In this document: piece by piece, positions 1-64,000 of the stretch
Numbering within the stretch: the first letter of the stretch is position 1
Layout of the letters: every line of letters starts with the position of its first letter
Assembly: GCA_009833045.1 (NCBI GenBank)
Contig: WUUP01000004.1
Coordinates: 310,001-374,000, forward strand
Source: Saprospirales bacterium GYS_P2D
GTDB lineage: Bacteria > Bacteroidota > Bacteroidia > Chitinophagales > Saprospiraceae
Direction of reading: 5' to 3'
Length of the DNA: 64,000 nucleotides
Position numbers and translations under genes: made by a program
The notes under the pieces: generated by a model
What the model was told of the DNA's origin: nothing
What the model saw: only the letters and a program-made list of their open reading frames with translations
Databases searched by the model: none

Positions 1-367
1 CCTTGAAGGGTGAATGTCCGTTAGACTTTCAAATGAGAGAACCGAAACGAATTCATTGTACTCTTTATATGAGCAGGGAATGTATATCCATCTCCCTAAG
101 GATTCACAGCAGAGATGAATGAACTCGTAGAGTATCGACATAGTCGATAATGAATGAACCGAAACAAGGGTGGGAGAGGAACGATATCTGTTCTCAAATT
201 CGATAAGGAATCGAGAGATAGCCTTATCCTAAAGTAGGAACTACTCAATGATGGTGCAAAGAGCATCACTGATTATGGATATCGAACCGCCGAATACGAG
301 ACCCGTACGTACGGTGGTGTGAGAGGCGCACCGTGGGCTTTAATGCTCACGGCCGTCTACTCGATTA
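1..367 (+). mobile_element. Group II intron, 3' portion (domains V and VI), truncated by window edge
   Basis: Domain V is readable at about 285-319: ACCGCCG (286-292) pairs with CGGTGGT (312-318), and TACG/CGTA extend the stem around a short loop. Domain VI follows at 321-362 with the stem CCGTGGGC/GCTCACGG and a CTAC segment holding the probable branch-point A; the intron ends near GATT/GATTA at 363-367. The sequence before domain V has no ORF and is probably earlier intron RNA, but I cannot assign domains there. Any maturase gene would lie outside the window. The intron ends about 14 bp beyond the stop codon of the minus-strand gene that follows. Its last 50 bp recur exactly at 49321-49370. 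Confidence 0.8.
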
Positions 368-380
368 GAGAGCGTGATTT

Positions 381-986
381 TTAAAGATGTCCATTCATTC
401 GTTTTATAGGTGATTGTATCAAGTCTTGTAAATCTTTCATAAATTCTGTTTTTAAATCTGGCCAGTTCCAGAAAGTCATTTCAAAATTTGTAAGACATAT
501 TGAACCTTCAATTTCATATTCATCTAAATTTGAATGTTGATCACATATTGGACATATTAGTGATGCAGTTTCTCCTTTTTCCCACTTTTCAAATAATTTG
601 AACATGACAGTATATAGTTTCAATTTGTCAGGAGGTGTTGCATCAGTGTAGAATTCTTGAGGTGTAAAATCTTTAAATCTGTTTTCGCCGCAATGTTTAC
701 ATATCATTTTGATTAGAGGATTGAAAGCTAAAGAATTGCTGACTTGTCGACCAGTTTTAAATTCAACACCACAGGCATTTAATCTCGTTATATTTTCGTC
801 ATATCCGACAATTTCAACATGATTTGAACTCGGTTTAAAAGCTAAATCATCAAGCCCAAGTCCAGATTTTGATAATTCACTTTCTATATAATTATTCTGT
901 TGCATCCATTCTATAACTCTTTTAGATGTAGATTCGGGCTCTTGGATCTCCTTTATGGTTGCTATCTTTATATAACTGTCGCTCAC
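381..986 (-). CDS. Hypothetical protein with two CxxC motifs
   Basis: 201 residues, unrecognised family. The middle of the protein holds CKHCGEN (about residue 95) and CPICDQH (about residue 145), a spacing that fits a four-cysteine zinc ribbon. There is no signal peptide or membrane segment, so it is probably cytoplasmic. The gene is AT-richer than the island to its right and lies next to the group II intron end, which suggests an accessory gene. No function can be assigned. Confidence 0.6.
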   Translation of the reverse strand: MSDSYIKIATIKEIQEPESTSKRVIEWMQQNNYIESELSKSGLGLDDLAFKPSSNHVEIVGYDENITRLNACGVEFKTGRQVSNSLAFNPLIKMICKHCGENRFKDFTPQEFYTDATPPDKLKLYTVMFKLFEKWEKGETASLICPICDQHSNLDEYEIEGSICLTNFEMTFWNWPDLKTEFMKDLQDLIQSPIKRMNGHL

Positions 987-1251
987 TTTGTTTATTTAAG
1001 GATTTTTATATTCATTCTTCCAATATTTGTTTTTCCTCATGCTCTCTAACTTGTGTATACCAGATCAAATCGCATGGTTTTGATCTGTTTTTTACTGGAC
1101 AGCTGGGCCTTCTGTCCATAAGTAAAGATACTTCGCAAGTAATGGACTCTGCAAAGGATCCTTCTAAATTTTAGCCGAAAGGCGCTGGAATCGATCAGCA
1201 GGAGTAACCTATCCCTCACTATATGTCTTTGATGATAAGAATTGTACGGAC

Positions 1252-1869
1252 CTACGACTTCTTAATACTTCTGATCTCTATATTGATATACCGATTTAGC
1301 TTCTTCAGTAGGCGATCAATATTTCCGACATAGTACATTGGTCGTCCATCTGATTTTTGCGGCGCCGGACTGTAGGGATGATCATTTGGAAATCTCGAGC
1401 TATAGGCTTTAATACTTTCATAGAGTTGAAATTCACATTCCTCAGTACATACTTCTGCTATGAGTTCTATTTGATTTGACCGTTTCTGAAAAAAGTCTTG
1501 AAATTTATGATATTCCTCTTGATATGAAGGTGCGAGATCATACTGCCACCAAGTCTGTATTGAAATCTCTTTGGGAGTGGTGATATGATGCCTATAGCTC
1601 CTCCAGTGTATGGTATGAGGCCTGATCTCTATGAGTGTGATACGAGGGATGTGGATGATCAGAGTAGCTACGAGCCAGGTCCCAAAAAAAATCGGCCAGA
1701 GTAGAGGGTGGTCCGACTGAGCTAATAAGATCAGCCAAGCCAAAAATAGGATAGCCAGTACTGTGGCAGAGGTCACCCCATCTATAGATATCGTCCATAT
1801 CCTCTTGTGTGTCGTCACGATGCCCAAGATAGTATATTCTATCTGATAGTCATAGTTGTAGTAGCTCAT
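1252..1869 (-). CDS. Hypothetical membrane protein
   Basis: 205 residues. Two adjacent hydrophobic segments (about residues 33-52 and 56-76) form a hairpin-like membrane anchor near the N-terminus, and a soluble tail of about 130 residues follows. I recognise no family. It is divergent from the ArsR-type gene, with start codons only a few tens of bases apart, so the two share a promoter region and the operator at 1876-1895 may affect both. A link to sulfur metabolism is only positional. Confidence 0.55.
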   Translation of the reverse strand: MSYYNYDYQIEYTILGIVTTHKRIWTISIDGVTSATVLAILFLAWLILLAQSDHPLLWPIFFGTWLVATLIIHIPRITLIEIRPHTIHWRSYRHHITTPKEISIQTWWQYDLAPSYQEEYHKFQDFFQKRSNQIELIAEVCTEECEFQLYESIKAYSSRFPNDHPYSPAPQKSDGRPMYYVGNIDRLLKKLNRYINIEIRSIKKS

Positions 1870-1875
1870 CAGCTT

Positions 1876-1895
1876 TTATGACCATATATTCATAT
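1876..1895. promoter_or_regulatory. Putative ArsR-type operator, site A
   Basis: TTATGA-N8-TCATAT, one mismatch from the perfect palindrome ATATGA-N8-TCATAT found at two other promoters of the island. Its right half overlaps a Bacteroidota -7 element, TATATTTG at 1893-1900. The same overlap, TCATATATTTG, occurs before the peroxiredoxin gene, which fits repression by blocking the polymerase. Autoregulation by the adjacent ArsR-type protein is inferred. Confidence 0.55.
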
Positions 1896-1904
1896 ATTTG
1901 GTAC

Positions 1905-2222
1905 ATGGAGGGAAAGACGCTATTAAGCAATGAAAAGGAAGCAGAAAAGCTCGAGAGGGTAGCATTCATATTGAAGACCATAGCACATCCTGTGCGTCTG
2001 GGTATCATACATCTACTCGAGGCTAATGCTCGTCTCTCAGTATCTGAGATCTGCGAGCGTCTTGGTACGGAGCAGTCACTGACCTCTCATCACCTACAAA
2101 ATATGCGCCTCAAGGGCATCCTCAGTGTCAAGCGTGATGGTCGTAGTATGCTCTACTCACTCAAGGAGCGAGATGTATCGCTCATAGTAGAGTGCCTCGA
2201 AAACTGTAACTGCAATATGTAG
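1905..2222 (+). CDS. ArsR/SmtB-family transcriptional repressor
   Basis: Winged-helix DNA-binding protein of about 105 residues. The body from HPVRLGIIHLL through SVSEICERLG, the recognition helix SLTSHHLQNMRLKG and the wing VKRDGRSMLYSL is classic ArsR. It has one Cys in the alpha-3 region (SEIC) and a Cys cluster at the C-terminus (ECLENCNC), so it could sense metal or, as in the BigR/SqrR branch, persulfide through cysteine oxidation; its place before a persulfide dioxygenase favours the second. I prefer the ATG at 1905 because a -7 element ends at 1900, although that would make the transcript almost leaderless; an upstream ATG at 1878 is in frame. It probably binds the five palindromes described in the findings. 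Confidence 0.82.
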   Translation: MEGKTLLSNEKEAEKLERVAFILKTIAHPVRLGIIHLLEANARLSVSEICERLGTEQSLTSHHLQNMRLKGILSVKRDGRSMLYSLKERDVSLIVECLENCNCNM

Positions 2223-2350
2223 TTGCCGAGACTACCATCGCAGATTCTCTTATACACTAATATAGATTTGGCTCGATTTTAATTTGGCTACTACTTGGTA
2301 GTCCGTATTTCATTTGGCATATGTCGAAAATATCATACTTAAATATTATT

Positions 2351-2370
2351 GTATGATAATATTGTCATAT
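2351..2370. promoter_or_regulatory. Putative ArsR-type operator, site B
   Basis: GTATGA-N8-TCATAT before the first persulfide dioxygenase gene, one mismatch from the consensus. The right half runs into TATATTGG (2368-2375), a weak -7 element in the same relative position as at sites A and E. A second inverted repeat, TATCATAC (2331-2338) and GTATGATA (2351-2358) with a 12-nt spacer, overlaps its left half and could extend the binding region. Confidence 0.55.
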
Positions 2371-2407
2371 ATTGGTGTATCTAAAAGTGATAATAGTCGA
2401 TACTTCT

Positions 2408-3826
2408 ATGAAAAACATTGAGCAAATCTACACTAACTGTCTGGCTCAGGGAGCTTACTTTATCTCTTCTGCTGGTGAGGCAGCAGTGATAGATCCACTG
2501 CGAGAGACAGCCCCCTACATCCAGCGAGCTAAGGACATGGGTGTCAAAATCAAGTACATCTTTGAGACCCACTTTCATGCAGACTTCGTATCAGGTCACA
2601 TAGATCTGGCGAAGAAAACAGGTGCTACTATAGTATATGGTCCTGGAGCTAAAACTGCATTTGATATACATGAGGCCACAGATGGGGAGCGATTTGAGAT
2701 CGGAGATATCACTATAGAGGCCCTGCATACGCCTGGACATACTCCTGAAAGCACCTGCTATCTGCTCCGTGATGAGCAGGGTAAGGAGCATACCGTATTT
2801 ACAGGAGATACCTTATTCATCGGGGATGTAGGGCGACCTGACTTAGCCCAAAAATCTACGGGACTGACTCAAGAAGATCTTGCAGGATGGCTGTATGATA
2901 GCCTCCGTCATAGGCTAATGACTCTACCAGATGAGGTCATCGTATATCCCGCTCATGGTGCAGGATCTGCCTGCGGTAAAAATATGAGCAGCGAAACATG
3001 GAGCACAATAGGGCAACAAAAAGCGGAAAATTACGCACTGCGGGCCGACATGACTAAAGAGGAGTTCATCAGAGAGGTCACGGACGGACTATCAGCCCCT
3101 CCTCAGTATTTCGCTAAGAATGCTAAGCTCAATAAAGCTGGATATGAAAGTATAGATAAAGTCTTGGATCAAGGATGTACTCCGCTTAGTGTCAGGATGT
3201 TTAAGACATTACAAGAGACACCAGATGTGCTCATACTTGATGTGAGGGATAAAGCAGAATTCGTCAAAGGCTATATACCTGGGTCAGTGAATATAGGACT
3301 GGATGGTAGTTTTGCACCGTGGGTCGGATCACTGATAGAAGATATAGTGCAAAAGATCATCATAGTAGCGCCTGAAGGTAGAGAAGAGGAAACGGTCAAG
3401 CGCTTGGCGAGAGTCGGCTATGACAATACATTAGGCTACCTCAAGGGAGGCTATCAAGCATGGATAGAAGCAGGCGAATCAATAGATCAGATAGAGACCA
3501 TAGACGTGAATGAGTTTATCGCTATCATCAAGAGTGGGGGAGCCCAACATATCATCGATGTACGCAAGCCTGGTGAATATGAAGCTACTCATATCGCTGT
3601 GGCAGAGAGCTATCCACTCGATCATATATATGCTAATGTATCTCAGCTCGATCCACATCAGAAGTATTTTGTCCATTGTCGTAGCGGATATCGCTCGACG
3701 GTAGCGGCCTCCATACTGAAGTCCTATGGTATCGAAAATCTTATCAATGTACATGGCAGCTATGATACTATCAAAGAATCGGGACTGGAGATAGCGGGCT
3801 CATGTCCTTCATTGATCAAAGCATAG
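2408..3826 (+). CDS. CstB-like persulfide dioxygenase with two rhodanese domains (copy 1)
   Basis: About 472 residues. The N-terminal metallo-beta-lactamase fold (about 1-240) carries THFHADFVSGH (His55, His57, Asp59, His64), HTPGHTPEST, GDTLFIGDVGRPDL and YPAHGAGSACG, the ETHE1/Blh persulfide dioxygenase signature. A first rhodanese-like domain (about 270-370) has VAPEGREEE where the catalytic Cys should be, so it is a pseudo-rhodanese. The second (about 375-470) has the active loop CRSGYR. This three-part layout is that of CstB, which oxidises persulfide and yields thiosulfate. I chose the ATG at 2408, not the in-frame one at 2372, because the paralogue at 16986 starts at the same motif (MKIEQIY) and the promoter lies at 2351-2375. 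It is 10 bp from the next gene and likely co-transcribed with it. Confidence 0.88.
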   Translation: MKNIEQIYTNCLAQGAYFISSAGEAAVIDPLRETAPYIQRAKDMGVKIKYIFETHFHADFVSGHIDLAKKTGATIVYGPGAKTAFDIHEATDGERFEIGDITIEALHTPGHTPESTCYLLRDEQGKEHTVFTGDTLFIGDVGRPDLAQKSTGLTQEDLAGWLYDSLRHRLMTLPDEVIVYPAHGAGSACGKNMSSETWSTIGQQKAENYALRADMTKEEFIREVTDGLSAPPQYFAKNAKLNKAGYESIDKVLDQGCTPLSVRMFKTLQETPDVLILDVRDKAEFVKGYIPGSVNIGLDGSFAPWVGSLIEDIVQKIIIVAPEGREEETVKRLARVGYDNTLGYLKGGYQAWIEAGESIDQIETIDVNEFIAIIKSGGAQHIIDVRKPGEYEATHIAVAESYPLDHIYANVSQLDPHQKYFVHCRSGYRSTVAASILKSYGIENLINVHGSYDTIKESGLEIAGSCPSLIKA

Positions 3827-3836
3827 TCGGGGTAAT

Positions 3837-5453
3837 ATGAAATATGGATTCGTAATTGATAATAGGAAATGTATAGGCTGTCACGCCTGTACGACAGCAT
3901 GCAAAAGTGAGCATGATGTAGCAGTGGGCGTCAATCGCACATGGGTCAAGCAGGTCGAGAAAGGAGAATTTCCAAATACTCGACGCTTATTCTCCGTGAT
4001 GCGGTGCAATCACTGTACGGACGCTCCCTGTGTAGAGATATGTCCAGTCGAGGCACTATATGTACGACCAGATGGTATTGTTGATTTTGACAATGATCGC
4101 TGCATTGGCTGCAAGTCATGTATGCAGGCTTGCCCTTATGATGCTTTATACATAGATCCTAAGACTCACACAGCAGCCAAGTGTAATTACTGCGCTCATC
4201 GGATAGACGTAGGGCTGGAGCCGGCCTGTGTCAATGTGTGCCCTGAGCATGCCATCATATCAGGAGATATGGATGATCCTCTCAGTGAGATCAGTGAGCT
4301 ACTCTCTCGCCAACCTGTGAAAGTGCGAAAAGCAGAAAAAGCCACATCACCAAATCTGTTTTACATAGATGCGGATGATCTATCGCTCAATCCTACTGCG
4401 ACCACTAAAGAGTCGAACTATCTGTGGAGCTCGCAGGAGCATGGAGTCGGTCACTACGCTAAGGAAGCAGAAAAACTGGCATTTTCTAATACTGACGTCA
4501 TCGCTGCAGTCATGGAGATGAATAAGCAGGATAATGGACAGAGCAATAAAGAGAATACGCCAAAATCGATCGATGTGCTACTGGGCAAAGGTCGAAGAGC
4601 ATACGATGTGCCAGATAAAGGAATCCTATGGGGCTGGGAAGTATCCGCCTATGTATGGACCAAAGCCATATCTGCCGGCTCATTCCTTTTTGCTTTTATA
4701 GCTCACTTGATGGGTCATGACATATTCTCTACTTCATTGAGTTGGGTAGCCATCATTGTTGGCTTAGTATTCTTAGGAGCTACAGGTCTATTATTGATTA
4801 AAGATCTGGATCGTCCTGATCGCTTCCTCAATGTTTTATTGAGGCCACAGTGGAAGTCTTGGTTAGTGAGAGGTGGATATTCGATTACAGCCTTTGGTGG
4901 ATTGTTGACCTTGTTAGGTGCTGCTACTTATTTTGGGTGGACGGCGCTCATGACACCGGTGATATGGCTCACAGCTATAGTAGCCGTAGTAGTGGCTATC
5001 TACACTGCATTCTTATTTGCTCAAGCTAAAGGAAGAGACTTTTGGCAGAGTCCTACCTTGGCGATACATATGCTCGTGCACAGTGTGATGGCTGGAGCAG
5101 CGGTCTATGGGATCATTGCTTTGATACTCGGAGAGTCAACTGAAACTTTGACATTAGTGACTCAAGTGCTGATCACAGGTATGGTGATTAACTTGGTGAC
5201 GATTGCATTCGAGATGATCACGACTCATCCGACTAACGATGCCAAACTAACAGTCAAAAGTATTCTCAGTGGTCGATACAAGGTCCTTTTCTGGGCTGGT
5301 ATTATCCTTGTCGGCAACTTGCTGCCAATAGCCATCTTGTCACTGGTGGACTCCAGCATGATCGTGGGAGTAGCATCTGCGCTGGTACTGATCGGTATAT
5401 ACATCACTGAGCACGTCTGGGTAGAGGCGCCACAGCGTATTCCTCTGAGCTAA
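3837..5453 (+). CDS. Fused 4Fe-4S ferredoxin-type / NrfD-like membrane subunit of a molybdopterin oxidoreductase
   Basis: 538 residues. Residues 1-160 hold four cysteine clusters (CIGCHACTTAC, CNHCTDAPCVEIC, CIGCKSCMQAC, CNYCAHR...CVNVC) typical of the electron-transfer subunits of DMSO-reductase-family complexes. A linker of about 90 residues leads to a membrane domain (about 265-530) with roughly eight hydrophobic segments and an NrfD/PsrC-like start (ISAGSFLFAFIAHLMG) that would exchange electrons with the quinone pool. These are normally two proteins (PsrB/PsrC, SoeB/SoeC); here they are one. It lies between the dioxygenase and the catalytic subunit in one operon. Confidence 0.85.
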   Translation: MKYGFVIDNRKCIGCHACTTACKSEHDVAVGVNRTWVKQVEKGEFPNTRRLFSVMRCNHCTDAPCVEICPVEALYVRPDGIVDFDNDRCIGCKSCMQACPYDALYIDPKTHTAAKCNYCAHRIDVGLEPACVNVCPEHAIISGDMDDPLSEISELLSRQPVKVRKAEKATSPNLFYIDADDLSLNPTATTKESNYLWSSQEHGVGHYAKEAEKLAFSNTDVIAAVMEMNKQDNGQSNKENTPKSIDVLLGKGRRAYDVPDKGILWGWEVSAYVWTKAISAGSFLFAFIAHLMGHDIFSTSLSWVAIIVGLVFLGATGLLLIKDLDRPDRFLNVLLRPQWKSWLVRGGYSITAFGGLLTLLGAATYFGWTALMTPVIWLTAIVAVVVAIYTAFLFAQAKGRDFWQSPTLAIHMLVHSVMAGAAVYGIIALILGESTETLTLVTQVLITGMVINLVTIAFEMITTHPTNDAKLTVKSILSGRYKVLFWAGIILVGNLLPIAILSLVDSSMIVGVASALVLIGIYITEHVWVEAPQRIPLS

Positions 5454-5484
5454 TCATTTTATTCCAAAAGACAATAAGTAAAAA

Positions 5485-8343
5485 ATGGGTGTCAAAAAAC
5501 CTTCCTTCATAGAAAAAATAGCTGAAAAAATCGGTCTCATACCTGATCTACATAAAGATCGTGAGCCTACCGTACCCAGGATTAAGCAAACAGGGTTAGA
5601 TAAATTTCCACCCATGGATCAATGGGATCACTGGGAAGAATATGAGGCCACTTCATGGCCCAAAAAAGAGAAAAAGGCCTATACGCTCGTACCGACTACC
5701 TGTTTTAACTGTGAGAGCGCCTGTGGACTGACAGCCTATGTGGATAAGGAAGAGGGTACAATCAGAAAATTTGAAGGAAATCCACACCATCCAGGGAGTC
5801 GAGGACGAAACTGTGCAAAAGGACCTGCTACGATCAATCAGATCACAGATCCCGATCGTATTCTATATCCGCTCAAGCGAAAAGGAAAGCGAGGAGATGG
5901 TGAGTGGGAGCGTATCAGCTGGGAGCAGGCGCTCGATGAGATCTCGGCTCGTATCAGAAAAGCCCTGCAAGAAGGTAGAAATAACGAAATCGCCTATCAT
6001 GTAGGACGTCCAGGTCATGAAGGCTACGCTAATCGAGTACTCCAGTCATGGGGTATAGATGGGCACAATAGTCATACTAATATTTGCTCTTCTGGGGCCA
6101 GATTTGGCTATAACATCTGGTATGGCCACGACCGTCCGTCGCCAGATCATGCCAATGCTAAATTCATACTATTGATATCAGCACATCTGGAGAGTGGTCA
6201 CTACTTCAATCCTCATGCTCAGCGTATCATCGAGGGCAAAATGAAAGGAGCTAAGCTGGCCACTATGGATCCACGACTGTCCAATACTGCGAGTATGTCA
6301 GACTACTGGATGCCGACCTATCCAGGCACTGAGGCCGCTGTACTATTAGCTATGGCTAAAGTAATCCTCGACGAAGGACTGTACAATCGAGACTACATAG
6401 AACACTGGGTCAACTGGCAAGAATACCTCGAAAAATGTCATCCGGAGACTGAGGTGAAGTTTGAAAACTTCATACTCAAGATGCAAGAAGAGTATGCAGA
6501 ATATACACCAGAGTACGCCGAGAAAGAAAGTGGCGTAAAGGCGGATATGATCCGAGAAGTAGGTATCAAGATCGGGGAAGCTGGAGAAGCATTTGCTACA
6601 CACAATTGGCGGAGTGCGGCCAGTGGCAATCTCGGCGGATGGTGCGTCTCTCGATGTCTCCATTTTCTCAATGTGCTCACAGGTAGTGTCGGGGCTAAAG
6701 GTGGCACGTCTCCTAACACTTGGAGCAAGTTTAAACCACAGTTTCACAGCGTACCTCCTGCACAGAAGTTTTGGAATGAACTTCATTTTCCTAATGAGTA
6801 TCCCTTAGCATTCTTTGAGATGAGCTTCCTTTTACCTCACTTCCTGAAAGAGGGGAGAGGCAAGATGGACGTTTATTTCTCAAGAGTGTTCAATCCGGTT
6901 TGGACTTATCCTGATGGTTTCACCTGGATGGAGGCATACATGGACGAAGACCTATTTGGTATGCATGTCGCCATGACACCTACGTGGAATGAGACCGCAT
7001 TTTTTGCTGACTACGTACTGCCGATGGGCCACAGTGCGGAGCGCCATGATCTGAATAGCTATGCTACGCATTCGGGTAAGTGGATTGCTTTTCGTCAGCC
7101 CGTACTGAGAGAAGCGGCGAGACGAGCAGGACAGGACACCACGTTCACCTATGAGACTAATCCCGGAGAGGTCTGGGAGGAAGACGAGTTTTGGATAGAG
7201 CTCAGCTGGCGTATTGATCCAGATGGTTCGCTGGGGATCAGAGAGCACTTCTTATCTCCCTATCGAGAGGGACAGAAGATCACTATCGATGAGTACTACC
7301 AATACATTTTTGAGCATACGCCTAATCTGCCAGCAGCGGCTGCCAAAGAGGGACTTACTGAGTTGGATTACATGAGGAAGTATGGAGCATTCGAAGTTGA
7401 AAAACATACCTACAAGAAAAATGAAGCCCTCGTCGCTGAAGAAAAGTTAGAGGGAGCTGTTTTGGATGAAAAGACCGGCATCTATCAAAAAGATGGTAAG
7501 AATGTAGCTATCGATGTAAAAGGGCAGCCTCGAGTAGGATTTCCTACGCCGAGTATGAAAAATGAGTTTTTCTCGCAGACGATGGTAGACTGGAGATGGC
7601 CCGAGTATGCGATACCTACCTATATCAAAAGCCATATCCACGAAGAAAAATTGGACAAATCGAAAGGAGAATATGTGCTGGTACCCACATTCAGACTCCC
7701 TACGCTGATCCACTCGAGATCTGGCAATGCAAAATGGCTCGTAGAGATCGCTAATCGAAATCCGATCTGGATGCACCCTGAGGATGCTGCTAAGTGGGGA
7801 TTCAGGACGGGTGATCTGGTCAAGATGAATACAGATATAGGCTATTTCGTAGATAAGGTGTGGGTCACTCAGGGCATGAAGCCTGGTGTAGTCGCCTGCT
7901 CTCATCATATCGGACGGTGGCGTAGAGAGCAAGATCAAGGCAATCGCTGGGCTACTAATACAGTCAAAATCGAAAATGACGGAAAGGGAGGCTGGAAAAT
8001 GAATACGAAGTCTGGTATCAAGCCTTTTGATAGCACAGATAGTGATAGCAAGCGGATATTTTGGGTAGATGGAGGTGTCCATCAAAATATTACCCATGCC
8101 GTTCATCCTGATCCGATCAGTGGGATGCACTGCTGGCACCAGCGAGTACGGATAGAGCGTCCATCAGCTGATGATAAGTATGGCGATATCTATGTAGATA
8201 CATCAAGATCTCATGAAGTCTATAAAGAGTGGCTGGCCATGACACGACCTGCACCGGGTCCAGGAGGTCTGAGGAGGCCTCTATGGTTTAAGCGGCCACT
8301 GAAGCCCCAGACAGACAGCTATTATCTATCCGATGAGGCTTAA
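5485..8343 (+). CDS. Molybdopterin oxidoreductase catalytic subunit (Psr/Phs/Soe type)
   Basis: 952 residues. The N-terminal [4Fe-4S] motif CFNCESACG...NCAKG is followed by molybdopterin domains; the likely Mo-coordinating Cys lies in NICSSGARFG. A molydopterin dinucleotide-binding C-terminal domain occupies about 720-900. No twin-arginine or other signal peptide is visible, so the enzyme should face the cytoplasm, as does SoeA of the sulfite:quinone oxidoreductase SoeABC; PsrA and PhsA normally carry Tat signals. With sulfide-oxidising neighbours I infer sulfite oxidation to the quinone pool, but sulfur or thiosulfate reductase chemistry cannot be excluded. It follows the fused FeS/NrfD gene by 31 bp. 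Confidence 0.8.
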   Translation: MGVKKPSFIEKIAEKIGLIPDLHKDREPTVPRIKQTGLDKFPPMDQWDHWEEYEATSWPKKEKKAYTLVPTTCFNCESACGLTAYVDKEEGTIRKFEGNPHHPGSRGRNCAKGPATINQITDPDRILYPLKRKGKRGDGEWERISWEQALDEISARIRKALQEGRNNEIAYHVGRPGHEGYANRVLQSWGIDGHNSHTNICSSGARFGYNIWYGHDRPSPDHANAKFILLISAHLESGHYFNPHAQRIIEGKMKGAKLATMDPRLSNTASMSDYWMPTYPGTEAAVLLAMAKVILDEGLYNRDYIEHWVNWQEYLEKCHPETEVKFENFILKMQEEYAEYTPEYAEKESGVKADMIREVGIKIGEAGEAFATHNWRSAASGNLGGWCVSRCLHFLNVLTGSVGAKGGTSPNTWSKFKPQFHSVPPAQKFWNELHFPNEYPLAFFEMSFLLPHFLKEGRGKMDVYFSRVFNPVWTYPDGFTWMEAYMDEDLFGMHVAMTPTWNETAFFADYVLPMGHSAERHDLNSYATHSGKWIAFRQPVLREAARRAGQDTTFTYETNPGEVWEEDEFWIELSWRIDPDGSLGIREHFLSPYREGQKITIDEYYQYIFEHTPNLPAAAAKEGLTELDYMRKYGAFEVEKHTYKKNEALVAEEKLEGAVLDEKTGIYQKDGKNVAIDVKGQPRVGFPTPSMKNEFFSQTMVDWRWPEYAIPTYIKSHIHEEKLDKSKGEYVLVPTFRLPTLIHSRSGNAKWLVEIANRNPIWMHPEDAAKWGFRTGDLVKMNTDIGYFVDKVWVTQGMKPGVVACSHHIGRWRREQDQGNRWATNTVKIENDGKGGWKMNTKSGIKPFDSTDSDSKRIFWVDGGVHQNITHAVHPDPISGMHCWHQRVRIERPSADDKYGDIYVDTSRSHEVYKEWLAMTRPAPGPGGLRRPLWFKRPLKPQTDSYYLSDEA

Positions 8344-8423
8344 TAGAATGGGACTTCCGTCAATGGGGATTATGCTTTGAGGTGATATAGATAGTAGCTA
8401 TATTAGACGATCAAAGAATAAAT

Positions 8424-8771
8424 ATGTCTGAGGATATCTGCGAAATACCACGATGGCAGCAAGTCAAAAGTCAGCTTAATAACCTGGAGCTCGAAGACTT
8501 TATCGCTCATGCCCGAGATCATGGAGGGGTTATCCTCGATGTGCGTACAGCAGCAGAGTTTGAGCAGTATCACTTAGATGATGCGGTCAATCTCGACTAT
8601 CTATCACAGACGCTGGCTGATGAGCTTGAGACTCTCGATACTGAGCAGTGCTACTATGTATACTGCCGTACAGGTCGCAGGGCCCTCAGAGTCTGTCTTC
8701 TCTTACAAAATCTGGGTATTACCAGAGTCTATAATCTGGCTAATGGACTTCTTCATTATGAATTAGCATAG
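8424..8771 (+). CDS. Single-domain rhodanese-like sulfurtransferase
   Basis: 115 residues. One rhodanese domain with VILDVRTAAEFEQYHLDDAVNL and the active loop YCRTGRRA, in which Cys carries the persulfide. No signal peptide, so cytoplasmic. It would move sulfane sulfur between persulfides and acceptors such as thiosulfate or glutathione-like thiols. It is 80 bp downstream of the molybdoenzyme gene; that gap has no hairpin or operator I can see, so it may be in the same transcript. Confidence 0.8.
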   Translation: MSEDICEIPRWQQVKSQLNNLELEDFIAHARDHGGVILDVRTAAEFEQYHLDDAVNLDYLSQTLADELETLDTEQCYYVYCRTGRRALRVCLLLQNLGITRVYNLANGLLHYELA

Positions 8772-8808
8772 TCTTAGCAAAGGGTTCAAATAGAGATCAG
8801 TTGAGCGT

Positions 8809-8822
8809 GTGACATCTGTCAC
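8809..8822. promoter_or_regulatory. Crp/Fnr-type box upstream of peroxiredoxin
   Basis: GTGA-N6-TCAC, also readable as GTGAC-N4-GTCAC. Its centre is 29.5 bp before the first base of the -7 element at 8845, which puts it near -41 to the predicted transcription start, the position of a class II activator site. The box before the second persulfide dioxygenase has exactly the same spacing. The Crp/Fnr gene at 9600 is the obvious candidate to bind it. Confidence 0.5.
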
Positions 8823-8827
8823 TTTTT

Positions 8828-8847
8828 ATATGAATGCATGATCATAT
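8828..8847. promoter_or_regulatory. Putative ArsR-type operator, site E
   Basis: Perfect ATATGA-N8-TCATAT palindrome. It overlaps the -7 element TATATTTG at 8845-8852, so a bound repressor would block initiation. Because it covers the region of the upstream in-frame ATG at 8834, the true start of the peroxiredoxin is more likely 8870. Confidence 0.6.
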
Positions 8848-8869
8848 ATTTGAATCAAAATTAATCAAA

Positions 8870-9526
8870 ATGGAGTCTATATCAGAAACAAATACAATGC
8901 CTCGGATAGGGGATATCGCACCAGATTTTGAAGCGGTCACTACTGCGGGTCGTCTGAGATTGTCAGACTACGCAAAGGACAAATGGTTGATCATGTTTTC
9001 GCATCCAGCTGATTTTACACCAGTTTGTACTACGGAGATGAGTGGATTTGCACAGAGAAAATCAGAGTTTGATGCGCTCAATACTGAGCTACTCGGTCTG
9101 AGCATCGACAGTGTCCACGCACACCTGGGCTGGGTAGCTAATGTGAAAGAGAAAACGGGAGTTTATTTTGACTTTCCGATCATAGCTGATATCGATATGA
9201 AAGTGTCAAAGCTCTATGGTATGCTACAGCCTAATGAGTCGATGACAGCAGCGGTGAGAGCAGTATTTTTCATAGATCCGTCTAAGAAGATCCGACTGGT
9301 CATGTACTACCCGATGAATGTAGGTCGCAATATGGATGAGATCCTCAGAGCACTCACTGCACTACAGACATCTGATAAGTACAAGGTAGCTATGCCCCTC
9401 GACTGGAAGCCTGGTGATAAGGTCATCGTGCCACCACCAAAGACACTCGCTGAGATGGAAGCTCGGATGAATGATGATAGCTGCGAAAAGGTAGATTTCT
9501 ACCTCGCCAAAAAAGAGTTAGTATAA
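8870..9526 (+). CDS. 1-Cys peroxiredoxin (Prx6 type)
   Basis: 218 residues from the ATG at 8870. The peroxidatic motif HPADFTPVCTTE (Cys53) sits in an AhpC/TSA fold, and the C-terminal third (KVAMPLDWKPGDKVIVPPP) is the 1-cysPrx_C extension typical of Prx6. It reduces hydrogen peroxide and alkyl peroxides; a role against persulfide or peroxide stress during sulfide oxidation is inferred from regulation and location. An in-frame ATG at 8834 would add 12 residues unlike family members and lies inside the operator. A terminator follows at 9543-9568. Confidence 0.88.
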   Translation: MESISETNTMPRIGDIAPDFEAVTTAGRLRLSDYAKDKWLIMFSHPADFTPVCTTEMSGFAQRKSEFDALNTELLGLSIDSVHAHLGWVANVKEKTGVYFDFPIIADIDMKVSKLYGMLQPNESMTAAVRAVFFIDPSKKIRLVMYYPMNVGRNMDEILRALTALQTSDKYKVAMPLDWKPGDKVIVPPPKTLAEMEARMNDDSCEKVDFYLAKKELV

Positions 9527-9542
9527 TAGTTAGTTAGATAAG

Positions 9543-9568
9543 ATCCATGACAGAATGCTGTCATGGAT
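9543..9568 (+). terminator. Rho-independent terminator after peroxiredoxin
   Basis: An 11-bp perfect stem ATCCATGACAG/CTGTCATGGAT with a 4-nt loop, followed by TTTTTA. It separates the peroxiredoxin transcript from the Crp/Fnr gene. Confidence 0.8.
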
Positions 9569-9599
9569 TTTTATAGTTTAAGAAAAATAAGGAAGAAAA

Positions 9600-10238
9600 A
9601 TGCAAGCAATTTCCAATCTCTTATTGGATAAGTTCCATGATTTGAGTGATCCGGAGTTCATCCGAGACTTTGAGTCGGTGGCTCAAATCCAAAAAGTAAA
9701 ACAAGGAGAAATGATCATCGATTATGGTGATTTTATTTCCTTCGTACCATTAGTCATCAGCGGTCTGATCAAGGTCTCTCGGACTAATGAAGAGGATCGT
9801 GAGATCTTACTCTATTTTCTCTCGGGTGGAGATACCTGCGCCTCATCATTCAGCTGCTGTATGATCAAGAAGCGCTCGGAGATACAAGCTATCGCAGAAG
9901 AAGACTCGACGCTCATAGCTATCCCTATGGAGGCAGCTGATCGCTGGATGTCGGAGTATAAGGTATGGAGAGATTTCGTCTTCAGTAATTATGATCAAAA
10001 AATGTATCAGCTCATAGATACTATCGATCGATTGGCATTCAGTCAGCTGGATCAAAAGCTAATAGATTATCTCGAGGATCGGTCAAGATTTACCGACGAC
10101 GGAGTGATACATGTGACTCATAGTGTGATCGCTCATGATCTCAATGTCTCAAGAGAGGCCGTATCTCGTATGCTCAAAAAGATGGAAAATCAAGGAATGG
10201 TGACTCTCGAGCGAAACTCCATCACGCTAAACGACTAA
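9600..10238 (+). CDS. Crp/Fnr-family transcriptional regulator
   Basis: 212 residues. An N-terminal cyclic-nucleotide-binding-like beta-roll is followed by a dimerisation helix and a C-terminal winged helix with recognition segment DLNVSREAVSRMLKKMENQGM. The sensor domain holds CASSFSCCMIKK, a Cys-rich loop I associate with Bacteroidota members of this family; it may sense redox or a thiol state and not cAMP, but the ligand is unknown. It lies 8 bp before the SulP gene, so the two are probably one operon. It is the best candidate to bind the GTGA-N6-TCAC boxes at 8809, 16823 and 16886. Confidence 0.87.
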   Translation: MQAISNLLLDKFHDLSDPEFIRDFESVAQIQKVKQGEMIIDYGDFISFVPLVISGLIKVSRTNEEDREILLYFLSGGDTCASSFSCCMIKKRSEIQAIAEEDSTLIAIPMEAADRWMSEYKVWRDFVFSNYDQKMYQLIDTIDRLAFSQLDQKLIDYLEDRSRFTDDGVIHVTHSVIAHDLNVSREAVSRMLKKMENQGMVTLERNSITLND

Positions 10239-10246
10239 ATATATCA

Positions 10247-11989
10247 ATGATACTATCAAAATACATACCGTCTATAGAGTGGCTCAAAAACTATAATAAG
10301 GCTGATCTGAAAGGTGATCTCTCGGCAGGACTCACTGTGGGAGTGATGCTCATACCGCAGGGGATGGCATATGCTATGATCGCTGGACTACCTCCTATAT
10401 TCGGACTTTATGCTTCGACGATACCCCTGATTATCTATGCTCTGTTTGGGACGTCTCGGCAGCTGGCCGTAGGTCCAGTAGCTATGGTATCACTACTGAC
10501 AGCTGCGGGTGTAGGTGTCTTAGCCGAGGGCGGTACGGCTGAGTATATCACTTTAGCTATCGCTTTAGCACTGATGGTCGGTGTGATACAGTTTGCACTG
10601 GGAGTATTTCGATTAGGATTTTTGGTCAATTTTCTTTCGCATCCGGTCATTAGTGGTTTTACTTCTGCGGCGGCATTGATCATTGGCCTCAGCCAGCTCA
10701 AACATCTCATGGGAGTGGATCTGGATCGTAGCTCCTATGTCCATGAGATCCTCCTACAGGCTGTAGAACATGTCTCTGCTACTCATCTGCCCACACTGAT
10801 GGTGGGTCTGGGAGGTATCGCAGTGATATTATTGCTCAAGCGATTTGTCAAGGCTATCCCTGGACAGTTAGTCGCTGTACTACTGGGGATCATAGTGGTA
10901 TGGGGACTCGGACTGGCAGATAGTGGCGTCAAGATAGTCGGTGATATCCCTCAGGGGCTACCATCTATCACGGCACCTAATCTCGACCTGAGTGTCTGGC
11001 AAAAGCTCATGCCGACAGCTCTGGCGATCTCTATCGTGAGCTTCATGGAGAGTATCGCTGTAGCGAAAGCTATACAGTCAAAGCATCGTAACTATAAGGT
11101 AGTACCTAATCAAGAACTCATATCTCTGGGATTAGCGAATATCTTTGGATCTATATTTCAGTCTTATCCCACCACTGGAGGTTTTTCTCGGACAGCGGTT
11201 AATGATCAAGCGGGTGCTAAAACTGGACTGGCGAGCATCATCAGTGCGGGATTGATCGTATTGACCTTGCTATTCCTCACCCCATTGTTTTATTACTTGC
11301 CCAAGGCCATATTAGCTTCGGTGATCATGGTCGCTGTATTTGGCCTGATCGATCTGAAAGAGCCTAAGCATCTCTGGAGATCTAATAAAACAGATTTTGT
11401 GATGTTGGTGGTGACATTTTTTGCCACTCTGGCCTTAGGTATCGAGGAGGGTATTGCCACAGGTGTGATATTATCACTGATCATGGTGATCTATCGTACT
11501 ACTAAGCCCCACATGGCAGTATTAGGAAAGGTGCCTGGGACCAGGGTATTCAGAAATATAGAGCGATTTGAGGATCTCGAGACCAGAGACGATGTCTTGA
11601 TCATTCGATTTGATGCAGATCTGTATTTTGCTAATATTAACTACTTCACGGAGCAAATAGAGGAGATGATCGAGGAGCATGGTACAGAGTCACTCCGAGT
11701 CGTCGTGATAGATGCAGAGAGTATCAATCATATAGATAGTAGTGGAGTTCACGCCTTGGAGCAGTTGATCACAGACTTAAAGGAAAGAGATATTTATCTT
11801 TATTTAGCAGCAGTCAAAGGACCTGTTAGGGACTCGCTCCACATGGGGCATCTCATAGAAAAAATAGGTGAGCACAGATTCTTCTTGACAAAACAAGGGG
11901 CTCTCGATCATATCGATAGAGTCCTCAGAGGAGAAGACAGTAGCCCACGATTTAGCGAATATACATTGCAGACTAATCTGCATGATTAA
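10247..11989 (+). CDS. SulP-family anion (sulfate) transporter with STAS domain
   Basis: 580 residues. The membrane domain (about 1-420) begins with GLTVGVMLIPQGMAYAMIAGLPPIFGLYAS, the SulP signature, and includes the conserved stretch SYPTTGGFSRTAVN. A C-terminal cytoplasmic STAS domain (about 445-560) has the IDSSGVHALEQL motif. The family moves sulfate, bicarbonate or other anions. In this neighbourhood it could export the sulfate or sulfite made from sulfide, but direction and substrate are not shown by sequence. It is followed by dps after 14 bp. Confidence 0.85.
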   Translation: MILSKYIPSIEWLKNYNKADLKGDLSAGLTVGVMLIPQGMAYAMIAGLPPIFGLYASTIPLIIYALFGTSRQLAVGPVAMVSLLTAAGVGVLAEGGTAEYITLAIALALMVGVIQFALGVFRLGFLVNFLSHPVISGFTSAAALIIGLSQLKHLMGVDLDRSSYVHEILLQAVEHVSATHLPTLMVGLGGIAVILLLKRFVKAIPGQLVAVLLGIIVVWGLGLADSGVKIVGDIPQGLPSITAPNLDLSVWQKLMPTALAISIVSFMESIAVAKAIQSKHRNYKVVPNQELISLGLANIFGSIFQSYPTTGGFSRTAVNDQAGAKTGLASIISAGLIVLTLLFLTPLFYYLPKAILASVIMVAVFGLIDLKEPKHLWRSNKTDFVMLVVTFFATLALGIEEGIATGVILSLIMVIYRTTKPHMAVLGKVPGTRVFRNIERFEDLETRDDVLIIRFDADLYFANINYFTEQIEEMIEEHGTESLRVVVIDAESINHIDSSGVHALEQLITDLKERDIYLYLAAVKGPVRDSLHMGHLIEKIGEHRFFLTKQGALDHIDRVLRGEDSSPRFSEYTLQTNLHD

Positions 11990-12003
11990 AAACTATTAAT
12001 ATC

Positions 12004-12480
12004 ATGGAAGTAATGAACGATATAGGCTTAGATGAAGTAAAAGTATTCGAGTTGTCAGAACAGCTCAACGAGCTTCTTTCAAATTATCAAATCTTCTACA
12101 TGAATGCCAGAGGCTTTCATTGGAATATCAAAGGGAGACAGTTTTTTGAACTACATGTCAAGTTTGAAGAGCTTTACAATGATCTTTTGTTAAAGGTCGA
12201 CGAGTTAGCTGAGCGTATTCTCACACTGGGACATACACCTCTACACAGCTACTCTGAGTATGCTAAGAGAGCCACTATCGCTGAGGCGAAAAATATCACG
12301 AGTGGAGATGATGCCGTATCCTCGATACTGAGTTCGTTTTCTGCGATCATAGAGAAACAAAGAGCGATCCTGGCAGATGCGGGAGATGCCGATGATGAAG
12401 GTACGAGCGCTCTGATGAGCGACTATATTCGAGAGCAAGAAAAGCTCGTCTGGATGTATAGAGCGTATCTCTCTCAATAA
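12004..12480 (+). CDS. dps: Dps-family ferritin-like protein
   Basis: 158 residues of a four-helix ferritin-like fold. The stretch YMNARGFHWNIKGRQFFELHVKFEELYNDLLLKVDELAERI carries the inter-subunit ferroxidase residues of Dps (His in FHWN, His in ELH, acidic residues in FEELYND and VDELAER). Dps oxidises and stores iron using peroxide and protects DNA. It ends an apparent crp-sulP-dps operon, with a terminator at 12505-12528, and complements the peroxiredoxin in stress defence. Confidence 0.88.
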   Translation: MEVMNDIGLDEVKVFELSEQLNELLSNYQIFYMNARGFHWNIKGRQFFELHVKFEELYNDLLLKVDELAERILTLGHTPLHSYSEYAKRATIAEAKNITSGDDAVSSILSSFSAIIEKQRAILADAGDADDEGTSALMSDYIREQEKLVWMYRAYLSQ

Positions 12481-12504
12481 AGATTTGCATTTTTCTTTAT
12501 ATAG

Positions 12505-12528
12505 TGCCTTGGCTGATGAGCCAGGGCA
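12505..12528 (+). terminator. Rho-independent terminator after dps
   Basis: A 10-bp stem TGCCTTGGCT/AGCCAGGGCA with one G-T pair and loop GATG, followed by TTGTTTTTTC. Confidence 0.8.
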
Positions 12529-12671
12529 TTGTTTTTTCTCATAGTGATAGATGTATTATATAGTTCCATTATTAATAATTATTTATCGAATGGGGTATAG
12601 TCTATCTTGCTATTTTAGACAAACTTGTGTCGTGAATAGCGTATCATTCCACCCATCACAAATCGCAGAAA

Positions 12672-14051
12672 ATGGATGTAGAAATATTATCTCGGATACA
12701 GTTTGCCTTCACTGTGGCATTCCATTATATCTATCCTCCACTCAGTATTGGTCTTGGACTACTCATGGTGATCATGGAGGGTACCTATCTACGGACTAAG
12801 GATCCGATCTATCATACGATGGCTCGTTTTTGGACTAAGATATTTGCCTTGACTTTCGGGATCGGAGTAGCTACGGGGATTGTCATGGAGTTTGAATTTG
12901 GGACTAATTGGGCTACCTACTCCCGCTATGTGGGAGATATTTTTGGGAGTGCCCTGGCGGCAGAGGGTATTTTCGCTTTTGCCTTAGAGAGTGGCTTCTT
13001 AGGCATCTTGCTTTTTGGGTGGAATCGTGTCAGCCCTCTGGTCCATTTCATCTCTACAGTAGGCGTGTTTTTAGGATCTATGTTTTCGGCAGTATGGATC
13101 GTCATCGCCAACTCCTGGCAGCAGACCCCAGCCGGGTACCATATAGTCGGAGAAGGTGTAGAGGCGAGAGCAGAGATCACGGACTTCTGGGCTATGGTGT
13201 TCAATCCTTCGAGCGTCGATAGATTGACTCATGTATGGATCGGAGCATTTTTGGCTGGAGCATTCTTAGTGCTTAGTGTGCATGCTTACTACCTACTGAG
13301 GGATCGACATGTGGAGATATCACGACGAGCATTCAAGATCGCTCTCGGGGTAGCAATAGTAGCCTCCTTGTCACAACTGTTGACAGGACATAGTTCAGCA
13401 GAGGGCGTCGCTGAAAATCAACCTGCCAAGCTCGCAGCACTCGAGGGTCACTATGAGGCTGATGGTGCAGCAGACATGTACATCTTGGGCTGGGTAGATC
13501 AAGAAAAAGAAGAGGTGACTGGGATCAAAGTGCCAGGAGGATTGAGCTTTTTACTGCATCAGGATTTTGAGGCGCCTGTCACGGGGCTGGATGCTTTCGC
13601 TCCAGAGGACAGACCCTCACAGGTCAATGCCGTATTTCAGTTTTATCACTTGATGGTAGCCATCGGGATGTTTCTCATAGTGCTGAGTCTGTATGCGGGC
13701 TTTTTGTGGTGGCGAGGACGTCTCTTTCAGCAGCGCTGGCTCCTTTGGACATTCGTGTTTGCAGTGATCCTCCCTCAGCTGGCTAATCAGTTTGGGTGGT
13801 TTGCTGCAGAGATGGGACGACAGCCATGGGTAGTATATGGGCTACTGCGGACTTCTGATGCGCTGAGCAAGGCTGTCACAGCTAATCAAGTGCTATTTTC
13901 TCTCATAATGTTCACCATTATTTATTCGATTCTATTTGCACTATTCATCTATCTACTGACTAAGAAGATCAAGCATGGTCCTGACGATGCCGAGCTCATC
14001 GATAAGCGACCTCGACAGAAAGAGATGATAGATATACTAAAAACACAATAA
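12672..14051 (+). CDS. cydA: Cytochrome bd ubiquinol oxidase subunit I
   Basis: 459 residues with about nine membrane helices. The start [29 protein letters not shown] contains the His ligand (His18, equivalent to E. coli His19), later helices contain LSVHAYYLL, and [13 protein letters not shown] precedes the last helices. The quinol-binding Q-loop is of the short type. Cytochrome bd reduces oxygen to water with quinol; it is known to resist sulfide, which inhibits haem-copper oxidases, so its presence here is fitting. It is 4 bp from cydB. The 190 bp upstream contain the dps terminator and no visible operator of either type. Confidence 0.93.
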
Positions 14052-14055
14052 GATC

Positions 14056-15099
14056 ATGATGGCAATGGCGACATTTTTAGGAATAGATTATCCGACGCTG
14101 TGGTTTTTAGTAGTCGGAGGTGTACTCTCAGGATATGCGATATTAGATGGATTTGATCTCGGTGCTGGAGCCTGGCATCTCTTTTTGAAGAAAGAGCAGA
14201 GTCGACGGATAGCGCTCAATGCTATTGGTCCCGTCTGGGATGGCAATGAGGTGTGGCTGGTCATCGGTGGTGGTGCTTTGTTCGCTGGATTCCCGATCAT
14301 GTATGCGACCTTGTTTTCGGCGATGTATATCCCATTTATGCTGTTTTTAGCTTTTCTGATTTTGAGAGCAGTATCTATAGAGTTTAGGAGCAAGGAGCCT
14401 ATGCTCTGGTGGCGGCAGATGTGGGATGTACTTTACTCGGTATCGAGTGGGCTTTTAGCATTTTTGCTTGGCGTCGTCCTGGGCAATGTCCTCCAAGGCA
14501 TGCCTCTCGACCAAGACTATGAGTTCGTGGGCAATTGGTTGATGTTTCTGAATCCCTATGCACTACTCACAGGAGCTACTTCGCTGGCTCTATTCATGAT
14601 GCATGGAGCGATCTACCTGATCATGAAGACCGAAGGACGACTATATGTCAAAATGACTATTCTGCTCAAACGGGCTATCATTGCTTTTGTAGTTTTATTT
14701 AGCTTAGTGTCGCTGTATACGCTGATCTATATTCCACATCTGTCTGATGATTTTAAGGCTCATCCTGCGCTATTTATAGTGCCTGTATTAGCTTTTTTGG
14801 CTATAGCCAATATCCCAAGATTAGCCTCCAAGCGAAAGTATAAGTTTGCCTTTTTCTTTTCGTCCTTGACAGTGAGTTTGCTGTTTATGTTAGTCGCTAT
14901 AGAGCTTTATCCAGTCCTGCTCCTGAGTACTCTCGATCCAGCGAATAGTATCACTGTGCATAACTCTGCCAGCTCAGAGAAATCGCTCGGTATCATGCTA
15001 TTGTTCGCAGCCATTGGTACGCCTTTAGTACTATCCTATACTTTCTTTGTGTATAAGACCTTCTGGGGCAAGGTCATGCTGGATGAGACGAGTTATTAG
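14056..15099 (+). CDS. cydB: Cytochrome bd ubiquinol oxidase subunit II
   Basis: 347 residues, mostly membrane. The N-terminus YPTLWFLVVGGVLSGYAILDGFDLGAG and the following GPVWDGNEVWLVIGGGALFAGFP are diagnostic CydB motifs. Together with CydA it forms the oxidase core; no CydX-like small ORF was recognised. Its last six codons and stop lie inside a 52-bp direct repeat whose second copy is at 15574-15625. Confidence 0.93.
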   Translation: MMAMATFLGIDYPTLWFLVVGGVLSGYAILDGFDLGAGAWHLFLKKEQSRRIALNAIGPVWDGNEVWLVIGGGALFAGFPIMYATLFSAMYIPFMLFLAFLILRAVSIEFRSKEPMLWWRQMWDVLYSVSSGLLAFLLGVVLGNVLQGMPLDQDYEFVGNWLMFLNPYALLTGATSLALFMMHGAIYLIMKTEGRLYVKMTILLKRAIIAFVVLFSLVSLYTLIYIPHLSDDFKAHPALFIVPVLAFLAIANIPRLASKRKYKFAFFFSSLTVSLLFMLVAIELYPVLLLSTLDPANSITVHNSASSEKSLGIMLLFAAIGTPLVLSYTFFVYKTFWGKVMLDETSY

Positions 15100-15130
15100 T
15101 GAGTGCAAGGGGCTGAAGCACCTTGGAATG
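15079..15130 (+). repeat. 52-bp direct repeat, left copy
   Basis: Identical to 15574-15625. This copy includes the cydB stop codon and 31 bp beyond it, with an imperfect hairpin (AAGG/CCTT arms). The intact gene end here suggests the original locus or an attachment-like site. Confidence 0.9.
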
Positions 15131-15164
15131 TATTGGGGGCGATTTCTTCTGAATAATAATGAAA

Positions 15165-15449
15165 TCACTGAGGAGTAAGACTGAAATCTAAACCAAGGGC
15201 CGTGGCTATTTGAATGAAATTTGATAATCTAAGGTCTTCACCATTTTCAACTCTCGAAATATAGGGTCTTTGTTTCCCAATTCTATCGGCTAACTCCTTT
15301 TGACTTATTTTGAGTTCTTTTCTGCGAGACTTCAGTATCTGACTCAGGTAGTAAGTGTATGCCTCTTCCTTAAATTGGTTTCGGCTTGAGGTGCCTTCTT
15401 TTCCAAATTCTTTATCTAAAAGGGTACTTGCGTCAATTAGATTATTCAT
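15165..15449 (-). CDS. XRE-family HTH protein, HigA-like solitary antitoxin
   Basis: 94 residues. A helix-turn-helix of the XRE type (SQKELADRIGKQRPYISRVENGEDLRLSNFIQIATALGLDF) occupies the C-terminal half, preceded by a short N-terminal region (FKEEAYTYYLSQILKSRR). Proteins like this usually follow a HigB/RelE-type toxin gene. There is no toxin ORF in the 124 bp upstream or elsewhere between the flanking 52-bp repeats, so the partner is lost or elsewhere. AT-rich and enclosed by the direct repeats, which points to insertion after cydB. Confidence 0.75.
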   Translation of the reverse strand: MNNLIDASTLLDKEFGKEGTSSRNQFKEEAYTYYLSQILKSRRKELKISQKELADRIGKQRPYISRVENGEDLRLSNFIQIATALGLDFSLTPQ

Positions 15450-15573
15450 CTGTATTTAGGTTATAATGATCTATACTCTCTTGGCTAAGATGCACACTTC
15501 CCATGTATAAGTGTAACGAATAAGTAACAATGATGGTTTGGTTCTTGTATCTCTTTAATCAGATTTGGTGACA

Positions 15574-15625
15574 CTGGATGAGACGAGTTATTAGTGAGTG
15601 CAAGGGGCTGAAGCACCTTGGAATG
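15574..15625 (+). repeat. 52-bp direct repeat, right copy
   Basis: Exact copy of 15079-15130, including a decoy of the last six codons and stop of cydB. It ends 2 bp before the stop codon of the DUF3995-like gene, so the inserted block is 495 bp long counting one repeat. Confidence 0.9.
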
Positions 15626-15627
15626 AA

Positions 15628-16062
15628 CTATGATTTTTTAAATATTACTATCATCAATCCCAACAGGCCAATACACAAACAGAGAGGTGAGAAAAGCATT
15701 GTATCCATCTGAGCGAAATCGGTAGCTTTTACTTTCTTAAAGAAGCCAACATATTGAAAATCGCCGATCGCTCTGGCTAAGAAAATCAGTGGGATGAGCC
15801 ATAGTGCAATATTTCTTGCTCTTCGGATCAGCCCAGATCTGAAAGGGTACGAATGAAATAAATATGTAAGCCCAAAGGCAGTGAAACCAAGACCTACTAT
15901 GAGACTGTCAATAGCTGTAGGCTGTAGCAGGAGCCCACCATCAATGTCAGTAGGGAGAGCAGATCTGAATCCCCACTGTCCACCTCCTGCCCAATAAAAA
16001 TGGATCACTGCCAAGATCATGAATATTAGTGCTAAAAGTCGAGTAACTAAAGTTCTGATCAT
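15628..16062 (-). CDS. DUF3995-like membrane protein
   Basis: 144 residues with four hydrophobic segments (about 5-25, 50-68, 82-98, 122-140). The motif HFYWAGGGQWGFRSALP near the N-terminus is the conserved part of DUF3995, whose function is unknown. It follows the acetyltransferase gene by 10 bp on the same strand, so the two are probably co-transcribed. Confidence 0.7.
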   Translation of the reverse strand: MIRTLVTRLLALIFMILAVIHFYWAGGGQWGFRSALPTDIDGGLLLQPTAIDSLIVGLGFTAFGLTYLFHSYPFRSGLIRRARNIALWLIPLIFLARAIGDFQYVGFFKKVKATDFAQMDTMLFSPLCLCIGLLGLMIVIFKKS

Positions 16063-16072
16063 TTGTTTGGTC

Positions 16073-16702
16073 TTATTGTAGAGACTTGAGTCGCTCTATA
16101 TCAGCTCCTGTGAGATGCTGCACATTGGCAGTTATTTTATCGATGGGCCAGTCCCACCATTTGATATCGAGGAGATCGGAGATTTCGGATTCGCTATATC
16201 GCATACTGATGACTTTAGCGGGATTGCCCCCAACGATAGAGTAGGGCGGGACATCCTTGGTGACCACTGACATGGTAGCGATGATGGCACCATCGCCGAT
16301 AGACACTCCAGGCATGATCGTAGCTCCATATCCTATCCATACGTCATTACCTATGATGGTATCACTTTTGGTTGGATACGTTTTACCCTCCATCGCATTG
16401 GCCCAGTCTCCACCGAATATGGCAAAAGGATAGGTTGAGATAGCATCCTTGAGATGATTCGCTCCATTCATGATGAAAGTCACGTCCGATGCGATCATAC
16501 AAAACTTACCAATGACCAATTTGTCACCAATGAAGTCAAACAGGTACTTCACATTTTTCTCAAAATTTTCTACCGTCTCAAAGTCGTCATAGTAGGTATA
16601 GTCACCCACGATGATATTGGGATTTTTGACTACGTTTTTGAGGAAGCAAAGTCGGTCATAGTGGGGTAGTGGAAATTTTTGATGCTTATCTGGGATATTC
16701 AT
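16073..16702 (-). CDS. Vat-like xenobiotic O-acetyltransferase (hexapeptide repeat)
   Basis: 209 residues. The left-handed beta-helix repeats include [26 protein letters not shown], with the catalytic His in NGANH, and [50 protein letters not shown]. The pattern matches streptogramin A acetyltransferases (Vat) and their relatives (CatB-type xenobiotic acetyltransferases). Resistance activity is not proven by sequence; many chromosomal members have unknown substrates. The gene is divergent from the second persulfide dioxygenase, with about 280 bp between them. Confidence 0.8.
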
Positions 16703-16822
16703 ACTAAAGTGATTAATGCTTATCGAGCTAATATAATGGAGCTTATGAAGGTACTTGATGATTTTAGATGGAGACTTTCATATTTTCTACTTCCACGACT
16801 TATTATGATTTTAATCATTTGA

Positions 16823-16836
16823 GTGACCTCAATCAC
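16823..16836. promoter_or_regulatory. Crp/Fnr-type box (upstream copy)
   Basis: GTGA-N6-TCAC with flanking A and T extending the palindrome (AGTGA/TCACT). It lies 12 bp left of the ArsR-type operator C in the region between the acetyltransferase and the second persulfide dioxygenase. Confidence 0.4.
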
Positions 16837-16848
16837 TAAAAAGTCAAT

Positions 16849-16868
16849 ATATGACGAGTCTATCATAT
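16849..16868. promoter_or_regulatory. Putative ArsR-type operator, site C
   Basis: Perfect ATATGA-N8-TCATAT palindrome upstream of the second persulfide dioxygenase. Unlike sites A, B and E it does not overlap the -7 element, which is 54 bp further on; it sits between two Crp-type boxes. Confidence 0.55.
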
Positions 16869-16885
16869 GAATATCAATGAACCGA

Positions 16886-16929
16886 GTGACGAGCGTCACA
16901 CAGACTATCTCCTCTATAAAATAGATTTG
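16886..16929 (+). promoter_or_regulatory. Promoter of second persulfide dioxygenase: Crp-type box plus -7 element
   Basis: GTGA-N6-TCAC at 16886-16899 and the -7 element TAGATTTG at 16922-16929. The 29.5-bp distance from box centre to the start of the -7 element equals that of the peroxiredoxin promoter. The leader to the ATG at 16986 is about 50 nt. Confidence 0.55.
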
Positions 16930-16985
16930 TAGGTGTAAATAAAAAATTAAAAAACAACTCTTATCTAATATTTAATTCTATAACT

Positions 16986-18407
16986 ATGAAGATCGAACAA
17001 ATTTATACAGGATGTCTGGCTCAAGGAGCTTACTACATCGAGAGCAATGGAGAAGCGGCTATCATCGACCCACTCAGAGAGGTCCAGCCGTATATCGACA
17101 TGGCAGAAAAGCGAAATGCAAAGATTAAATATGTTTTTGAGACACACTTTCATGCAGACTTTGTATCGGGTCACGTAGACCTCGCTGCTAAGACGGGGGC
17201 TGATATAGTGTATGGCCCGACGACTATGGAGACGGGATTTGACGCAGTGATCGGAGAGGATGGTCAGGAGTTTCAGGTAGGTGATGCGACCATACGACTG
17301 ATCCATACTCCAGGACATACTATGGAGAGTAGCTGTTTCTTATTGATAGATGAAGAGGGTAGAGAGCAGGCATTATTTACAGGAGATACACTATTCATAG
17401 GTGATGTAGGTCGTCCTGACTTAGCACAAAAAGTCATAGCAGATCTCACGCAGGATAAGCTTGCTGCGCATCTATTTGACTCGCTGCGAAATAAGATCAT
17501 GCCACTGAGCGACGATCTCATCGTATATCCAGCACACGGAGCGGGTAGTGCATGTGGTAAAAACATGAGCAAAGAAACCTCTGATACATTGGGCAACCAA
17601 AAGAAAACAAACTACGCTCTCAGAGCTGATATGACTAAGGAAGAATTCATCAAAGAAGTACTGACGGGACTCACACCGCCTCCGGGATACTTCCCTCAGA
17701 ATGTACTGATGAATATCCAGGGATATGATAGTATCGACACGGTACTCGAGAGAGGGGAGAGAGCATTGAGCCCGAGAGAATTTGAAGTGGCGGCTAATGA
17801 GACGGGTGCAGTAGTGCTGGATACACGCTCTCCACAGACTTTCGTCAAAGGATTCGTGCCAAATGCTATCAATATCGGTATCGACGGCAGCTTTGCAGTA
17901 TGGGTAGGGACACTAATCCCAGATGTCAAGCAGGAGATCCTCATCATCGCAGAAGATGGGCGAGAAGAGGAAGTCATCACCCGACTCGCCAGAGTAGGCT
18001 ATGACAATGCTATCGGATATCTCAAAGGTGGATATGAAGCGTGGGCGAAAGATGGTAAAGAGACAGATAAGATCGAGTCCATCGATGTCGATGAGCTATA
18101 TGCTCGCCAAGAGAATGGTCCGGTAAATATCGTCGATGTCAGAAAAGCCAGTGAGTATAGCAGTGAGCATGTGATCGGCGCAGAGAATGCACCGCTGGAC
18201 TATGTCAATGATAGCATGTCTATGCTGGATAAGGATAAAACCTACTATGTGCACTGTGCCAGTGGATATAGATCTGTAGTATTCACCTCTATATTGAGAG
18301 CGAGAGGATGGGACAATCTGATCGATGTCAAAGGAGGCTTCAAAGCCCTGAAGGCTTCAGAAAAATTTGAAGTGTCTGACTATGTATGTCCGACGACTAT
18401 GCTATAG
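16986..18407 (+). CDS. CstB-like persulfide dioxygenase with two rhodanese domains (copy 2)
   Basis: 473 residues with the same layout as the gene at 2408: dioxygenase domain with THFHADFVSGH, HTPGHTMESS, GDTLFIGDVGRPDL and YPAHGAGSACG; a pseudo-rhodanese with IAEDGREEE in place of the Cys loop; and an active rhodanese with HCASGYRS. The two copies are similar along their whole length but clearly diverged, so the duplication is not recent. Single-gene transcript: terminator at 18470-18496. Its promoter has both an ArsR-type and Crp-type sites, while copy 1 has only the ArsR-type site, so the two may respond to different signals. Confidence 0.88.
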   Translation: MKIEQIYTGCLAQGAYYIESNGEAAIIDPLREVQPYIDMAEKRNAKIKYVFETHFHADFVSGHVDLAAKTGADIVYGPTTMETGFDAVIGEDGQEFQVGDATIRLIHTPGHTMESSCFLLIDEEGREQALFTGDTLFIGDVGRPDLAQKVIADLTQDKLAAHLFDSLRNKIMPLSDDLIVYPAHGAGSACGKNMSKETSDTLGNQKKTNYALRADMTKEEFIKEVLTGLTPPPGYFPQNVLMNIQGYDSIDTVLERGERALSPREFEVAANETGAVVLDTRSPQTFVKGFVPNAINIGIDGSFAVWVGTLIPDVKQEILIIAEDGREEEVITRLARVGYDNAIGYLKGGYEAWAKDGKETDKIESIDVDELYARQENGPVNIVDVRKASEYSSEHVIGAENAPLDYVNDSMSMLDKDKTYYVHCASGYRSVVFTSILRARGWDNLIDVKGGFKALKASEKFEVSDYVCPTTML

Positions 18408-18469
18408 TGGTAGCATCCAAATGGAATATGATTTAGGATTTTAGTGGATTAGTATTGATTGATCGAAAT

Positions 18470-18496
18470 AGGAGCTCTATGCATGATGGAGCTCCT
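18470..18496 (+). terminator. Rho-independent terminator after persulfide dioxygenase 2
   Basis: AGGAGCTC/GAGCTCCT 8-bp stem with an 11-nt loop, followed by TTTATTTTG. Confidence 0.75.
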
Positions 18497-18530
18497 TTTA
18501 TTTTGATTTCTGTCAGTCTAACAAATTAAT

Positions 18531-18550
18531 ATATGATAATATGTTCATGT
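18531..18550. promoter_or_regulatory. Putative ArsR-type operator, site D
   Basis: ATATGA-N8-TCATGT, one mismatch from the consensus, 66 bp before the DUF1641 gene. A weak -7 element TATATTCG lies at about 18566-18573. The spacer begins TAATAT, as at site B. Confidence 0.5.
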
Positions 18551-18615
18551 TTTAGTATGATTCACTATATTCGAGGTGTCAATATTTTTTTTAGAAAAAC
18601 AAAATAATCTACGTA

Positions 18616-19290
18616 ATGACTATTGTTTCACAATCAGACTCGGTGGAGTCCCGATTGGATAGGATAGAGCATGGATTGAGCAAGATCACCGATGCACTGG
18701 AGCAGGCTCCAGCGATGCTTAGCATGGCGACAGATACCATTGATGAGCAGGTGAGTGCGCAGCGAGCACAGGGCGTCGATATCGAAGAGCGACTCCAGAC
18801 AGGGCTGCAGCTCCTCGGTAGGCTTTCTGAGCCAGGGATCGCACAGTCACTCCATGGCCTATTAGATCTGGTCGAGCAGGGTCCCGGACTGGTCTCGATG
18901 GCGGCCGACTCCATAGATGAGTCACTGTATCAGGCTAATCAGGGATCAGTACCCCTCGCACAGCGCCTTCAGAGCGCCTCCCGTCTGCTCAATCGTCTCA
19001 CTGACGATAAGCAAATCGACAAAATTAATCAACTCTTGGACCTGAGTGATCAGCTACCAGGCTTAGTATCCATGACAGTGGATACACTGGACGAATTCAT
19101 GATAGACGGAGGAGGTAACAATGTCGAACTATTCAACAAGGTACTCGCAGCGAATAAGTATGCTACCGAAAGCCCTCCAGCTAAAGTGGGTGGAATATTC
19201 AGCATACTCAAGCTCATGCGAGATAAGGATATCTCCAGAGCCACTGGCTTCTTGGTCAATTTCTTAAAAGCATTCGGTCGTAAACTATAA
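18616..19290 (+). CDS. DUF1641-type protein
   Basis: 224 residues, no membrane segment. The sequence contains three related units of about 65 residues, each with a (P)GLVSMA(A/T)D(S/T)(I/L)DE-like motif (ML SMATDTIDEQ, LVSMAADSIDES, LVSMTVDTLDEF). DUF1641 proteins commonly sit beside sulfide:quinone oxidoreductase or formate dehydrogenase genes, as here, with 16 bp to the next gene; their biochemical role is not established. A role as a partner or membrane-docking helper of the oxidoreductase is conjecture. Confidence 0.75.
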   Translation: MTIVSQSDSVESRLDRIEHGLSKITDALEQAPAMLSMATDTIDEQVSAQRAQGVDIEERLQTGLQLLGRLSEPGIAQSLHGLLDLVEQGPGLVSMAADSIDESLYQANQGSVPLAQRLQSASRLLNRLTDDKQIDKINQLLDLSDQLPGLVSMTVDTLDEFMIDGGGNNVELFNKVLAANKYATESPPAKVGGIFSILKLMRDKDISRATGFLVNFLKAFGRKL

Positions 19291-19306
19291 ATAAAACTAA
19301 AAAACT

Positions 19307-20500
19307 ATGTCACATCATAAAATAGTAATCGTAGGTGGAGGAAGTGCAGGACTCACTGTCGCCTCTCAACTGCTCAATCATCAAGAAGATCTCGATATCG
19401 CTATCATCGAGCCATCTGACAAGCATTATTATCAGCCGCTCTGGACACTCATCGGAGCCGGTGTTTTTCCAAAAGAGGAGTCAGAGCGTATGGAGGCTGA
19501 CTTCATCCCTGCTGGAGCGACCTGGATACAGGATAAGGTAGCTTCATTTGATCCAGAGAATAATAAAGTAAGTCTCGCCTCTGGTAGTGATGTGGGCTAT
19601 GACTATCTGGTAGTGGCAGCAGGTATCCAGATCGACTGGGATGCTATAGAAGGACTCTCTGAGAGTGTAGGACGCCCAGGTACAGGAGTCGTGTCTAATT
19701 ATTCGTATGATACCGTAGACTCTACTTGGGAGACGATCAAATCTATGAAAAGCGGTACGGCCTTATTCACTCACCCTTCGACTCCGATCAAGTGTGGTGG
19801 GGCACCTCTGAAGATCACCTATCTGGCGGCTGATCACTGGACTAAGGCAGGTGTAAGAGGCAACATTAAAATGAAATTTATCAAAGGTGGTCCAGGCATC
19901 TTCGCAGTGAAGAAATATGCCGACTCACTGACTAAGGTCGCTGCTCGTAAAGACATCGAGTGTGTCTGGCAGACGGACCTCGTAGCTATCGATGCTGCCA
20001 AGAAAGAAGCAACATTTAGAAATCTCGATACAGGAGCAGAGACGGTAGAAAAATATGATATGATCCATGTCACGCCTCGCATGAGTGCACCTGATTTTAT
20101 CAAGCAGAGCCCATTAGCTGCTGAGTCAGGATGGGTAGATGTAGATAAGCATACCACTCAGCACAATCGATATGCTAATGTATTTGCTCTCGGTGACAAC
20201 AGCAGTTTGCCAACCTCTAAGACAGGTGCAGCTATCAGAAAACAAGCTCCTACTACTGTACACAATCTAATGGCTGCAATGAATGGTATGCCACTACCAG
20301 CATCTTATAATGGCTATACATCATGTCCATTAGTGACGGGCTATGGTTCGTTGATTTTGGCGGAGTTTGATTATGATAAGAAGCCTATGGAGTCATTCCC
20401 ATTTGATCAATCTAAAGAGCGCTATAGTATGTATGCACTGAAAGCCTACGGTCTGCCGAGGATGTATTGGCATGGGATGCTCAGAGGGAGAGAATTTTAA
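19307..20500 (+). CDS. sqr: Sulfide:quinone oxidoreductase, type II
   Basis: 397 residues. FAD-binding GGGSAGLTVA at the N-terminus, a second nucleotide-binding-like region, and the two redox cysteines Cys163 (IKCGGAP) and Cys340 (YTSCPLVTGYG) seen in type II SQR, including the mitochondrial SQRDL. Type II enzymes pass sulfane sulfur to a thiol acceptor to make persulfide, which the CstB-like enzymes of this island would then oxidise, while electrons enter the quinone pool used by cytochrome bd. It is transcribed with the DUF1641 gene and ends at a terminator at 20572-20596. Confidence 0.9.
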   Translation: MSHHKIVIVGGGSAGLTVASQLLNHQEDLDIAIIEPSDKHYYQPLWTLIGAGVFPKEESERMEADFIPAGATWIQDKVASFDPENNKVSLASGSDVGYDYLVVAAGIQIDWDAIEGLSESVGRPGTGVVSNYSYDTVDSTWETIKSMKSGTALFTHPSTPIKCGGAPLKITYLAADHWTKAGVRGNIKMKFIKGGPGIFAVKKYADSLTKVAARKDIECVWQTDLVAIDAAKKEATFRNLDTGAETVEKYDMIHVTPRMSAPDFIKQSPLAAESGWVDVDKHTTQHNRYANVFALGDNSSLPTSKTGAAIRKQAPTTVHNLMAAMNGMPLPASYNGYTSCPLVTGYGSLILAEFDYDKKPMESFPFDQSKERYSMYALKAYGLPRMYWHGMLRGREF

Positions 20501-20571
20501 GAGAATATATAAAAAGCACAAGTACGCTAAGACGCAATAGTCATTTCTGATCATTAAGATCAGTTTTAGTG

Positions 20572-20596
20572 GAGGGAATCTCGCCAAGATTCCCTC
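20572..20596 (+). terminator. Rho-independent terminator after sqr
   Basis: 10-bp stem GAGGGAATCT/AGATTCCCTC with loop CGCCA, followed by TTTTATTTTG. Confidence 0.85.
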
Positions 20597-20611
20597 TTTT
20601 ATTTTGTGATC

Positions 20612-21079
20612 TTAGTATACCTTGATGATTTTGATCTTGCGACCATTCATATGGATCGTATCTCCCGCCTTTTTTTGGTGGAGCTGCTCGTAGATCGGAG
20701 CAGCTGTCGATAGGCCAAAAAATCGATCCGAACTCACCGCAAACTTACCTATGGCATCAGCTATCAAGTATCGTCCCGCATCAGTGATGGCGATCGCACC
20801 CATATCGATATAGTCGGGGACATAGCTGCGAGCTACACTATTGACTGTGGTGAGATGAGACTGTAGCTGCTGCGCCTGACTGCTCAGTTTGTCGAGCTCC
20901 TGTCTCATCATTTCACGACTCGTTTCGAATTTGTCACCAGCGCTGCTTTTGCTCTCATTAGCCATACCTTCTTCCACGCTGGCGATAGACGACTGTAGCT
21001 GCTGAAGCTTATCCATCAGATGATTTTTGGCTGCAGTCAATACCTCCTCACGAGTATGTATGGTAAGGGTCTTAGTCAT
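20612..21079 (-). CDS. GreA/GreB-like transcription factor-related protein
   Basis: 155 residues. The N-terminal coiled-coil with SSAGDKFETSREMMRQELDKL resembles the Gre-factor hairpin, and the C-terminal part (YIDMGAIAITDAGRYLIADAIGKFAVSSDRFFGLSTAAPI) resembles the GreA/GreB C-terminal domain. Such proteins are common in Bacteroidota, often mislabelled 3-oxoacyl-ACP synthase. It may bind the RNA polymerase secondary channel. It overlaps the upstream serine hydrolase gene by 8 bp, implying coupled translation. Confidence 0.7.
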   Translation of the reverse strand: MTKTLTIHTREEVLTAAKNHLMDKLQQLQSSIASVEEGMANESKSSAGDKFETSREMMRQELDKLSSQAQQLQSHLTTVNSVARSYVPDYIDMGAIAITDAGRYLIADAIGKFAVSSDRFFGLSTAAPIYEQLHQKKAGDTIHMNGRKIKIIKVY

Positions 21080-22307
21080 CTATCGCTGAGTATACGAGCT
21101 GTCTCATCATATCACTGTATTTATTAGTATATGGCCAGTATTGAGTCAGTAGGATAGCGACCATATCTTCCTCTGGATCTACGACGAAATAGGTATTAAA
21201 TGCACCATTCCAATAGAAAGAACCGGGACTACCGCTGAGCTTATCATCAGCTATATCAGTATGTACGCCAAATCCTAATCCAAATCCTCGTCCTGCATCA
21301 AATGGCAGCTCGCTGATATGATCTGTCGTCATGAGCTCGAGTGTCTTTCTGCTGATAATACGGATGCCGTCGAGTTCTCCATCATTCAGTAGCATCAGTG
21401 CGAATCGAGCGTAATCCTGAGCAGTAGAGAATAGACCGTGAGTGCCCCCGTAGATAGTATTGCCCTGTAATGATGACCACTGATCTACAGGAGCGAGACT
21501 GCCATCCTCCTGCATCTGGTGGAGACCTGCGACTCGATCCTGCTTAGCAGGATCGACATTGTATCCAGTATCGTCCATGCCCAGTGGTTTGAATATATTT
21601 TCTCGGAGGTATTGATCAGTGCTCATACCCGATATCTTTTGGATGAGATAGGCCAGCACATCTGGAGAGGCACTATAGTTCCACTGCTCTCCAGGATGTC
21701 CCATGAGTGGGTAGGTGAGGAGAGCCATCACACGTTCTTCTATGTTTTGGTATTCATTTTCATAGAGTAGTGAGAATAGCTTTTTATCATAGTCATTTTG
21801 GCCCAGACCATGTGAGAATCCTGCAGTATGTGATAGTAGATGCCACATCTGTACGGGGCTCTTGGGGCTGACATATTCATACTCCACCGATTCTTCGCTG
21901 CTTCCTTTGACAGGCTGGATGACTTTTAGTTCAGCGAACTCTGGTATGTACATCGATACGGGATCAGTGAGCTGAAAGTAGCCAGCCTCATACAGCTGCA
22001 TGAAGGCTACCGATATGATCGGCTTAGTCATAGACTGCATGTAGAATATCTTATCCTCGGTCATGGGAGTACGTGTCACGAGATTGTCATAGCCCAGGGC
22101 CTCATAATGAGCGAGCTGTCCATGTCTATAGATCAGACTGACGGCTCCAGGGATAGTAGAAGACTTAATCTCACGGCTGATATATGCCTCGTATCGATCG
22201 AGACCCGACTCAGAAAATCCAGCGGCCTTGGTATCTACCGTTTGGAAATCTTGAGCTATCAGAAAGCTCCAAGTGAGGAGCAGAAATAAGGATAGTTTTA
22301 GTTTCAT
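21072..22307 (-). CDS. Secreted serine hydrolase of the beta-lactamase class C / DD-peptidase family
   Basis: 411 residues. Signal peptide MKLKLSLFLLLTWSFLIAQ, then a beta-lactamase (PF00144) fold: the SxxK motif in MQSMTKPIIS, the tyrosine motif in WNYSASPDVLAYL, and a late GFGVHTD region. Family members hydrolyse esters, D-amino-acid peptides or beta-lactams; true AmpC activity cannot be predicted from these motifs alone. Export to the periplasm is expected. Confidence 0.85.
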   Translation of the reverse strand: MKLKLSLFLLLTWSFLIAQDFQTVDTKAAGFSESGLDRYEAYISREIKSSTIPGAVSLIYRHGQLAHYEALGYDNLVTRTPMTEDKIFYMQSMTKPIISVAFMQLYEAGYFQLTDPVSMYIPEFAELKVIQPVKGSSEESVEYEYVSPKSPVQMWHLLSHTAGFSHGLGQNDYDKKLFSLLYENEYQNIEERVMALLTYPLMGHPGEQWNYSASPDVLAYLIQKISGMSTDQYLRENIFKPLGMDDTGYNVDPAKQDRVAGLHQMQEDGSLAPVDQWSSLQGNTIYGGTHGLFSTAQDYARFALMLLNDGELDGIRIISRKTLELMTTDHISELPFDAGRGFGLGFGVHTDIADDKLSGSPGSFYWNGAFNTYFVVDPEEDMVAILLTQYWPYTNKYSDMMRQLVYSAIDD

Positions 22308-22419
22308 TGACTCTTTATTTAGTCTTCCAAAACTAACAAATTCTCCGTGAGAGGAGTCATCATAAATTGACTCTTCGAGATGTACCTATGCAGGTATTAA
22401 AGCAGATACTGCTATAAAG

Positions 22420-24777
22420 CTATATGATGATATCGTACTCGCTGAGTAGCTCCTTGAGCTGTATCGGGGAGAATGGTTTACTGAGATGTCCGTTCATGCC
22501 TATTTGTTTCGCTCTCTTGCGGTGGTCCAGCATATTTGATGCTGTGAGTGCGATGATAGGGGTATCATGATTGAGATTTTTAGTAGTACGTATCATCCGA
22601 GTCGCTTCAAATCCGTCCATCTCAGGCATCTGAATATCCATGAATATCAAGTCATACTTCGCTTGAAATACTTGGTCCACAGCTTCATTACCATTATTAG
22701 CCAGATCATACTTAAGACCATTCTTTTCGAGTAGTCGAGTGATATACTTCTGATTGATCAGATTATCCTCTACGATAAGGATAAGATTCTGATCTGATTC
22801 TTTGACTACGGGAGTAGCTTTTTGAAGAGTGGCTTCTACTTTCTTGACCTTCTTAGATGCCTTAGCGAATGGGATTTTAAATGTAAAGGTAGTACCGATC
22901 CCTATAGCACTACTCACAGATATCTGCCCACCCATGAGCTCTATGAGATCCTTGGTGATGGTGAGTCCGAGCCCAGTACCTTGTTTGTAGGTTTCAGAGT
23001 TATTGATCTGCTGAAATTTTTCAAATATCTGACTCAGATTGGCCTCCGATATACCGACACCAGAGTCTTTAATCTCAAACTGGAGATAGTGATTTTCATC
23101 TGTTTCTTTGATCTCATGGACCTTCATGCTGATGACGCCTTGATCGGTGAATTTTACTGCATTGCCCAATATATTATTGAGTATCTGCTGCAGATGTATT
23201 TCGTCACCTTTGACATATTGAGGTACTGTATCACCGATCTCCAGACTGACTGTCACATTCTTTTTCTTGACATTAGTCGAGGTGATATGATGAATGTTTT
23301 TGAGACATTTGGAAAGATCAAAGTCATCGCTGCGTACATGCATTTTTCCCGATTCTATCTTGGCGAGATCGAGGATATCGTTGATCAGAGCTAGCAAAAA
23401 CTTAGAAGAATAGTCCAGCGTCTCAATATAGTCTGACTGCTCGTAGGATGGATCCGTATCCTTCAGGAGGCTGGTCATCCCTATGATGGCATTGAGCGGG
23501 GTTCGTATTTCATGACTCATATTAGCCAGAAATGCCTTCTCCGCTTTCTCGGCATTTTCAGCGATCTGCTTAGCTCGGATGAGCTCCTCTCTGAATATGA
23601 CTTTGTCCGTGATATCCGTCTGTATCGACATGTATCCTTGGATGTTGCCTTTTTCATTGTATAGTGGATTGCAGACGATATTGACCCAGTATGGAGTCCC
23701 ATCTTTGCGATAGTTGATCAGCTCGACGTCAAACGAGCTCTGCTTTTGAATGCTGGTACTCATGATCTTGATGACCTCAGGATCGGAGTCTTCGCCCTGC
23801 AGGATTTTGCCTGGGATTTTACCGAGCATTTCTTCCATCTTATAGCCTGTCAGTCTGGTGAACCCTTCATTAGTCCATTCTACATGTCCGACTACATCTG
23901 TGATCACTACACCATTGTCTGTCTGGCTGGCGACTAAGGATAGCCTCTCTATTTTTTCTTGCGAATTTTTAAGTTCGGTGATATCCTTACTCATACCGAG
24001 CAGGCCTATGATGTCTCCTTTTTTATTCCTCATTGGAAATTTTGAGACCATCAGCCATCCCTTTTCACCTTCTTTATTGATCCATTTTACTTCTTGATCT
24101 TTGAGGATATATCCTTCTTCTATGATCCTTTGTTCGATCTGGATGGCTGGCTCTGCGACTACTTGTGGATAGATATCCATATCTGTTTTGTACAGGATAT
24201 CTTCCATCTTATCAAAGCCTGAAAATTTAAGATCAGCCTCGTTAGATAATATTTTTCGGAGCTTGAGATCCTTGAGAAATATAGCATCTGGCAGATTGGC
24301 GATTACATTTTGGAGCCTGTGCTTTTCCTCTTCGATGATTACAGCCATCTCAGCCAGTCGAGCATTACTCATGGCATTGATCAGTGATCTACCGAAAAAC
24401 TTCAGGATGGGTTTTATTTCATTGGTATGCTCATTATTGAGCGGATGTGATCTGACGAAATAAAAGATATGATCAGCTGTGATATTGCTGAGGTAATGGT
24501 ATTCGCCATCATGTGGGATCTCACTGAGCTCAAATTTGCTATTATTGAACTGTAGGCGTTTTTGGATCTCCTCTGAGAATGGAGCTTTCTTTTTGAATGC
24601 TGGTACGATGTGCTCTATACCATCTATAGTGATGATGGCACCACTGGAGCAATTGAGCCGCTTGAGCCACAGGGGTATTGTCTTTTGGATGATCTTAGTG
24701 TAGTCCTGCTCATTGCCTATGGTCAGCGTGAGCTCGAGTAGTATCTCGGTCAATATGTTTTTATGGATTTCACTCAT
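22420..24777 (-). CDS. PAS-domain hybrid sensor histidine kinase with receiver domain
   Basis: 785 residues without membrane segments. An N-terminal GAF-like region (about 1-140), two PAS domains (about 155-275 and 280-400, the second with TDNGVVITDVVGHVEWTNEGFTRLTGY), HisKA with FLANMSHEIRTPLNAI (phospho-His near 425), HATPase_c with LNNILGNAVKFTDQG and GTGLGLTI, and a C-terminal receiver with FMDIQMPEMDGF. The signal is sensed in the cytoplasm, and no separate response regulator is adjacent. It overlaps the FIST gene by 8 bp, so the two are translationally coupled and probably work together. Confidence 0.9.
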   Translation of the reverse strand: MSEIHKNILTEILLELTLTIGNEQDYTKIIQKTIPLWLKRLNCSSGAIITIDGIEHIVPAFKKKAPFSEEIQKRLQFNNSKFELSEIPHDGEYHYLSNITADHIFYFVRSHPLNNEHTNEIKPILKFFGRSLINAMSNARLAEMAVIIEEEKHRLQNVIANLPDAIFLKDLKLRKILSNEADLKFSGFDKMEDILYKTDMDIYPQVVAEPAIQIEQRIIEEGYILKDQEVKWINKEGEKGWLMVSKFPMRNKKGDIIGLLGMSKDITELKNSQEKIERLSLVASQTDNGVVITDVVGHVEWTNEGFTRLTGYKMEEMLGKIPGKILQGEDSDPEVIKIMSTSIQKQSSFDVELINYRKDGTPYWVNIVCNPLYNEKGNIQGYMSIQTDITDKVIFREELIRAKQIAENAEKAEKAFLANMSHEIRTPLNAIIGMTSLLKDTDPSYEQSDYIETLDYSSKFLLALINDILDLAKIESGKMHVRSDDFDLSKCLKNIHHITSTNVKKKNVTVSLEIGDTVPQYVKGDEIHLQQILNNILGNAVKFTDQGVISMKVHEIKETDENHYLQFEIKDSGVGISEANLSQIFEKFQQINNSETYKQGTGLGLTITKDLIELMGGQISVSSAIGIGTTFTFKIPFAKASKKVKKVEATLQKATPVVKESDQNLILIVEDNLINQKYITRLLEKNGLKYDLANNGNEAVDQVFQAKYDLIFMDIQMPEMDGFEATRMIRTTKNLNHDTPIIALTASNMLDHRKRAKQIGMNGHLSKPFSPIQLKELLSEYDIII

Positions 24778-25906
24778 TGATAGCGCAGACTACGACTGTT
24801 TTATTAAATACTTCTAAGAAAGCGTCTCCGTTATTAGCGATTTCACCGAGTGTCAATGCTCCGAATCCTTTATTCTTTGGATCTACTTTTTGAAGTTCTT
24901 TATTGAAATTTTCTTCTAAAAATAAGACTCTACTGATACAGTCTATTAGTATGAGATCACTGTATTCATTTTTTTCTGTAGCTATGCTGTAGGCTTTTTC
25001 TGCACCGCTCAGTAGACTGTCCATATTGCCATACAGGACCTTGATATGGCTGCCTGTATCGATGTTGTCTATGACGTGTATATCATCCCCATCATATGAG
25101 AAGGGGTCTCGTACGACCATCTCTGCATCGAGCTTTGATATGCCAAAGGGATAGGATTTAGTGGTGTCAAAGAAGTTTTCGAAATCAAATGGACTGCCGC
25201 TGTGCTGCTCTACGATCTCCTGGTATACCTCTTTAGCAGGTCGCCAGTCGAGCGAATGAATGATATTGCCGGTAGATTCTGTCACTTTCATCGTCTCAGA
25301 GATGGGAGTCCATCCATGAGCTACACCTATAGTAGTTTTTAGATCTGTGATGCCGATCTGGATTCCATCATATTTTAATCCCTCATTTGTATATATACAT
25401 GGAAACTGCTGAAAGGACAAGGATCCTGCTCCTCCACCTACATAGTTGGGTATACTACCAAAAGTATTATACAGGGCCTCCACACAGGTGGATTTTTGAG
25501 CATAAAGTGCATCTGCTATTACGAAAACTGTTTTACCCTCAGGATTGATTTCTGCATATTTATCCATGAGCTTGACAGATGGATCCGTACAGTCTTGATC
25601 CATCCATATGGTCTGTATCTCTGACTCAAGTCCGATCACGATGCTCCCATTGCTATAGCGATCACCCTCATATACGATCTCGGGGAAAACGCCTCCGATA
25701 ATCTGAAGATCTGAGGCCTGTAGGATCTCGTCATACTCCTCTCGGATCATATCTGTACCTGAGGCAGTAAAAATGATAGCACTATTGATATCTGTGTGCT
25801 TTGATAGTCGATGTAGAGCTTCTTTTAGCTCTTGGGTGCTATGATTTCCAGCTATGTGCTCTTTCAGCATTTTTTGTGAGGTGTTTATTTCTATGTAAAG
25901 AGACAA
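24770..25906 (-). CDS. FIST domain protein (predicted small-ligand sensor)
   Basis: 378 residues with FIST N (INSAIIFTASGTDMIREEYDEILQ... GNGSIVIGL-like region) and FIST C domains (GVAHGWTPISETMKVTESTGNIIHSLDWRPAKEVYQ, and GFGALTLGEIANNGDAFLEVFNKTVVVCAI at the end). FIST proteins are thought to bind small ligands such as amino acids and signal to kinases or cyclases. No membrane segment. It is the upstream gene of the pair with the hybrid kinase, which suggests that it supplies ligand information to it. Confidence 0.87.
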   Translation of the reverse strand: MSLYIEINTSQKMLKEHIAGNHSTQELKEALHRLSKHTDINSAIIFTASGTDMIREEYDEILQASDLQIIGGVFPEIVYEGDRYSNGSIVIGLESEIQTIWMDQDCTDPSVKLMDKYAEINPEGKTVFVIADALYAQKSTCVEALYNTFGSIPNYVGGGAGSLSFQQFPCIYTNEGLKYDGIQIGITDLKTTIGVAHGWTPISETMKVTESTGNIIHSLDWRPAKEVYQEIVEQHSGSPFDFENFFDTTKSYPFGISKLDAEMVVRDPFSYDGDDIHVIDNIDTGSHIKVLYGNMDSLLSGAEKAYSIATEKNEYSDLILIDCISRVLFLEENFNKELQKVDPKNKGFGALTLGEIANNGDAFLEVFNKTVVVCAINE

Positions 25907-26172
25907 TATTTTACTACCAGTATACCTAAAGAAAATAGCAAAATATTGACTCAGAGTGCGTGGTTAGTCTCACTCTGGGTTCAGTAAAGATATGTATATG
26001 GACGATTTTTGAGGATTTTGGTTCAATTTCTATTATTTCAAAAAAATAGAATCCCTATCAAACCTATCGCAAAGTCATGCTGTCTATGAATTGGACTCAC
26101 GTCTAAAACTACCTATCTAACACATTCTCCCGAAAGGGAAATACGCAACAATATCAAACTCTAAAACTACCT

Positions 26173-28227
26173 ATGGGTACTACTAAATTTTTGTCCTTTG
26201 ATATCGATGATACTGTACTGGCCGAAAAGCATCAGACTAATGGATTTTATCAAAAATGGAACCGGCTGATATTCAATCATCCTGTACTCCTCTGCTACAA
26301 TACAGGGAGACTGATGAATGATACGCTACGGCTCATCGAAAATAGAAAACTACCAGCTCCTCAATACATCATATCGGGTGTAGGTACATCGATCTATGAC
26401 TACCAAAATCGGGTAGTGCTCAAAGAGTTTAATCAAATACTCGAAGAGGGATGGGATCGTGATATGGTAGAAGAGATAGTAGCCTCCACTGATCTGCCAA
26501 TCCGCAGACAGCCCTCTCACTACCAGAATGCTTATAAGTCCAGTTGGTTTTATGAAGGAGCGGCAGAAGAAGATATCAAAGCCCTGAAAAAAATGCTAAA
26601 GGCCCAGAGCATGGATGTCAACGTGATCTATAGTAGCAATATTCATCTGGATATTCTCCCCAGATACGCTAATAAAGGGAATGCACTCGAGTGGCTCCTC
26701 GATCATCTCGATATACCTGCCAATGATACTATCGTAGCGGGCAATAGTGGTAATGATGCTGCCATGTATGGCATAGACGAGGTACGTGGCATAGTAGTAG
26801 CTAATGCTCAGCCAGAGCTGAAGAATATAGCTAATGAGGAACATACTTATCTGGCCTCGGCATCTCTACACGAAGGGGTACTGGAGGGACTCCATCATCA
26901 TGGCCTACAGTATCATGAGGTGTCTGAACAAGAAGAGTCTGATCTCCAGCAGATCAACCTCATGGAGCCAAAAGACATAAAAGATATCACGGCAGAACAG
27001 TATCAACAGATCCTCGAGGGATACGAGCAGGCGGTCCAAGTCATCAAGAAAAACATAACGCCTATTGGATTTTCGGCCTGCTCACTCGATGATAATGAGA
27101 CCTCTGGTACGGATGTCAACTATAAGAGTGTCTGGGCTCGTGATGGATCTATCACGATCACAGGTACCCTCTCACTGATAGACGATCCAGAGATATTAGC
27201 CTGTCAGCGCAGGACGCTCGAGACGCTGCTCCATCATGTCTCCCCATCGGGTCAGACTCCGTCTAATGTGCGTATCGAGACACAGGAGCCAGACTACTCA
27301 GGGGTAGGAGGGATCTGTAGTATCGATGGAGGCCTATGGTTGATTATCGCTTTTCATGATTTCGTCAAGGCCACGGGCGAAATAGACTTCTTACGAAAGC
27401 ATCAGAATAAGCTCGCTCAAGTCATGAACTGGCTATCTGCACAAGATGGTAATAATGATGCCCTTCTTGAGATCCCGGAGGCAGGAGACTGGACGGATCT
27501 CTTTGGTCGTAGCTACAATGTGCTGTACGACGAGGTGCTCTGGTATCGTGTCAATGTCTGCTATGCACGCCTCATGGAGCTACTGGGCGATCACTCTAAA
27601 GCAGGAGACTACATGTCCTGGTCAGAGGTGATAAAGCAAGCCATTATCAAAGATTTTTGGCCGACTACGCAGCCAGCAGGGGCAAGTAAGGTGGGATTTG
27701 ATGAGCAGCAGTACTCGCTGGGAGATGCACGCTATCTGATTGCTCAGGTGACTCCTTTTGACTTCAGCTGGCGATGTGATGTCTATGGCAATGTGCTCGC
27801 ACATCTGTACCATGTAGTCGATAAGGATAAAGCGATGACGACATTCCGATTTATCTGGGGTGCTGGAGCCAATGAGCCATTCCCCGTACAGAATGTCTAT
27901 CCTGCGGTCAGTGCCGGAGATCCTGACTGGAGACCCTACTACACAGTCAATCTGCTGAACCTGCCACATCACTATCACAATGGTGGTATCTGGCCATTCG
28001 TAGGTGGCGCATGGGTGCGGAATATCAATAAGCTCGGTCTGCATCACCTCGCTCTCAAAGAACTATACAAACTATCTGAAATCAATAAGCTCGGAGTATT
28101 CAATGAATGGGAATTCAACGAATGGGCACATGGTGTCACTGGCCGACCGATGGGCAAAGCCTATCAAGCATGGTCGGCCGCTGAGTATATCCATGCCTGT
28201 CATGACCTCCAGCTAATCAATAAGTAA
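26173..28227 (+). CDS. Fusion of sucrose-phosphate-phosphatase-like HAD domain and six-hairpin glycosidase
   Basis: 684 residues. Residues 1-240 form a HAD-IIB phosphatase of the sucrose-6-phosphate phosphatase type: FLSFDIDDTVLA (DxD nucleophile), CYNTGRLMND, and TIVAGNSGNDAAMY. Residues about 275-680 form an (alpha/alpha)6-type glycosidase with NYKSVWARDGSITITGTLSL, IDGGLWLIIAFHDF and EAGDWTDLFGRSY, most like invertase or debranching-type enzymes. A sucrose-type phosphate-removing domain fused to a hydrolase is striking, since one would make and the other cleave a disaccharide. It is 21 bp before a glycosyltransferase gene. The 15-bp TCTAAAACTACCTAT occurs twice upstream (26102 and 26160), of unknown meaning. 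Confidence 0.8.
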   Translation: MGTTKFLSFDIDDTVLAEKHQTNGFYQKWNRLIFNHPVLLCYNTGRLMNDTLRLIENRKLPAPQYIISGVGTSIYDYQNRVVLKEFNQILEEGWDRDMVEEIVASTDLPIRRQPSHYQNAYKSSWFYEGAAEEDIKALKKMLKAQSMDVNVIYSSNIHLDILPRYANKGNALEWLLDHLDIPANDTIVAGNSGNDAAMYGIDEVRGIVVANAQPELKNIANEEHTYLASASLHEGVLEGLHHHGLQYHEVSEQEESDLQQINLMEPKDIKDITAEQYQQILEGYEQAVQVIKKNITPIGFSACSLDDNETSGTDVNYKSVWARDGSITITGTLSLIDDPEILACQRRTLETLLHHVSPSGQTPSNVRIETQEPDYSGVGGICSIDGGLWLIIAFHDFVKATGEIDFLRKHQNKLAQVMNWLSAQDGNNDALLEIPEAGDWTDLFGRSYNVLYDEVLWYRVNVCYARLMELLGDHSKAGDYMSWSEVIKQAIIKDFWPTTQPAGASKVGFDEQQYSLGDARYLIAQVTPFDFSWRCDVYGNVLAHLYHVVDKDKAMTTFRFIWGAGANEPFPVQNVYPAVSAGDPDWRPYYTVNLLNLPHHYHNGGIWPFVGGAWVRNINKLGLHHLALKELYKLSEINKLGVFNEWEFNEWAHGVTGRPMGKAYQAWSAAEYIHACHDLQLINK

Positions 28228-28248
28228 ATAGAAATAAATCATATCGCT

Positions 28249-29532
28249 ATGCAAAAAATATTAATGTTATCAGTACACGGCTATGTAGCTGCAGAACCCG
28301 AACTTGGTAAGCCTGACACAGGAGGTCAGGTCGTCTATGTCCTCGAATTAGCCAATCGCTTTAGCAGGCTGGGAGTATCTGTAGATCTGGTCACACGCCA
28401 ATTTGAAGATCAGCCAGAGCAAGATGAGGTCAATGACTTCTTTAAAGTATGGAGAGTGCCTTTTGGCGGTAAAAAGTTCATCCGCAAGGAAGATATGCAT
28501 GAGCATCTCAGCACCATGACGACTAATTTGCTCTCCAAAATCCGCAGTTCGGGGACTCAATATGATATCGTCTACTCTCACTATTGGGATGCTGGCTGGG
28601 TAGGGCAAAAAATCGCAGAGGAACTTAATATCCCCCACGTACATACACCTCATTCGCTGGGCTGGTGGAAAAAGCATAATCTCGGTACGGACATGGACGA
28701 GAAAGAAATGGAAAAGACCTACCGATTTGATGAGCGAATCAAAAAAGAGTACTTCGTCTATCAGATGTGCAATCATGTCATCGCCACTACTGAGCAGCAG
28801 ACAGAGATACTCCGCAATAACTATGACCTTCTCGATCGACGAATCACTACTATACCTCCAGGAATGGATGAAGAGCGTTTTTCGCCAGTAATCCGAGAGG
28901 AGCTCGTCAAGAAGCGGAAAAAATATGGTTTCAAAGAACATGATGTGCTGGCACTCGGTAGGATGGCGTATAACAAAGGACACGATCTACTGATACGAGC
29001 CATGCCTACCGTCATCGATCTGGTACCAGATGCACGACTCGTGGCGGCCATAGGTAGCGATGGCTCAGAGCAAGACAAAAAAGGTCTAAATGAACTTAAA
29101 GCTCTCGCCAAAGAACTGGGTATCGCCGACAAAATCGTCTGGAAGCCATATGTCCCTGATGAAGACTTGTCCAATTTTTATCGCTGTGCGGCAGTGTTTG
29201 CGCTATCATCGAGGTACGAGCCGTTTGGCATGGTGGCGATTGAAGCCATGGCGAGTGGTACACCGACTGTCATCACTAAGCATGGAGGACTGAATGATAT
29301 TGTGAGATTTGGCCGGGAGGCACTCACTGCAGATCCTAATCGTGCAGTAGAGTATGGCACGATGCTCGCTATGCCAATGCTATATCCCGATCTGGCCCAG
29401 GAGATATCTCGAGAGGGCGCCCGATTTGCTCGGAGGTACTTTGGCTGGACAGGTATCGCTAAGCGGAAATTAGAAATATTCGAAAGATTGATAGGGCAAA
29501 ACTCACGGTCCTATCAATCGCTACAGGTATGA
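28249..29532 (+). CDS. GT4 glycosyltransferase, sucrose-phosphate-synthase-like
   Basis: 427 residues. The N-terminal segment PELGKPDTGGQVVYVLELANRF matches the donor/acceptor loop of sucrose-phosphate synthase and sucrose synthase, and HTPHSLGWWKKHNLG, IPPGMDEERFSP and SSRYEPFGMVAIEAMASGTPTV (with the E-x7-E region) are typical of GT4 retaining enzymes. With the preceding phosphatase it would make a phosphorylated disaccharide and then remove the phosphate. Sucrose, mannosylfructose or a related compatible solute are all possible; the sugar cannot be fixed from sequence. Confidence 0.82.
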   Translation: MQKILMLSVHGYVAAEPELGKPDTGGQVVYVLELANRFSRLGVSVDLVTRQFEDQPEQDEVNDFFKVWRVPFGGKKFIRKEDMHEHLSTMTTNLLSKIRSSGTQYDIVYSHYWDAGWVGQKIAEELNIPHVHTPHSLGWWKKHNLGTDMDEKEMEKTYRFDERIKKEYFVYQMCNHVIATTEQQTEILRNNYDLLDRRITTIPPGMDEERFSPVIREELVKKRKKYGFKEHDVLALGRMAYNKGHDLLIRAMPTVIDLVPDARLVAAIGSDGSEQDKKGLNELKALAKELGIADKIVWKPYVPDEDLSNFYRCAAVFALSSRYEPFGMVAIEAMASGTPTVITKHGGLNDIVRFGREALTADPNRAVEYGTMLAMPMLYPDLAQEISREGARFARRYFGWTGIAKRKLEIFERLIGQNSRSYQSLQV

Positions 29533-29556
29533 TAGCGGATCAGATAGAGAACTCAT

Positions 29557-31623
29557 TTAAGCCAGCTCGTACTGCCGTATGTGCAGCGTGACCTCAGTGC
29601 CCGAGGAGGAGTCTATATTTAGTTTGGCTTGGAGTTGATCTAAGAAGACATGTATTAATCGATAGCCAAATGATTCTTTAAGCGCATCCATCGATGCGTG
29701 GTCCATGCCGACGCCATCATCTGAGACCCTTAGGATGAGCTGAGCATCAGACTCTGCCATGGATACGCTAATTATCCCTTTTCGCTGATCTGGGAAGGCA
29801 TGCTTGAGCGAATTGCTGATTAATTCATTGACGATCAGGCCAATAGGGATGACCGAGTCGACATCAAGATTGAGATCTTCTATATCTATCTGGAGAGAAA
29901 TCTGATCTGGACGGATGTTATACGAATCAAAAAGGCCTCGGATCAATTTAGTAAAGTACTCCTCCATATCCACACCTGTGAGATTGTCTTCTTGATAGAG
30001 ATTTTGGTGTATTAGTGCCATAGATTGGACTCGATCCTGACCCTCTCTGAGTGCTGATAGCGCCGTGTTATCTTGGACATGAGCACTTTGGAGATTGAGT
30101 AGAGAGCTGATGAACTGTAGATTGTTTTTCACTCGATGATGGATCTCCTGGAGCAGGGTTTGTTTTTCGAGAAGCGCTTTGTTAATGATTTCGTTTTGGG
30201 TCTTAGTCTTTCGCAGTAGGCTATAGATGTACCACAGTAATCCACATAATGAAGCTAAGCCAATGGTCAAAACAATATTTCTATCTCTGACTCTTTTGAT
30301 TCTGGCTTGATCCTCTGCTTGCTGAGCATTAAGCTTTACTATTTCCTTTTCTTTCTTTTCGGTTTCGAGTTGTTCATTGAGAGTGATGACTTGTTTATCG
30401 AGTTCTACTTGATAGATACTATCTTTTATCGTGTTATAATTTTTTAATGCTGCCAATGCTTTATTTGATTGACCTAAGTCTTCATAGATTTTACTATAGC
30501 TTTCTTGGATACGCATGGAGGCGGTGAGCATGCCATCAGTGGATTCGCTGATTTTCTCAGCTTCAGAGAGCAGCTCGAGAGCTTCTTGATATCTGGAGAG
30601 TCGACCCAGTGAGTTAGCCATACCGACGAGGCTATTCACCTTTTCACGAGGAGGGGCATTGTCTTTTCTGATGGCATATGCCTTTTGATTGGCTTCATAG
30701 GCTTTGTCATATTGTTCGAGTTGTTGATAGCTATTTGCCTGATTGCCATATATGAAGGCTAACAATCCTTGATTTCGATCCAGTTTTTGGGCCAGGCCAT
30801 AGGCATCATCATATAGCTCGAGGGCCTCATTATGTAGTCCTTGTCGACCTTTGACATTAGCTATATTGAGTATGCAGGTGGCCATAGCGTCATAGTTGTT
30901 CACGGATTCATACTGAGTCAGTGCACTACTATAGTATTCGATAGCTTGATCATATTGTTTACTATTCTTATAGATGATGCCCAATACCACGTCTGAGCTG
31001 GCTGCTTTGATGGGATCATTTATAGTCTCATAGATATCTTTCGAGGTATTGAGATATCCGATTGCTTTGTCAGTGTTGCTGGCCCGTCTTTCCAGATTTC
31101 CCATTTTATAATAGCTCTGAGCGACTAATGCTGTATCGCTACTATTATCTCGTCCATCTATTATAGTCGAGAATAGCTCTCTCGCTTTATCAAACTCTTG
31201 ACGACGCTCTGCTATCGCTCCTTCTACGAAAGTGATTTTGAGTGCCTTTTCTGGTAGCGAGGCATAGACTGATATGCTACGAGCGCTATCAAGGTAGAGT
31301 GTCGCTTGTTCAGTATCATGCTTGGTATATTGGGCAGCTATCTCTGTGTAGAGCTTAGCTCTATCCATTTGATCCGTGGTCTGGCTCAGTACGATCTTCA
31401 TACTATCTATGGACTGTCCATACCCGAGACAGCTGATACTACAGAATAGCACGATGAACAAACGTCGGAAAAAGCGCTCAAGTAGATTTCCCTTTGTGTC
31501 TTCATTCTCAATGGAAAAGGTGGATTGATTGATTTTTTGGTCTATCTCTACGAGGAAGTACTTCGCCCATTCGGCTGCCATGATTGACCCATTTGGATCT
31601 TTATTTCTATCTGTTTCATTCAT
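29557..31623 (-). CDS. TPR-containing histidine kinase (HisKA_2 type)
   Basis: 688 residues as drawn. A hydrophobic segment with signal-peptide character (RLFIVLFCSISCLGYGQ, about 55-71) is preceded by an odd 50-residue N-terminal extension, so a later start is possible. About seven tetratricopeptide repeats (80-400) are predicted to be periplasmic, then one membrane helix (about 455-470), HisKA_2 with LLQEIHHRVKNNLQFISSLLNLQ, and a HATPase domain with NELISNSLKHAF and DDGVGMD. It is 12 bp downstream of the response regulator gene, which it probably phosphorylates. Confidence 0.85.
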   Translation of the reverse strand: MNETDRNKDPNGSIMAAEWAKYFLVEIDQKINQSTFSIENEDTKGNLLERFFRRLFIVLFCSISCLGYGQSIDSMKIVLSQTTDQMDRAKLYTEIAAQYTKHDTEQATLYLDSARSISVYASLPEKALKITFVEGAIAERRQEFDKARELFSTIIDGRDNSSDTALVAQSYYKMGNLERRASNTDKAIGYLNTSKDIYETINDPIKAASSDVVLGIIYKNSKQYDQAIEYYSSALTQYESVNNYDAMATCILNIANVKGRQGLHNEALELYDDAYGLAQKLDRNQGLLAFIYGNQANSYQQLEQYDKAYEANQKAYAIRKDNAPPREKVNSLVGMANSLGRLSRYQEALELLSEAEKISESTDGMLTASMRIQESYSKIYEDLGQSNKALAALKNYNTIKDSIYQVELDKQVITLNEQLETEKKEKEIVKLNAQQAEDQARIKRVRDRNIVLTIGLASLCGLLWYIYSLLRKTKTQNEIINKALLEKQTLLQEIHHRVKNNLQFISSLLNLQSAHVQDNTALSALREGQDRVQSMALIHQNLYQEDNLTGVDMEEYFTKLIRGLFDSYNIRPDQISLQIDIEDLNLDVDSVIPIGLIVNELISNSLKHAFPDQRKGIISVSMAESDAQLILRVSDDGVGMDHASMDALKESFGYRLIHVFLDQLQAKLNIDSSSGTEVTLHIRQYELA

Positions 31624-31635
31624 ATGATGGAATAC

Positions 31636-32283
31636 TTATTGGGTCAGTAGGTGAATGATCTTATGGAGAGCGTCGTTACGGTTTTTAGCATCCATCTTAT
31701 TTAATAGATGTCGGATATGATACTTGACTGTAGTCACAGCTATGTGCCGCTTTTCGCTGATCTGATCATTAGTCAGTCCAGCAATGATATCAGTGAGCAT
31801 CTCATATTCTCTATCAGAGATATGATCTACACTGATTTTTTCGATTTTCTCCTTAGTGATTGACAGTTTATCCAACTCAGCGCTGTGCTTATGTAGGGCT
31901 ATCTCGATCGCAGATAGAAGGTCAAAGGTATTAATGGGTTTGACGATATAGCCATAGGGTAGAGTGCGCTTAGCTCGATCGAGAGTAACTCTGTCGGATA
32001 GGGCCGTAATATAGATGAGCGGAGTCTGACGATGATCCCGCACATACTCAGCCACTGCGATCCCGTCTATATCTCCACGTACATTGATATCGCAGAGGAT
32101 GAGATCGGGAGTGTGTATCTCCAGATAGCGGATAGCCGTATCACCTGCATGACGTATCGCCGCTACATCATAGCCCAGCCGCTGCACTCGCAGTGCGATG
32201 TCCTGTGCGACCAGTGCTTCATCTTCGAGAATGAAGACACTGATATTGTCTGTGAGGTCGTTTTGGCTATCGGCTGTCGTCAT
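31636..32283 (-). CDS. LuxR-type response regulator
   Basis: 215 residues. N-terminal receiver with DLILCDINVRGDIDG (phospho-Asp in CDI) and YIVKPIN, and C-terminal LuxR helix-turn-helix with ISDREYEMLTDIIAGLTNDQISEKRHIAVTTVKYHIRHLLNKM. First gene of a two-gene operon with the TPR kinase. Targets are unknown. Confidence 0.88.
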   Translation of the reverse strand: MTTADSQNDLTDNISVFILEDEALVAQDIALRVQRLGYDVAAIRHAGDTAIRYLEIHTPDLILCDINVRGDIDGIAVAEYVRDHRQTPLIYITALSDRVTLDRAKRTLPYGYIVKPINTFDLLSAIEIALHKHSAELDKLSITKEKIEKISVDHISDREYEMLTDIIAGLTNDQISEKRHIAVTTVKYHIRHLLNKMDAKNRNDALHKIIHLLTQ

Positions 32284-32322
32284 TGATGTCCTAAGATAAG
32301 TAGTAGGTTCTTCTGATAATCC

Positions 32323-34628
32323 TTAGTACAAGGTAAATACCCAGACTGATAAAGAAAAAGTATCTGTATCCAACGTAGCTCCCTCAGAAATATCTATAGT
32401 ATAACTATGTGCTGCAGTATCTAATGTCACCATTTTGTCAGCGGGGATCATCACTTTGTCACATGCATTGGGTACACGATTGAGATCCCAATTATTCGAC
32501 TCAGACCAGTCACTTGGCACGAAAGAAGGCCCATCAAAGGTGATGGTAGCCAAAGAGGAACAGTAATTACCACAATCTCGCATATCACCCGAGATAGTCC
32601 AACCATGATTATCGATGAGCTTCTGTCGAGCATCCTCGGCGATGCAATACTCTAATCCATCAGCACCTAAGTCTACATTTGTCTGAACGCTCTGCGCTGT
32701 CCACCCTATGAGTGTCTTGTCGTAATTTTCTCTGGATAGATTAGAATTATTGAACATACCTATCATGTTAATTACACTTGAAATATTCCAATTGCTCAAA
32801 TCCTGATTAAAATTATCAGCGCTAAAGAACATATGTGACATTACTGTTACATTGGAAGTGTTCCAGTCTAAGGGTTGATCAAAGGATGTAGCACTATAAA
32901 ACATGAGATCCATAAATATTACATTGGAGGTGTTCCAGTCTAAAGGTTGATTAAAGGATGTAGCATTATAAAACATAGCAACCATGTCTTGTACATTTTC
33001 GGTATTCCAATAAAGTGGCTGATTAAAGGAACTTGCATCATAAAATACTCCTTGCATATTAGTGATACTGTCAGTACTCCAATTTGAAATGTTACCGTTG
33101 AAATTTGAACATTCGGCAAACATATACGATAGATCAGTTACTGAACTTAAATCGGGGGTGTCGGTGCTACCATATACGAGATTTTGACACCCCGTGAAGG
33201 CAGTCCTCATCGTGTTCCATTCTATATCTCCCCAGTTATCAATACTTATGATTTTATTTCTATCACCCCCATTGCTGCCACCAAAATGAATCCTTGGGAA
33301 GTCACCATAGATGGCAACTTGATAGGTACCTGCTGCACCATAGTCATGAATGATTGTACCGGTTACTCCTGTGTCATCGATGATACCATCGTTTTCCCAG
33401 TCCACACCATACAGATAGCCTGTCCCAGTGGTTGGTATTCGAATAGATGTCGAGGACGAGCTGCCAGGTAGATCTGTTTGCCAAGTAGTAATAAAGGCCG
33501 AACACGGGTTTAAGTCTCCTGTAATAATCCATCCATTATTGAGGATTAGGCTGTCTCGATCATCCTCGGCTTCACAGTATTGTAGACCATATGCACCGAG
33601 AGTGACATTAGATTGGACATTTTGAGCAACCCATTTAGATAATGTGGCATCATAATTTTTTCTTGAGAGACCTGTGCTGTCGAGCATCTCAGTCATGTGG
33701 GAAACTCCAGAAATGTCCCAGTCCCCAAGATCTTGATCAAATGATCTGGCCCCAGAAAACATACGATTCAAGTTGGGCGCACTTATAGTCCAGTCAAGTG
33801 GGTGATCGAATGAGCTGGCTCCTTGAAACATGCTTTCTAAATTGGTTACATTTTCGACATTCCAAACGGCTACTTCTGATTGTTTGAATTTTATGGCATT
33901 TTGGAACATGGCCTTCATATTGGTTACCATTGTGGTGTTCCAATTATTCATAACTCCATTAAATCTGGTAGCGGACTGAAACATTAGACTCATATTCTCG
34001 ACTTTGCTTACATCCCAATCCAATCCTGATCAAATTCATATGCATGACGAAACATCCCACTCATAATGGTGACATTCGAAGTGTTCCAATAAAGTGCTTG
34101 ATTAAAAATTCGAGCATTATCAAATAAGCTGGACATGTCGGTGACATTTTCAGTATTCCAATTAGAAATGTCACCGTTGAACTTGGTGCAATACGCAAAC
34201 ATCCATGACATATCGCTTACTTTACTTAGGTCAGGTTGATCGACCGCTGAATATTCTAATTTGCTGCAAGCTAAGAATGCCTCATTCATCGTCTCCCAAG
34301 AGATCTCTCCCCAATTATCGATACTTAGGAACTTACTCTTATCGCTTCCATTGGTGCCTCCAAAGTGAATCCTTGGGAAGTCACCATAGATAGCTATCTG
34401 AAAAGTGTCTGCTACCCCATAATCATGAGTAATAGTACCTGTGATACCGTAGTCATCAATGTTGCCATCATTCTCCCAGTCTACATCATACTTATAGCCG
34501 GAGCCTGTAGTTGGTATTTTGACAGTGGTAGACATAGGTGTAGTCGCCCAGGTAGTGATGAATGCCTCCTCTTGGGCGGAAATATGCGTAGCAATGCATA
34601 TGGTGAGGAAAGTGATTATATGATTCAT
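32323..34628 (-). pseudogene. BspA-like DUF285 surface protein gene interrupted by a frameshift
   Basis: The upstream part (34628-34008) has a signal peptide (MNHIITFLTICIATHISAQ), a PKD-like region and DUF285 repeats, and ends FDQDWIGM. The downstream part (34023-32323, 566 codons) begins MDWDVSKVENMSLMFQ and continues the same repeat (FxxDLDWDVSxVxxMxxMFxxA). Adding one base near 34020-34030, most simply a T in GGATTGG, restores FDQDLDWDVS. The joined protein would have about 768 residues with two PKD-like units and two blocks of DUF285 repeats, and a C-terminal domain without an obvious type IX sorting signal. Either a real inactivating or phase-variable deletion, or a sequencing error. 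Confidence 0.8.
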
Positions 34629-34724
34629 GCTGCTTTTTTTTAATCACGAATCTCCTCAACATTAGTCTCAGTTTTCCTATCCCTGGGGATAGTTATAATA
34701 AGGCTCTTAGCGTTTTCAAGTGGA

Positions 34725-36044
34725 TCAGACCTTCATCGGATGCCATCCAGATTCATATTCTCGTTCCCAGCGAGCATTGGCACCAGCCTGTTTTGGTCGC
34801 CCTTCTCGATCCATGGTCAGTCTGCCTCCATTTTCTTGAGCTATGTTGCCGAGATGGCAGAGGATATTGCTGCGATTAGCATCATGAGCTGGAGCATGTA
34901 GTGGGGTTCCTTCTACTATGGCTTTGCGCCAGTTTTCCATATGATATTCGGTGAGCTGATCATCACTACTGAGATTAGTACCACCTTGATCTTGAGCTTC
35001 TTTACGCTCTTTGATGAGCTGACCATGTAGATCGTAGAGCTCATATCCATTTCGATCGAGGATGATGGTCCCAGCTGATCCATAAAACATTGTACCACGA
35101 CCTCTGCCATACGGCTTGAGGTTAGTACAGCTTTTACCGTCCCAGGTGATGGTGCTACCATTGTCCATAGTGTAGGTGACGTGCTGGGTGTCGTAGTACT
35201 CCCAGTCATCCTGATAGTGATATCTACCACCACGTGAGTCGACGGCCACAGCATGATCTGCCTGTAGTCCCCAGCGAGCTATATCCAGCTCATGCATCGC
35301 ATTATTATTGATCTCTCCTGTGCCCCAGTGTTTGAACCAATGCCAATTGTAGTGCACATAGTTGTCATGATAGTCACGACGAGGAGCGCAAGCCTGCCAA
35401 AGGTCCCAGTCGAGCCATTCAGGTACAGGAGTTGATTTTCCCTGCCCTATACTCTTCCGATCATTAGTGTACCAAGTGTCGACGATATTGACTTTGCCGA
35501 TCTCACCATCATGGATCATAGCAATTGCTTCCTGAGAGATCGCTGATGAGCGTTGTTGGTTGCCGATTTGTACTTTCAGCCCAGTGTCTCTTTGTGTTTT
35601 GACGAGCCATTCTCCTTCAGAAGGATTGTAGGAGCAGGGTTTTTCGCAGTAGACATTGAGCCCCTGCTTCATCGCATAGATGGCAAAAGGCGCATGTGTG
35701 AAGTCAGCCGTAGCGATGATCACGCCGTTCAGATCTGGATGCTGGATCATCTCTCGATAGTCTTTGTAGACTTTGATTTTTAGCGCTTGCGTTTCTTCGG
35801 CTATTGCTTTCTCTTTATCTCTGACTCGGCTATCTACATCACAGATAGCGATCACATCGATCAGTGGATTTCGCTGAGCTATCTTGGAGAGTACATGACC
35901 TCGACCATTGAGCCCTACGATACCTACCTGTATACGATCATTAGCCCCGGGTATTCGATTTTGGCTGACGCACTGTGCGAATGGTAATCCTGCCATCACG
36001 GCGGCAGAAGTCTTGATGAAGTGTCTTCTATTCTTTTGCTTCAT
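34725..36044 (-). CDS. Gfo/Idh/MocA-family oxidoreductase with Tat-like signal
   Basis: About 439 residues from the ATG at 36044, chosen because it opens with MKQKNRRHFIKTSAAVMAGLPFA, a twin-arginine-like signal; the longer frame to 36152 runs into the preceding gene. Rossmann part with QVGIVGLNGRGHVLSKIAQ and CDVDSR, then YCEKPCSYNPSEGEWLV, the EKP motif of the family. Likely periplasmic NAD(P)-dependent sugar or polyol oxidoreductase. The preceding DUF1080 gene ends 11 bp upstream, so they form an operon. Confidence 0.85.
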   Translation of the reverse strand: MKQKNRRHFIKTSAAVMAGLPFAQCVSQNRIPGANDRIQVGIVGLNGRGHVLSKIAQRNPLIDVIAICDVDSRVRDKEKAIAEETQALKIKVYKDYREMIQHPDLNGVIIATADFTHAPFAIYAMKQGLNVYCEKPCSYNPSEGEWLVKTQRDTGLKVQIGNQQRSSAISQEAIAMIHDGEIGKVNIVDTWYTNDRKSIGQGKSTPVPEWLDWDLWQACAPRRDYHDNYVHYNWHWFKHWGTGEINNNAMHELDIARWGLQADHAVAVDSRGGRYHYQDDWEYYDTQHVTYTMDNGSTITWDGKSCTNLKPYGRGRGTMFYGSAGTIILDRNGYELYDLHGQLIKERKEAQDQGGTNLSSDDQLTEYHMENWRKAIVEGTPLHAPAHDANRSNILCHLGNIAQENGGRLTMDREGRPKQAGANARWEREYESGWHPMKV

Positions 36045-36055
36045 GATGACAGATA

Positions 36056-37423
36056 TTAGAGTTCTTTGATTTTGATATTTCTGAAGTGTACGGTATTGCC
36101 ATGGTCCTGCAGGAGTATGTGTCCAGCATCCCACTGCCCAAAGTTGTCCCACTTAGCATATTTGCTATAAGCGACTAATGCTCTGAACATGTGTGAGAAT
36201 CGATCATACTCGAGGACCTTCTCTCCATTGAGCCAGTGCTCTATGTGTCCATCGTCAGAGATGATCTCTGCTCGATTCCATGCTCCGATACCTTTGAATT
36301 GTTTTTTTCGCCCTGGAGCGCTATAGTTTTCAGCTGTGATGAGGTCATAAAGACTGGCGATGGTACGATTGCCATTGACGCCCATCTTAGCATCGGGATG
36401 TAGCTGGTCATCGAGTATCTGAAACTCACATCCGATCGCTGAGCCATCTCCTCTATTGAGATTAGGATCTACGAAGTACTTGATACCACTATTGGCTCCA
36501 GCCGTGATCTGAAAGTCTACTATCAGATGAAAATCACTGAATAGCTCCTTAGTGATGATATCTCCGTAGGTAGATGACTCACCACCATCTGAGCCCTGTA
36601 TAGTGAGTACGCCATCAGCCATGGTCCATCCCTCAGGGGGAAAGTCATCACGCTTAGCTCCGATCCAGCCATCGGAGGTATGACCATCCCAGAGTAGTCG
36701 CCAGCCCTGACGTTTTTCGTGTTCGCTGAGTTCGTTATTGAGATAGCTGACCTGAGGGACAGCGGGGTTGATAGGAGTCGTATAGCTCGATAGGTCGTCT
36801 GTGAGGATTCTGATGTTTCGCCACTTGACGATTTTACCTTCGTCCTGATCACGGTATACTGCATGTGCCTGTAGACCGATGAATCCCTCCTCCGCTCGAT
36901 CGTCGACGAGGTGCGCCACCTGTGTACCATTGACCCAAGTACGGATCTCATTATTGATCGCTTCGACTCTGAAGTGATTCCAGCGACCGTTTTGAAAGGC
37001 GTCACGAGCCGTGGGATTTTGACTCACTGGGTAGAGCCACATGCGACGTGCCTCATCGTATATCCCACCCGTGAATCTACGTGCTGATGGATCCACCTCT
37101 ACCTGAGGCCCATGCACTCGAGCTTCACGATAGTCAGCTCTGCTATGACTCCGTATCTGTACACCACTATTGACATCTGGATCTACCCACATCTCGTACT
37201 CGAGGATGAAGTCTGTGTAGAGCTGCTCAGTACAGAGGAATGTATTCTCTCTTCGATCATTACATCTGGCGATGAGCTCATCACCTGATTTTTCAAAAGT
37301 TGCTTTTCCTCCTTTGATTTCCCAGCCGCTCAGCTGGTCATTGGGAGTGATGCTTTGCCAGTTTTGGGAGTAGGCAGTGGAGCTTAATAGAACAAAGCAG
37401 AAAAGTGAGAGAAGGATTCTCAT
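36056..37423 (-). CDS. DUF1080 (3-keto-disaccharide hydrolase family) protein, two domains
   Basis: About 455 residues from the ATG at 37423, chosen for its signal peptide MRILLSLFCFVLLSSTAYSQ. Two jelly-roll DUF1080 domains: one from NWQSITPNDQLSGWEIKGG (about 20-210) and one from GWRLLWDGHTSDGWIGAKRDDFPPEGW (about 240-455). Family members hydrolyse 3-keto-glycosides made by Gfo/Idh/MocA-type oxidoreductases, which fits the gene that follows. Periplasmic carbohydrate processing is inferred. Confidence 0.85.
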   Translation of the reverse strand: MRILLSLFCFVLLSSTAYSQNWQSITPNDQLSGWEIKGGKATFEKSGDELIARCNDRRENTFLCTEQLYTDFILEYEMWVDPDVNSGVQIRSHSRADYREARVHGPQVEVDPSARRFTGGIYDEARRMWLYPVSQNPTARDAFQNGRWNHFRVEAINNEIRTWVNGTQVAHLVDDRAEEGFIGLQAHAVYRDQDEGKIVKWRNIRILTDDLSSYTTPINPAVPQVSYLNNELSEHEKRQGWRLLWDGHTSDGWIGAKRDDFPPEGWTMADGVLTIQGSDGGESSTYGDIITKELFSDFHLIVDFQITAGANSGIKYFVDPNLNRGDGSAIGCEFQILDDQLHPDAKMGVNGNRTIASLYDLITAENYSAPGRKKQFKGIGAWNRAEIISDDGHIEHWLNGEKVLEYDRFSHMFRALVAYSKYAKWDNFGQWDAGHILLQDHGNTVHFRNIKIKEL

Positions 37424-37646
37424 GTTAATAGTTTTGAATAATTGGAAGAATACAGGTCTTGCCATGTGCTGACCGCATTCAGCGAATCAGCGAAAAGATA
37501 CGTATATCTACATCGATTGCATCAATTGGTATCCGTCAAAATCACATCATTTAGGAAGTGGCGGGGGACAAAGTCGAGGTATAGAATGGTAACTAAAGAT
37601 ACTATGGGATAGAGTTATCCCAGGATATCGTAGAGCTTAATTGGGC

Positions 37647-38243
37647 TTAATGTGAATGCTCAAAGATGCGCTGCGCCTCTGCAAAATACTCTAATAACTG
37701 CTGCTCCCGGCTGGCTACCTCTTGCATTCGATTATTGAATGTCAGGAGATTATCTTGAGCTTGATCAGCTGCATTAAAATCCGGAGAGAAAAAGAGATCA
37801 GAGATCTTTTCGGTAGGCTCGAATGTGCTCTTCTGCTGATTATATATTTTGGAGAGTATCAGTAGCTCATGGTAGTCGAGGTTGACGATCAGAGGATGTG
37901 ACTTAGCGATATCCCATGCATCATCAGTAGGCATAGTACTCATAAATGTACCCTCTGTAAAGATTTTATCATAAAGTACGGTCCTATCCTCGATGAATGA
38001 GTTAATAAATTCTTGATCATTGGACAGACTCCCGAGCCGAGTCGCTATCTGCCGGTGGTAGGGAGCCCAGTCTTCGAGTATTTGATGATTGTCCCGTACC
38101 TCTGAGAGGACTGTAGACAGTAGCTTTTTCGCTTCGTTATTATTTTTTCGCTCTTCGATCCGCTCACTCAGATAGAGCCCAAGTACTACACTGAATACAA
38201 TGAGTAGGATCTGTGTGAGATGCTGTATGAGAGAGTTTTTCAT
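37647..38243 (-). CDS. Hypothetical membrane-anchored protein, possibly DUF6090-like
   Basis: 198 residues. One N-terminal membrane helix (ILLIVFSVVLGLYLSERIEERKN) and an extended, helix-rich soluble domain. The plan of helix plus charged ERIEERKNN-type junction resembles the DUF6090 protein at 43555, but the start lacks that family's typical KYLLYAIGE segment. Function unknown. Confidence 0.55.
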   Translation of the reverse strand: MKNSLIQHLTQILLIVFSVVLGLYLSERIEERKNNNEAKKLLSTVLSEVRDNHQILEDWAPYHRQIATRLGSLSNDQEFINSFIEDRTVLYDKIFTEGTFMSTMPTDDAWDIAKSHPLIVNLDYHELLILSKIYNQQKSTFEPTEKISDLFFSPDFNAADQAQDNLLTFNNRMQEVASREQQLLEYFAEAQRIFEHSH

Positions 38244-38394
38244 ATTGCTCTTTTATGACATATGCAGTTCAATACAATGCATATTGGTTACTGTAGCAGA
38301 AGGCATTTTGAGATTTTTCAGTAGTGAAATCACCGACTCAAGAATCTCTGGAGCATGTAGCTTCAGTGGGCCCATGGATCACTATTGGCCTCTA

Positions 38395-38874
38395 TTATTT
38401 ATCTTGATGGTATTCTTCCATGATTTTTCCATTGGACCGATATTTTCCCAGACCTATTGTATCAAATTCATCCTTATCCTCTTCTTTAAGAATACCTAAA
38501 TTCTTGAGTGCTCGATTGATGGGGTAGTCTACTACAGTCACATCTTTATAATTCATCTTATTTTCTACACCATCATAGGATATTAAGGGACCGTCAATTC
38601 TGATTCCCTTATCCCAAGTCTCAGATATTTGAACTCCTAATCCTCCGAAATATGAAGTTTCGATGTACGCACATTTCCCCAGAGCGGATAGGTCTCTTAT
38701 CATTTCCCTGACATCATATGTTATGTCGTCTTTCGGGAGATTGGATTGATCTGAAGGCTTCGTCACATCATCACTTTCAAAAGGTATTAGGTGATATTTA
38801 TCCATTAAAACTATGTTAGGAAGATTTCCATCATATTTAAAGCTGGTGATGATTGCTGATATGTTATGTGCCAT
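38395..38874 (-). CDS. Hypothetical protein
   Basis: 159 residues, no signal or membrane segment. It begins MAHNISAIITSFKYD and has conserved-looking features IETSYFGGLGVQ and EFDTIGLGKYRS, which I recall from a widespread family of uncharacterised proteins in toxin-immunity surroundings; that link is weak. AT-richer than its neighbours. Confidence 0.55.
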   Translation of the reverse strand: MAHNISAIITSFKYDGNLPNIVLMDKYHLIPFESDDVTKPSDQSNLPKDDITYDVREMIRDLSALGKCAYIETSYFGGLGVQISETWDKGIRIDGPLISYDGVENKMNYKDVTVVDYPINRALKNLGILKEEDKDEFDTIGLGKYRSNGKIMEEYHQDK

Positions 38875-39219
38875 TTCGAGATTTATTTGATGGATCTAAA
38901 GATGAGTAAAAGAAAAAAGACTTCCGCTTTATTTATTCTACTATTAGGTGAAATGTCGTTTCTGTCAGTAGAATTTATCTATCATGCGGTTTTGATTTCT
39001 TCGTTTTATAAATATACTCCCATTCGGTATTCTTATTGGTACTCAAATGCTATATAAATAGGAAAAGAAAATAAATGATACATGGGTGGGAGAATGAATA
39101 ATAAGTACCGACTGAATAGTCAATAGGCGAGTATTATTGATCACGATGGTAGTTTGAGAATTGAAGTCTCTGAGCTCCTTAAAATAACTCAATCAAACTA
39201 AAGACTAAGATCTATCAGC

Positions 39220-40131
39220 TCACAATCGTCCTACCAAAACCTTGGACCGATACTCTGTCGGTGATAGCTGCTCTTTTTTCTTGAACATACGGATGAAGTA
39301 AGACTGACTATTGAATCCACACTCCATGTAGATGTCCTTGATCTTCTTTTTGGGATCCTGGAGGAGGCGAGTAGCAAGCTTGATACGCTCATTGATGATG
39401 TACTCTATAGGAGAGAGGCCCAGTTCATTTTTGAATACTCGATGAAAATTGCTCTCACTCATGTAGACCTTATTGCTGAGCTCTTTGATGGTGAGTTCTT
39501 TGTCAAGGTTTTCTCGGATATATTGGATGATATAGGCCAATCGGTGGCTACTATTGAGTTGTAGGGCTTTTTCGGTATAGATTTTCTTAGTCTCGGTCTG
39601 AAGTATACGGACGATGAGCTCTCGTATCATGAAGTCAGCGAACATGTCCTTGCAGTCATGATTTTCTGTAAAGAGAAATAACAACCGCTGTATAATTTGC
39701 TGGATAGCGATGTCATTGGTGAAGTGGAAATTATAATCCGTAAATTTCCATTCATCATCGATCTTGGCTCGGCTCTCATTGAGAAAGTCGACCGTCTCTC
39801 GGATCTTCTCCTCGGAGATGGTCATGGCGAGGCACTTAGTCGGGCTGTCCATCTGGGCCTCTGGGAAGTCAATGCACATCATCTCGTCTGCAGGAAGTAT
39901 GAGCGATTCGCCTGGTAGAAAATTGAAAGGTGTCATGTCCTGTAAATGCATGACCTTCTTGCCCTGGAGCATACTGGCGAGTACGGGCTGATGAAACTTT
40001 AGGAGGACCTGCTCGGCCATCTGATGGGTCTCGAATACATGCATCTCCGCATTCTTTAGCCCATAGGAAGTTTGATTTTCGACGAGTGTCTCGAGACGGC
40101 GATGTTGGAGCAGATTTTCAGCTGACAGCAT
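39220..40131 (-). CDS. AraC-family transcriptional regulator
   Basis: 303 residues. N-terminal AraC_N-type cupin (about 10-170, LPADEMMCIDFPEAQ region) and C-terminal double helix-turn-helix (ELTIKELSNKVYMSESNFHRVFKNELGLSPIEYIINERIKLATRLLQDPKKKIKDIYMECGFNSQSYFIRMFKKKEQLSPTEY). Divergent from the aldehyde dehydrogenase gene with about 280 bp between; regulators of this type commonly control such dehydrogenases. A 22-bp palindrome at 40172-40193 in that gap may be its site. Confidence 0.88.
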   Translation of the reverse strand: MLSAENLLQHRRLETLVENQTSYGLKNAEMHVFETHQMAEQVLLKFHQPVLASMLQGKKVMHLQDMTPFNFLPGESLILPADEMMCIDFPEAQMDSPTKCLAMTISEEKIRETVDFLNESRAKIDDEWKFTDYNFHFTNDIAIQQIIQRLLFLFTENHDCKDMFADFMIRELIVRILQTETKKIYTEKALQLNSSHRLAYIIQYIRENLDKELTIKELSNKVYMSESNFHRVFKNELGLSPIEYIINERIKLATRLLQDPKKKIKDIYMECGFNSQSYFIRMFKKKEQLSPTEYRSKVLVGRL

Positions 40132-40171
40132 AGAGAGTATAGATTTGTTTGATTACGACAGATACTCACCT

Positions 40172-40193
40172 TTGATAGTCATATGAGTATCAA
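40172..40193. promoter_or_regulatory. Near-perfect 22-bp palindrome between araC-type and aldehyde dehydrogenase genes
   Basis: Outer arms TTGATA/TATCAA and a CATATG core, with one mismatched pair. A second, smaller inverted repeat ATCCTT-TGC-AAGGAT lies at 40262-40276. Either could bind the AraC-type protein; no direct evidence. Confidence 0.4.
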
Positions 40194-40409
40194 TGGCTTC
40201 AAATTACATGATTTTTTATGGATTTCAGATGATTTGTGTCAGTATGTGTGATGATGTTGCAATCCTTTGCAAGGATAGTGCAATGAAATGAGAGAATCCG
40301 TCAAGTATGGGTTCTTTGCATGATATAGTTTTGAGATTGTCGTGATCGGCGGCATATATATCTGTCTGCTGATCTGAAAAACAATTATTTAACTAAATAG
40401 CTTGAAATC

Positions 40410-41933
40410 ATGAGCAATGTTGCTACGACGACCCAATCAGTGGTCGCCAAACCAAAATTTAAAGATCAATACGAAAATTTCATTGGTGGTAAGTGGGTGC
40501 CACCAGTCAAAGGCCAATATTTTGATAATGTATCTCCAGTAGATGGTCAGGCTTTTACTAAGATCGCTCGTTCTACAGCAGAGGACATAGACCTGGCCCT
40601 TGATGCTGCATGGGCTGCGGCTCCATCATGGAATAAATCATCAGCGACAGAGCGTAGTAATATGCTCCTGAAGATCGCAGATGTCATGGAGGCTAATCTC
40701 GAAGCACTCGCCAGAGCAGAGACTTGGGACAATGGAAAGGCGCTACGGGAGACTCGAGCTGCGGATATGCCATTGGCTATAGATCACTTCCGATACTTTG
40801 CTGGTGTCATCCGAGCAGAGGAGGGTAGTGTGAGTGAGCTCGATGCGACTACGGTATCACTCAATGTCCCTGAGCCACTGGGCGTAGTGGGCCAGATCAT
40901 CCCATGGAACTTTCCGATACTGATGGGTGCCTGGAAGATCGCACCAGCACTCGCTGCGGGCAACTGTGTAGTGCTCAAGCCTGCTGAGCAGACTCCAGTA
41001 GGTATCATGATACTCGCTGAGATGATCCAAGATATACTGCCTCCCGGTGTGCTGAATATCGTAAATGGATTTGGTCTCGAGGCGGGAAAACCATTGGCGT
41101 CAAATCCTCGGATCAATAAGGTGGCGTTCACAGGTGAGACTACGACAGGACAGCTCATCATGCAGTATGCATCTAAGAATATCATCCCTGTCACGCTCGA
41201 GCTCGGTGGTAAGTCGCCTAATATCTTCTTTGAGAGCATCATGGAGGCAGATGACGACTTCTTTGACAAGGCTATAGAGGGGGCTGTGATGTTTGCGCTC
41301 AATCAAGGAGAGGTATGTACCTGTCCGTCACGTATGCTCGTGCAGGAGAGCATCTTTGATGCATTCATGGAGCGTGTAGTAGAACGTACTGAGGCGATCA
41401 AGCTGGGTCATCCGATGGATCCAAATACGATGATGGGCGCACAGGCCTCCAATGATCAATACGAAAAAATCCTCAACTATATCGAGATCGGCAAAGAAGA
41501 AGGCTGTGAGGTGCTCGCAGGAGGATCTGCTGCTTATCATGAGGGCCTCGAGGGTGGATACTATATCAAGCCGACGATCCTCAAGGGGAATAATAAGATG
41601 AGGGTATTCCAAGAGGAGATATTTGGCCCAGTGGTGTGTGTGACATCATTCAAGGATGAGGCAGAGGCAATAGAGATCGCTAATGATACACTCTATGGCC
41701 TCGGAGCAGGTGTGTGGACACGTGACATGCATCAAGCCTATCAGATATCCAGAGAGGTAAAAGCGGGTAGAGTATGGGTCAACTGCTATCATGCCTATCC
41801 AGCTCATGCGCCATTCGGAGGGTATAAAAAGTCAGGAATAGGCCGGGAAACACACAAAATGATGCTCAATCACTACCGTCAAACTAAAAACATGCTCATA
41901 TCATACGACAAGAGTGCATTAGGATTTTTCTAA
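40410..41933 (+). CDS. NAD-dependent aldehyde dehydrogenase
   Basis: 507 residues of the ALDH superfamily: NAD-binding [14 protein letters not shown]-type loop ([10 protein letters not shown]), [14 protein letters not shown] with the general-base Glu, and the catalytic Cys in [14 protein letters not shown]. The sequence is close to the AldB/ExaC/AcoD group that oxidises acetaldehyde and related aldehydes. A strong hairpin with a short T tract lies downstream at 41982-42013, before the DUF779 gene. Confidence 0.92.
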
Positions 41934-41981
41934 TGATCTCGATTGATATGCTTTTAGTTTTATAGTTAGTTTATCAAAGAC

Positions 41982-42013
41982 TGCCAGCGATCAGAATACT
42001 CTGAACGCTGGCA
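41982..42013 (+). terminator. Hairpin terminator or attenuator between aldehyde dehydrogenase and DUF779
   Basis: Outer stem TGCCAGCG/CGCTGGCA and inner stem TCAGA/TCTGA around loop ATAC, followed by TTTT. Because DUF779 lies just beyond, it could reduce but not abolish read-through. Confidence 0.65.
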
Positions 42014-42063
42014 TTTTAATGTTGTATAATTTTCTCGTCTACGAGAGATCAAATCCTATCCAT

Positions 42064-42435
42064 ATGATACCAAGAGTCCAAGTCACTGATGCCGCCATAG
42101 CGACCATCGATCAGCTCCGAGCGGAGCATGGTCCTCTCATGTTTCATCAGAGTGGAGGCTGTTGCGATGGCTCTTCTCCTATGTGCTTTGAGCAGGGGGA
42201 GCTCATGATCAATGAGACTGACGCCTACCTCGGCGATATACATGACTGTCCATTCTACATGTCGAGAGACCAGTTTGCCTATTGGGAGCATACCCAGCTG
42301 ACTGTGGATATCGTGCCTGGTAGAGGAGCGAGCTTCTCTTTGGAGATTCCACTGGGCATCCGATTTGTTATTAAATCACGACTCTTTTCTGATGAGGAGA
42401 TGCAGGAGTTAGTACCAGTGAGCTGGGGGATTTGA
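42064..42435 (+). CDS. DUF779 protein
   Basis: 123 residues from the ATG at 42064 (an in-frame ATG at 42019 falls just after the hairpin and adds residues absent from the family). The motif RAEHGPLMFHQSGGCCDGSSPMCF with its three cysteines, and CPFYMSRDQFAYWEHTQLTVDIVPGRG, are hallmarks of DUF779. The family is regularly found beside aldehyde dehydrogenases like the preceding gene; its exact role is not known. Confidence 0.85.
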   Translation: MIPRVQVTDAAIATIDQLRAEHGPLMFHQSGGCCDGSSPMCFEQGELMINETDAYLGDIHDCPFYMSRDQFAYWEHTQLTVDIVPGRGASFSLEIPLGIRFVIKSRLFSDEEMQELVPVSWGI

Positions 42436-43554
42436 GTAATGAGGGTCGAGTAGTGAGTATCGAGTGCCGCTGTTCGGCGTTGAATCATCTACGTCGTAGT
42501 GATACGCAAAATTCTGTTTTGCGATCAGCGGACGATCATCGCACTCATCCTCCTGTCGACAAGAGTAATGAGAGTCGAGTAGTGAGTATCGATTGCCGCT
42601 GTTGGGCGTAGAACTCATCCTCCTGTCCTTCTCTTGAAAAAGAAGGATGGTACTTTACGTTTTCAAATGAGACTATTCCTGTCATTCTTTAACCATAAAA
42701 TCATTCCTCCATTTTAAGGGAGGTGTCCGCAGGACGGAGGGTTCCGAAAGCTGAAAGGAAGGTTTTCTTTTTTCATCTTGAGCGCAGTCGAAAGATCTTC
42801 AGTTCTTGGATGGTGTTGTAGTAATTTGTCTGGACTGCAATGCTAAGTCCGTAGCGTTAATGGGTAGCTTGGCTTGTGTGTTTGTTCCTTTTCCAGTCGC
42901 TGAAAACGAACCCAAAAAGCTCGACAAATTAATACCAGCCCACCATGCTGGCACCCACAACCCACTAATTTGTCCATCAGCCCTCACTATCGGACATTAA
43001 AATAGATATTGTCCTCCCTGGCAGTGAGGTGCCGGAGGCGGAGGGTTTGGTCCGAGTAGTGAGAGTAGAGTAGTGAGTATCGAGTGCCGCCGTTCGGCGT
43101 AGAACTCATCCTCCTGTCCTTTTCTTGAAAAAGAAGGATGGTACTTTACGTTTTCAAATGAGACTATTCCCGTCATTCTTTAAACATAAAATCATTCCTC
43201 CATTTTAAGGGAGGTGTCCGCAGGACGGAGGGCTCCGAAAGCAGAAAGGAAGGAAAGATCAGCAATTGGCGTTACTCTCTCATGACTGATGAGATGGTAG
43301 CATTGCCTCGAGTCTGCGAAGTCAGAAGATATCTCCCTCGTACCTCGGTCGATTTGACAATGATTTGCAAATAATACGCCTAAAAAAGTCCTCCCTGGCA
43401 GGGAGGTGCCGGAGGCGGAGGGTTTGGTCCGAGTAGTGAGAGTAGAGTAGTGTGTATCGAGTGCCGCTGTTCGGCGTAGAACTCATCTTCCTGTCCTTCT
43501 CTTGAAAAAGAAGGATGGTACTTCACGTTCTCAATTGATGATGACTATCTAACA
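42434..43554. repeat. Cluster of three interspersed repeat families, no gene
   Basis: No credible gene in 1.1 kb. Short unit (about 47 bp, GAGTAGTGAGTATCGAG then GCCGCTGTTCGGCGT) at 42434-42480, 42563-42609, 43054-43100 and 43430-43476. A 153-bp unit at 42610-42762 and 43101-43253 is nearly identical. A unit ending TCCTCCCTGGCAGGGAGG plus GGAGGCGGAGGGTTT occurs at 43268-43425, with only its end at 43011-43048. A palindromic CATCTTGAGCGCAGTCGAAAG-like element lies near 42774. Related pieces recur at 44453-44753. Confidence 0.8.
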
Positions 43555-44313
43555 TCAATCGAGCTCCTTATCGATCAGATCCAAAATACGCTCGATATCA
43601 GCCATTAACGGTAGATAATGTGCCTGCTCTGTCCCACGAGTAGTCAATACAAACATCAATACATTATTTTCAAAAGCGGTGGACTGAAATAGCTTCATGT
43701 TGCTGAGAGCTGTGGGAGTGCTGGGCAGACCGAGCTCTGTGCTCACACCACTATGATCGAGTAGCGTATGGAGACTGTAGGAGTCTGTGCGGAGATGATC
43801 GAGCACGCTATTTCGTTCTTTTTCGAGGGCGATTTCTTGCCTGCTGATATCTTCAAGTGTTGATAGCCAATTAGTTAGCATCTTTCGGAGTTCAGTGTTT
43901 TGAAGTGTTTTGAGTTTGCCAGAGCTGATCATCTCGTTGAGCAGGGAGTTGTTAGGATTGAATGCTACATCATAGGAGAAAGTCTGATAGAGTAGTGTGG
44001 AGAGTTTTTCTTCTGACAGATTGGGATTTTTGATGTTTTTGAGGATTTGGATGGCGCCTGAGTAGTTTTGCTGATTGACGGAGATGAGTTCGGCGAGTTT
44101 AGACTTGCTGGTTTCAAATTCCTCTTTTAGTCCAGACAGGTAAATCTGCTCTGTATCGGCATCTATTCGATCTTGATTTCGATTGTTGATCTCCAGAGCG
44201 ATTAGTATCCCGATGACTACCAGTAGTATCTCTCCTAAGGCATAGAGAAGATATCGGCCGATATTCTTTCGAGTTAGGGATTCTTGACGGAGATTTCTGA
44301 ATATTCGTAGCAT
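43555..44313 (-). CDS. DUF6090 membrane protein
   Basis: 252 residues from the ATG at 44313, which gives the family start MLRIFRNLRQESLTRKNIGRYLLYALGEILLVVIGILIALEINN; the longer frame to 44415 has no family support. One membrane helix and a long periplasmic or cytoplasmic helical region. DUF6090 is a Bacteroidota family of unknown function. Confidence 0.8.
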   Translation of the reverse strand: MLRIFRNLRQESLTRKNIGRYLLYALGEILLVVIGILIALEINNRNQDRIDADTEQIYLSGLKEEFETSKSKLAELISVNQQNYSGAIQILKNIKNPNLSEEKLSTLLYQTFSYDVAFNPNNSLLNEMISSGKLKTLQNTELRKMLTNWLSTLEDISRQEIALEKERNSVLDHLRTDSYSLHTLLDHSGVSTELGLPSTPTALSNMKLFQSTAFENNVLMFVLTTRGTEQAHYLPLMADIERILDLIDKELD

Positions 44314-44905
44314 ATATAGGGATATAGGACATTCTTTGGCTGGATTAAAGATAAATAAAATGCCTTTGAGTAAGATCCATTCTTCAGAAGCAAGGGCCGC
44401 TCGGACTTCTGTCAAGCTGATGTATGAAGTAAAGAAGTAGCCATCTCAGAAGTGCTGAGTATCAGCCATCGAACTCATCCTCTTATCCTTCTCTTGAAAA
44501 AGAAGGATGGTATTTTACGTTTTCAATTGATAAGGATTATCCAATATATCAGGAGTTTTTTCATCTTGAGCGCAGTCGAAAGATCTTCAGTTCCATGGTG
44601 TTACTCGCTCATGATATTCGATCAGGTAGCATGGTGTTGGTTCTGCGAAGTCTGAAGATATCTCCCTCGTACCTCTGTCGATAGGACAATGATTTGTAAA
44701 TAAAACACCTAAAAAAGTCCTCCCTGGCAGGGAGGTGCCGGAGGCGGAGGGTTGAATTCGAGCCAAGTGTATTGAGAGAATTCTATTGACAGTGAGCTAC
44801 TCGATTTTATCTCCCTACCTAAGTGTCTTTGTTCAGTTCCGATCCGCCATATCCTTCTTGAAATGAGATGGGTTCGAACTGCATGTTCTCTTCATTTTAT
44901 CGATT
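44314..44905. repeat. Intergenic region carrying copies of the 42.4-43.5 kb repeats
   Basis: No gene seen. 44453-44525 resembles the start of the 153-bp unit (AACTCATCCTC..., then TTGAAAAAGAAGGATGGTA). 44561-44594 repeats the CTTGAGCGCAGTCGAAAGAT element found at 42774. 44599-44753 is a diverged copy of 43268-43425 (GATATCTCCCTCGTACCTC through GGAGGCGGAGGGTT). Confidence 0.75.
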
Positions 44906-45262
44906 TTATTCTTCGATTTGTTCATACTCTACTCGGGCTTTGGCTATTCCTTCAGGATTGGGATCCAGATAGAGTTCATGATCACTGAGTAGCAGTACCT
45001 TTTTGACTTCTGATTTTTGGATAGGTATTTCTTTTAGAATGACACCGTCCTTCTGCACTCTGATCGAAAAAGATCGCTCACCAATATTGCTGACAACAGC
45101 GTAGCATTTTTCACCGAAGTATGGATTGATGGAACCGTCTTGACCGGGTCCTTTACCAGTCATGAGCATACTCTGTACGGGATCTAAAGTGAATTCTGTT
45201 TGACTCAGAGCAGAGAGAGAAGTCAAGCATAAAAATGGAATCAACAATATATAAAGTCTCAT
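44906..45262 (-). CDS. Secreted hypothetical protein
   Basis: 118 residues with a clear signal peptide (MRLYILLIPFLCLTSLSALSQ). The mature part of about 97 residues is rich in beta-prone sequence (AVVSNIGERSFSIRVQKDGVILKEIPI) and may be a small beta-sandwich. No family recognised. It is flanked by the repeat region on its 3' side. Confidence 0.6.
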   Translation of the reverse strand: MRLYILLIPFLCLTSLSALSQTEFTLDPVQSMLMTGKGPGQDGSINPYFGEKCYAVVSNIGERSFSIRVQKDGVILKEIPIQKSEVKKVLLLSDHELYLDPNPEGIAKARVEYEQIEE

Positions 45263-45532
45263 AGGTAATTACAGATTATGGCTGAGCTAATACTAATGGC
45301 TATGAGACTGAGAAGTTTTGAATGGTGATAATATTTCGGCTGAACGAGCTCTCTGCTACCATGACTCATGGATGGTATTTGATATACTATACTATCAGAC
45401 CATGATAGGAAAAGTGAGTGGGTGAATTGTAAATTGATTTTGCTTTGCAATGGGCAGCTTGCTTTTTACAAAACATTCACTAATCACACGACGTTTAATC
45501 GATCTAATTCGAAATAATCTAATTACAATAGC

Positions 45533-46027
45533 ATGAAATATTTATCTATTATTTTTTTAGCTGTGGCTACAATGTCCCTTTACTCTTGCTCTGACGATGA
45601 AGTGGGTGGTGGTAATTCTGGCGGTGGCGACCCGATGGAAGAATTCACTATCTATGAGGGCGCTATGATGACATTCACTAAGGCAGATGAAGCAGATCCT
45701 ACTGCTGCCGAAAATCAAGATCGCATCACTGATAAGGTATGGATCACTCGAGGTAATAATGGGGGAGAAATATACAATGCTGTATCTGAATCGAGCTCGT
45801 CTAAAAATGTTAGCCCAGCGGGTACAGAGTGGGCACAGGGATCTATCAGCAATATTGCAAATCTTCAGTTTAGCTCATTCAGAAGTGCGGTGGGAGAGCC
45901 TAAAAATGTAGTGGGCAAAGATCTCGTACTACACCTCATCGAGGACGATATATATATCCCAGTCAAGTTTACTGCATGGACAGCGAGCAAGGCCGGCGGA
46001 TTTGCCTATGAGCGTGCCACTCCGTAA
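45533..46027 (+). CDS. Small lipoprotein
   Basis: 164 residues. Lipoprotein signal MKYLSIIFLAVATMSLYSC followed by SDDEVGGGNSGGG, an acidic/Gly tether of the sort associated with surface-exposed Bacteroidota lipoproteins. The C-terminal stretch IYIPVKFTAWTASKAGGFAYERATP resembles a short motif seen in secreted Bacteroidota proteins with an IKFxxWxxxxxGGFxYxRxTP pattern. Function unknown. Confidence 0.7.
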   Translation: MKYLSIIFLAVATMSLYSCSDDEVGGGNSGGGDPMEEFTIYEGAMMTFTKADEADPTAAENQDRITDKVWITRGNNGGEIYNAVSESSSSKNVSPAGTEWAQGSISNIANLQFSSFRSAVGEPKNVVGKDLVLHLIEDDIYIPVKFTAWTASKAGGFAYERATP

Positions 46028-46039
46028 GGGCGGACATGA

Positions 46040-46516
46040 TCAGGATCCTTGTGACTGAGTGATCTTGACACACTCTATCGCCAGGACTATGCCGAGGACG
46101 AATAGATCGTCCTGATCGGGCAGTATGGCTACCGTATAGTGAGGCCGGAGCATAGACTGGGCGGTGATTTTGGCTATGCTTTGCTCTCCGCTGTATAGTT
46201 CATAGTTTGATCCCCAAAAATTAGTGGTGACGTGATACTCACCAGCGACAGTATCGATCTCCAGTTTTCCTTTCAGCGGTTTGCTGAAGACTTGTGCTCG
46301 CCGTTCATCTCCGACAAAGATGTCGTATCGTGATCTCCATATCGTAGAGACTCGCTCGATTCTTAGCAGTTCTGATTCCTCTTGGTCCAGCATTTTCATT
46401 TTGAGACCCCAAAAAGAGTATTTCTTGGCCTTATAGATGATCTCTTTGCCAGATTTGATCTCGTATGTTTTAGAGAATACGCCCCTGCGGTCGATGGTAT
46501 ATGTACTGATATCCAT
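46040..46516 (-). CDS. LURP-one-related / tubby-like protein
   Basis: 158 residues, predicted all beta. The order of strands (YEIKSGKEIIYKAKKYSFWGLKMKMLDQEESELLRIER ... YDIFVGDERRAQVFSKPLKGKLEI ... NYELYSGEQSIAKITAQ ... YTVAILPDQDDLFVLGIVLAIECV) matches the LOR/scramblase-like fold. No signal peptide. Role unknown; the family may bind lipids. Confidence 0.65.
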   Translation of the reverse strand: MDISTYTIDRRGVFSKTYEIKSGKEIIYKAKKYSFWGLKMKMLDQEESELLRIERVSTIWRSRYDIFVGDERRAQVFSKPLKGKLEIDTVAGEYHVTTNFWGSNYELYSGEQSIAKITAQSMLRPHYTVAILPDQDDLFVLGIVLAIECVKITQSQGS

Positions 46517-46610
46517 AGTGAGTAGTAAGATATGATCTTTGCCTGAGTAGGACTACTTTTATCGATGAGCATTAAGTCTCAGACGACTCGAGGTCAATAT
46601 GATTGTGGTT

Positions 46611-47396
46611 TTATATTAGATTATTTTTTAATATGAATGAAGCTATATCCTCTGCCCAAAGTCTATAGGTCAGCCCAGAGGGATGCACGCCGTCGCTAAA
46701 GAAATCAGCACGATCTACACTTGACACCCGGTCACCCCAAGTCGCTAAGCTGATGATCTCATCTCTATAATAGCAGTCCTCGTATAGCTCCACGATACGT
46801 CCGAGCTCCCTGCCAAATATCTCTACCATACCACCCAATGCAAACTGCATGCTCCAGCTGAATGCAGGAAACTCTCGGATCGGAGGCATCTGAGCGAAGA
46901 CCATAGGAGTCTGTGGATATCGATGACGCAGATGTGAGAGTAGGCGATGTAGCTCAGCGGTCCAGCGATATATCGTACTGAGATCAAAGGCATCATTAGC
47001 ACCTATACCTATGACGATGATAGCTGGAGGTGTAGGAGCTAAGAGAGGGATGATTTCCTCATTGAGCTGGCGAGTATTGTAGCCAGTGCGAGCGTATACC
47101 TCATAGGTGACTCGGGTAGCGAGTGACTGACTGAGGCTCGATGTCAGATAGCCTGCGAATCCCGCATGATGGCTCGATACTCCGACACCAGACATGGTAC
47201 TTTCTCCGATGATCCAGACTTTTTTCGCAGCTTGATTACTACCGTACGCTCCAGTAGTATCTGCCGCTTCGGGGAGAGTCGGTATTTCTTTTTTCGCTCG
47301 ACGAGCATCTCGATATAGTAGAGGGAGGATAGCTATGCATCTCAGTATATGAGACCAGTATTCGATACGCCCCTGTAGACTCGGTTTTGGGCTCAT
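46611..47396 (-). CDS. SGNH/GDSL-type hydrolase
   Basis: 261 residues. Block I KVWIIGESTMSGVGV (Ser nucleophile in GEST), block III IGIGANDAFD, and block V DGVHPSGLTYRLWA with the Asp/His pair. The family covers esterases, lipases and O-deacetylases; substrate unknown. A short N-terminal hydrophobic stretch may anchor it. It overlaps the upstream acetyltransferase gene by 4 bp (ATGA), so they are coupled. Confidence 0.85.
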   Translation of the reverse strand: MSPKPSLQGRIEYWSHILRCIAILPLLYRDARRAKKEIPTLPEAADTTGAYGSNQAAKKVWIIGESTMSGVGVSSHHAGFAGYLTSSLSQSLATRVTYEVYARTGYNTRQLNEEIIPLLAPTPPAIIVIGIGANDAFDLSTIYRWTAELHRLLSHLRHRYPQTPMVFAQMPPIREFPAFSWSMQFALGGMVEIFGRELGRIVELYEDCYYRDEIISLATWGDRVSSVDRADFFSDGVHPSGLTYRLWAEDIASFILKNNLI

Positions 47397-47815
47397 CGGC
47401 TTATGATTTTCTCCATGATGACATAGTCTCTGCCTCCACGAGTGAACCGCTCCCCGGTCTCCACTAATCCAAATCTATGGTAATATCCCGTCCGCTCGAC
47501 ACGAGCATTGCACCAGATACGCTGTACACCTGAGTCGATGAGCTGAGTCAGTAGAGTAGTGAGTAGTCTACTGCCGAGTCCACGGCCCTGATAGTCGGGT
47601 AGTGTGGCAAACTTCCTAAACTGTGCTGTCTCTCCATCTATGAATGCGGAGATCACTGAGACTATTCGATCGCCCTCATATAGACCCAGATGCAGGCCCT
47701 CGGCATCTTGCTCGAGCTGTACATAAGATGGAGATCGGTCGGGCCACATAGCGACATGGCGGATCGGCCATGTCTCAGCCGCAGTGATAGTGGTGATATG
47801 GATAGTGTCGGGCAT
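47393..47815 (-). CDS. GNAT-family N-acetyltransferase
   Basis: 140 residues. Acetyl-CoA-binding motif ATLPDYQGRGLGSRLLTTLLTQLIDSG and the C-terminal NARVERTGYYHRFGLVETGERF typical of GNAT enzymes. Substrate unknown. First gene of the pair with the SGNH hydrolase; it starts about 30 bp from repeat R1. Confidence 0.85.
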   Translation of the reverse strand: MPDTIHITTITAAETWPIRHVAMWPDRSPSYVQLEQDAEGLHLGLYEGDRIVSVISAFIDGETAQFRKFATLPDYQGRGLGSRLLTTLLTQLIDSGVQRIWCNARVERTGYYHRFGLVETGERFTRGGRDYVIMEKIISR

Positions 47816-47844
47816 CGCCCAAAGGTAGGTAGCTAAAACAAAAA

Positions 47845-48035
47845 ATGGTATTCAGAACTTTTTCTGGATACCATTTTTTAAACCTTAACATTATCAAATT
47901 ATTTAGACCCCTTTGTCTAATTCTGCCTTAAAGATGCATCGTATACAGGGTTTATGAGCTCGCATTTCGGATTTTGGTAGCTTCTCCTCGATTTTTGGGT
48001 TTCTCTCTTCGATACTTGGTATTGGCTGTGGCCAA
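47845..48035. repeat. Repeat R1 with covarying hairpin
   Basis: Hairpin at 47845-47874 (13-bp stem ATGGTATTCAGAA/TTCTGGATACCAT, loop CTTT) flanked by A and T runs, so it can terminate transcription in both directions. A second small hairpin TTAGAC/GTCTAA spans 47903-47920, and the GGATTTTGGTAG-type block follows. The most diverged of four copies; stem changes are compensated. Confidence 0.8.
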
Positions 48036-48050
48036 TGGACTAAAAAGAAA

Positions 48051-48235
48051 ATGGTGTTCAGGACTTTTCCAGAACACCATTTTTGTAACCTTAAAAATTC
48101 AACTTTTTAGACCCTCACGTCTAAATCTGTCATGAAATTCTTGGTTTTTGTCGTCTCGCTCATAGGGGTTTCGGCTTTTGGTAGATATATCAGGATTTTT
48201 GGATATGTTCTTTCCATCTTCGGTTTTTAGTGGTG
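48051..48235. repeat. Repeat R2 with covarying hairpin
   Basis: Hairpin at 48051-48080 (stem ATGGTGTTCAGGA/TCCAGAACACCAT with one A-A mismatch), second hairpin TTAGAC/GTCTAA at 48107-48124, then ATAGGGGTTTCGGC and TTTTGGTAG. The short minus-strand frame across it is not credible as a gene. Confidence 0.85.
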
Positions 48236-48399
48236 TCGTGTGATTTACGTTTTGCTTTGGGTAGGGTGCTGTGAGCTGTAATGTGTGGATGATACCATGA
48301 GTCATTAGCCCAGATCTCGATTATCCCATAGCAGGGTGAGAGGCACTATACTTGGCAGCATGAGTAGTAGAGAAAAGTACGATCTTGTCTAAAATAAAA

Positions 48400-48660
48400 A
48401 TGGTGTTCGAGACTTTTCTCGGACACCATTTTTTGTAACCTTAAAATTATTCGACTATTAGACCCTTCCGTCTAAATTCTGATATAAAAATGTGGCCTTT
48501 TGTCGGATTCGGAATAGGGGTTTCGGAGTTTGGTAGGATTCTCCCGATTTTCGGTAGGTGTCTGCAGATTATTGATTTTCGATCTGGAAGAGACCATGGA
48601 TTTGAGCACCGATGGATGCGTAGGGCAGGAGTCCACATGTAGGTGCAGCATACGTTGCAC
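48400..48660. repeat. Repeat R3 with integrase-arm remnant
   Basis: Hairpin at 48400-48429 identical to that of R4, second hairpin at 48458-48475, then ATAGGGGTTTCGGAGTTTGG. Beyond the core, reading the minus strand from about 48655 to 48569 gives a stretch ending PYASIGAQIHGLFQIENQ and a stop, similar to the last 26 residues of the integrase-like fragment at 52074 (PCASIADELHDICLIENL). R3 and R4 thus share more than the hairpin block. Confidence 0.8.
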
Positions 48661-48672
48661 GGGGTCATAGTT

Positions 48673-49185
48673 TTACCATGGCAAGCCTTTTATTTCAATT
48701 TTTTGCGGTTTTAATTTCTTCTCCTTTGACAATAGCATTGTATTCGCTTTCCAGAGCTTTACTCCGCTTGATTGTTCAAAATATACTGGGCAATCTACCT
48801 TATACCAGTTTAGCCTCTCATAGAATGGAATCAAATTATCCGCACATAATAGCACTCCCAAATCACAATTCAGCTCGTCAAAAATTAAATATTCTGTATC
48901 TTACAATGCTTTTGAGGAGTAGCCATTTCCTCGAAAGGCTTTTGGAGTAATCACATTGTTTATTCCTCCAACTTTTACTAATTTATCGTCAATGAGAATT
49001 TCAGATTCAACAATGTTGTAAAAGGTAGCGATCATATTGTTTTCATAATAAATGATCGTCCAATCAGGTGTGGCCCATTCCGTTTCATTTACTATTGGAA
49101 TATGACCGAACTCTCCGTTGATAATGGAGTTCAGCGTATCTTTTGTCGGATCTGATAAGTCTGAATACTTGTTTATTTTAATCAT
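48673..49185 (-). pseudogene. GNAT acetyltransferase gene with in-frame stop
   Basis: 171 codons counting through one internal TAA at about 48901-48903. Before the stop: VGGINNVITPKAFRGNGYSSKAL (acetyl-CoA-binding region); after it, in the same frame: DTEYLIFDELNCDLGVLLCADNLIPFYERLNWYKVDCPVYF, the usual GNAT C-terminus. So one nonsense mutation splits it. It is very AT-rich and lies between repeat R3 and the AAA/DUF4435 module. Confidence 0.75.
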
Positions 49186-49320
49186 TGGTTTTTTTAATCG
49201 ATTGTTTACGCTCCTGCTATCTTAAGTCTGTTTACGCTGATCGAATGTCTGAGACATCGGAATAATATGATGTTGGTACATGAGCAATAGTGATTTGAAG
49301 TTATAAACTTTAGATAGGGA

Positions 49321-49370
49321 TGTGAGAGGCGCACCGTGGGCTTTAATGCTCACGGCCGTCTACTCGATTA
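49321..49370 (+). mobile_element. 50-bp copy of the group II intron 3' terminus
   Basis: Identical to 318-367, i.e. the last base of domain V, all of domain VI (hairpin CCGTGGGC/GCTCACGG) and the 3' end. Domain V proper and everything upstream are missing. It ends 12 bp before the stop codon of the DUF4435 gene. A 5'-truncated retrohoming product is the simplest explanation. Confidence 0.85.
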
Positions 49371-49382
49371 CGGCTTGTAATC

Positions 49383-50237
49383 CTAACTTAGCAATTTTCT
49401 GTAATGCTCTTTAATTTCTTTTGGTAAGTGAATGTTGAATTGGCTCATTACCATGCTTCTCACAATTTCGCTACTTACTTTACCCATCCCGAGTATTGTT
49501 AAAAAATGATGTACTATATGCCTACAAAAATCACCAAATAAATGTCCATAACAATGTTTTTCTGTGGTAATTGATTTTCGACTACCATATCCATACAATG
49601 TGCTTTTCTTTAATCCTTGATCATTAATTAAAGTATCAATTACGATCGTTTTGATAGAAGGTCTATTTTTCGGGTTGCACTCAATACATCTCATATGTCC
49701 ATTTCGAGGAAAAAAAGATCGGCCTTTACTAAATTGATATCCATCTGCGTAAACACCAATTTTCACTTCTTTTACAAAGCTATTAAATGTCTCCTCTATC
49801 ATTTGATAGTCAAAAGGTACGTGGCAAAGTTTAGATAGTAAATCTTTGATTAGATCACTGTTCCATGCATCATTTTCCCAACTATAGCCAAAGGTGTATA
49901 GTATATTTTTGTGTTTTATCAAATTGCCATTTACCTCATCAAATTCTTTGTCCATTGCAGCATAAACAGTGGCGATACTATTGTCAATAATATCAACGGC
50001 TATTTCTTTTATTGTAGTTTTTGAACCTACTGCCTTAAATTTGATACTTTTGTCAGGCATATAGTCTTCAAATATTTTTTTCCAAAACGCTACATCTATT
50101 GAATGTCTTGAGAATAAATTATTATCTACTTCCTGCTTTGTAAAGTTGTTAGATCCTCCTTCTACAAACACTATTAAGTCTACACCATGAAATAGGTGTT
50201 GATTTGCAATTCCCGAGCTTGTTCTTTTAAAAGCCAT
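49383..50237 (-). CDS. DUF4435 (Toprim-like) protein, AriB-like effector of a PARIS-type system
   Basis: 284 residues from the ATG at 50237, which overlaps the stop of the upstream ATPase gene (TAATG); the longer frame to 50324 lies within that gene. The motifs VDLIVFVEGGSN (Glu26 of a Toprim-like core), AAMDKEFDE (acidic cluster, about 94-101) and ILYTFGYSWEND are the DUF4435 signature. In PARIS systems the DUF4435 protein AriB is a nuclease held by the ATPase AriA and released when a phage anti-restriction protein is detected. A single CxxC (CIECNPKNRPS) near 215 is an extra feature. Identification as PARIS, not another ATPase-DUF4435 system, is inference. Confidence 0.75.
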   Translation of the reverse strand: MAFKRTSSGIANQHLFHGVDLIVFVEGGSNNFTKQEVDNNLFSRHSIDVAFWKKIFEDYMPDKSIKFKAVGSKTTIKEIAVDIIDNSIATVYAAMDKEFDEVNGNLIKHKNILYTFGYSWENDAWNSDLIKDLLSKLCHVPFDYQMIEETFNSFVKEVKIGVYADGYQFSKGRSFFPRNGHMRCIECNPKNRPSIKTIVIDTLINDQGLKKSTLYGYGSRKSITTEKHCYGHLFGDFCRHIVHHFLTILGMGKVSSEIVRSMVMSQFNIHLPKEIKEHYRKLLS

Positions 50238-51517
50238 TATGAAATTGCTTTTTCTATCTGAATAACAGAATTTGAGTAATGGCTCACCACGTCTGGTGAA
50301 TGCGTTGCAAAAATTATCTGACAATTGGGATTCAATGATTTAAGACTATCAACTAGCTTTTCTTGCCATTCAATGTGCAGAGAAAGTTCAGGTTCATCAG
50401 CAATAAATATATGTGGTTCTGATTGCTGTAAAAGCGTTTCACCCATAAGAATAACCAGCTGTTTTTCTCCGGATGACAAATCTTTAAGCTCTAATATTTT
50501 CCCACTTTGCGTTTGAACAAGCAATTCGTTCTTGTCATTGAACTTCAATTTCTTTCTTTGAAGAAGACTATTGATTACGTCAATAAATGTATCTCGGTAC
50601 TTATAGATTTCTTTTCTCATACCAACAAGCTTGTTCCACTCTTCAACCACTCCATGAATTCTCCTGGTTCCAAGAAGATACTCAGCTTCTTTGAAGGAAA
50701 TTTGATCTTTTCCTAATGACTTCTGATATTCCTTGAAAAACTGATCAAGTTTTTGCTTGTATTCCGTTTCCTGTATGTTAAAAAGTTTATAAATTTCAAC
50801 CAGAGAATTTTGCTCTTTCACGTGATCAACGGATTGTAAAGTTTGAAATAATTGCTCTTTCTCTTGTACAGAAATAAGAGACAAGAAAATGAATTTCTGA
50901 AATTTGTCCGTTTCTTCGTCGGCAAGGTTTTTCAATTGTGATAGGTATCGAAGTAATTGAGAGGAAAAATCGCTAATTTTTTGATCAACCAATGATTCAT
51001 GTGATCTTTCATCACGACGTCTTATTGATGCTCTGAATCGGTGTACTGACAACCAGCTTATATTTAATAATTCATTTAGATGAAAATGTAAAGTTTTCCT
51101 AACTTTTGGATCATGACGTAGCCAAAATCTATGTTGAAATTCATCGCTTGGGTGTCTATATAATCTCTCTTCTTCTAAATCATCAAGATAAATTTCGAAT
51201 GGTTCCTCAGAAGAACTTGTAATTACTTTAAAGTGAATTCTATAGTAAGGTGTATTCTTATCAGATATCTTGGTAACTTCAATTTTAGGTTTTCTTCGTT
51301 TGTCGTGTTTGTTTTTGAACGATATAGAAATTTTTTCAAATTCAACTCTGTCTAATGTCTGAAAATCAGCTGTAAGAGTTGCAGCTATTAAATTTATTAT
51401 TGTTGTTTTGCCTGATCCATTAACACCTATCAAGAAATTCTCGCTTTCATTAAAAGTTAGGGTGACAGATTTATCTCCCCAAAAGTTTTCTATTTCAACA
51501 CTTTCTATGTAATTCAT
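50237..51517 (-). CDS. AAA/ABC-type ATPase, AriA-like
   Basis: 426 residues. Walker A GVNGSGKTT (31-39), a long coiled-coil-like insertion (about 190-290), signature LSSGEKQLVILMGE, Walker B HIFIADEPELSLH and switch IFATHSPD: the SMC-like AAA15/AAA21 group used by many defence systems (PARIS, OLD, Septu). It precedes the DUF4435 gene with a one-base overlap. Both genes are AT-rich compared with the flanking chromosome, consistent with horizontal acquisition. Confidence 0.85.
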   Translation of the reverse strand: MNYIESVEIENFWGDKSVTLTFNESENFLIGVNGSGKTTIINLIAATLTADFQTLDRVEFEKISISFKNKHDKRRKPKIEVTKISDKNTPYYRIHFKVITSSSEEPFEIYLDDLEEERLYRHPSDEFQHRFWLRHDPKVRKTLHFHLNELLNISWLSVHRFRASIRRRDERSHESLVDQKISDFSSQLLRYLSQLKNLADEETDKFQKFIFLSLISVQEKEQLFQTLQSVDHVKEQNSLVEIYKLFNIQETEYKQKLDQFFKEYQKSLGKDQISFKEAEYLLGTRRIHGVVEEWNKLVGMRKEIYKYRDTFIDVINSLLQRKKLKFNDKNELLVQTQSGKILELKDLSSGEKQLVILMGETLLQQSEPHIFIADEPELSLHIEWQEKLVDSLKSLNPNCQIIFATHSPDVVSHYSNSVIQIEKAIS

Positions 51518-51906
51518 TCAATATATTTTATGAACACTAACTCGTATAAGTCTGATCAAAAACCCGTTTATGATCTACTTTTCATTACCCTTATAGGATT
51601 GATGCGCTCGAAAGATAAGTAGTAAAAATAGGGTATCAAAAAGGATTAAGTAAAATCAAGTAGATTTACTGAGGTGGCAGATGGCTCATTGCCTGGGTTT
51701 GGTGTATGAAGTGCGTCCTTCTGAGTGATAGCTAAGGCTTCTTTGTGCGGTGTAATGGATAGGATAGGCTATAAGGATCTGTTATTGATTCTCCCGATCT
51801 ACGCAAAACAGAATTTTGCCACACACCACATCGTAGGCGCAGCCTACTCAGAACGTGTAGTATACGGACTTGTCTGCTTTGCTGATCGAGGGTCTTAGAA
51901 GAAAAA

Positions 51907-52073
51907 ATGGTGTTCGAGACTTTTCTCGGACACCATTTTTTGTAACCTTAATTATTCGACTATTAGACCCTTTCGTCTAAATTCTGATGTAAAAATGTGG
52001 CCTTTTGTCGGTAGAAGAATAGGGGTTTCGGAGTTTGGTTGGATTTGTCCTGTTTTTGGTATGGATCTACGGA
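51907..52073. repeat. Repeat R4 with hairpin
   Basis: Hairpin at 51907-51936 (stem ATGGTGTTCGAGA/TCTCGGACACCAT, loop CTTT) between A and T runs, second hairpin at 51963-51980, then ATAGGGGTTTCGGAG. It joins directly to the integrase-like fragment gene that ends at 52074. The remaining part of 51518-51906 holds no gene or repeat that I can recognise. Confidence 0.85.
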
Positions 52074-52325
52074 TTATAGATTTTCGATCAGGCAGATATC
52101 ATGTAGTTCATCTGCTATTGAGGCACAGGGCATGAGATCGATAGCGGCCCTCAGGTGTGCTGCAGTGTAGGGGAGATGCCAGCATCTCATCGTCTTGCTA
52201 TATCTGCGGTCAGGTAGATCTTTGATCACAGCGATGATAGCCGGATCATAGGGACTGCGGATAGCGATACGTAGATCACCACGATGTATCACACGATATA
52301 GCGATATGTCATGGCTCCAGATCAC
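52074..52325 (-). CDS. Integrase N-terminal (arm-binding-like) domain fragment
   Basis: 83 residues. The middle, HRGDLRIAIRSPYDPAIIAVIKDLPDRRYSKTMRCWHLPYT, resembles the N-terminal domain of Bacteroidota tyrosine recombinases (pattern FPYDxxLIxxIKxLPGARWSKTxxCWYVPYT), but core-binding and catalytic domains are absent. Its start overlaps the decarboxylase stop by 4 bp (ATGA), so it could be translated. It ends at the edge of repeat R4, and a decayed copy of its C-terminus adjoins R3. Either a relic or a small free-standing protein. Confidence 0.5.
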   Translation of the reverse strand: MIWSHDISLYRVIHRGDLRIAIRSPYDPAIIAVIKDLPDRRYSKTMRCWHLPYTAAHLRAAIDLMPCASIADELHDICLIENL

Positions 52326-53818
52326 TGCTGTTGTTGCGGAGTATTACCCATGTATTCTTCGCCCAGCGATACAGTGGCATGAGCCAGCTCAGTGAAGTCA
52401 CTCATGAGGCTGCGATGATTAGCGATGGCGACACGGAGGCAGTAGCTGCCTCGTAGGGTAGTGTATGAGGGGATCGCTATACCTCTGACATGTAGCTCTG
52501 CGAGGATGTACTGATTGATATCATTGAGCTGATCGAGGGTGAGGCCTCCGGGATTATAGCGATAGCAGACGATGTCCAGCCCGACCGGGGCCATGAGCTG
52601 CAGTGACTGATGCTGATGGATGAGCTCACCCAGATAGTGAGCTTGGCGGATATTTTGAGAGATCAGACGACCGTATTTGTCGATGCCTTGCTCTTTGATA
52701 GACATCCATATTTTGAGTGCATTGAGACGTCGGGATAGCTGTAGACCATACTCGCTATACCAGTGCTTACCAGATGCCAGCCCCCGTTTGTTTTCTTGGA
52801 GATACTCCGCTGATACGACGAATGTGTCTCGATGTACCTGTCGATTTCTGACGAGTACGCAGCCCGCTTCAAATGGGATGTGCAGCCACTTGTGCAGATC
52901 CAGGGCTACAGAGTCAGATCGCTCGATACCCGTGAGCTGTGGTCTGGCTATATCGGAGGTCATAGCGATAGCCCCGATAGCTCCATCGACATGATACCAG
53001 AGACCCTCGTCCTCACAGATGTCTGCAATAGCATGGAGATCATCGATGGCTCCAGTATTGACTGTGCCAGCGCTCGCTATGACGCAGATAGGATGCAGAC
53101 CGGCTGCTTTGTCAGCTTGGATTTGTGCCTTTAGGGCATTGAGGTCCATCGTGTAGTCCTCATTGACTGGGATTTTGCGGAAGTGCTCCCTACCGATACC
53201 GAGTAGTTCTATTGCTTTTTGATTACAGTTGTGCACTTCGGTGGAGCCATAGACACAGAGCTGGCGTCCTCCGGCCAGTATTCCTTTTTGGCGGATGTCA
53301 TAGCCACATCGATGATGTCGAGCGGTAGCGAGGCCTACATAGTTGGCCATAGAGCCACCGGACACTATCATCCCACTGGCTGTATCGGGATAGCCGATGA
53401 TGTCAGTCATCCATGAGATGACTTGGTCTTCGATATGTTGGCCTACATGATTGCCCGCACCTGCATTACTATTAGTGATGGCGGTGAGATAGTCAGCCAT
53501 GGCGCCCATCATGCTGCCATTGCCCATGTACCATGCCCAAAATTTTGGGTGATTATTCCCCATGATGTAGGGCTGTACTTGCTCCAGATAGTCTTGGTAG
53601 GTCGCCTGTGATCCGATGCCGCTGCGAGGCGGAGTAGCCTTAGCGAATGCTGCCCGTTCATTATCTCCCATGGGAGTCCATGGGGCCTGGCCTCGGAGGT
53701 CCTGCATGTAGTCGATAGAGTCATCGATCATCTGGTGGAGTAGGGCTCGCATCTGCTCCCAGTCTTGCGGATCGAGGGTCTCTTCTCTATGATCTATCGG
53801 CTGTATAGGTGTGCTCAT
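52322..53818 (-). CDS. PLP-dependent group II decarboxylase
   Basis: 498 residues. Conserved blocks HPKFWAWYMGNGSMMGAMADYLTAITNSNAGAG, GMIVSGGSMANYVGLATAR, VIASAGTVNTGAIDDL, WYHVDGAIGAI and DLHKWLHIPFEAGCVLVR, where Lys binds pyridoxal phosphate and His precedes it. Closest in pattern to aromatic-L-amino-acid/tyrosine decarboxylases. Substrate cannot be fixed. The C-terminus ends in QQQQ. Confidence 0.87.
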   Translation of the reverse strand: MSTPIQPIDHREETLDPQDWEQMRALLHQMIDDSIDYMQDLRGQAPWTPMGDNERAAFAKATPPRSGIGSQATYQDYLEQVQPYIMGNNHPKFWAWYMGNGSMMGAMADYLTAITNSNAGAGNHVGQHIEDQVISWMTDIIGYPDTASGMIVSGGSMANYVGLATARHHRCGYDIRQKGILAGGRQLCVYGSTEVHNCNQKAIELLGIGREHFRKIPVNEDYTMDLNALKAQIQADKAAGLHPICVIASAGTVNTGAIDDLHAIADICEDEGLWYHVDGAIGAIAMTSDIARPQLTGIERSDSVALDLHKWLHIPFEAGCVLVRNRQVHRDTFVVSAEYLQENKRGLASGKHWYSEYGLQLSRRLNALKIWMSIKEQGIDKYGRLISQNIRQAHYLGELIHQHQSLQLMAPVGLDIVCYRYNPGGLTLDQLNDINQYILAELHVRGIAIPSYTTLRGSYCLRVAIANHRSLMSDFTELAHATVSLGEEYMGNTPQQQQ

Positions 53819-53870
53819 GTCTCAAGTATTGATATAGTATCAGATAGCAATGTAAGTATCTAAAATGAAA

Positions 53871-53894
53871 AAGGCCCAGATCACTCTGAGCCTT
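53871..53894 (-). terminator. Rho-independent terminator after the desaturase gene
   Basis: On the minus strand AAGGC/GCCTT and TCAGA/TCTGG arms form an interrupted stem, followed by TTTTTCATTTT. It ends the desaturase transcript ahead of the decarboxylase gene. Confidence 0.65.
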
Positions 53895-53915
53895 ATTTCC
53901 TTGTTTTTCATACGA

Positions 53916-54941
53916 TTATGCTACAGTAGCATTTTCTTTAATATTTCGGCCTTGCATGAAGTCCGATTCGTCTTTACCTGACAGTTGGATACCTCCTCTG
54001 TCTTCTCTGAGGGTACGAGAGAAAAGTGATAAGTCTCCATCAGTCAAAAACTGCCAAGTCAGTTTTGCCCATGAGGTATGATAGTGTAGTGTATCATAGT
54101 ACTCAGGCGCTATAGCTTTTATTTTGGGTAGATTATTCCATGGTACATAGGAGAAGTCATGATGCTCATTGTGGTATCCCACATTGAATGCTAATGCATT
54201 CAGTGGTCCATAGTAGCTGTAGGTCTCCTGTGGTGGCTTGACCAGATAGTGCTCTTGGATCCATCTGCCACCCAGCGGATGTAAGCCTACTGAGAAAAAG
54301 AATGATAATACTAAATAGAGTATCGGCATCCACCCCCAGAAGTAGACGATAGCTACATCAAAAGCTACTACAGTCAGTAGATTGATCCATATCCATTTAT
54401 TGCTAAACTGAATTTCTTTGAGTCTCGGTGGTCTCAATGCCTGAAAGAGAGGGAATAACAAAAGCCAAATAGACTTACCTATAAAGCTATTACCGATCAT
54501 CTTGGCCTCCCAGACACTTGGGATATCCGCATCGATGTCATAGTGCCCCTGAAAAGCATGATGCTTTAAGTGATATTTTCTGAATCCTACAGAGCTCGGA
54601 AAAGCATTCGGTAGATCACAGAGGATACCTGCCCAAAGATTGGCGACTCTATTCTTGAATACCATATTGTGCGTACACTCGTGGATGAGTACGAACAGGG
54701 CATGATTAGCAAATGCTCCGACTCCCCATGCGATAGCGGCGACCCAGTACCAGGCTAAGTCTTTCACTAAGAAAGAGATCAAAATCTGCATCCCTACGAT
54801 GCCCAGTATGTAGTAGATCGTGTTAAAATTTCGACCCATCAGACTCTTGATCTGCGGGTATTTTTTCAGGATTTCCTTTGTACGGTTGATGTGCGGTTCG
54901 GCAGAGTGACTATGGTTAAAATCAGTAGTAAAAGGTCCCAT
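53916..54941 (-). CDS. Sphingolipid delta-4 desaturase (DES/DEGS)-like membrane fatty acid desaturase
   Basis: 341 residues with four to six membrane segments. The N-terminus (EPHINRTKEILKKYPQIKSLMGRN) matches the lipid-desaturase N-terminal domain of dihydroceramide desaturases. Three His boxes: HECTH (87-91), HLKHH (124-128) and HNEHHD (257-262), with the surrounding FNVGYHNEHHDFSYVPWNNLPKIKAIAPEYYDTL strongly DEGS-like. It would introduce the trans double bond into dihydroceramide; bacterial sphingolipid lipids are usually saturated, so this is unusual. Single-gene transcript. Confidence 0.88.
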   Translation of the reverse strand: MGPFTTDFNHSHSAEPHINRTKEILKKYPQIKSLMGRNFNTIYYILGIVGMQILISFLVKDLAWYWVAAIAWGVGAFANHALFVLIHECTHNMVFKNRVANLWAGILCDLPNAFPSSVGFRKYHLKHHAFQGHYDIDADIPSVWEAKMIGNSFIGKSIWLLLFPLFQALRPPRLKEIQFSNKWIWINLLTVVAFDVAIVYFWGWMPILYLVLSFFFSVGLHPLGGRWIQEHYLVKPPQETYSYYGPLNALAFNVGYHNEHHDFSYVPWNNLPKIKAIAPEYYDTLHYHTSWAKLTWQFLTDGDLSLFSRTLREDRGGIQLSGKDESDFMQGRNIKENATVA

Positions 54942-55070
54942 CTAATTTTGCAATAAATCTTTCGAAAATACGAGCTTGCGAAATTAAAGAAAAATTAACC
55001 TTGATAGTGAGGGCCTCTTTGTTTGGATGAAGTCTACATTAACTACAGTAAGTGAAATTTTTTTTAATCA

Positions 55071-55101
55071 GACACAACCATTATAAATCCCTGCCCTGTA
55101 T
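55071..55101 (+). promoter_or_regulatory. Predicted ECF-sigma-dependent promoter of the sigma gene
   Basis: GACACAAC (55071-55078), 18-bp spacer, TGTAT (55097-55101), 18 bp before the ATG. The same two elements with the same spacer occur before the gene at 56974, pointing to autoregulation by the encoded sigma factor. Confidence 0.6.
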
Positions 55102-55119
55102 GTTTAGTTAGTCATATAA

Positions 55120-55662
55120 ATGAGAGCAGACATAGGAAATATCATCAAGCGGTGCCAAAAACAAGATCGAGCAGCACAGCGTCAATTATTTGAAAGGTTT
55201 TATTCGGAGGGCCTTTCCACTGCTTTGCGATATACCAGAAATGAAGCGGATGCAAAGGAAATCTTGAGCGATGCATTCATCAGAACTTTTAAAAATATTA
55301 CTTCGTTTGATCTGGCTTATCCTTTTAGCCCATGGTTTCGACGGATTATCATCCATGCTGTGAGTGACTATTATCGGTATAGCAAGGAGCCTTTTTTAGA
55401 AATAGAGTATGCGAAGACGGCATCAGTACAAAACGAGTCGATTCAAACTATAAGTCATGACGAAATCATGAAGCTGATCCAAAGATTGCCACATGCTTAT
55501 CGTATTTGTTTTAACCTTTTTGTGATTGATGGATATAAGCATAAAGAGATCGCAGAAATGCTAAATATTAAAGAGGGAACTTCTAAATCCAATGTAGCTA
55601 TGGCTAAGAAAAAGCTTCAGGCCATGTTTCAAGAGGAGAATAAAATCAAATTGGCGAAATGA
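55120..55662 (+). CDS. ECF-type RNA polymerase sigma factor
   Basis: 180 residues. Region 2 (DRAAQRQLFERFYSEGLSTALRYTRNEADAKEILSDAFIRTFKNI) and region 4 (IQRLPHAYRICFNLFVIDGYKHKEIAEMLNIKEGTSKSNVAMAKKKL). It overlaps the next gene by 4 bp (ATGA), so the downstream membrane protein is probably its regulator. Predicted to read GACACAAC-N18-TGTAT promoters. Confidence 0.9.
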   Translation: MRADIGNIIKRCQKQDRAAQRQLFERFYSEGLSTALRYTRNEADAKEILSDAFIRTFKNITSFDLAYPFSPWFRRIIIHAVSDYYRYSKEPFLEIEYAKTASVQNESIQTISHDEIMKLIQRLPHAYRICFNLFVIDGYKHKEIAEMLNIKEGTSKSNVAMAKKKLQAMFQEENKIKLAK

Positions 55663-56906
55663 GTGATTTATTTGACCATATAAAAGATGAACTCGATAAG
55701 CATAAGAATCATCAGTTAGATGAGTCTGTATGGCAGCGCATTGAGATCGAACTGGATCAATCTAAAGCTCATAAGAGCTACTTTAGCTGGATACCATTTT
55801 TAGGAGGTCTCTTGTTAGGGCTGACTATCTTGGGAGCAGTGTGGTATGGTGTATCTTTTTCTTCTCAGCGGGGTATGGGTTCAGTAGTTGAAGCAGATTC
55901 AGCTACTACATCAGCGCCCATTAGCTATCAGAATTTTACCCAAAGTGATACGATATTTCGATATGATACTATCTATATAGATAGATATGATGATAAATGG
56001 CTCACTTCAGAAATTTTAACCAATACATCTTCTATCATCGATCAGTCCATAGGATCTGAGTCGATGTCTTCAGAATATCAGAACGATGTTTTGGCTGGGG
56101 CGTATGCTTCTGGTTTGATGCAAGGTGCGATTTGGTCATCTTTTGGAAATAGGGCAAATCTCTCAGATCTACAGGAACTCAGTAAGATTCATAAGAGCCC
56201 AGATAATTTGCAAATGTTGAGTGGCCCAACCATAGATCCATTGCTAATAGATGAGACCATGATTATGGATCGACATCTATCAGGAGTAATATCTTACTCA
56301 AAGCCTTCTTGGGGAAGACCACTCTTTTCTATTGCAGCTGTGGGTACACCAGTAGATCTTGGAACTAAGAAAGAAAAATATCTCCATAAGCTATGGACCT
56401 ATGGAGCGAGAGCTACCTTGTATCCACATGAGAGATGGCAGATAGCCATTGGTCTCGAGGGGCGGTTATACAAAGGTGGTTATGATCATAGTTTGCCTGA
56501 AGCCTTGTTTATCCCTTCTGCTATTGAAAAGAGATCAGATATAGTTGATTTTTATTACAAGACAGAATTCGTAGATATACCAGTTTTTTTACAATATAAC
56601 CTTCGACCAAATCGTAATCTACAGCCATATGTATCAGGAGGGATACGCATGTCCAAGATCACGGGATATGGGGCCGACTATCTATTGAATGATGGGAGTG
56701 AATTAGAGAGAAAGGTCAATATTAATTCATCAAATTTCTTTTTGAATTCTGTTATGTTGTCATCTGGTCTATCCATCCATACTCGATCAGGATTTGGAGC
56801 ATTTGGAGAGGCATATTACCGACGCCAGGTCAATCTATCTATGTTGGAATTTGAAAAGAATAATGGTATAGGTCTTACAGTAGGCCTTTTCTACTCATTT
56901 AGGTGA
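55659..56906 (+). CDS. Membrane protein with anti-sigma-like N-terminus and beta-barrel-like C-terminus
   Basis: 415 residues. About 42 cytoplasmic residues (DLFDHIKDELDKHKNHQLDESVWQRIEIELDQ), one membrane helix (WIPFLGGLLLGLTILGAVWYGVSF), an acidic/Ser-Thr-rich stretch, and a C-terminal region of amphipathic strands ending in YSFR (WQIAIGLEGRLYKGG, FVDIPVFLQYNLRP, LQPYVSGGIRMSKITGYG, GFGAFGEAYYRR), like small outer-membrane beta-barrels. Coupling to the sigma gene suggests that it holds the sigma factor at the inner membrane. Confidence 0.65.
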   Translation: MSDLFDHIKDELDKHKNHQLDESVWQRIEIELDQSKAHKSYFSWIPFLGGLLLGLTILGAVWYGVSFSSQRGMGSVVEADSATTSAPISYQNFTQSDTIFRYDTIYIDRYDDKWLTSEILTNTSSIIDQSIGSESMSSEYQNDVLAGAYASGLMQGAIWSSFGNRANLSDLQELSKIHKSPDNLQMLSGPTIDPLLIDETMIMDRHLSGVISYSKPSWGRPLFSIAAVGTPVDLGTKKEKYLHKLWTYGARATLYPHERWQIAIGLEGRLYKGGYDHSLPEALFIPSAIEKRSDIVDFYYKTEFVDIPVFLQYNLRPNRNLQPYVSGGIRMSKITGYGADYLLNDGSELERKVNINSSNFFLNSVMLSSGLSIHTRSGFGAFGEAYYRRQVNLSMLEFEKNNGIGLTVGLFYSFR

Positions 56907-56921
56907 TTTTTCTTGCTCTCT

Positions 56922-56952
56922 GACACAACTATTTTGAAAGCACACTCTGTAT
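56922..56952 (+). promoter_or_regulatory. Predicted ECF-sigma-dependent promoter of the downstream operon
   Basis: GACACAAC (56922-56929), 18-bp spacer, TGTAT (56948-56952), 21 bp before the ATG at 56974. Same elements and spacer length as at 55071. Confidence 0.6.
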
Positions 56953-56973
56953 TATTTATTAAATATCTCATTA

Positions 56974-57633
56974 ATGAAAAGCCAATTGAAAACAAATCTT
57001 TTCCTACTTGTACTACTTATTACTTGCACTGTGGTGACCGGTCAAGAGATGTCTATCTATTCAGACGAAATCAATCTGAACGATGAGATTTTAATTCAAC
57101 CCAATGGTGGTCAATTTTCGTTTCCGATCATTCAATTTAGAAGCGGTACTAACTTTAGAGAGATTGGCTTGAGAGGTGGTGACAAGATTGGAATAGATGG
57201 AGATGTGATTCCTTATTCGAGTTCTACTTTTGACCTGGGCAATAACGTGGCCAATGAGCACTGGGATCGAGTAGTATGTAATATCACTTTAGAATTATCG
57301 CCTTTGGCTCCAGTAATTGCAAAATCTGCAAGGTTGGATCAGGCCTTGGCACATATTAATATGTTGAAAACCTATAGCTATAAAAGTAATGACGGTGGTA
57401 TGTCACTGTCATTCGATTACGATGTACTGAAGAAGCATTTTCCGGAGGCTGTCGGGATATCCGATGATACTGCAGATCAGAAGAATAGACTGCCAACAAT
57501 CCGTGATAGTGCATTTACACCTTTGATTGTCAAAGCATTGCAAGAGCAGAGTCAGTTAATAGAAGCGCAACAGATCAAAATCGAAGAACTGTCTCGTGAG
57601 CTGGAGCAAATGAAAGTGAAAATTGAAAACTAA
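56974..57633 (+). CDS. Secreted protein with endosialidase-chaperone-like (tail-fibre) C-terminal domain
   Basis: 219 residues. Signal peptide (MKSQLKTNLFLLVLLITCTVVTGQ), a short beta-rich region with DLGNNVANEHWDRVVC, then DQALAHINMLKTYSYKSNDGG...FDYDVLKKHFPEAV, the pattern of intramolecular chaperone (peptidase S74-like) domains, and a C-terminal coiled coil (EQSQLIEAQQIKIEELSRELEQMKVKIEN). Such proteins are common surface proteins in Bacteroidota. Co-transcribed with the following lipoprotein (30 bp apart). Confidence 0.7.
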   Translation: MKSQLKTNLFLLVLLITCTVVTGQEMSIYSDEINLNDEILIQPNGGQFSFPIIQFRSGTNFREIGLRGGDKIGIDGDVIPYSSSTFDLGNNVANEHWDRVVCNITLELSPLAPVIAKSARLDQALAHINMLKTYSYKSNDGGMSLSFDYDVLKKHFPEAVGISDDTADQKNRLPTIRDSAFTPLIVKALQEQSQLIEAQQIKIEELSRELEQMKVKIEN

Positions 57634-57663
57634 TCTTTTAAAAAACAGACAAATACAATAGTC

Positions 57664-59652
57664 ATGAAGACTTCATCTTATATTATTTTCTTAGTTTTTG
57701 CATTATTTTATTCATGTTCAGATGATCTATCTTTTGAAGAAGAAACGATCGATGCAGAGCTTATCGCAGCGGAAAATCAAATCACGACGACGGAGAATTT
57801 TGTTAATTCATCAGATCCGATTGATTATTCAGCCATATTCTTTTCAACAGTTTCTGATCCACAGCAGTTGCCCGAAGCGGTCATACGATCTGTTCAGACA
57901 TTGTATCCAGATGTACGAATTCAGAGCTTTCAGAAATTTGATAGCAAGGTAGGTACTGATTATGTCCATTATTCTGTCTTTTTGCATCAGGGAATTGAAG
58001 CCGTTTTCTATCAGAATGGATTTCCTCTTACTTCGGCTACCATAGAAGATCAATTTGATACCGATGAATTACTCGCAGGACAAATGTCCTGGTGGCAGTT
58101 ACTACGTGTAGAAGAGAGCTATAGAGGAGACCTCATAGAAGAGGTCAAAATGCAAGAAGAGGGTAAAGTACGAGTAGACTTTAAGGATCGACAAAGCGTA
58201 GTCATCAATAAAATGGGTATGGCGATATCTACCTCCACAGATGATACATTTGATGATCTATCTTTTATACTTATCGACCCTGTGGATCTCCCACAAGCTA
58301 TAAAAGATTATATATCCACTAATTATCCCAGCGATACTATCATAGAAGCCGAAGAAAATTTGGATGGATACGAAGTGATCATTTCTTCAGGTATTAAATT
58401 AGAATTTGATATCTCAGGCAACTTCATAGAAATATCTGGAAATGGGGATGATGATGGCGAGAATCAAGGGGAAGATATCAACCCAGCAGACTTGCCGCAA
58501 GCAATATTAGATTATATCGCTACTAACTATCCAGATCTGACGATCGTAGAGGCGGAGATATACCCTAATCAATACGAAGTAACACTGAGCAGCGGCGTGG
58601 AATTAGAGTTTGATCTATCAGGCAATTTCTTAGAAGTATCTGGACAGGGTGGAGATGATAATGGAGATGACAACGAAATTGAGACAGGTAGCCTTCCTGC
58701 TGCAGTGACAGACTATATAGCAGCTAATTATCCAGGAGAGACGATCGTCAAAGCGGAGTTTGACGGAATAGAGTATGAAGTGACCTTGAGTAATGGATTG
58801 AAGTTGGAGTTTGACGATATGGGCAATTTCAAAGAGATATCTGGTAATGATGGAGATGATAGTGGGGAAGAAGATGAGATAGAAATCAGTAATCTACCGA
58901 TGCCAGTGACAGACTACATATCAGCTAATTATCCAGGAGAGACGATCGTCAAAGCGGAGTTTGACGGAGTAGAATATGAAGTGACCTTAAGTAATGGTCT
59001 AAAATTAGAATTCGATAGTATGGGTAGCTTCAAAGAAATATCTGGATCAGAAGGAGAAGGAGAAAATGAAGATGATCATATATCTGTAGGCGACTTACCG
59101 ATGTCAGTGACAGACTATGTAGCGGCTAATTACCCTGGAGAGACCATAATCAAGGCAGAATTTGATGGTGTGGAGTATGAGGTGACATTAAGTGGTGGAT
59201 TGAAACTTGAGTTTGACGCTGATGGTAACTTCAGAGAGATATCAGGTAACTCTGGAGATGGAGAAGGCGAAGGAGAGGATATAAATATAGAGGATCTCCC
59301 TCAGGTGATAATTGACTATATCAGTACAAACTATCCTGCAGCAGTCATCATAGATGCTGAGTCAGATGAAGATGGATTTGAAATCGAATTGAGCAATGGA
59401 GTAGAATTAGAATTTGATAACATGGGTAATCTGATTGAGGTGGATGGAGATGGTAGTGGATCAGATGATGATTGTTCGGATATTACTTTTGGCGAATTGC
59501 CTGCAGCAGCTCAAAATTACATCAATACTAACTATGATGGAATTGGTATTGACCGTGTTCGATCATGCACTGACGAGTATCGAGTAGAGCTCGATAATGA
59601 TGTGAAAATAACTTTTGATCTTGATGGTAATGTGACAGACATCGATGACTAA
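57664..59652 (+). CDS. Lipoprotein with seven to eight PepSY-like (DUF2874) repeats
   Basis: 662 residues. Lipoprotein signal ending FYSC, then a diverged repeat (LPEAVIRSVQTLYPDVRIQSFQK...) and seven clear repeats of about 55 residues from about residue 215 to the end, each LPxxxxDYIxxNYPxxxIxxAExxxxxYEVxLSxGxxLEFDxxGNFxEISG. Linkers are rich in Asp, Glu and Gly (GDDDGENQGED), possibly calcium-binding. Repeats 3-5 are nearly identical, so they expanded recently. PepSY-like domains often bind or inhibit peptidases; what this protein binds is unknown. Confidence 0.82.
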   Translation: MKTSSYIIFLVFALFYSCSDDLSFEEETIDAELIAAENQITTTENFVNSSDPIDYSAIFFSTVSDPQQLPEAVIRSVQTLYPDVRIQSFQKFDSKVGTDYVHYSVFLHQGIEAVFYQNGFPLTSATIEDQFDTDELLAGQMSWWQLLRVEESYRGDLIEEVKMQEEGKVRVDFKDRQSVVINKMGMAISTSTDDTFDDLSFILIDPVDLPQAIKDYISTNYPSDTIIEAEENLDGYEVIISSGIKLEFDISGNFIEISGNGDDDGENQGEDINPADLPQAILDYIATNYPDLTIVEAEIYPNQYEVTLSSGVELEFDLSGNFLEVSGQGGDDNGDDNEIETGSLPAAVTDYIAANYPGETIVKAEFDGIEYEVTLSNGLKLEFDDMGNFKEISGNDGDDSGEEDEIEISNLPMPVTDYISANYPGETIVKAEFDGVEYEVTLSNGLKLEFDSMGSFKEISGSEGEGENEDDHISVGDLPMSVTDYVAANYPGETIIKAEFDGVEYEVTLSGGLKLEFDADGNFREISGNSGDGEGEGEDINIEDLPQVIIDYISTNYPAAVIIDAESDEDGFEIELSNGVELEFDNMGNLIEVDGDGSGSDDDCSDITFGELPAAAQNYINTNYDGIGIDRVRSCTDEYRVELDNDVKITFDLDGNVTDIDD

Positions 59653-59677
59653 TATTAGTCAATAAGATACAGATAAT

Positions 59678-59731
59678 GGGAGTGTGCTTAAGTTTCTTAC
59701 CATGAAATTTTGAGTTTCACTCCCTTTTTTA
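59678..59731 (+). terminator. Rho-independent terminator after the PepSY-repeat gene
   Basis: GGGAGTG (59678-59684) pairs with CACTCCC (59718-59724), with partial pairing inside, followed by TTTTTTATTTT. Confidence 0.7.
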
Positions 59732-59766
59732 TTTTAAGCACATCACCGATTCTAAATTGAAGTAGT

Positions 59767-60663
59767 TTACTGTAAAATATAGTGATCCCAAGCTATACGA
59801 GCTGTCTGAGCGATGATATGGTAGCAGTCATCGAGCTTCTCTCGACTATCACTGACTAATACGCTGATGTACAGAGGACTACCATCTGGCAAGAATATGA
59901 TCCCCACATCATTCACAGCTCCTCGTTTACCATCCGGATCGACGCCAGCTTGCCCAGTTTTATGGGCGATCGTCGTGCCTTCTGGTAGTAGGCCTCTTAG
60001 ACTCTTAGTACCTGTCTGGGTACCGATGAGCGTCTCCATGAGATAGTCATAGCTTGTCTCACTGAGCATTTTGTTTTCGTTAGTATAGATCTTTTGAAGT
60101 AGGAGAGTGATGGCATCGGCAGTTGACCAGTTGAGGTACTGGATCTCCCAGTCGGACTGCATGATGATCTCTGGATACCTGATAGCTACATCGGTGATCC
60201 CTATATCACGCATATACTTCTCGACGATCGCTGGACCGCCTACCATCTCAAATAATATATCGCAGCCCATATTATCACTCCAGGCCACTGTCTGCTCCAT
60301 CATCTCAGCGATAGTGATCGTGGCGCCGTTTGGATATTTCTTCTTCAGCGGACTCCAAAGATGTTCGTATTGCTCGATATGTGCGGGAGTGATCTGGATA
60401 GAGTCTGAGAGACTGCATATACCGGCATCCACATCCTTTAGGACGGTGAGGGCGAGATGGAGTTTGTATACGCTCTGCATGGGGAGATGCCTATCTCCGT
60501 TGACACTGATCTGATCTCCTGACTTTGGCTCGTAGATGGATACGCCTACCGTGGCATCGTAGGATTTGATCATCTCTTCGATGGCGCTTTGTACAGGATG
60601 ATTTTGGCTATAGCCAAATGAAAGAAAAAGGCTGAAATATATAACTCTCAGTACTCTGATCAT
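59767..60663 (-). CDS. Class A beta-lactamase (subclass A2-like)
   Basis: 298 residues with signal peptide (MIRVLRVIYFSLFLSFGYSQ). S64-V-Y-K67 corresponds to the catalytic SxxK, SDN at 129-131, the omega-loop stretch SDWEIQYLNWSTADA, and HKTGQAG with KTG. The sequence plan, including the omega loop, is nearer to the Bacteroidota CepA/CfxA/PER group than to TEM/SHV. Periplasmic hydrolysis of beta-lactams is expected; spectrum cannot be inferred. No mobile element adjoins it, so it is probably intrinsic. Confidence 0.9.
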   Translation of the reverse strand: MIRVLRVIYFSLFLSFGYSQNHPVQSAIEEMIKSYDATVGVSIYEPKSGDQISVNGDRHLPMQSVYKLHLALTVLKDVDAGICSLSDSIQITPAHIEQYEHLWSPLKKKYPNGATITIAEMMEQTVAWSDNMGCDILFEMVGGPAIVEKYMRDIGITDVAIRYPEIIMQSDWEIQYLNWSTADAITLLLQKIYTNENKMLSETSYDYLMETLIGTQTGTKSLRGLLPEGTTIAHKTGQAGVDPDGKRGAVNDVGIIFLPDGSPLYISVLVSDSREKLDDCYHIIAQTARIAWDHYILQ

Positions 60664-60790
60664 GATCTATTACTATGGTCGCTGCTCAAGATAACTACTT
60701 CTTTGGTATCTCAATTTAGGGTATCTACGGCTATACTTTGCAATCGATTGCGTAAATGCCGTAATTGTAACAAAATCATAAAAAGTAAGT

Positions 60791-62095
60791 ATGAATAGTA
60801 TGTCTGCATTCCAACCATTGAAGTATTTATTATTCCTCATAGTGGTGAGTATCATGATCTCCTGTAGCTCAGAGGGAGATCATGATAATATGACTCCCGA
60901 GGTCCCTCTGATCACTCGCAAAATCACCATAGATCCGTCGACGGTACATCAGCGGATTGTAGGATTTGGGGGTTGCAATACAGTATTCAGAGGTGCGAAT
61001 AACTATCCACGACGTAGCGATATGCAGAAAGCTTTTGGACTTGGGGATAATGAACTGGGCCTGAGCATATTCAGAGTAAGTGTACCCGTAGATTCAGCCA
61101 GATGGGCAGCTGTCGCAGAAGTAGCAGGATATGCACAAGAACAAGGGGCGATCGTATTTGCCTCCCCTTGGGATGCACCATCATACATGCTGGATCCCGC
61201 TCATGACGAAAAGCGAATCTTGCCAGAATTCTATGACGAATACGTAGACCATCTCAATGCATTTGATGCATATATGTCTCGCAATGGCGTCGATCTACAT
61301 GCTATCTCTATGCAAAATGAGCCAGACATCGGCGAATGGACGCAGTGGACAGTGTCAGAGGTAGAAGATTTCATGATCAATCATGCTGGCCGGATCAATA
61401 ATACTGTCATCACCGCTGAGTCATTTAATTTTAGTATGGAGTACTATACGGGGCTACTACAGGATTCTGCAGCCTTAGCAAATTTTGAAATCGTCGGAGG
61501 ACATATCTACGGCAATGGGCTGGGGCCGATCCCACTGGCAGAAGAACAGAATAAAGAAATCTGGATGACGGAATACCTGCTCAATCTCGATGCTGATAGT
61601 GGCTGGAGCAATATAGGAGAGACCCGAAAATGGGCAGAGTCAATAGACATGCTCGAGACGATCCATGAGTCGATGGAGAGCAATTGGAATGCCTATGTCT
61701 GGTGGTATCTGAAGCGATATTATTCATTCATCGGAGAGGGAGAGCAGGGGACTGCAGAGGGTGCGATCCTCAAGCGTGGCTATGCCTACTCTCACTACTC
61801 TAAATACATCCGTCCCGACTATCACCGTATCGATGTAGGTGGAGATGGTAGCAATAATCTCAAAGTCACCGCCTATGAAGGCGATGGTCGCATCGTAGTA
61901 GTGATCCTCAATGATCGCTCGATATCGACCACCGCTGAGATCAGTGTAGCAGGTGCAGGATCCATCGGCTCGGTGGAGTCCTACATCACCTCGCTCAACA
62001 AAAATCGTGAGGCTGGAGCGGCTACGATAGAAGGCGCTGCAGTGCTGCAGACTATCGATCCCTCGAGTGTGACGACCGTAGTGATAGAGCTGTAG
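60791..62095 (+). CDS. GH30-family glycoside hydrolase lipoprotein
   Basis: 434 residues. Lipoprotein signal with Cys25 (VSIMISC). The TIM barrel contains QRIVGFGGCNTVF, FASPWDAPSYML, AISMQNEPD (acid/base Glu177) and EIWMTEYLLN (nucleophile Glu261), and a C-terminal beta domain ends the chain. The pattern is like the glucuronoxylan-specific GH30 enzymes. It would act on polysaccharide at the cell surface or in the periplasm. It is divergent from the beta-lactamase gene with about 127 bp between. Confidence 0.88.
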   Translation: MNSMSAFQPLKYLLFLIVVSIMISCSSEGDHDNMTPEVPLITRKITIDPSTVHQRIVGFGGCNTVFRGANNYPRRSDMQKAFGLGDNELGLSIFRVSVPVDSARWAAVAEVAGYAQEQGAIVFASPWDAPSYMLDPAHDEKRILPEFYDEYVDHLNAFDAYMSRNGVDLHAISMQNEPDIGEWTQWTVSEVEDFMINHAGRINNTVITAESFNFSMEYYTGLLQDSAALANFEIVGGHIYGNGLGPIPLAEEQNKEIWMTEYLLNLDADSGWSNIGETRKWAESIDMLETIHESMESNWNAYVWWYLKRYYSFIGEGEQGTAEGAILKRGYAYSHYSKYIRPDYHRIDVGGDGSNNLKVTAYEGDGRIVVVILNDRSISTTAEISVAGAGSIGSVESYITSLNKNREAGAATIEGAAVLQTIDPSSVTTVVIEL

Positions 62096-62177
62096 TGGGA
62101 GGATTATAGTTCATTCTTTGCCTCTTCAAGATCAAGTTTTATCAGCTCCCAGTATTTTGTGGAAGGGTAAAATGACC

Positions 62178-63071
62178 TCAATCAGATCGTAAAACACTCT
62201 TCATCCATTCATTTACTTCATCTACTTTTTCCATATTCAGCAGATGAGCTGCATTAGGGAGTACTGTTTTAGTGGATCGTGGTAGCCGTTTATCATAGAT
62301 ATCGGAGATGAGATGGATATCACGTGCATCTTCTGCACCGATGAGCATATGCGTCTCAATGCCTATCTCATGGAGGCGCTCGATAGCAGGGGGCGAAGCG
62401 AGCGATGACCAGTCAGCTCTCCAGTGGTCGGTCATGGTCTGGGTGATCATCTTAAGAGATCGCTGTGAAAAGGTAGAATCTATGTCGCCCTCTGAGCGAC
62501 CTGGACCGATGACCCAGTTTTGATGAAAGAGCTGAGCGGATAACACAATATCATCCTTTTCAGTGGCTATTTGTCGGAGACGATTGTTAGCAGCAGCGAG
62601 GCTATCTTGGAAGTACTCCCAGCCATTCAGTCCGGGAGACAATAGTATCAATTTACTTAGTTCGTCAGGGTAGCGAAGCGCATAGTCACTGGCGAGCATA
62701 CCGCCCCAGGACAGACCAGCTACGATGCATGGAGCTTCTGGACTGTACATCTTCTTGATCTCATGAATTATTTCATATCCATAGAGGTCTGCTGATCCTG
62801 ATATAGATCGTCCATGGCCTATATCATCAAAACTCGCAATAAGAAATTCTTCAGATAATGCCTCTACCTGAGGAGTCCACATCTCATGAGATAAATATCC
62901 GCCATGTGCTAAAATCACCAATGGCCCTTGACCCTGTACTCGATGATAGATCTGGTGATCTCGGATCGTGATGTAGCCCTCATGCTCATGCGTCTCTGGT
63001 GATTCGCAGCTACAGAATAGTAGTAATGCGAGAGCAAAAGCAATGAAGTGATATGAGCGACGAGTAGTCAT
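62178..63071 (-). CDS. Alpha/beta hydrolase lipoprotein
   Basis: 297 residues. Lipoprotein signal (ALALLLFCSC, Cys21-23 region), HGG oxyanion segment (VILAHGGYLSHEMW), nucleophile elbow VAGLSWGGML, and late acid and His residues (IGAEDARD, LPNAAHLLNMEK). Substrate unknown; peptidase, esterase and lactonase activities occur in this superfamily. Confidence 0.85.
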   Translation of the reverse strand: MTTRRSYHFIAFALALLLFCSCESPETHEHEGYITIRDHQIYHRVQGQGPLVILAHGGYLSHEMWTPQVEALSEEFLIASFDDIGHGRSISGSADLYGYEIIHEIKKMYSPEAPCIVAGLSWGGMLASDYALRYPDELSKLILLSPGLNGWEYFQDSLAAANNRLRQIATEKDDIVLSAQLFHQNWVIGPGRSEGDIDSTFSQRSLKMITQTMTDHWRADWSSLASPPAIERLHEIGIETHMLIGAEDARDIHLISDIYDKRLPRSTKTVLPNAAHLLNMEKVDEVNEWMKSVLRSD

Positions 63072-63268
63072 TGATTACTTTCCTTTTCGTTAGCCAAGAG
63101 TTGGTACTTTATTGTCGATACTTTTAGCAGTCGAGACTACTTTCTGATGTATCAATCTATTCTTCATAAGGCATTCAAAATACATCAACCCCATCAATTT
63201 TACGAGTGCTTGATTCTATTAGTCCTATTACACTTTTTTATATAGAATGTATTTTTTAGCTGTTGTAC

Positions 63269-63478
63269 TCATACCATCAATAATTGCTGCTCGAAAGCTC
63301 GTCTAACTAAACCAGCGGTATTTTTCGCATTCAATTTTGCCATTAGATTTTTTCGATGTGATAGGGCGGTATGTGTGCTGATATACATTTCGCTTGCTAT
63401 CTCTTTAGTAGTGTATTCTTGAGAGATTAGATGGAGTACTTCGTACTCTCTTTTTGTGATATGATTAGTGGTATTCAT
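63269..63478 (-). CDS. Small LuxR-type HTH protein
   Basis: 69 residues, essentially just a GerE/LuxR DNA-binding domain: ITKREYEVLHLISQEYTTKEIASEMYISTHTALSHRKNLMAKLNAKNTAGLVRRAFEQQLL. No receiver or sensor domain. Such solitary domains occur widely in Bacteroidota. It follows the surface protein gene by 29 bp on the same strand. Confidence 0.8.
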   Translation of the reverse strand: MNTTNHITKREYEVLHLISQEYTTKEIASEMYISTHTALSHRKNLMAKLNAKNTAGLVRRAFEQQLLMV

Positions 63479-63507
63479 GATTTAGTTTTTATGATTTGTT
63501 TATTTTA

Positions 63508-64000
63508 TTAGTCTTCACAGGCTTCTATCTCTCCTGTGAAAATCGCTCCTAATTCTATCTCAAAAGATGGCAAAAGCGTCAAGTCGTTAGAAGCTTTGAA
63601 TTGGACCTGATCTCCACTACTGATTTTTCCATCGGATTCAATAGTAAGACCTCGATAAACCCCTTCATTAATTGTACTTGAATTTCCATCAGATGAGTTT
63701 TGGACGAGCATATCTTCACAAGAAAAAATGGGTAATTCAATATGGTCTCCGACTCGAAACTCCCAGTTATAGCTTGTTTTATTACCTGCGGGATCCATGA
63801 TATCATCGATCATGATTCGATATATGGCGTTCCCTTGGTCTATTAGATTTTGCGCTGGTTGCACCATTATTTTGTTCTCAAAACAGCTCATAGTAGCAGG
63901 TAAGTCAAATCCAGTTACGAGATTTCGCATAGTTATCTGACTATTGCTACAATCTATATTTTCATCAAATGTTGCACTAATTTCCTCTCCAGCACTCAGA
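63508..64000 (-). CDS. C-terminal part of a surface protein with Ig-like (Big_5-type) domain
   Basis: The frame is open to the window edge, so only the last 163 or so residues are seen. The part ISATFDENIDCSNSQITMRNLVTG...KIMVQPAQNLIDQGNAIYRIMIDDIMDPAGNKTSYNWEFRVGD is a Big_5-like Ig fold, as in large T9SS or adhesion proteins. The C-terminus (VYRGLTIESDGKISSGDQVQFKASNDLTLLPSFEIELGAIFTGEIEACED) is the common Bacteroidota stretch with LxPxFEVxxGAxFxAxIxxC. The true start lies beyond the window. Confidence 0.75.
   Translation of the reverse strand, partial: LSAGEEISATFDENIDCSNSQITMRNLVTGFDLPATMSCFENKIMVQPAQNLIDQGNAIYRIMIDDIMDPAGNKTSYNWEFRVGDHIELPIFSCEDMLVQNSSDGNSSTINEGVYRGLTIESDGKISSGDQVQFKASNDLTLLPSFEIELGAIFTGEIEACED

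Follow-up and report, generated by a model that had tools for sequence, protein, structure and literature searches.

The window analysed here is a 64,000-nucleotide stretch of the genome of Saprospirales bacterium GYS_P2D. Its plus strand carries a gene for an ECF sigma factor, a gene for a putative anti-sigma factor and a two-gene operon closed by a predicted terminator, with one candidate promoter before the sigma gene and another before the operon (Table 1). The Das-like sigma protein has PF04542 at residues 23-87 and PF08281 at 114-166 and no Pfam match for region 3, the domain composition of an ECF sigma factor, and its gene shares an ATGA overlap (55659-55662) with the gene that follows. 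The record titles of the 80 sigma relatives kept are mostly those of Bacteroidota; the exceptions are L054 and L058 (Chlorobiota), L045 and L046 (Fodinibius) and L084 (Euryarchaeota).

Table 1. Features of the sigma/anti-sigma locus, in coordinates of the window.
Feature	Coordinates	Strand	Evidence
Promoter 1, predicted ECF-type, autoregulatory	55071..55101	+	GACACAAC-N18-TGTAT; block start 49 bp before sigma ATG
ECF sigma factor, 180 aa, Das-like	55120..55662	+	PF08281 E 3.6e-16; PF04542 E 2.5e-11; TIGR02937 E 2.7e-22
Dma-like anti-sigma gene	55659..56906	+	ATGA overlap with sigma; AlphaFold2 layout; Foldseek matches to OmpA-type barrels; weak PF13568, E 0.0034, below cut-off
N-terminal helices, residues 1-37, presumed cytosolic sigma-binding part	55659..55769	+	Predicted helices 2-14 and 22-37; function inferred
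Helix, residues 40-72, with presumed inner-membrane segment	55776..55874	+	AlphaFold2 model
Presumably disordered periplasmic tether, residues 73-222 (about 150)	55875..56324	+	pLDDT <50 for residues 65-218
Predicted C-terminal beta-barrel, residues 223-414	56325..56900	+	Nine predicted strands; OmpA, OprF and NspA barrels, E 1.3e-6 to 2.1e-6 (Foldseek)
Promoter 2, predicted, same class as promoter 1	56922..56952	+	GACACAAC-N18-TGTAT; block start 52 bp before the operon's first ATG
Secreted protein, 219 aa, C-terminus like S74/intramolecular-chaperone domain	56974..57633	+	Weak profile matches; no SDxRLK motif
Lipoprotein, 662 aa, seven PepSY_like domains and one diverged repeat, acidic linkers	57664..59652	+	PF11396 E 1.4e-75; Cys-Ser-Asp-Asp at lipobox
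Intrinsic terminator closing the operon	59678..59731	+	7-bp outer stem, then T-run

The gene overlapping the sigma gene was originally predicted to encode a membrane-anchored anti-sigma factor with a barrel-like C-terminus, a prediction upheld by the modelled fold, the OmpA-type structural matches and the comparative evidence. According to the available part of a recent report from a gut bacterium, Dma proteins are dual membrane-spanning anti-sigma factors that consist of an N-terminal part, a transmembrane helix, a disordered tether and a C-terminal barrel, and their genes are adjoined by ECF21 genes, a description that the neighbourhood in the window fits (PMC13088901). The gene lies beside an ECF sigma gene, its product has the four-part layout by prediction and its host belongs to the Bacteroidota; modelled as spanning the whole envelope, the protein fits the Dma family. 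The AlphaFold2 model was built on a 17-sequence alignment and is of modest confidence (mean pLDDT 61, pTM 0.46). This modest confidence, the Pfam barrel matches of the protein that stay below cut-off, and the 8 of 26 aligned relatives that match PKD and CHU_C instead would suit a soluble beta domain at the C-terminus of an ordinary single-membrane anti-sigma factor. We consider that reading highly improbable, since the modelled fold is barrel-like with OmpA, OprF and NspA among the best Foldseek matches, 12 of the 26 relatives reach E 0.01 or better against OMP_b-brl_2, and the L047 relative matches PF13505 above cut-off. The protein is poorly conserved, with a match in 13 of 198 other genomes of the family, most of them above E 1e-6.

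The operon had been predicted to encode a tail-fibre-like protein and a PepSY-repeat lipoprotein, and both assignments hold. The tail-fibre likeness of the first product is weak but real: it matches a PHROG tail fibre at E 0.0017, and a seven-sequence profile matches the long tail fibre distal subunit (6f45, E 0.001) as well as myelin regulatory factor (7dc3, E 2.3e-4). The protein has no Pfam S74 match. SDxRLK, which we take to be the Ser-Lys self-cleavage motif of the S74/intramolecular-chaperone domain, is present in L219, L220 and L221 (SDARVK in L218) and was not seen in the copies of the window, L215 and L217; by sequence the protein resembles the S74 domain, and we do not file it as one. 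The lipoprotein scores 250.1 bits against PF11396 (curated cut-off 28.3), which places it in PepSY_like, and is the only PF11396 protein found in its genome. Behind its gene, positions 59668-59732 fold at -20.7 kcal/mol (z -5.2), a value equalled by none of 200 shuffles; the simple terminator scan, confined to loops of 3-8, does not list this terminator. Convergent with the PepSY gene is a class A beta-lactamase gene in the window and a PF00144 gene in L215. Among the neighbours displayed for other PepSY loci, none was marked as a BLAST match to either, and the arrangement was treated as coincidence.

The two-block element had been claimed to occur with a spacer of exactly 18 bases before the sigma gene and before the operon, and nowhere else nearby. 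Both sites were located on the plus strand with this exact spacer, and the window scan gave no further match with fewer than two mismatches. The genome-wide search named as a check in the original prediction returned exactly two matches to GACACAAC-N18-TGTAT in the whole genome (4,951,352 bases, about 4.95 Mb; spacing of 17-19 allowed) and none to the reversed pattern, which supports at genome scale the idea of a self-contained circuit. An exact match exists in 16 of the 199 family genomes, this one included, and two copies only in this one. When two mismatches are allowed, the genome holds 96 matches against 106 in the reversed control, no sign of a wider regulon; among six near-matches inspected, five lie inside ORFs and one faces no ORF of at least 80 aa, and none is credible as a further promoter. 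When the sequence was left free (blocks of 8 and 5 bases, gap 14-19), 5 of 2,000 paired shuffles of the two upstream stretches reached the same 13-of-13 match, and block sharing by itself is suggestive.

The promoter class is firm because CAAC-N17/18-NGT is conserved: with the window's own counted, 60 of the 96 sigma genes of its type have it upstream, against 2.8% in shuffles, under a rule framed after viewing most of the same sequences and with close relatives at full weight. The general form was first noticed by inspection around CAAC and put to the test afterwards; unselected letters around CAAC also agree, with C after it in 83% and G before it in 75%. The window sites are a local form of a promoter class common before related sigma genes, and the conserved blocks are better placed as CAAC(C/T)-N17/18-NGT than in the form first proposed, which shows only a mild excess in the relatives (at least 10 of 13 positions agree in 16 of 79 upstream regions; 6.8 expected from shuffles). 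L094 was left out of the 96 for its short upstream stretch, and L151, whose site resembled part of an inverted repeat, was counted among the 60 and kept out of the matrix. The remaining 36 upstream regions lack CAAC-N17/18-NGT, among them that of L144, the closest sigma relative, where GGCAAC-N18-TGTAT overlaps the predicted start codon and was for this reason not counted; no such site was seen in the L144 gap after the anti-sigma gene.

The element could also be an operator for another DNA-binding regulator, with the genes transcribed by the housekeeping sigma factor; it is, before anything else, repeated DNA, and its spacing differs between loci, being 17 or 18. However, ECF promoters typically carry AAC at -35 and GT at -10. 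CAAC mostly lies about 37-62 bp upstream of the start codon, a promoter-like place, and does so before the sigma gene itself, while generic sigma-70-like matches in the region show no excess over shuffles (13 against 17.3). A precedent comes from Flavobacterium psychrophilum, in which, as far as the available part of the source goes, ECF sigma factors were credited with a CGT -10 box seen at mapped starts (PMC9723704). An operator is very unlikely on these grounds, and we retain the reading of both sites as ECF-type promoters.

The order sigma gene, Dma-like gene and PepSY lipoprotein gene was observed in seven genomes of the family, that of the window and six others. These loci comprise the window, L153 and five from 40 regions picked, non-randomly, among PF11396 matches listed for 81 genomes; a repeat profile finds the PepSY gene in 35 of them, and in 5 of the 35 it stands directly behind a sigma and a Dma-like gene. 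L047 and L153 denote a single record and enter the count once; L153 and L265 belong to one genus; and the L266 sigma is a candidate from a frame search and not from BLAST. All 12 stretches in the six other loci (before the sigma gene, and from the Dma-like to the lipoprotein gene) hold GCAAC(C/T), which shuffles produce in 1-12% per stretch. The gene behind the anti-sigma gene in L079 looked PepSY-like by eye, has no PF11396 match and was not counted as such a target; a neighbouring L079 gene does match PF11396.

Matrix matches anywhere in the loci hardly exceed the reversed control (257 against 228 in about 1.06 Mb), and the informative test was the one restricted to the stretch behind the anti-sigma gene. 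There, a site of at least 13 bits, a line picked after the scores were seen, occurs in 6 of 55 loci and in none of the 55 reversed controls; lower lines give 6 against 2 (10 bits) and 8 against 3 (8 bits). With a strong second site in only 6 of the 55 loci, the local second promoter is not a general feature. Where pairs exist, the two promoters of one locus are more alike than those of other loci: 90 of 120 letters agree across 10 loci, where shuffles average 64.7 (4 of 200,000 reach the observed value), and 74 against 52.1 when two close relatives are also dropped (29 of 200,000). The window and L160 stand outside this test, since it was by likeness that their pairs had been identified, and for the same reason we prefer it to the 12-locus version that includes them (112 against 76.3, 0 of 200,000). 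L076, a close relative of L086, is absent from both; in an 8-locus run with L076 included, the value was reached by 6 of 40,320 permutations. A second sigma locus of the window's own genome has its own unique promoter pair.

These results bear on whether site 2 is accidental, the sigma and anti-sigma being a real pair and the operon being expressed by read-through or by an independent regulator. Only 15 bases separate the Dma-like stop codon from site 2, and shuffles do now and then yield the free 13-of-13 block match. Moreover, the S74-like and PepSY operon also exists in L215 and L217, there behind a TPR-CHAT protein and with no CAAC-N16-18-NGT upstream, and is therefore not tied to this sigma factor. 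Against an accidental site, a matrix built without the window scores site 2 at 14.1 bits, above the 10.3 bits of site 1, and paired sites, alike within loci, occur in the six other loci with the sigma, Dma-like and PepSY genes. We hold read-through or independent control to be most unlikely, and keep to a promoter common to the sigma gene and the surface-protein operon, which, like the ECF sigma and its overlapping anti-sigma factor, is supported by domain, fold and comparative evidence.

We propose that the locus is very probably an autoregulated, insulated sigma/anti-sigma switch of the Das/Dma kind that runs from the envelope to the promoter. At rest, the cytosolic N-terminus of the Dma-like protein would hold the ECF sigma factor, while the same chain would cross the inner membrane, continue as a flexible periplasmic tether and terminate in the outer membrane with an OmpA-like barrel. 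Some change there would free the sigma factor, which would then read two copies of one private promoter. The first, its own, would raise sigma and anti-sigma together; the second would drive the operon for the S74-like secreted protein and the PepSY-repeat lipoprotein up to the terminator. The products may be displayed at the surface, and the system could sense envelope events and control transcription through its sigma factor, as the original prediction suggested. What we add to that prediction is the match of the anti-sigma factor to a described class, the wider promoter class, the recurrence of the locus layout in relatives, the likeness of promoter pairs within a locus and the promoter pair of a second sigma locus. 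Since its gene is a recurrent partner, the lipoprotein likely works in the envelope, with feedback on the Dma-like protein.

In FecI/FecR cell-surface signalling, an outer-membrane signal reaches an ECF sigma factor through a separate TonB-dependent receptor; the route from outer membrane to ECF sigma is shared with the proposed switch, whereas no such receptor is among the genes adjoining the window's sigma. SigX/OprF mechanosensing in Pseudomonas aeruginosa likewise links an outer-membrane porin, OprF, to an ECF sigma factor, but with separate proteins, whereas in the window both ends are predicted to lie on a single chain (PMC8999054, available part). The closest parallels described in the accessible text of PMC13088901 are from Bacteroides thetaiotaomicron. 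Das2/Dma2 (BT_1559/BT_1558) is also an ECF sigma beside a four-part, barrel-ended anti-sigma factor; without Dma2, das2 rises (log2FC 4.54), as do genes in and beside its operon, and the system controls polysaccharide loci and vesiculation. Its neighbours are annotated as DUF4943, DUF4858 and enoyl-ACP-reductase-like genes, whereas the window has the S74-like protein and the PepSY-repeat lipoprotein. Dma1 similarly restrains Das1, with an output from another family, NigD1, of a Bacteroidota-specific class and needed for the phenotype (founding PNAS 2024 report, via PMC13088901). Neither the word motif nor the word PepSY turned up in the accessible text of PMC13088901, and the available parts of PMC13088901, PMC12596196, PMC8999054, PMC9723704, PMC12045153 and PMC10434189 hold no description of a sigma-Dma-PepSY unit or of paired promoters.

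These findings point to PepSY-repeat lipoproteins as outputs of an outer-membrane-sensing switch. A broader model, which we put forward only tentatively and think somewhat doubtful, is that a Bacteroidota cell runs several parallel Das/Dma-type channels, each serving a single surface product of its own and insulated by a promoter pair that evolves together with its sigma factor; one branch would have the PepSY-repeat lipoprotein as its standing partner, which might bind or shield the barrel of that branch, closing a surface feedback loop. That one genome holds two loci whose private promoter pairs differ suggests signalling lines that run in parallel and are naturally insulated. The promoter rule (CAACC, a spacer of 17 or 18 bases, then NGT or a local variant), combined with the likeness of pairs within a locus, may allow the targets of each such sigma factor to be predicted in genomes for which no genetics exists.

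Both sites of the original prediction are present in the window with the claimed 18-base gap, one before an ECF sigma gene and one before an operon encoding a secreted protein with an S74-like (intramolecular-chaperone-like) C-terminus and a lipoprotein with PepSY repeats (PF11396). The motif had been noted nowhere else nearby; a search of the source genome (G000; 28 contigs, 4.95 Mb) with 17-19 bases allowed between the blocks returned only these two exact matches, and none for the reversed pattern. Among 199 family genomes searched, this one included, 16 held an exact match and no other held two. Near-matches in the same genome stayed at background level in a 2-mismatch search against a reversed control; they include a near-identical 31-base stretch in three minus-strand copies (G000:C5:49662, C11:1087178 and C11:1088937), probably a repeat element.

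The gene overlapping sigma had been read as a membrane-anchored anti-sigma with a barrel-like C-terminus, and structure prediction agrees. The model has helices at residues 2-14 and 22-37 and a long helix at 40-72; confidence is low for residues 65-218, and nine strands span residues 223-414. Its top matches among solved structures are the OmpA, OprF and NspA barrels (E 1.3e-6 to 2.1e-6). This predicted layout is the one given for the dual membrane-spanning anti-sigma (Dma) family in the accessible text of PMC13088901. The neighbouring genes are a divergent desaturase and a class A beta-lactamase gene that is convergent with the PepSY gene; the PepSY family bears the name beta-lactamase-inhibitor-like. 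A PF00144 gene holds the equivalent position in L215, a locus of genome G149; among the displayed neighbours of the other PepSY genes, no beta-lactamase or PF00144 gene was flagged.

Features of the window and of related loci (window positions unless a locus or contig is named)
Feature	Location	Strand	Remark
Fatty-acid desaturase	53916-54941		divergent from sigma; PF00487 E 5.1e-28; N-terminal Lipid_DES (sphingolipid delta-4 desaturase), PF08557 E 1.3e-13
Promoter 1, predicted	55071-55101	+	
ECF sigma, 180 aa	55120-55662	+	sigma domain matches
Dma-like anti-sigma, 415 aa	55659-56906	+	ATGA overlap with sigma
Promoter 2, predicted	56922-56952	+	
Secreted S74-like protein, 219 aa	56974-57633	+	
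PepSY-repeat lipoprotein, 662 aa	57664-59652	+	
Strong terminator	59678-59731	+	folding z -5.2
Class A beta-lactamase	59767-60663		PF13354 E 1e-36
S74-like + PepSY pair behind TPR-CHAT protease-like protein	L215 13458-19954		
S74-like + PepSY pair behind TPR-CHAT protease-like protein	L217 327-6245		
PKD/CHU_C anti-sigma	L083 3553-6069		individually checked
L160 sigma/anti-sigma locus	G000:C23:221500-233500		

The upstream regions of 96 sigma genes were collected, from all but one of the 80 first-set loci, 16 other loci and the window. CAAC, 17 or 18 bases and NGT, lying 25-115 bases 5' of the start, were found in 60 of them, against 2.8% in letter shuffles, and were absent from 36. The commonest letters in the 60 sites are GCAACC(A/T)TTT, 17 bases, NGTC; the spacer is 17 bases in 56 and 18 in four, the window among the latter. 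Because this pattern precedes 60 of the 96 sigma genes, we regard the two blocks originally noted as the local form of a wider, predicted promoter class. The closest sigma found (L144, 51% identity) has GGCAAC-N18-TGTAT overlapping its predicted start codon, and the next in-frame ATG, GTG or TTG start comes only at 111 bases past CAAC. Neither this promoter rule for Das-like sigmas (Das being the sigma partners of Dma) nor a PepSY lipoprotein as their recurrent output was found described in the accessible text of the literature searched.

Second promoters 3' of the anti-sigma were sought in 55 loci with testable stretches. Sites of at least 13 bits occurred in six loci and in none of the 55 reversed controls; at 12, 10 and 8 bits the counts were 6 versus 1, 6 versus 2 and 8 versus 3. 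The products in the six loci are proteins that combine PKD domains and a type IX sorting domain (L076, L077 and L086), a PepSY lipoprotein (L047) and two small proteins without family assignment (L079 and L117). The window's own genome yielded 24 sigma relatives, of which the five closest were examined. Three of these have an anti-sigma gene of Dma-like length (L158, 487-490 aa; L159, 475 aa; L160, 506 aa), with no barrel by Pfam. In L160, GGCAACCTC-N11-CTGCATA stands both before sigma and before the gene that follows the anti-sigma, whose 1,800-aa product is presumably secreted; the pair match was equalled in 0 of 2,000 paired shuffles, and the motif occurs twice in the genome (reversed control, 0). 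In L159 the product of the next gene carries a type IX sorting domain.

A survey outward from the family's PF11396 genes added five loci, L243, L256, L259, L265 and L266, in which sigma, a Dma-like gene and a PepSY lipoprotein follow in that order. They join L153, which is identical in record to L047, and the window, where the S74-like gene lies between the last two. The window lipoprotein is the sole PF11396 protein found in its genome; Ser-Asp-Asp directly follows its lipid-bearing Cys, which we take to resemble the surface-export signals of Bacteroidota lipoproteins. GCAAC(C/T) is present in all 12 stretches before sigma and between the Dma-like and PepSY genes of the six other loci (about 1-12% in shuffles of the same stretches). 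Both L256 sites read CGCAAC, 18 bases, CGTAT; the two sites share TTACCT at the -10 place in L259 and GCCTGA in L266, and their -10 letters agree less in L153, L265 and L243. The five newly found Dma-like proteins match barrel families only weakly (three at E <0.02, all below cut-off); profile search gave none for L256 and L266, where a barrel is assumed because of protein length and gene order. By gene order and predicted sites the PepSY lipoprotein is a recurrent predicted output of circuits of the window type. In L258, L261, L263 and L264 a similar-looking secreted protein of ~370 aa precedes the PepSY lipoprotein; that of L258 has a dockerin-like match and a weak type IX sorting match.

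Sigma and target promoters also resemble each other within a locus. Because likeness was what revealed the pairs of the window and of L160, a 12-locus figure that included both is replaced by a stricter test of ten loci without them. There the paired promoters agree at 90 of 120 scored letters (cross-locus mean 64.7), a score reached in 4 of 200,000 shuffles, with sites hand-picked, a single spacer length per locus and a base composition common to one genome's sites. The three letters 5' of CAAC, which are spacer-independent, gave 24 versus 15.8 (38 of 200,000); the three letters 3' of it showed no clear difference in these loci (21 versus 18.4; 23,146 of 200,000). With L265 and L086 also dropped as close relatives of other rows, the eight remaining loci gave 74 versus 52.1 (29 of 200,000). 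The seven PepSY loci alone, window included, gave a weaker result (63 versus 47.7; 932 of 200,000).

L215 and L217 (the latter from genome G173) also have the S74-like and PepSY gene pair, preceded there by a TPR-CHAT protein whose C-terminus carries a hydrophobic segment; in L215 the next ORF upstream is subtilase-like (PF00082 E 4.7e-18). CAAC-N16-18-NGT is absent upstream of the pair in both loci. SDxRLK, a motif seen in L219, L220 and L221, is missing from the S74-like protein in all three genomes where the pair was found. In 8 of 26 aligned members, PKD and CHU_C (type IX sorting-like) domains replace the barrel of the anti-sigma behind an ECF sigma: L083 and, named by eye from the alignment, L085, L094, L113, L116, L078, L054 and L058. 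Such an anti-sigma could monitor type IX secretion. A PorP/SprF gene follows it in L083 (E 4.9e-56), and similar-looking genes come next in several other loci.

On release of sigma, expression of its own gene, of the Dma-like gene and of the surface operon would be expected to rise jointly, and the rise in anti-sigma would presumably damp the response. In B. thetaiotaomicron, according to the accessible text of PMC13088901, loss of Dma2 raises das2 together with genes in and beside its operon, which is what a self-contained circuit predicts. At the level of sequence, the main interpretation first offered, an ECF sigma circuit with a shared predicted promoter, holds. The window circuit is best classed with the known Das/Dma kind, to which the predicted promoter rule and the recurrent, predicted PepSY-lipoprotein output are additions.
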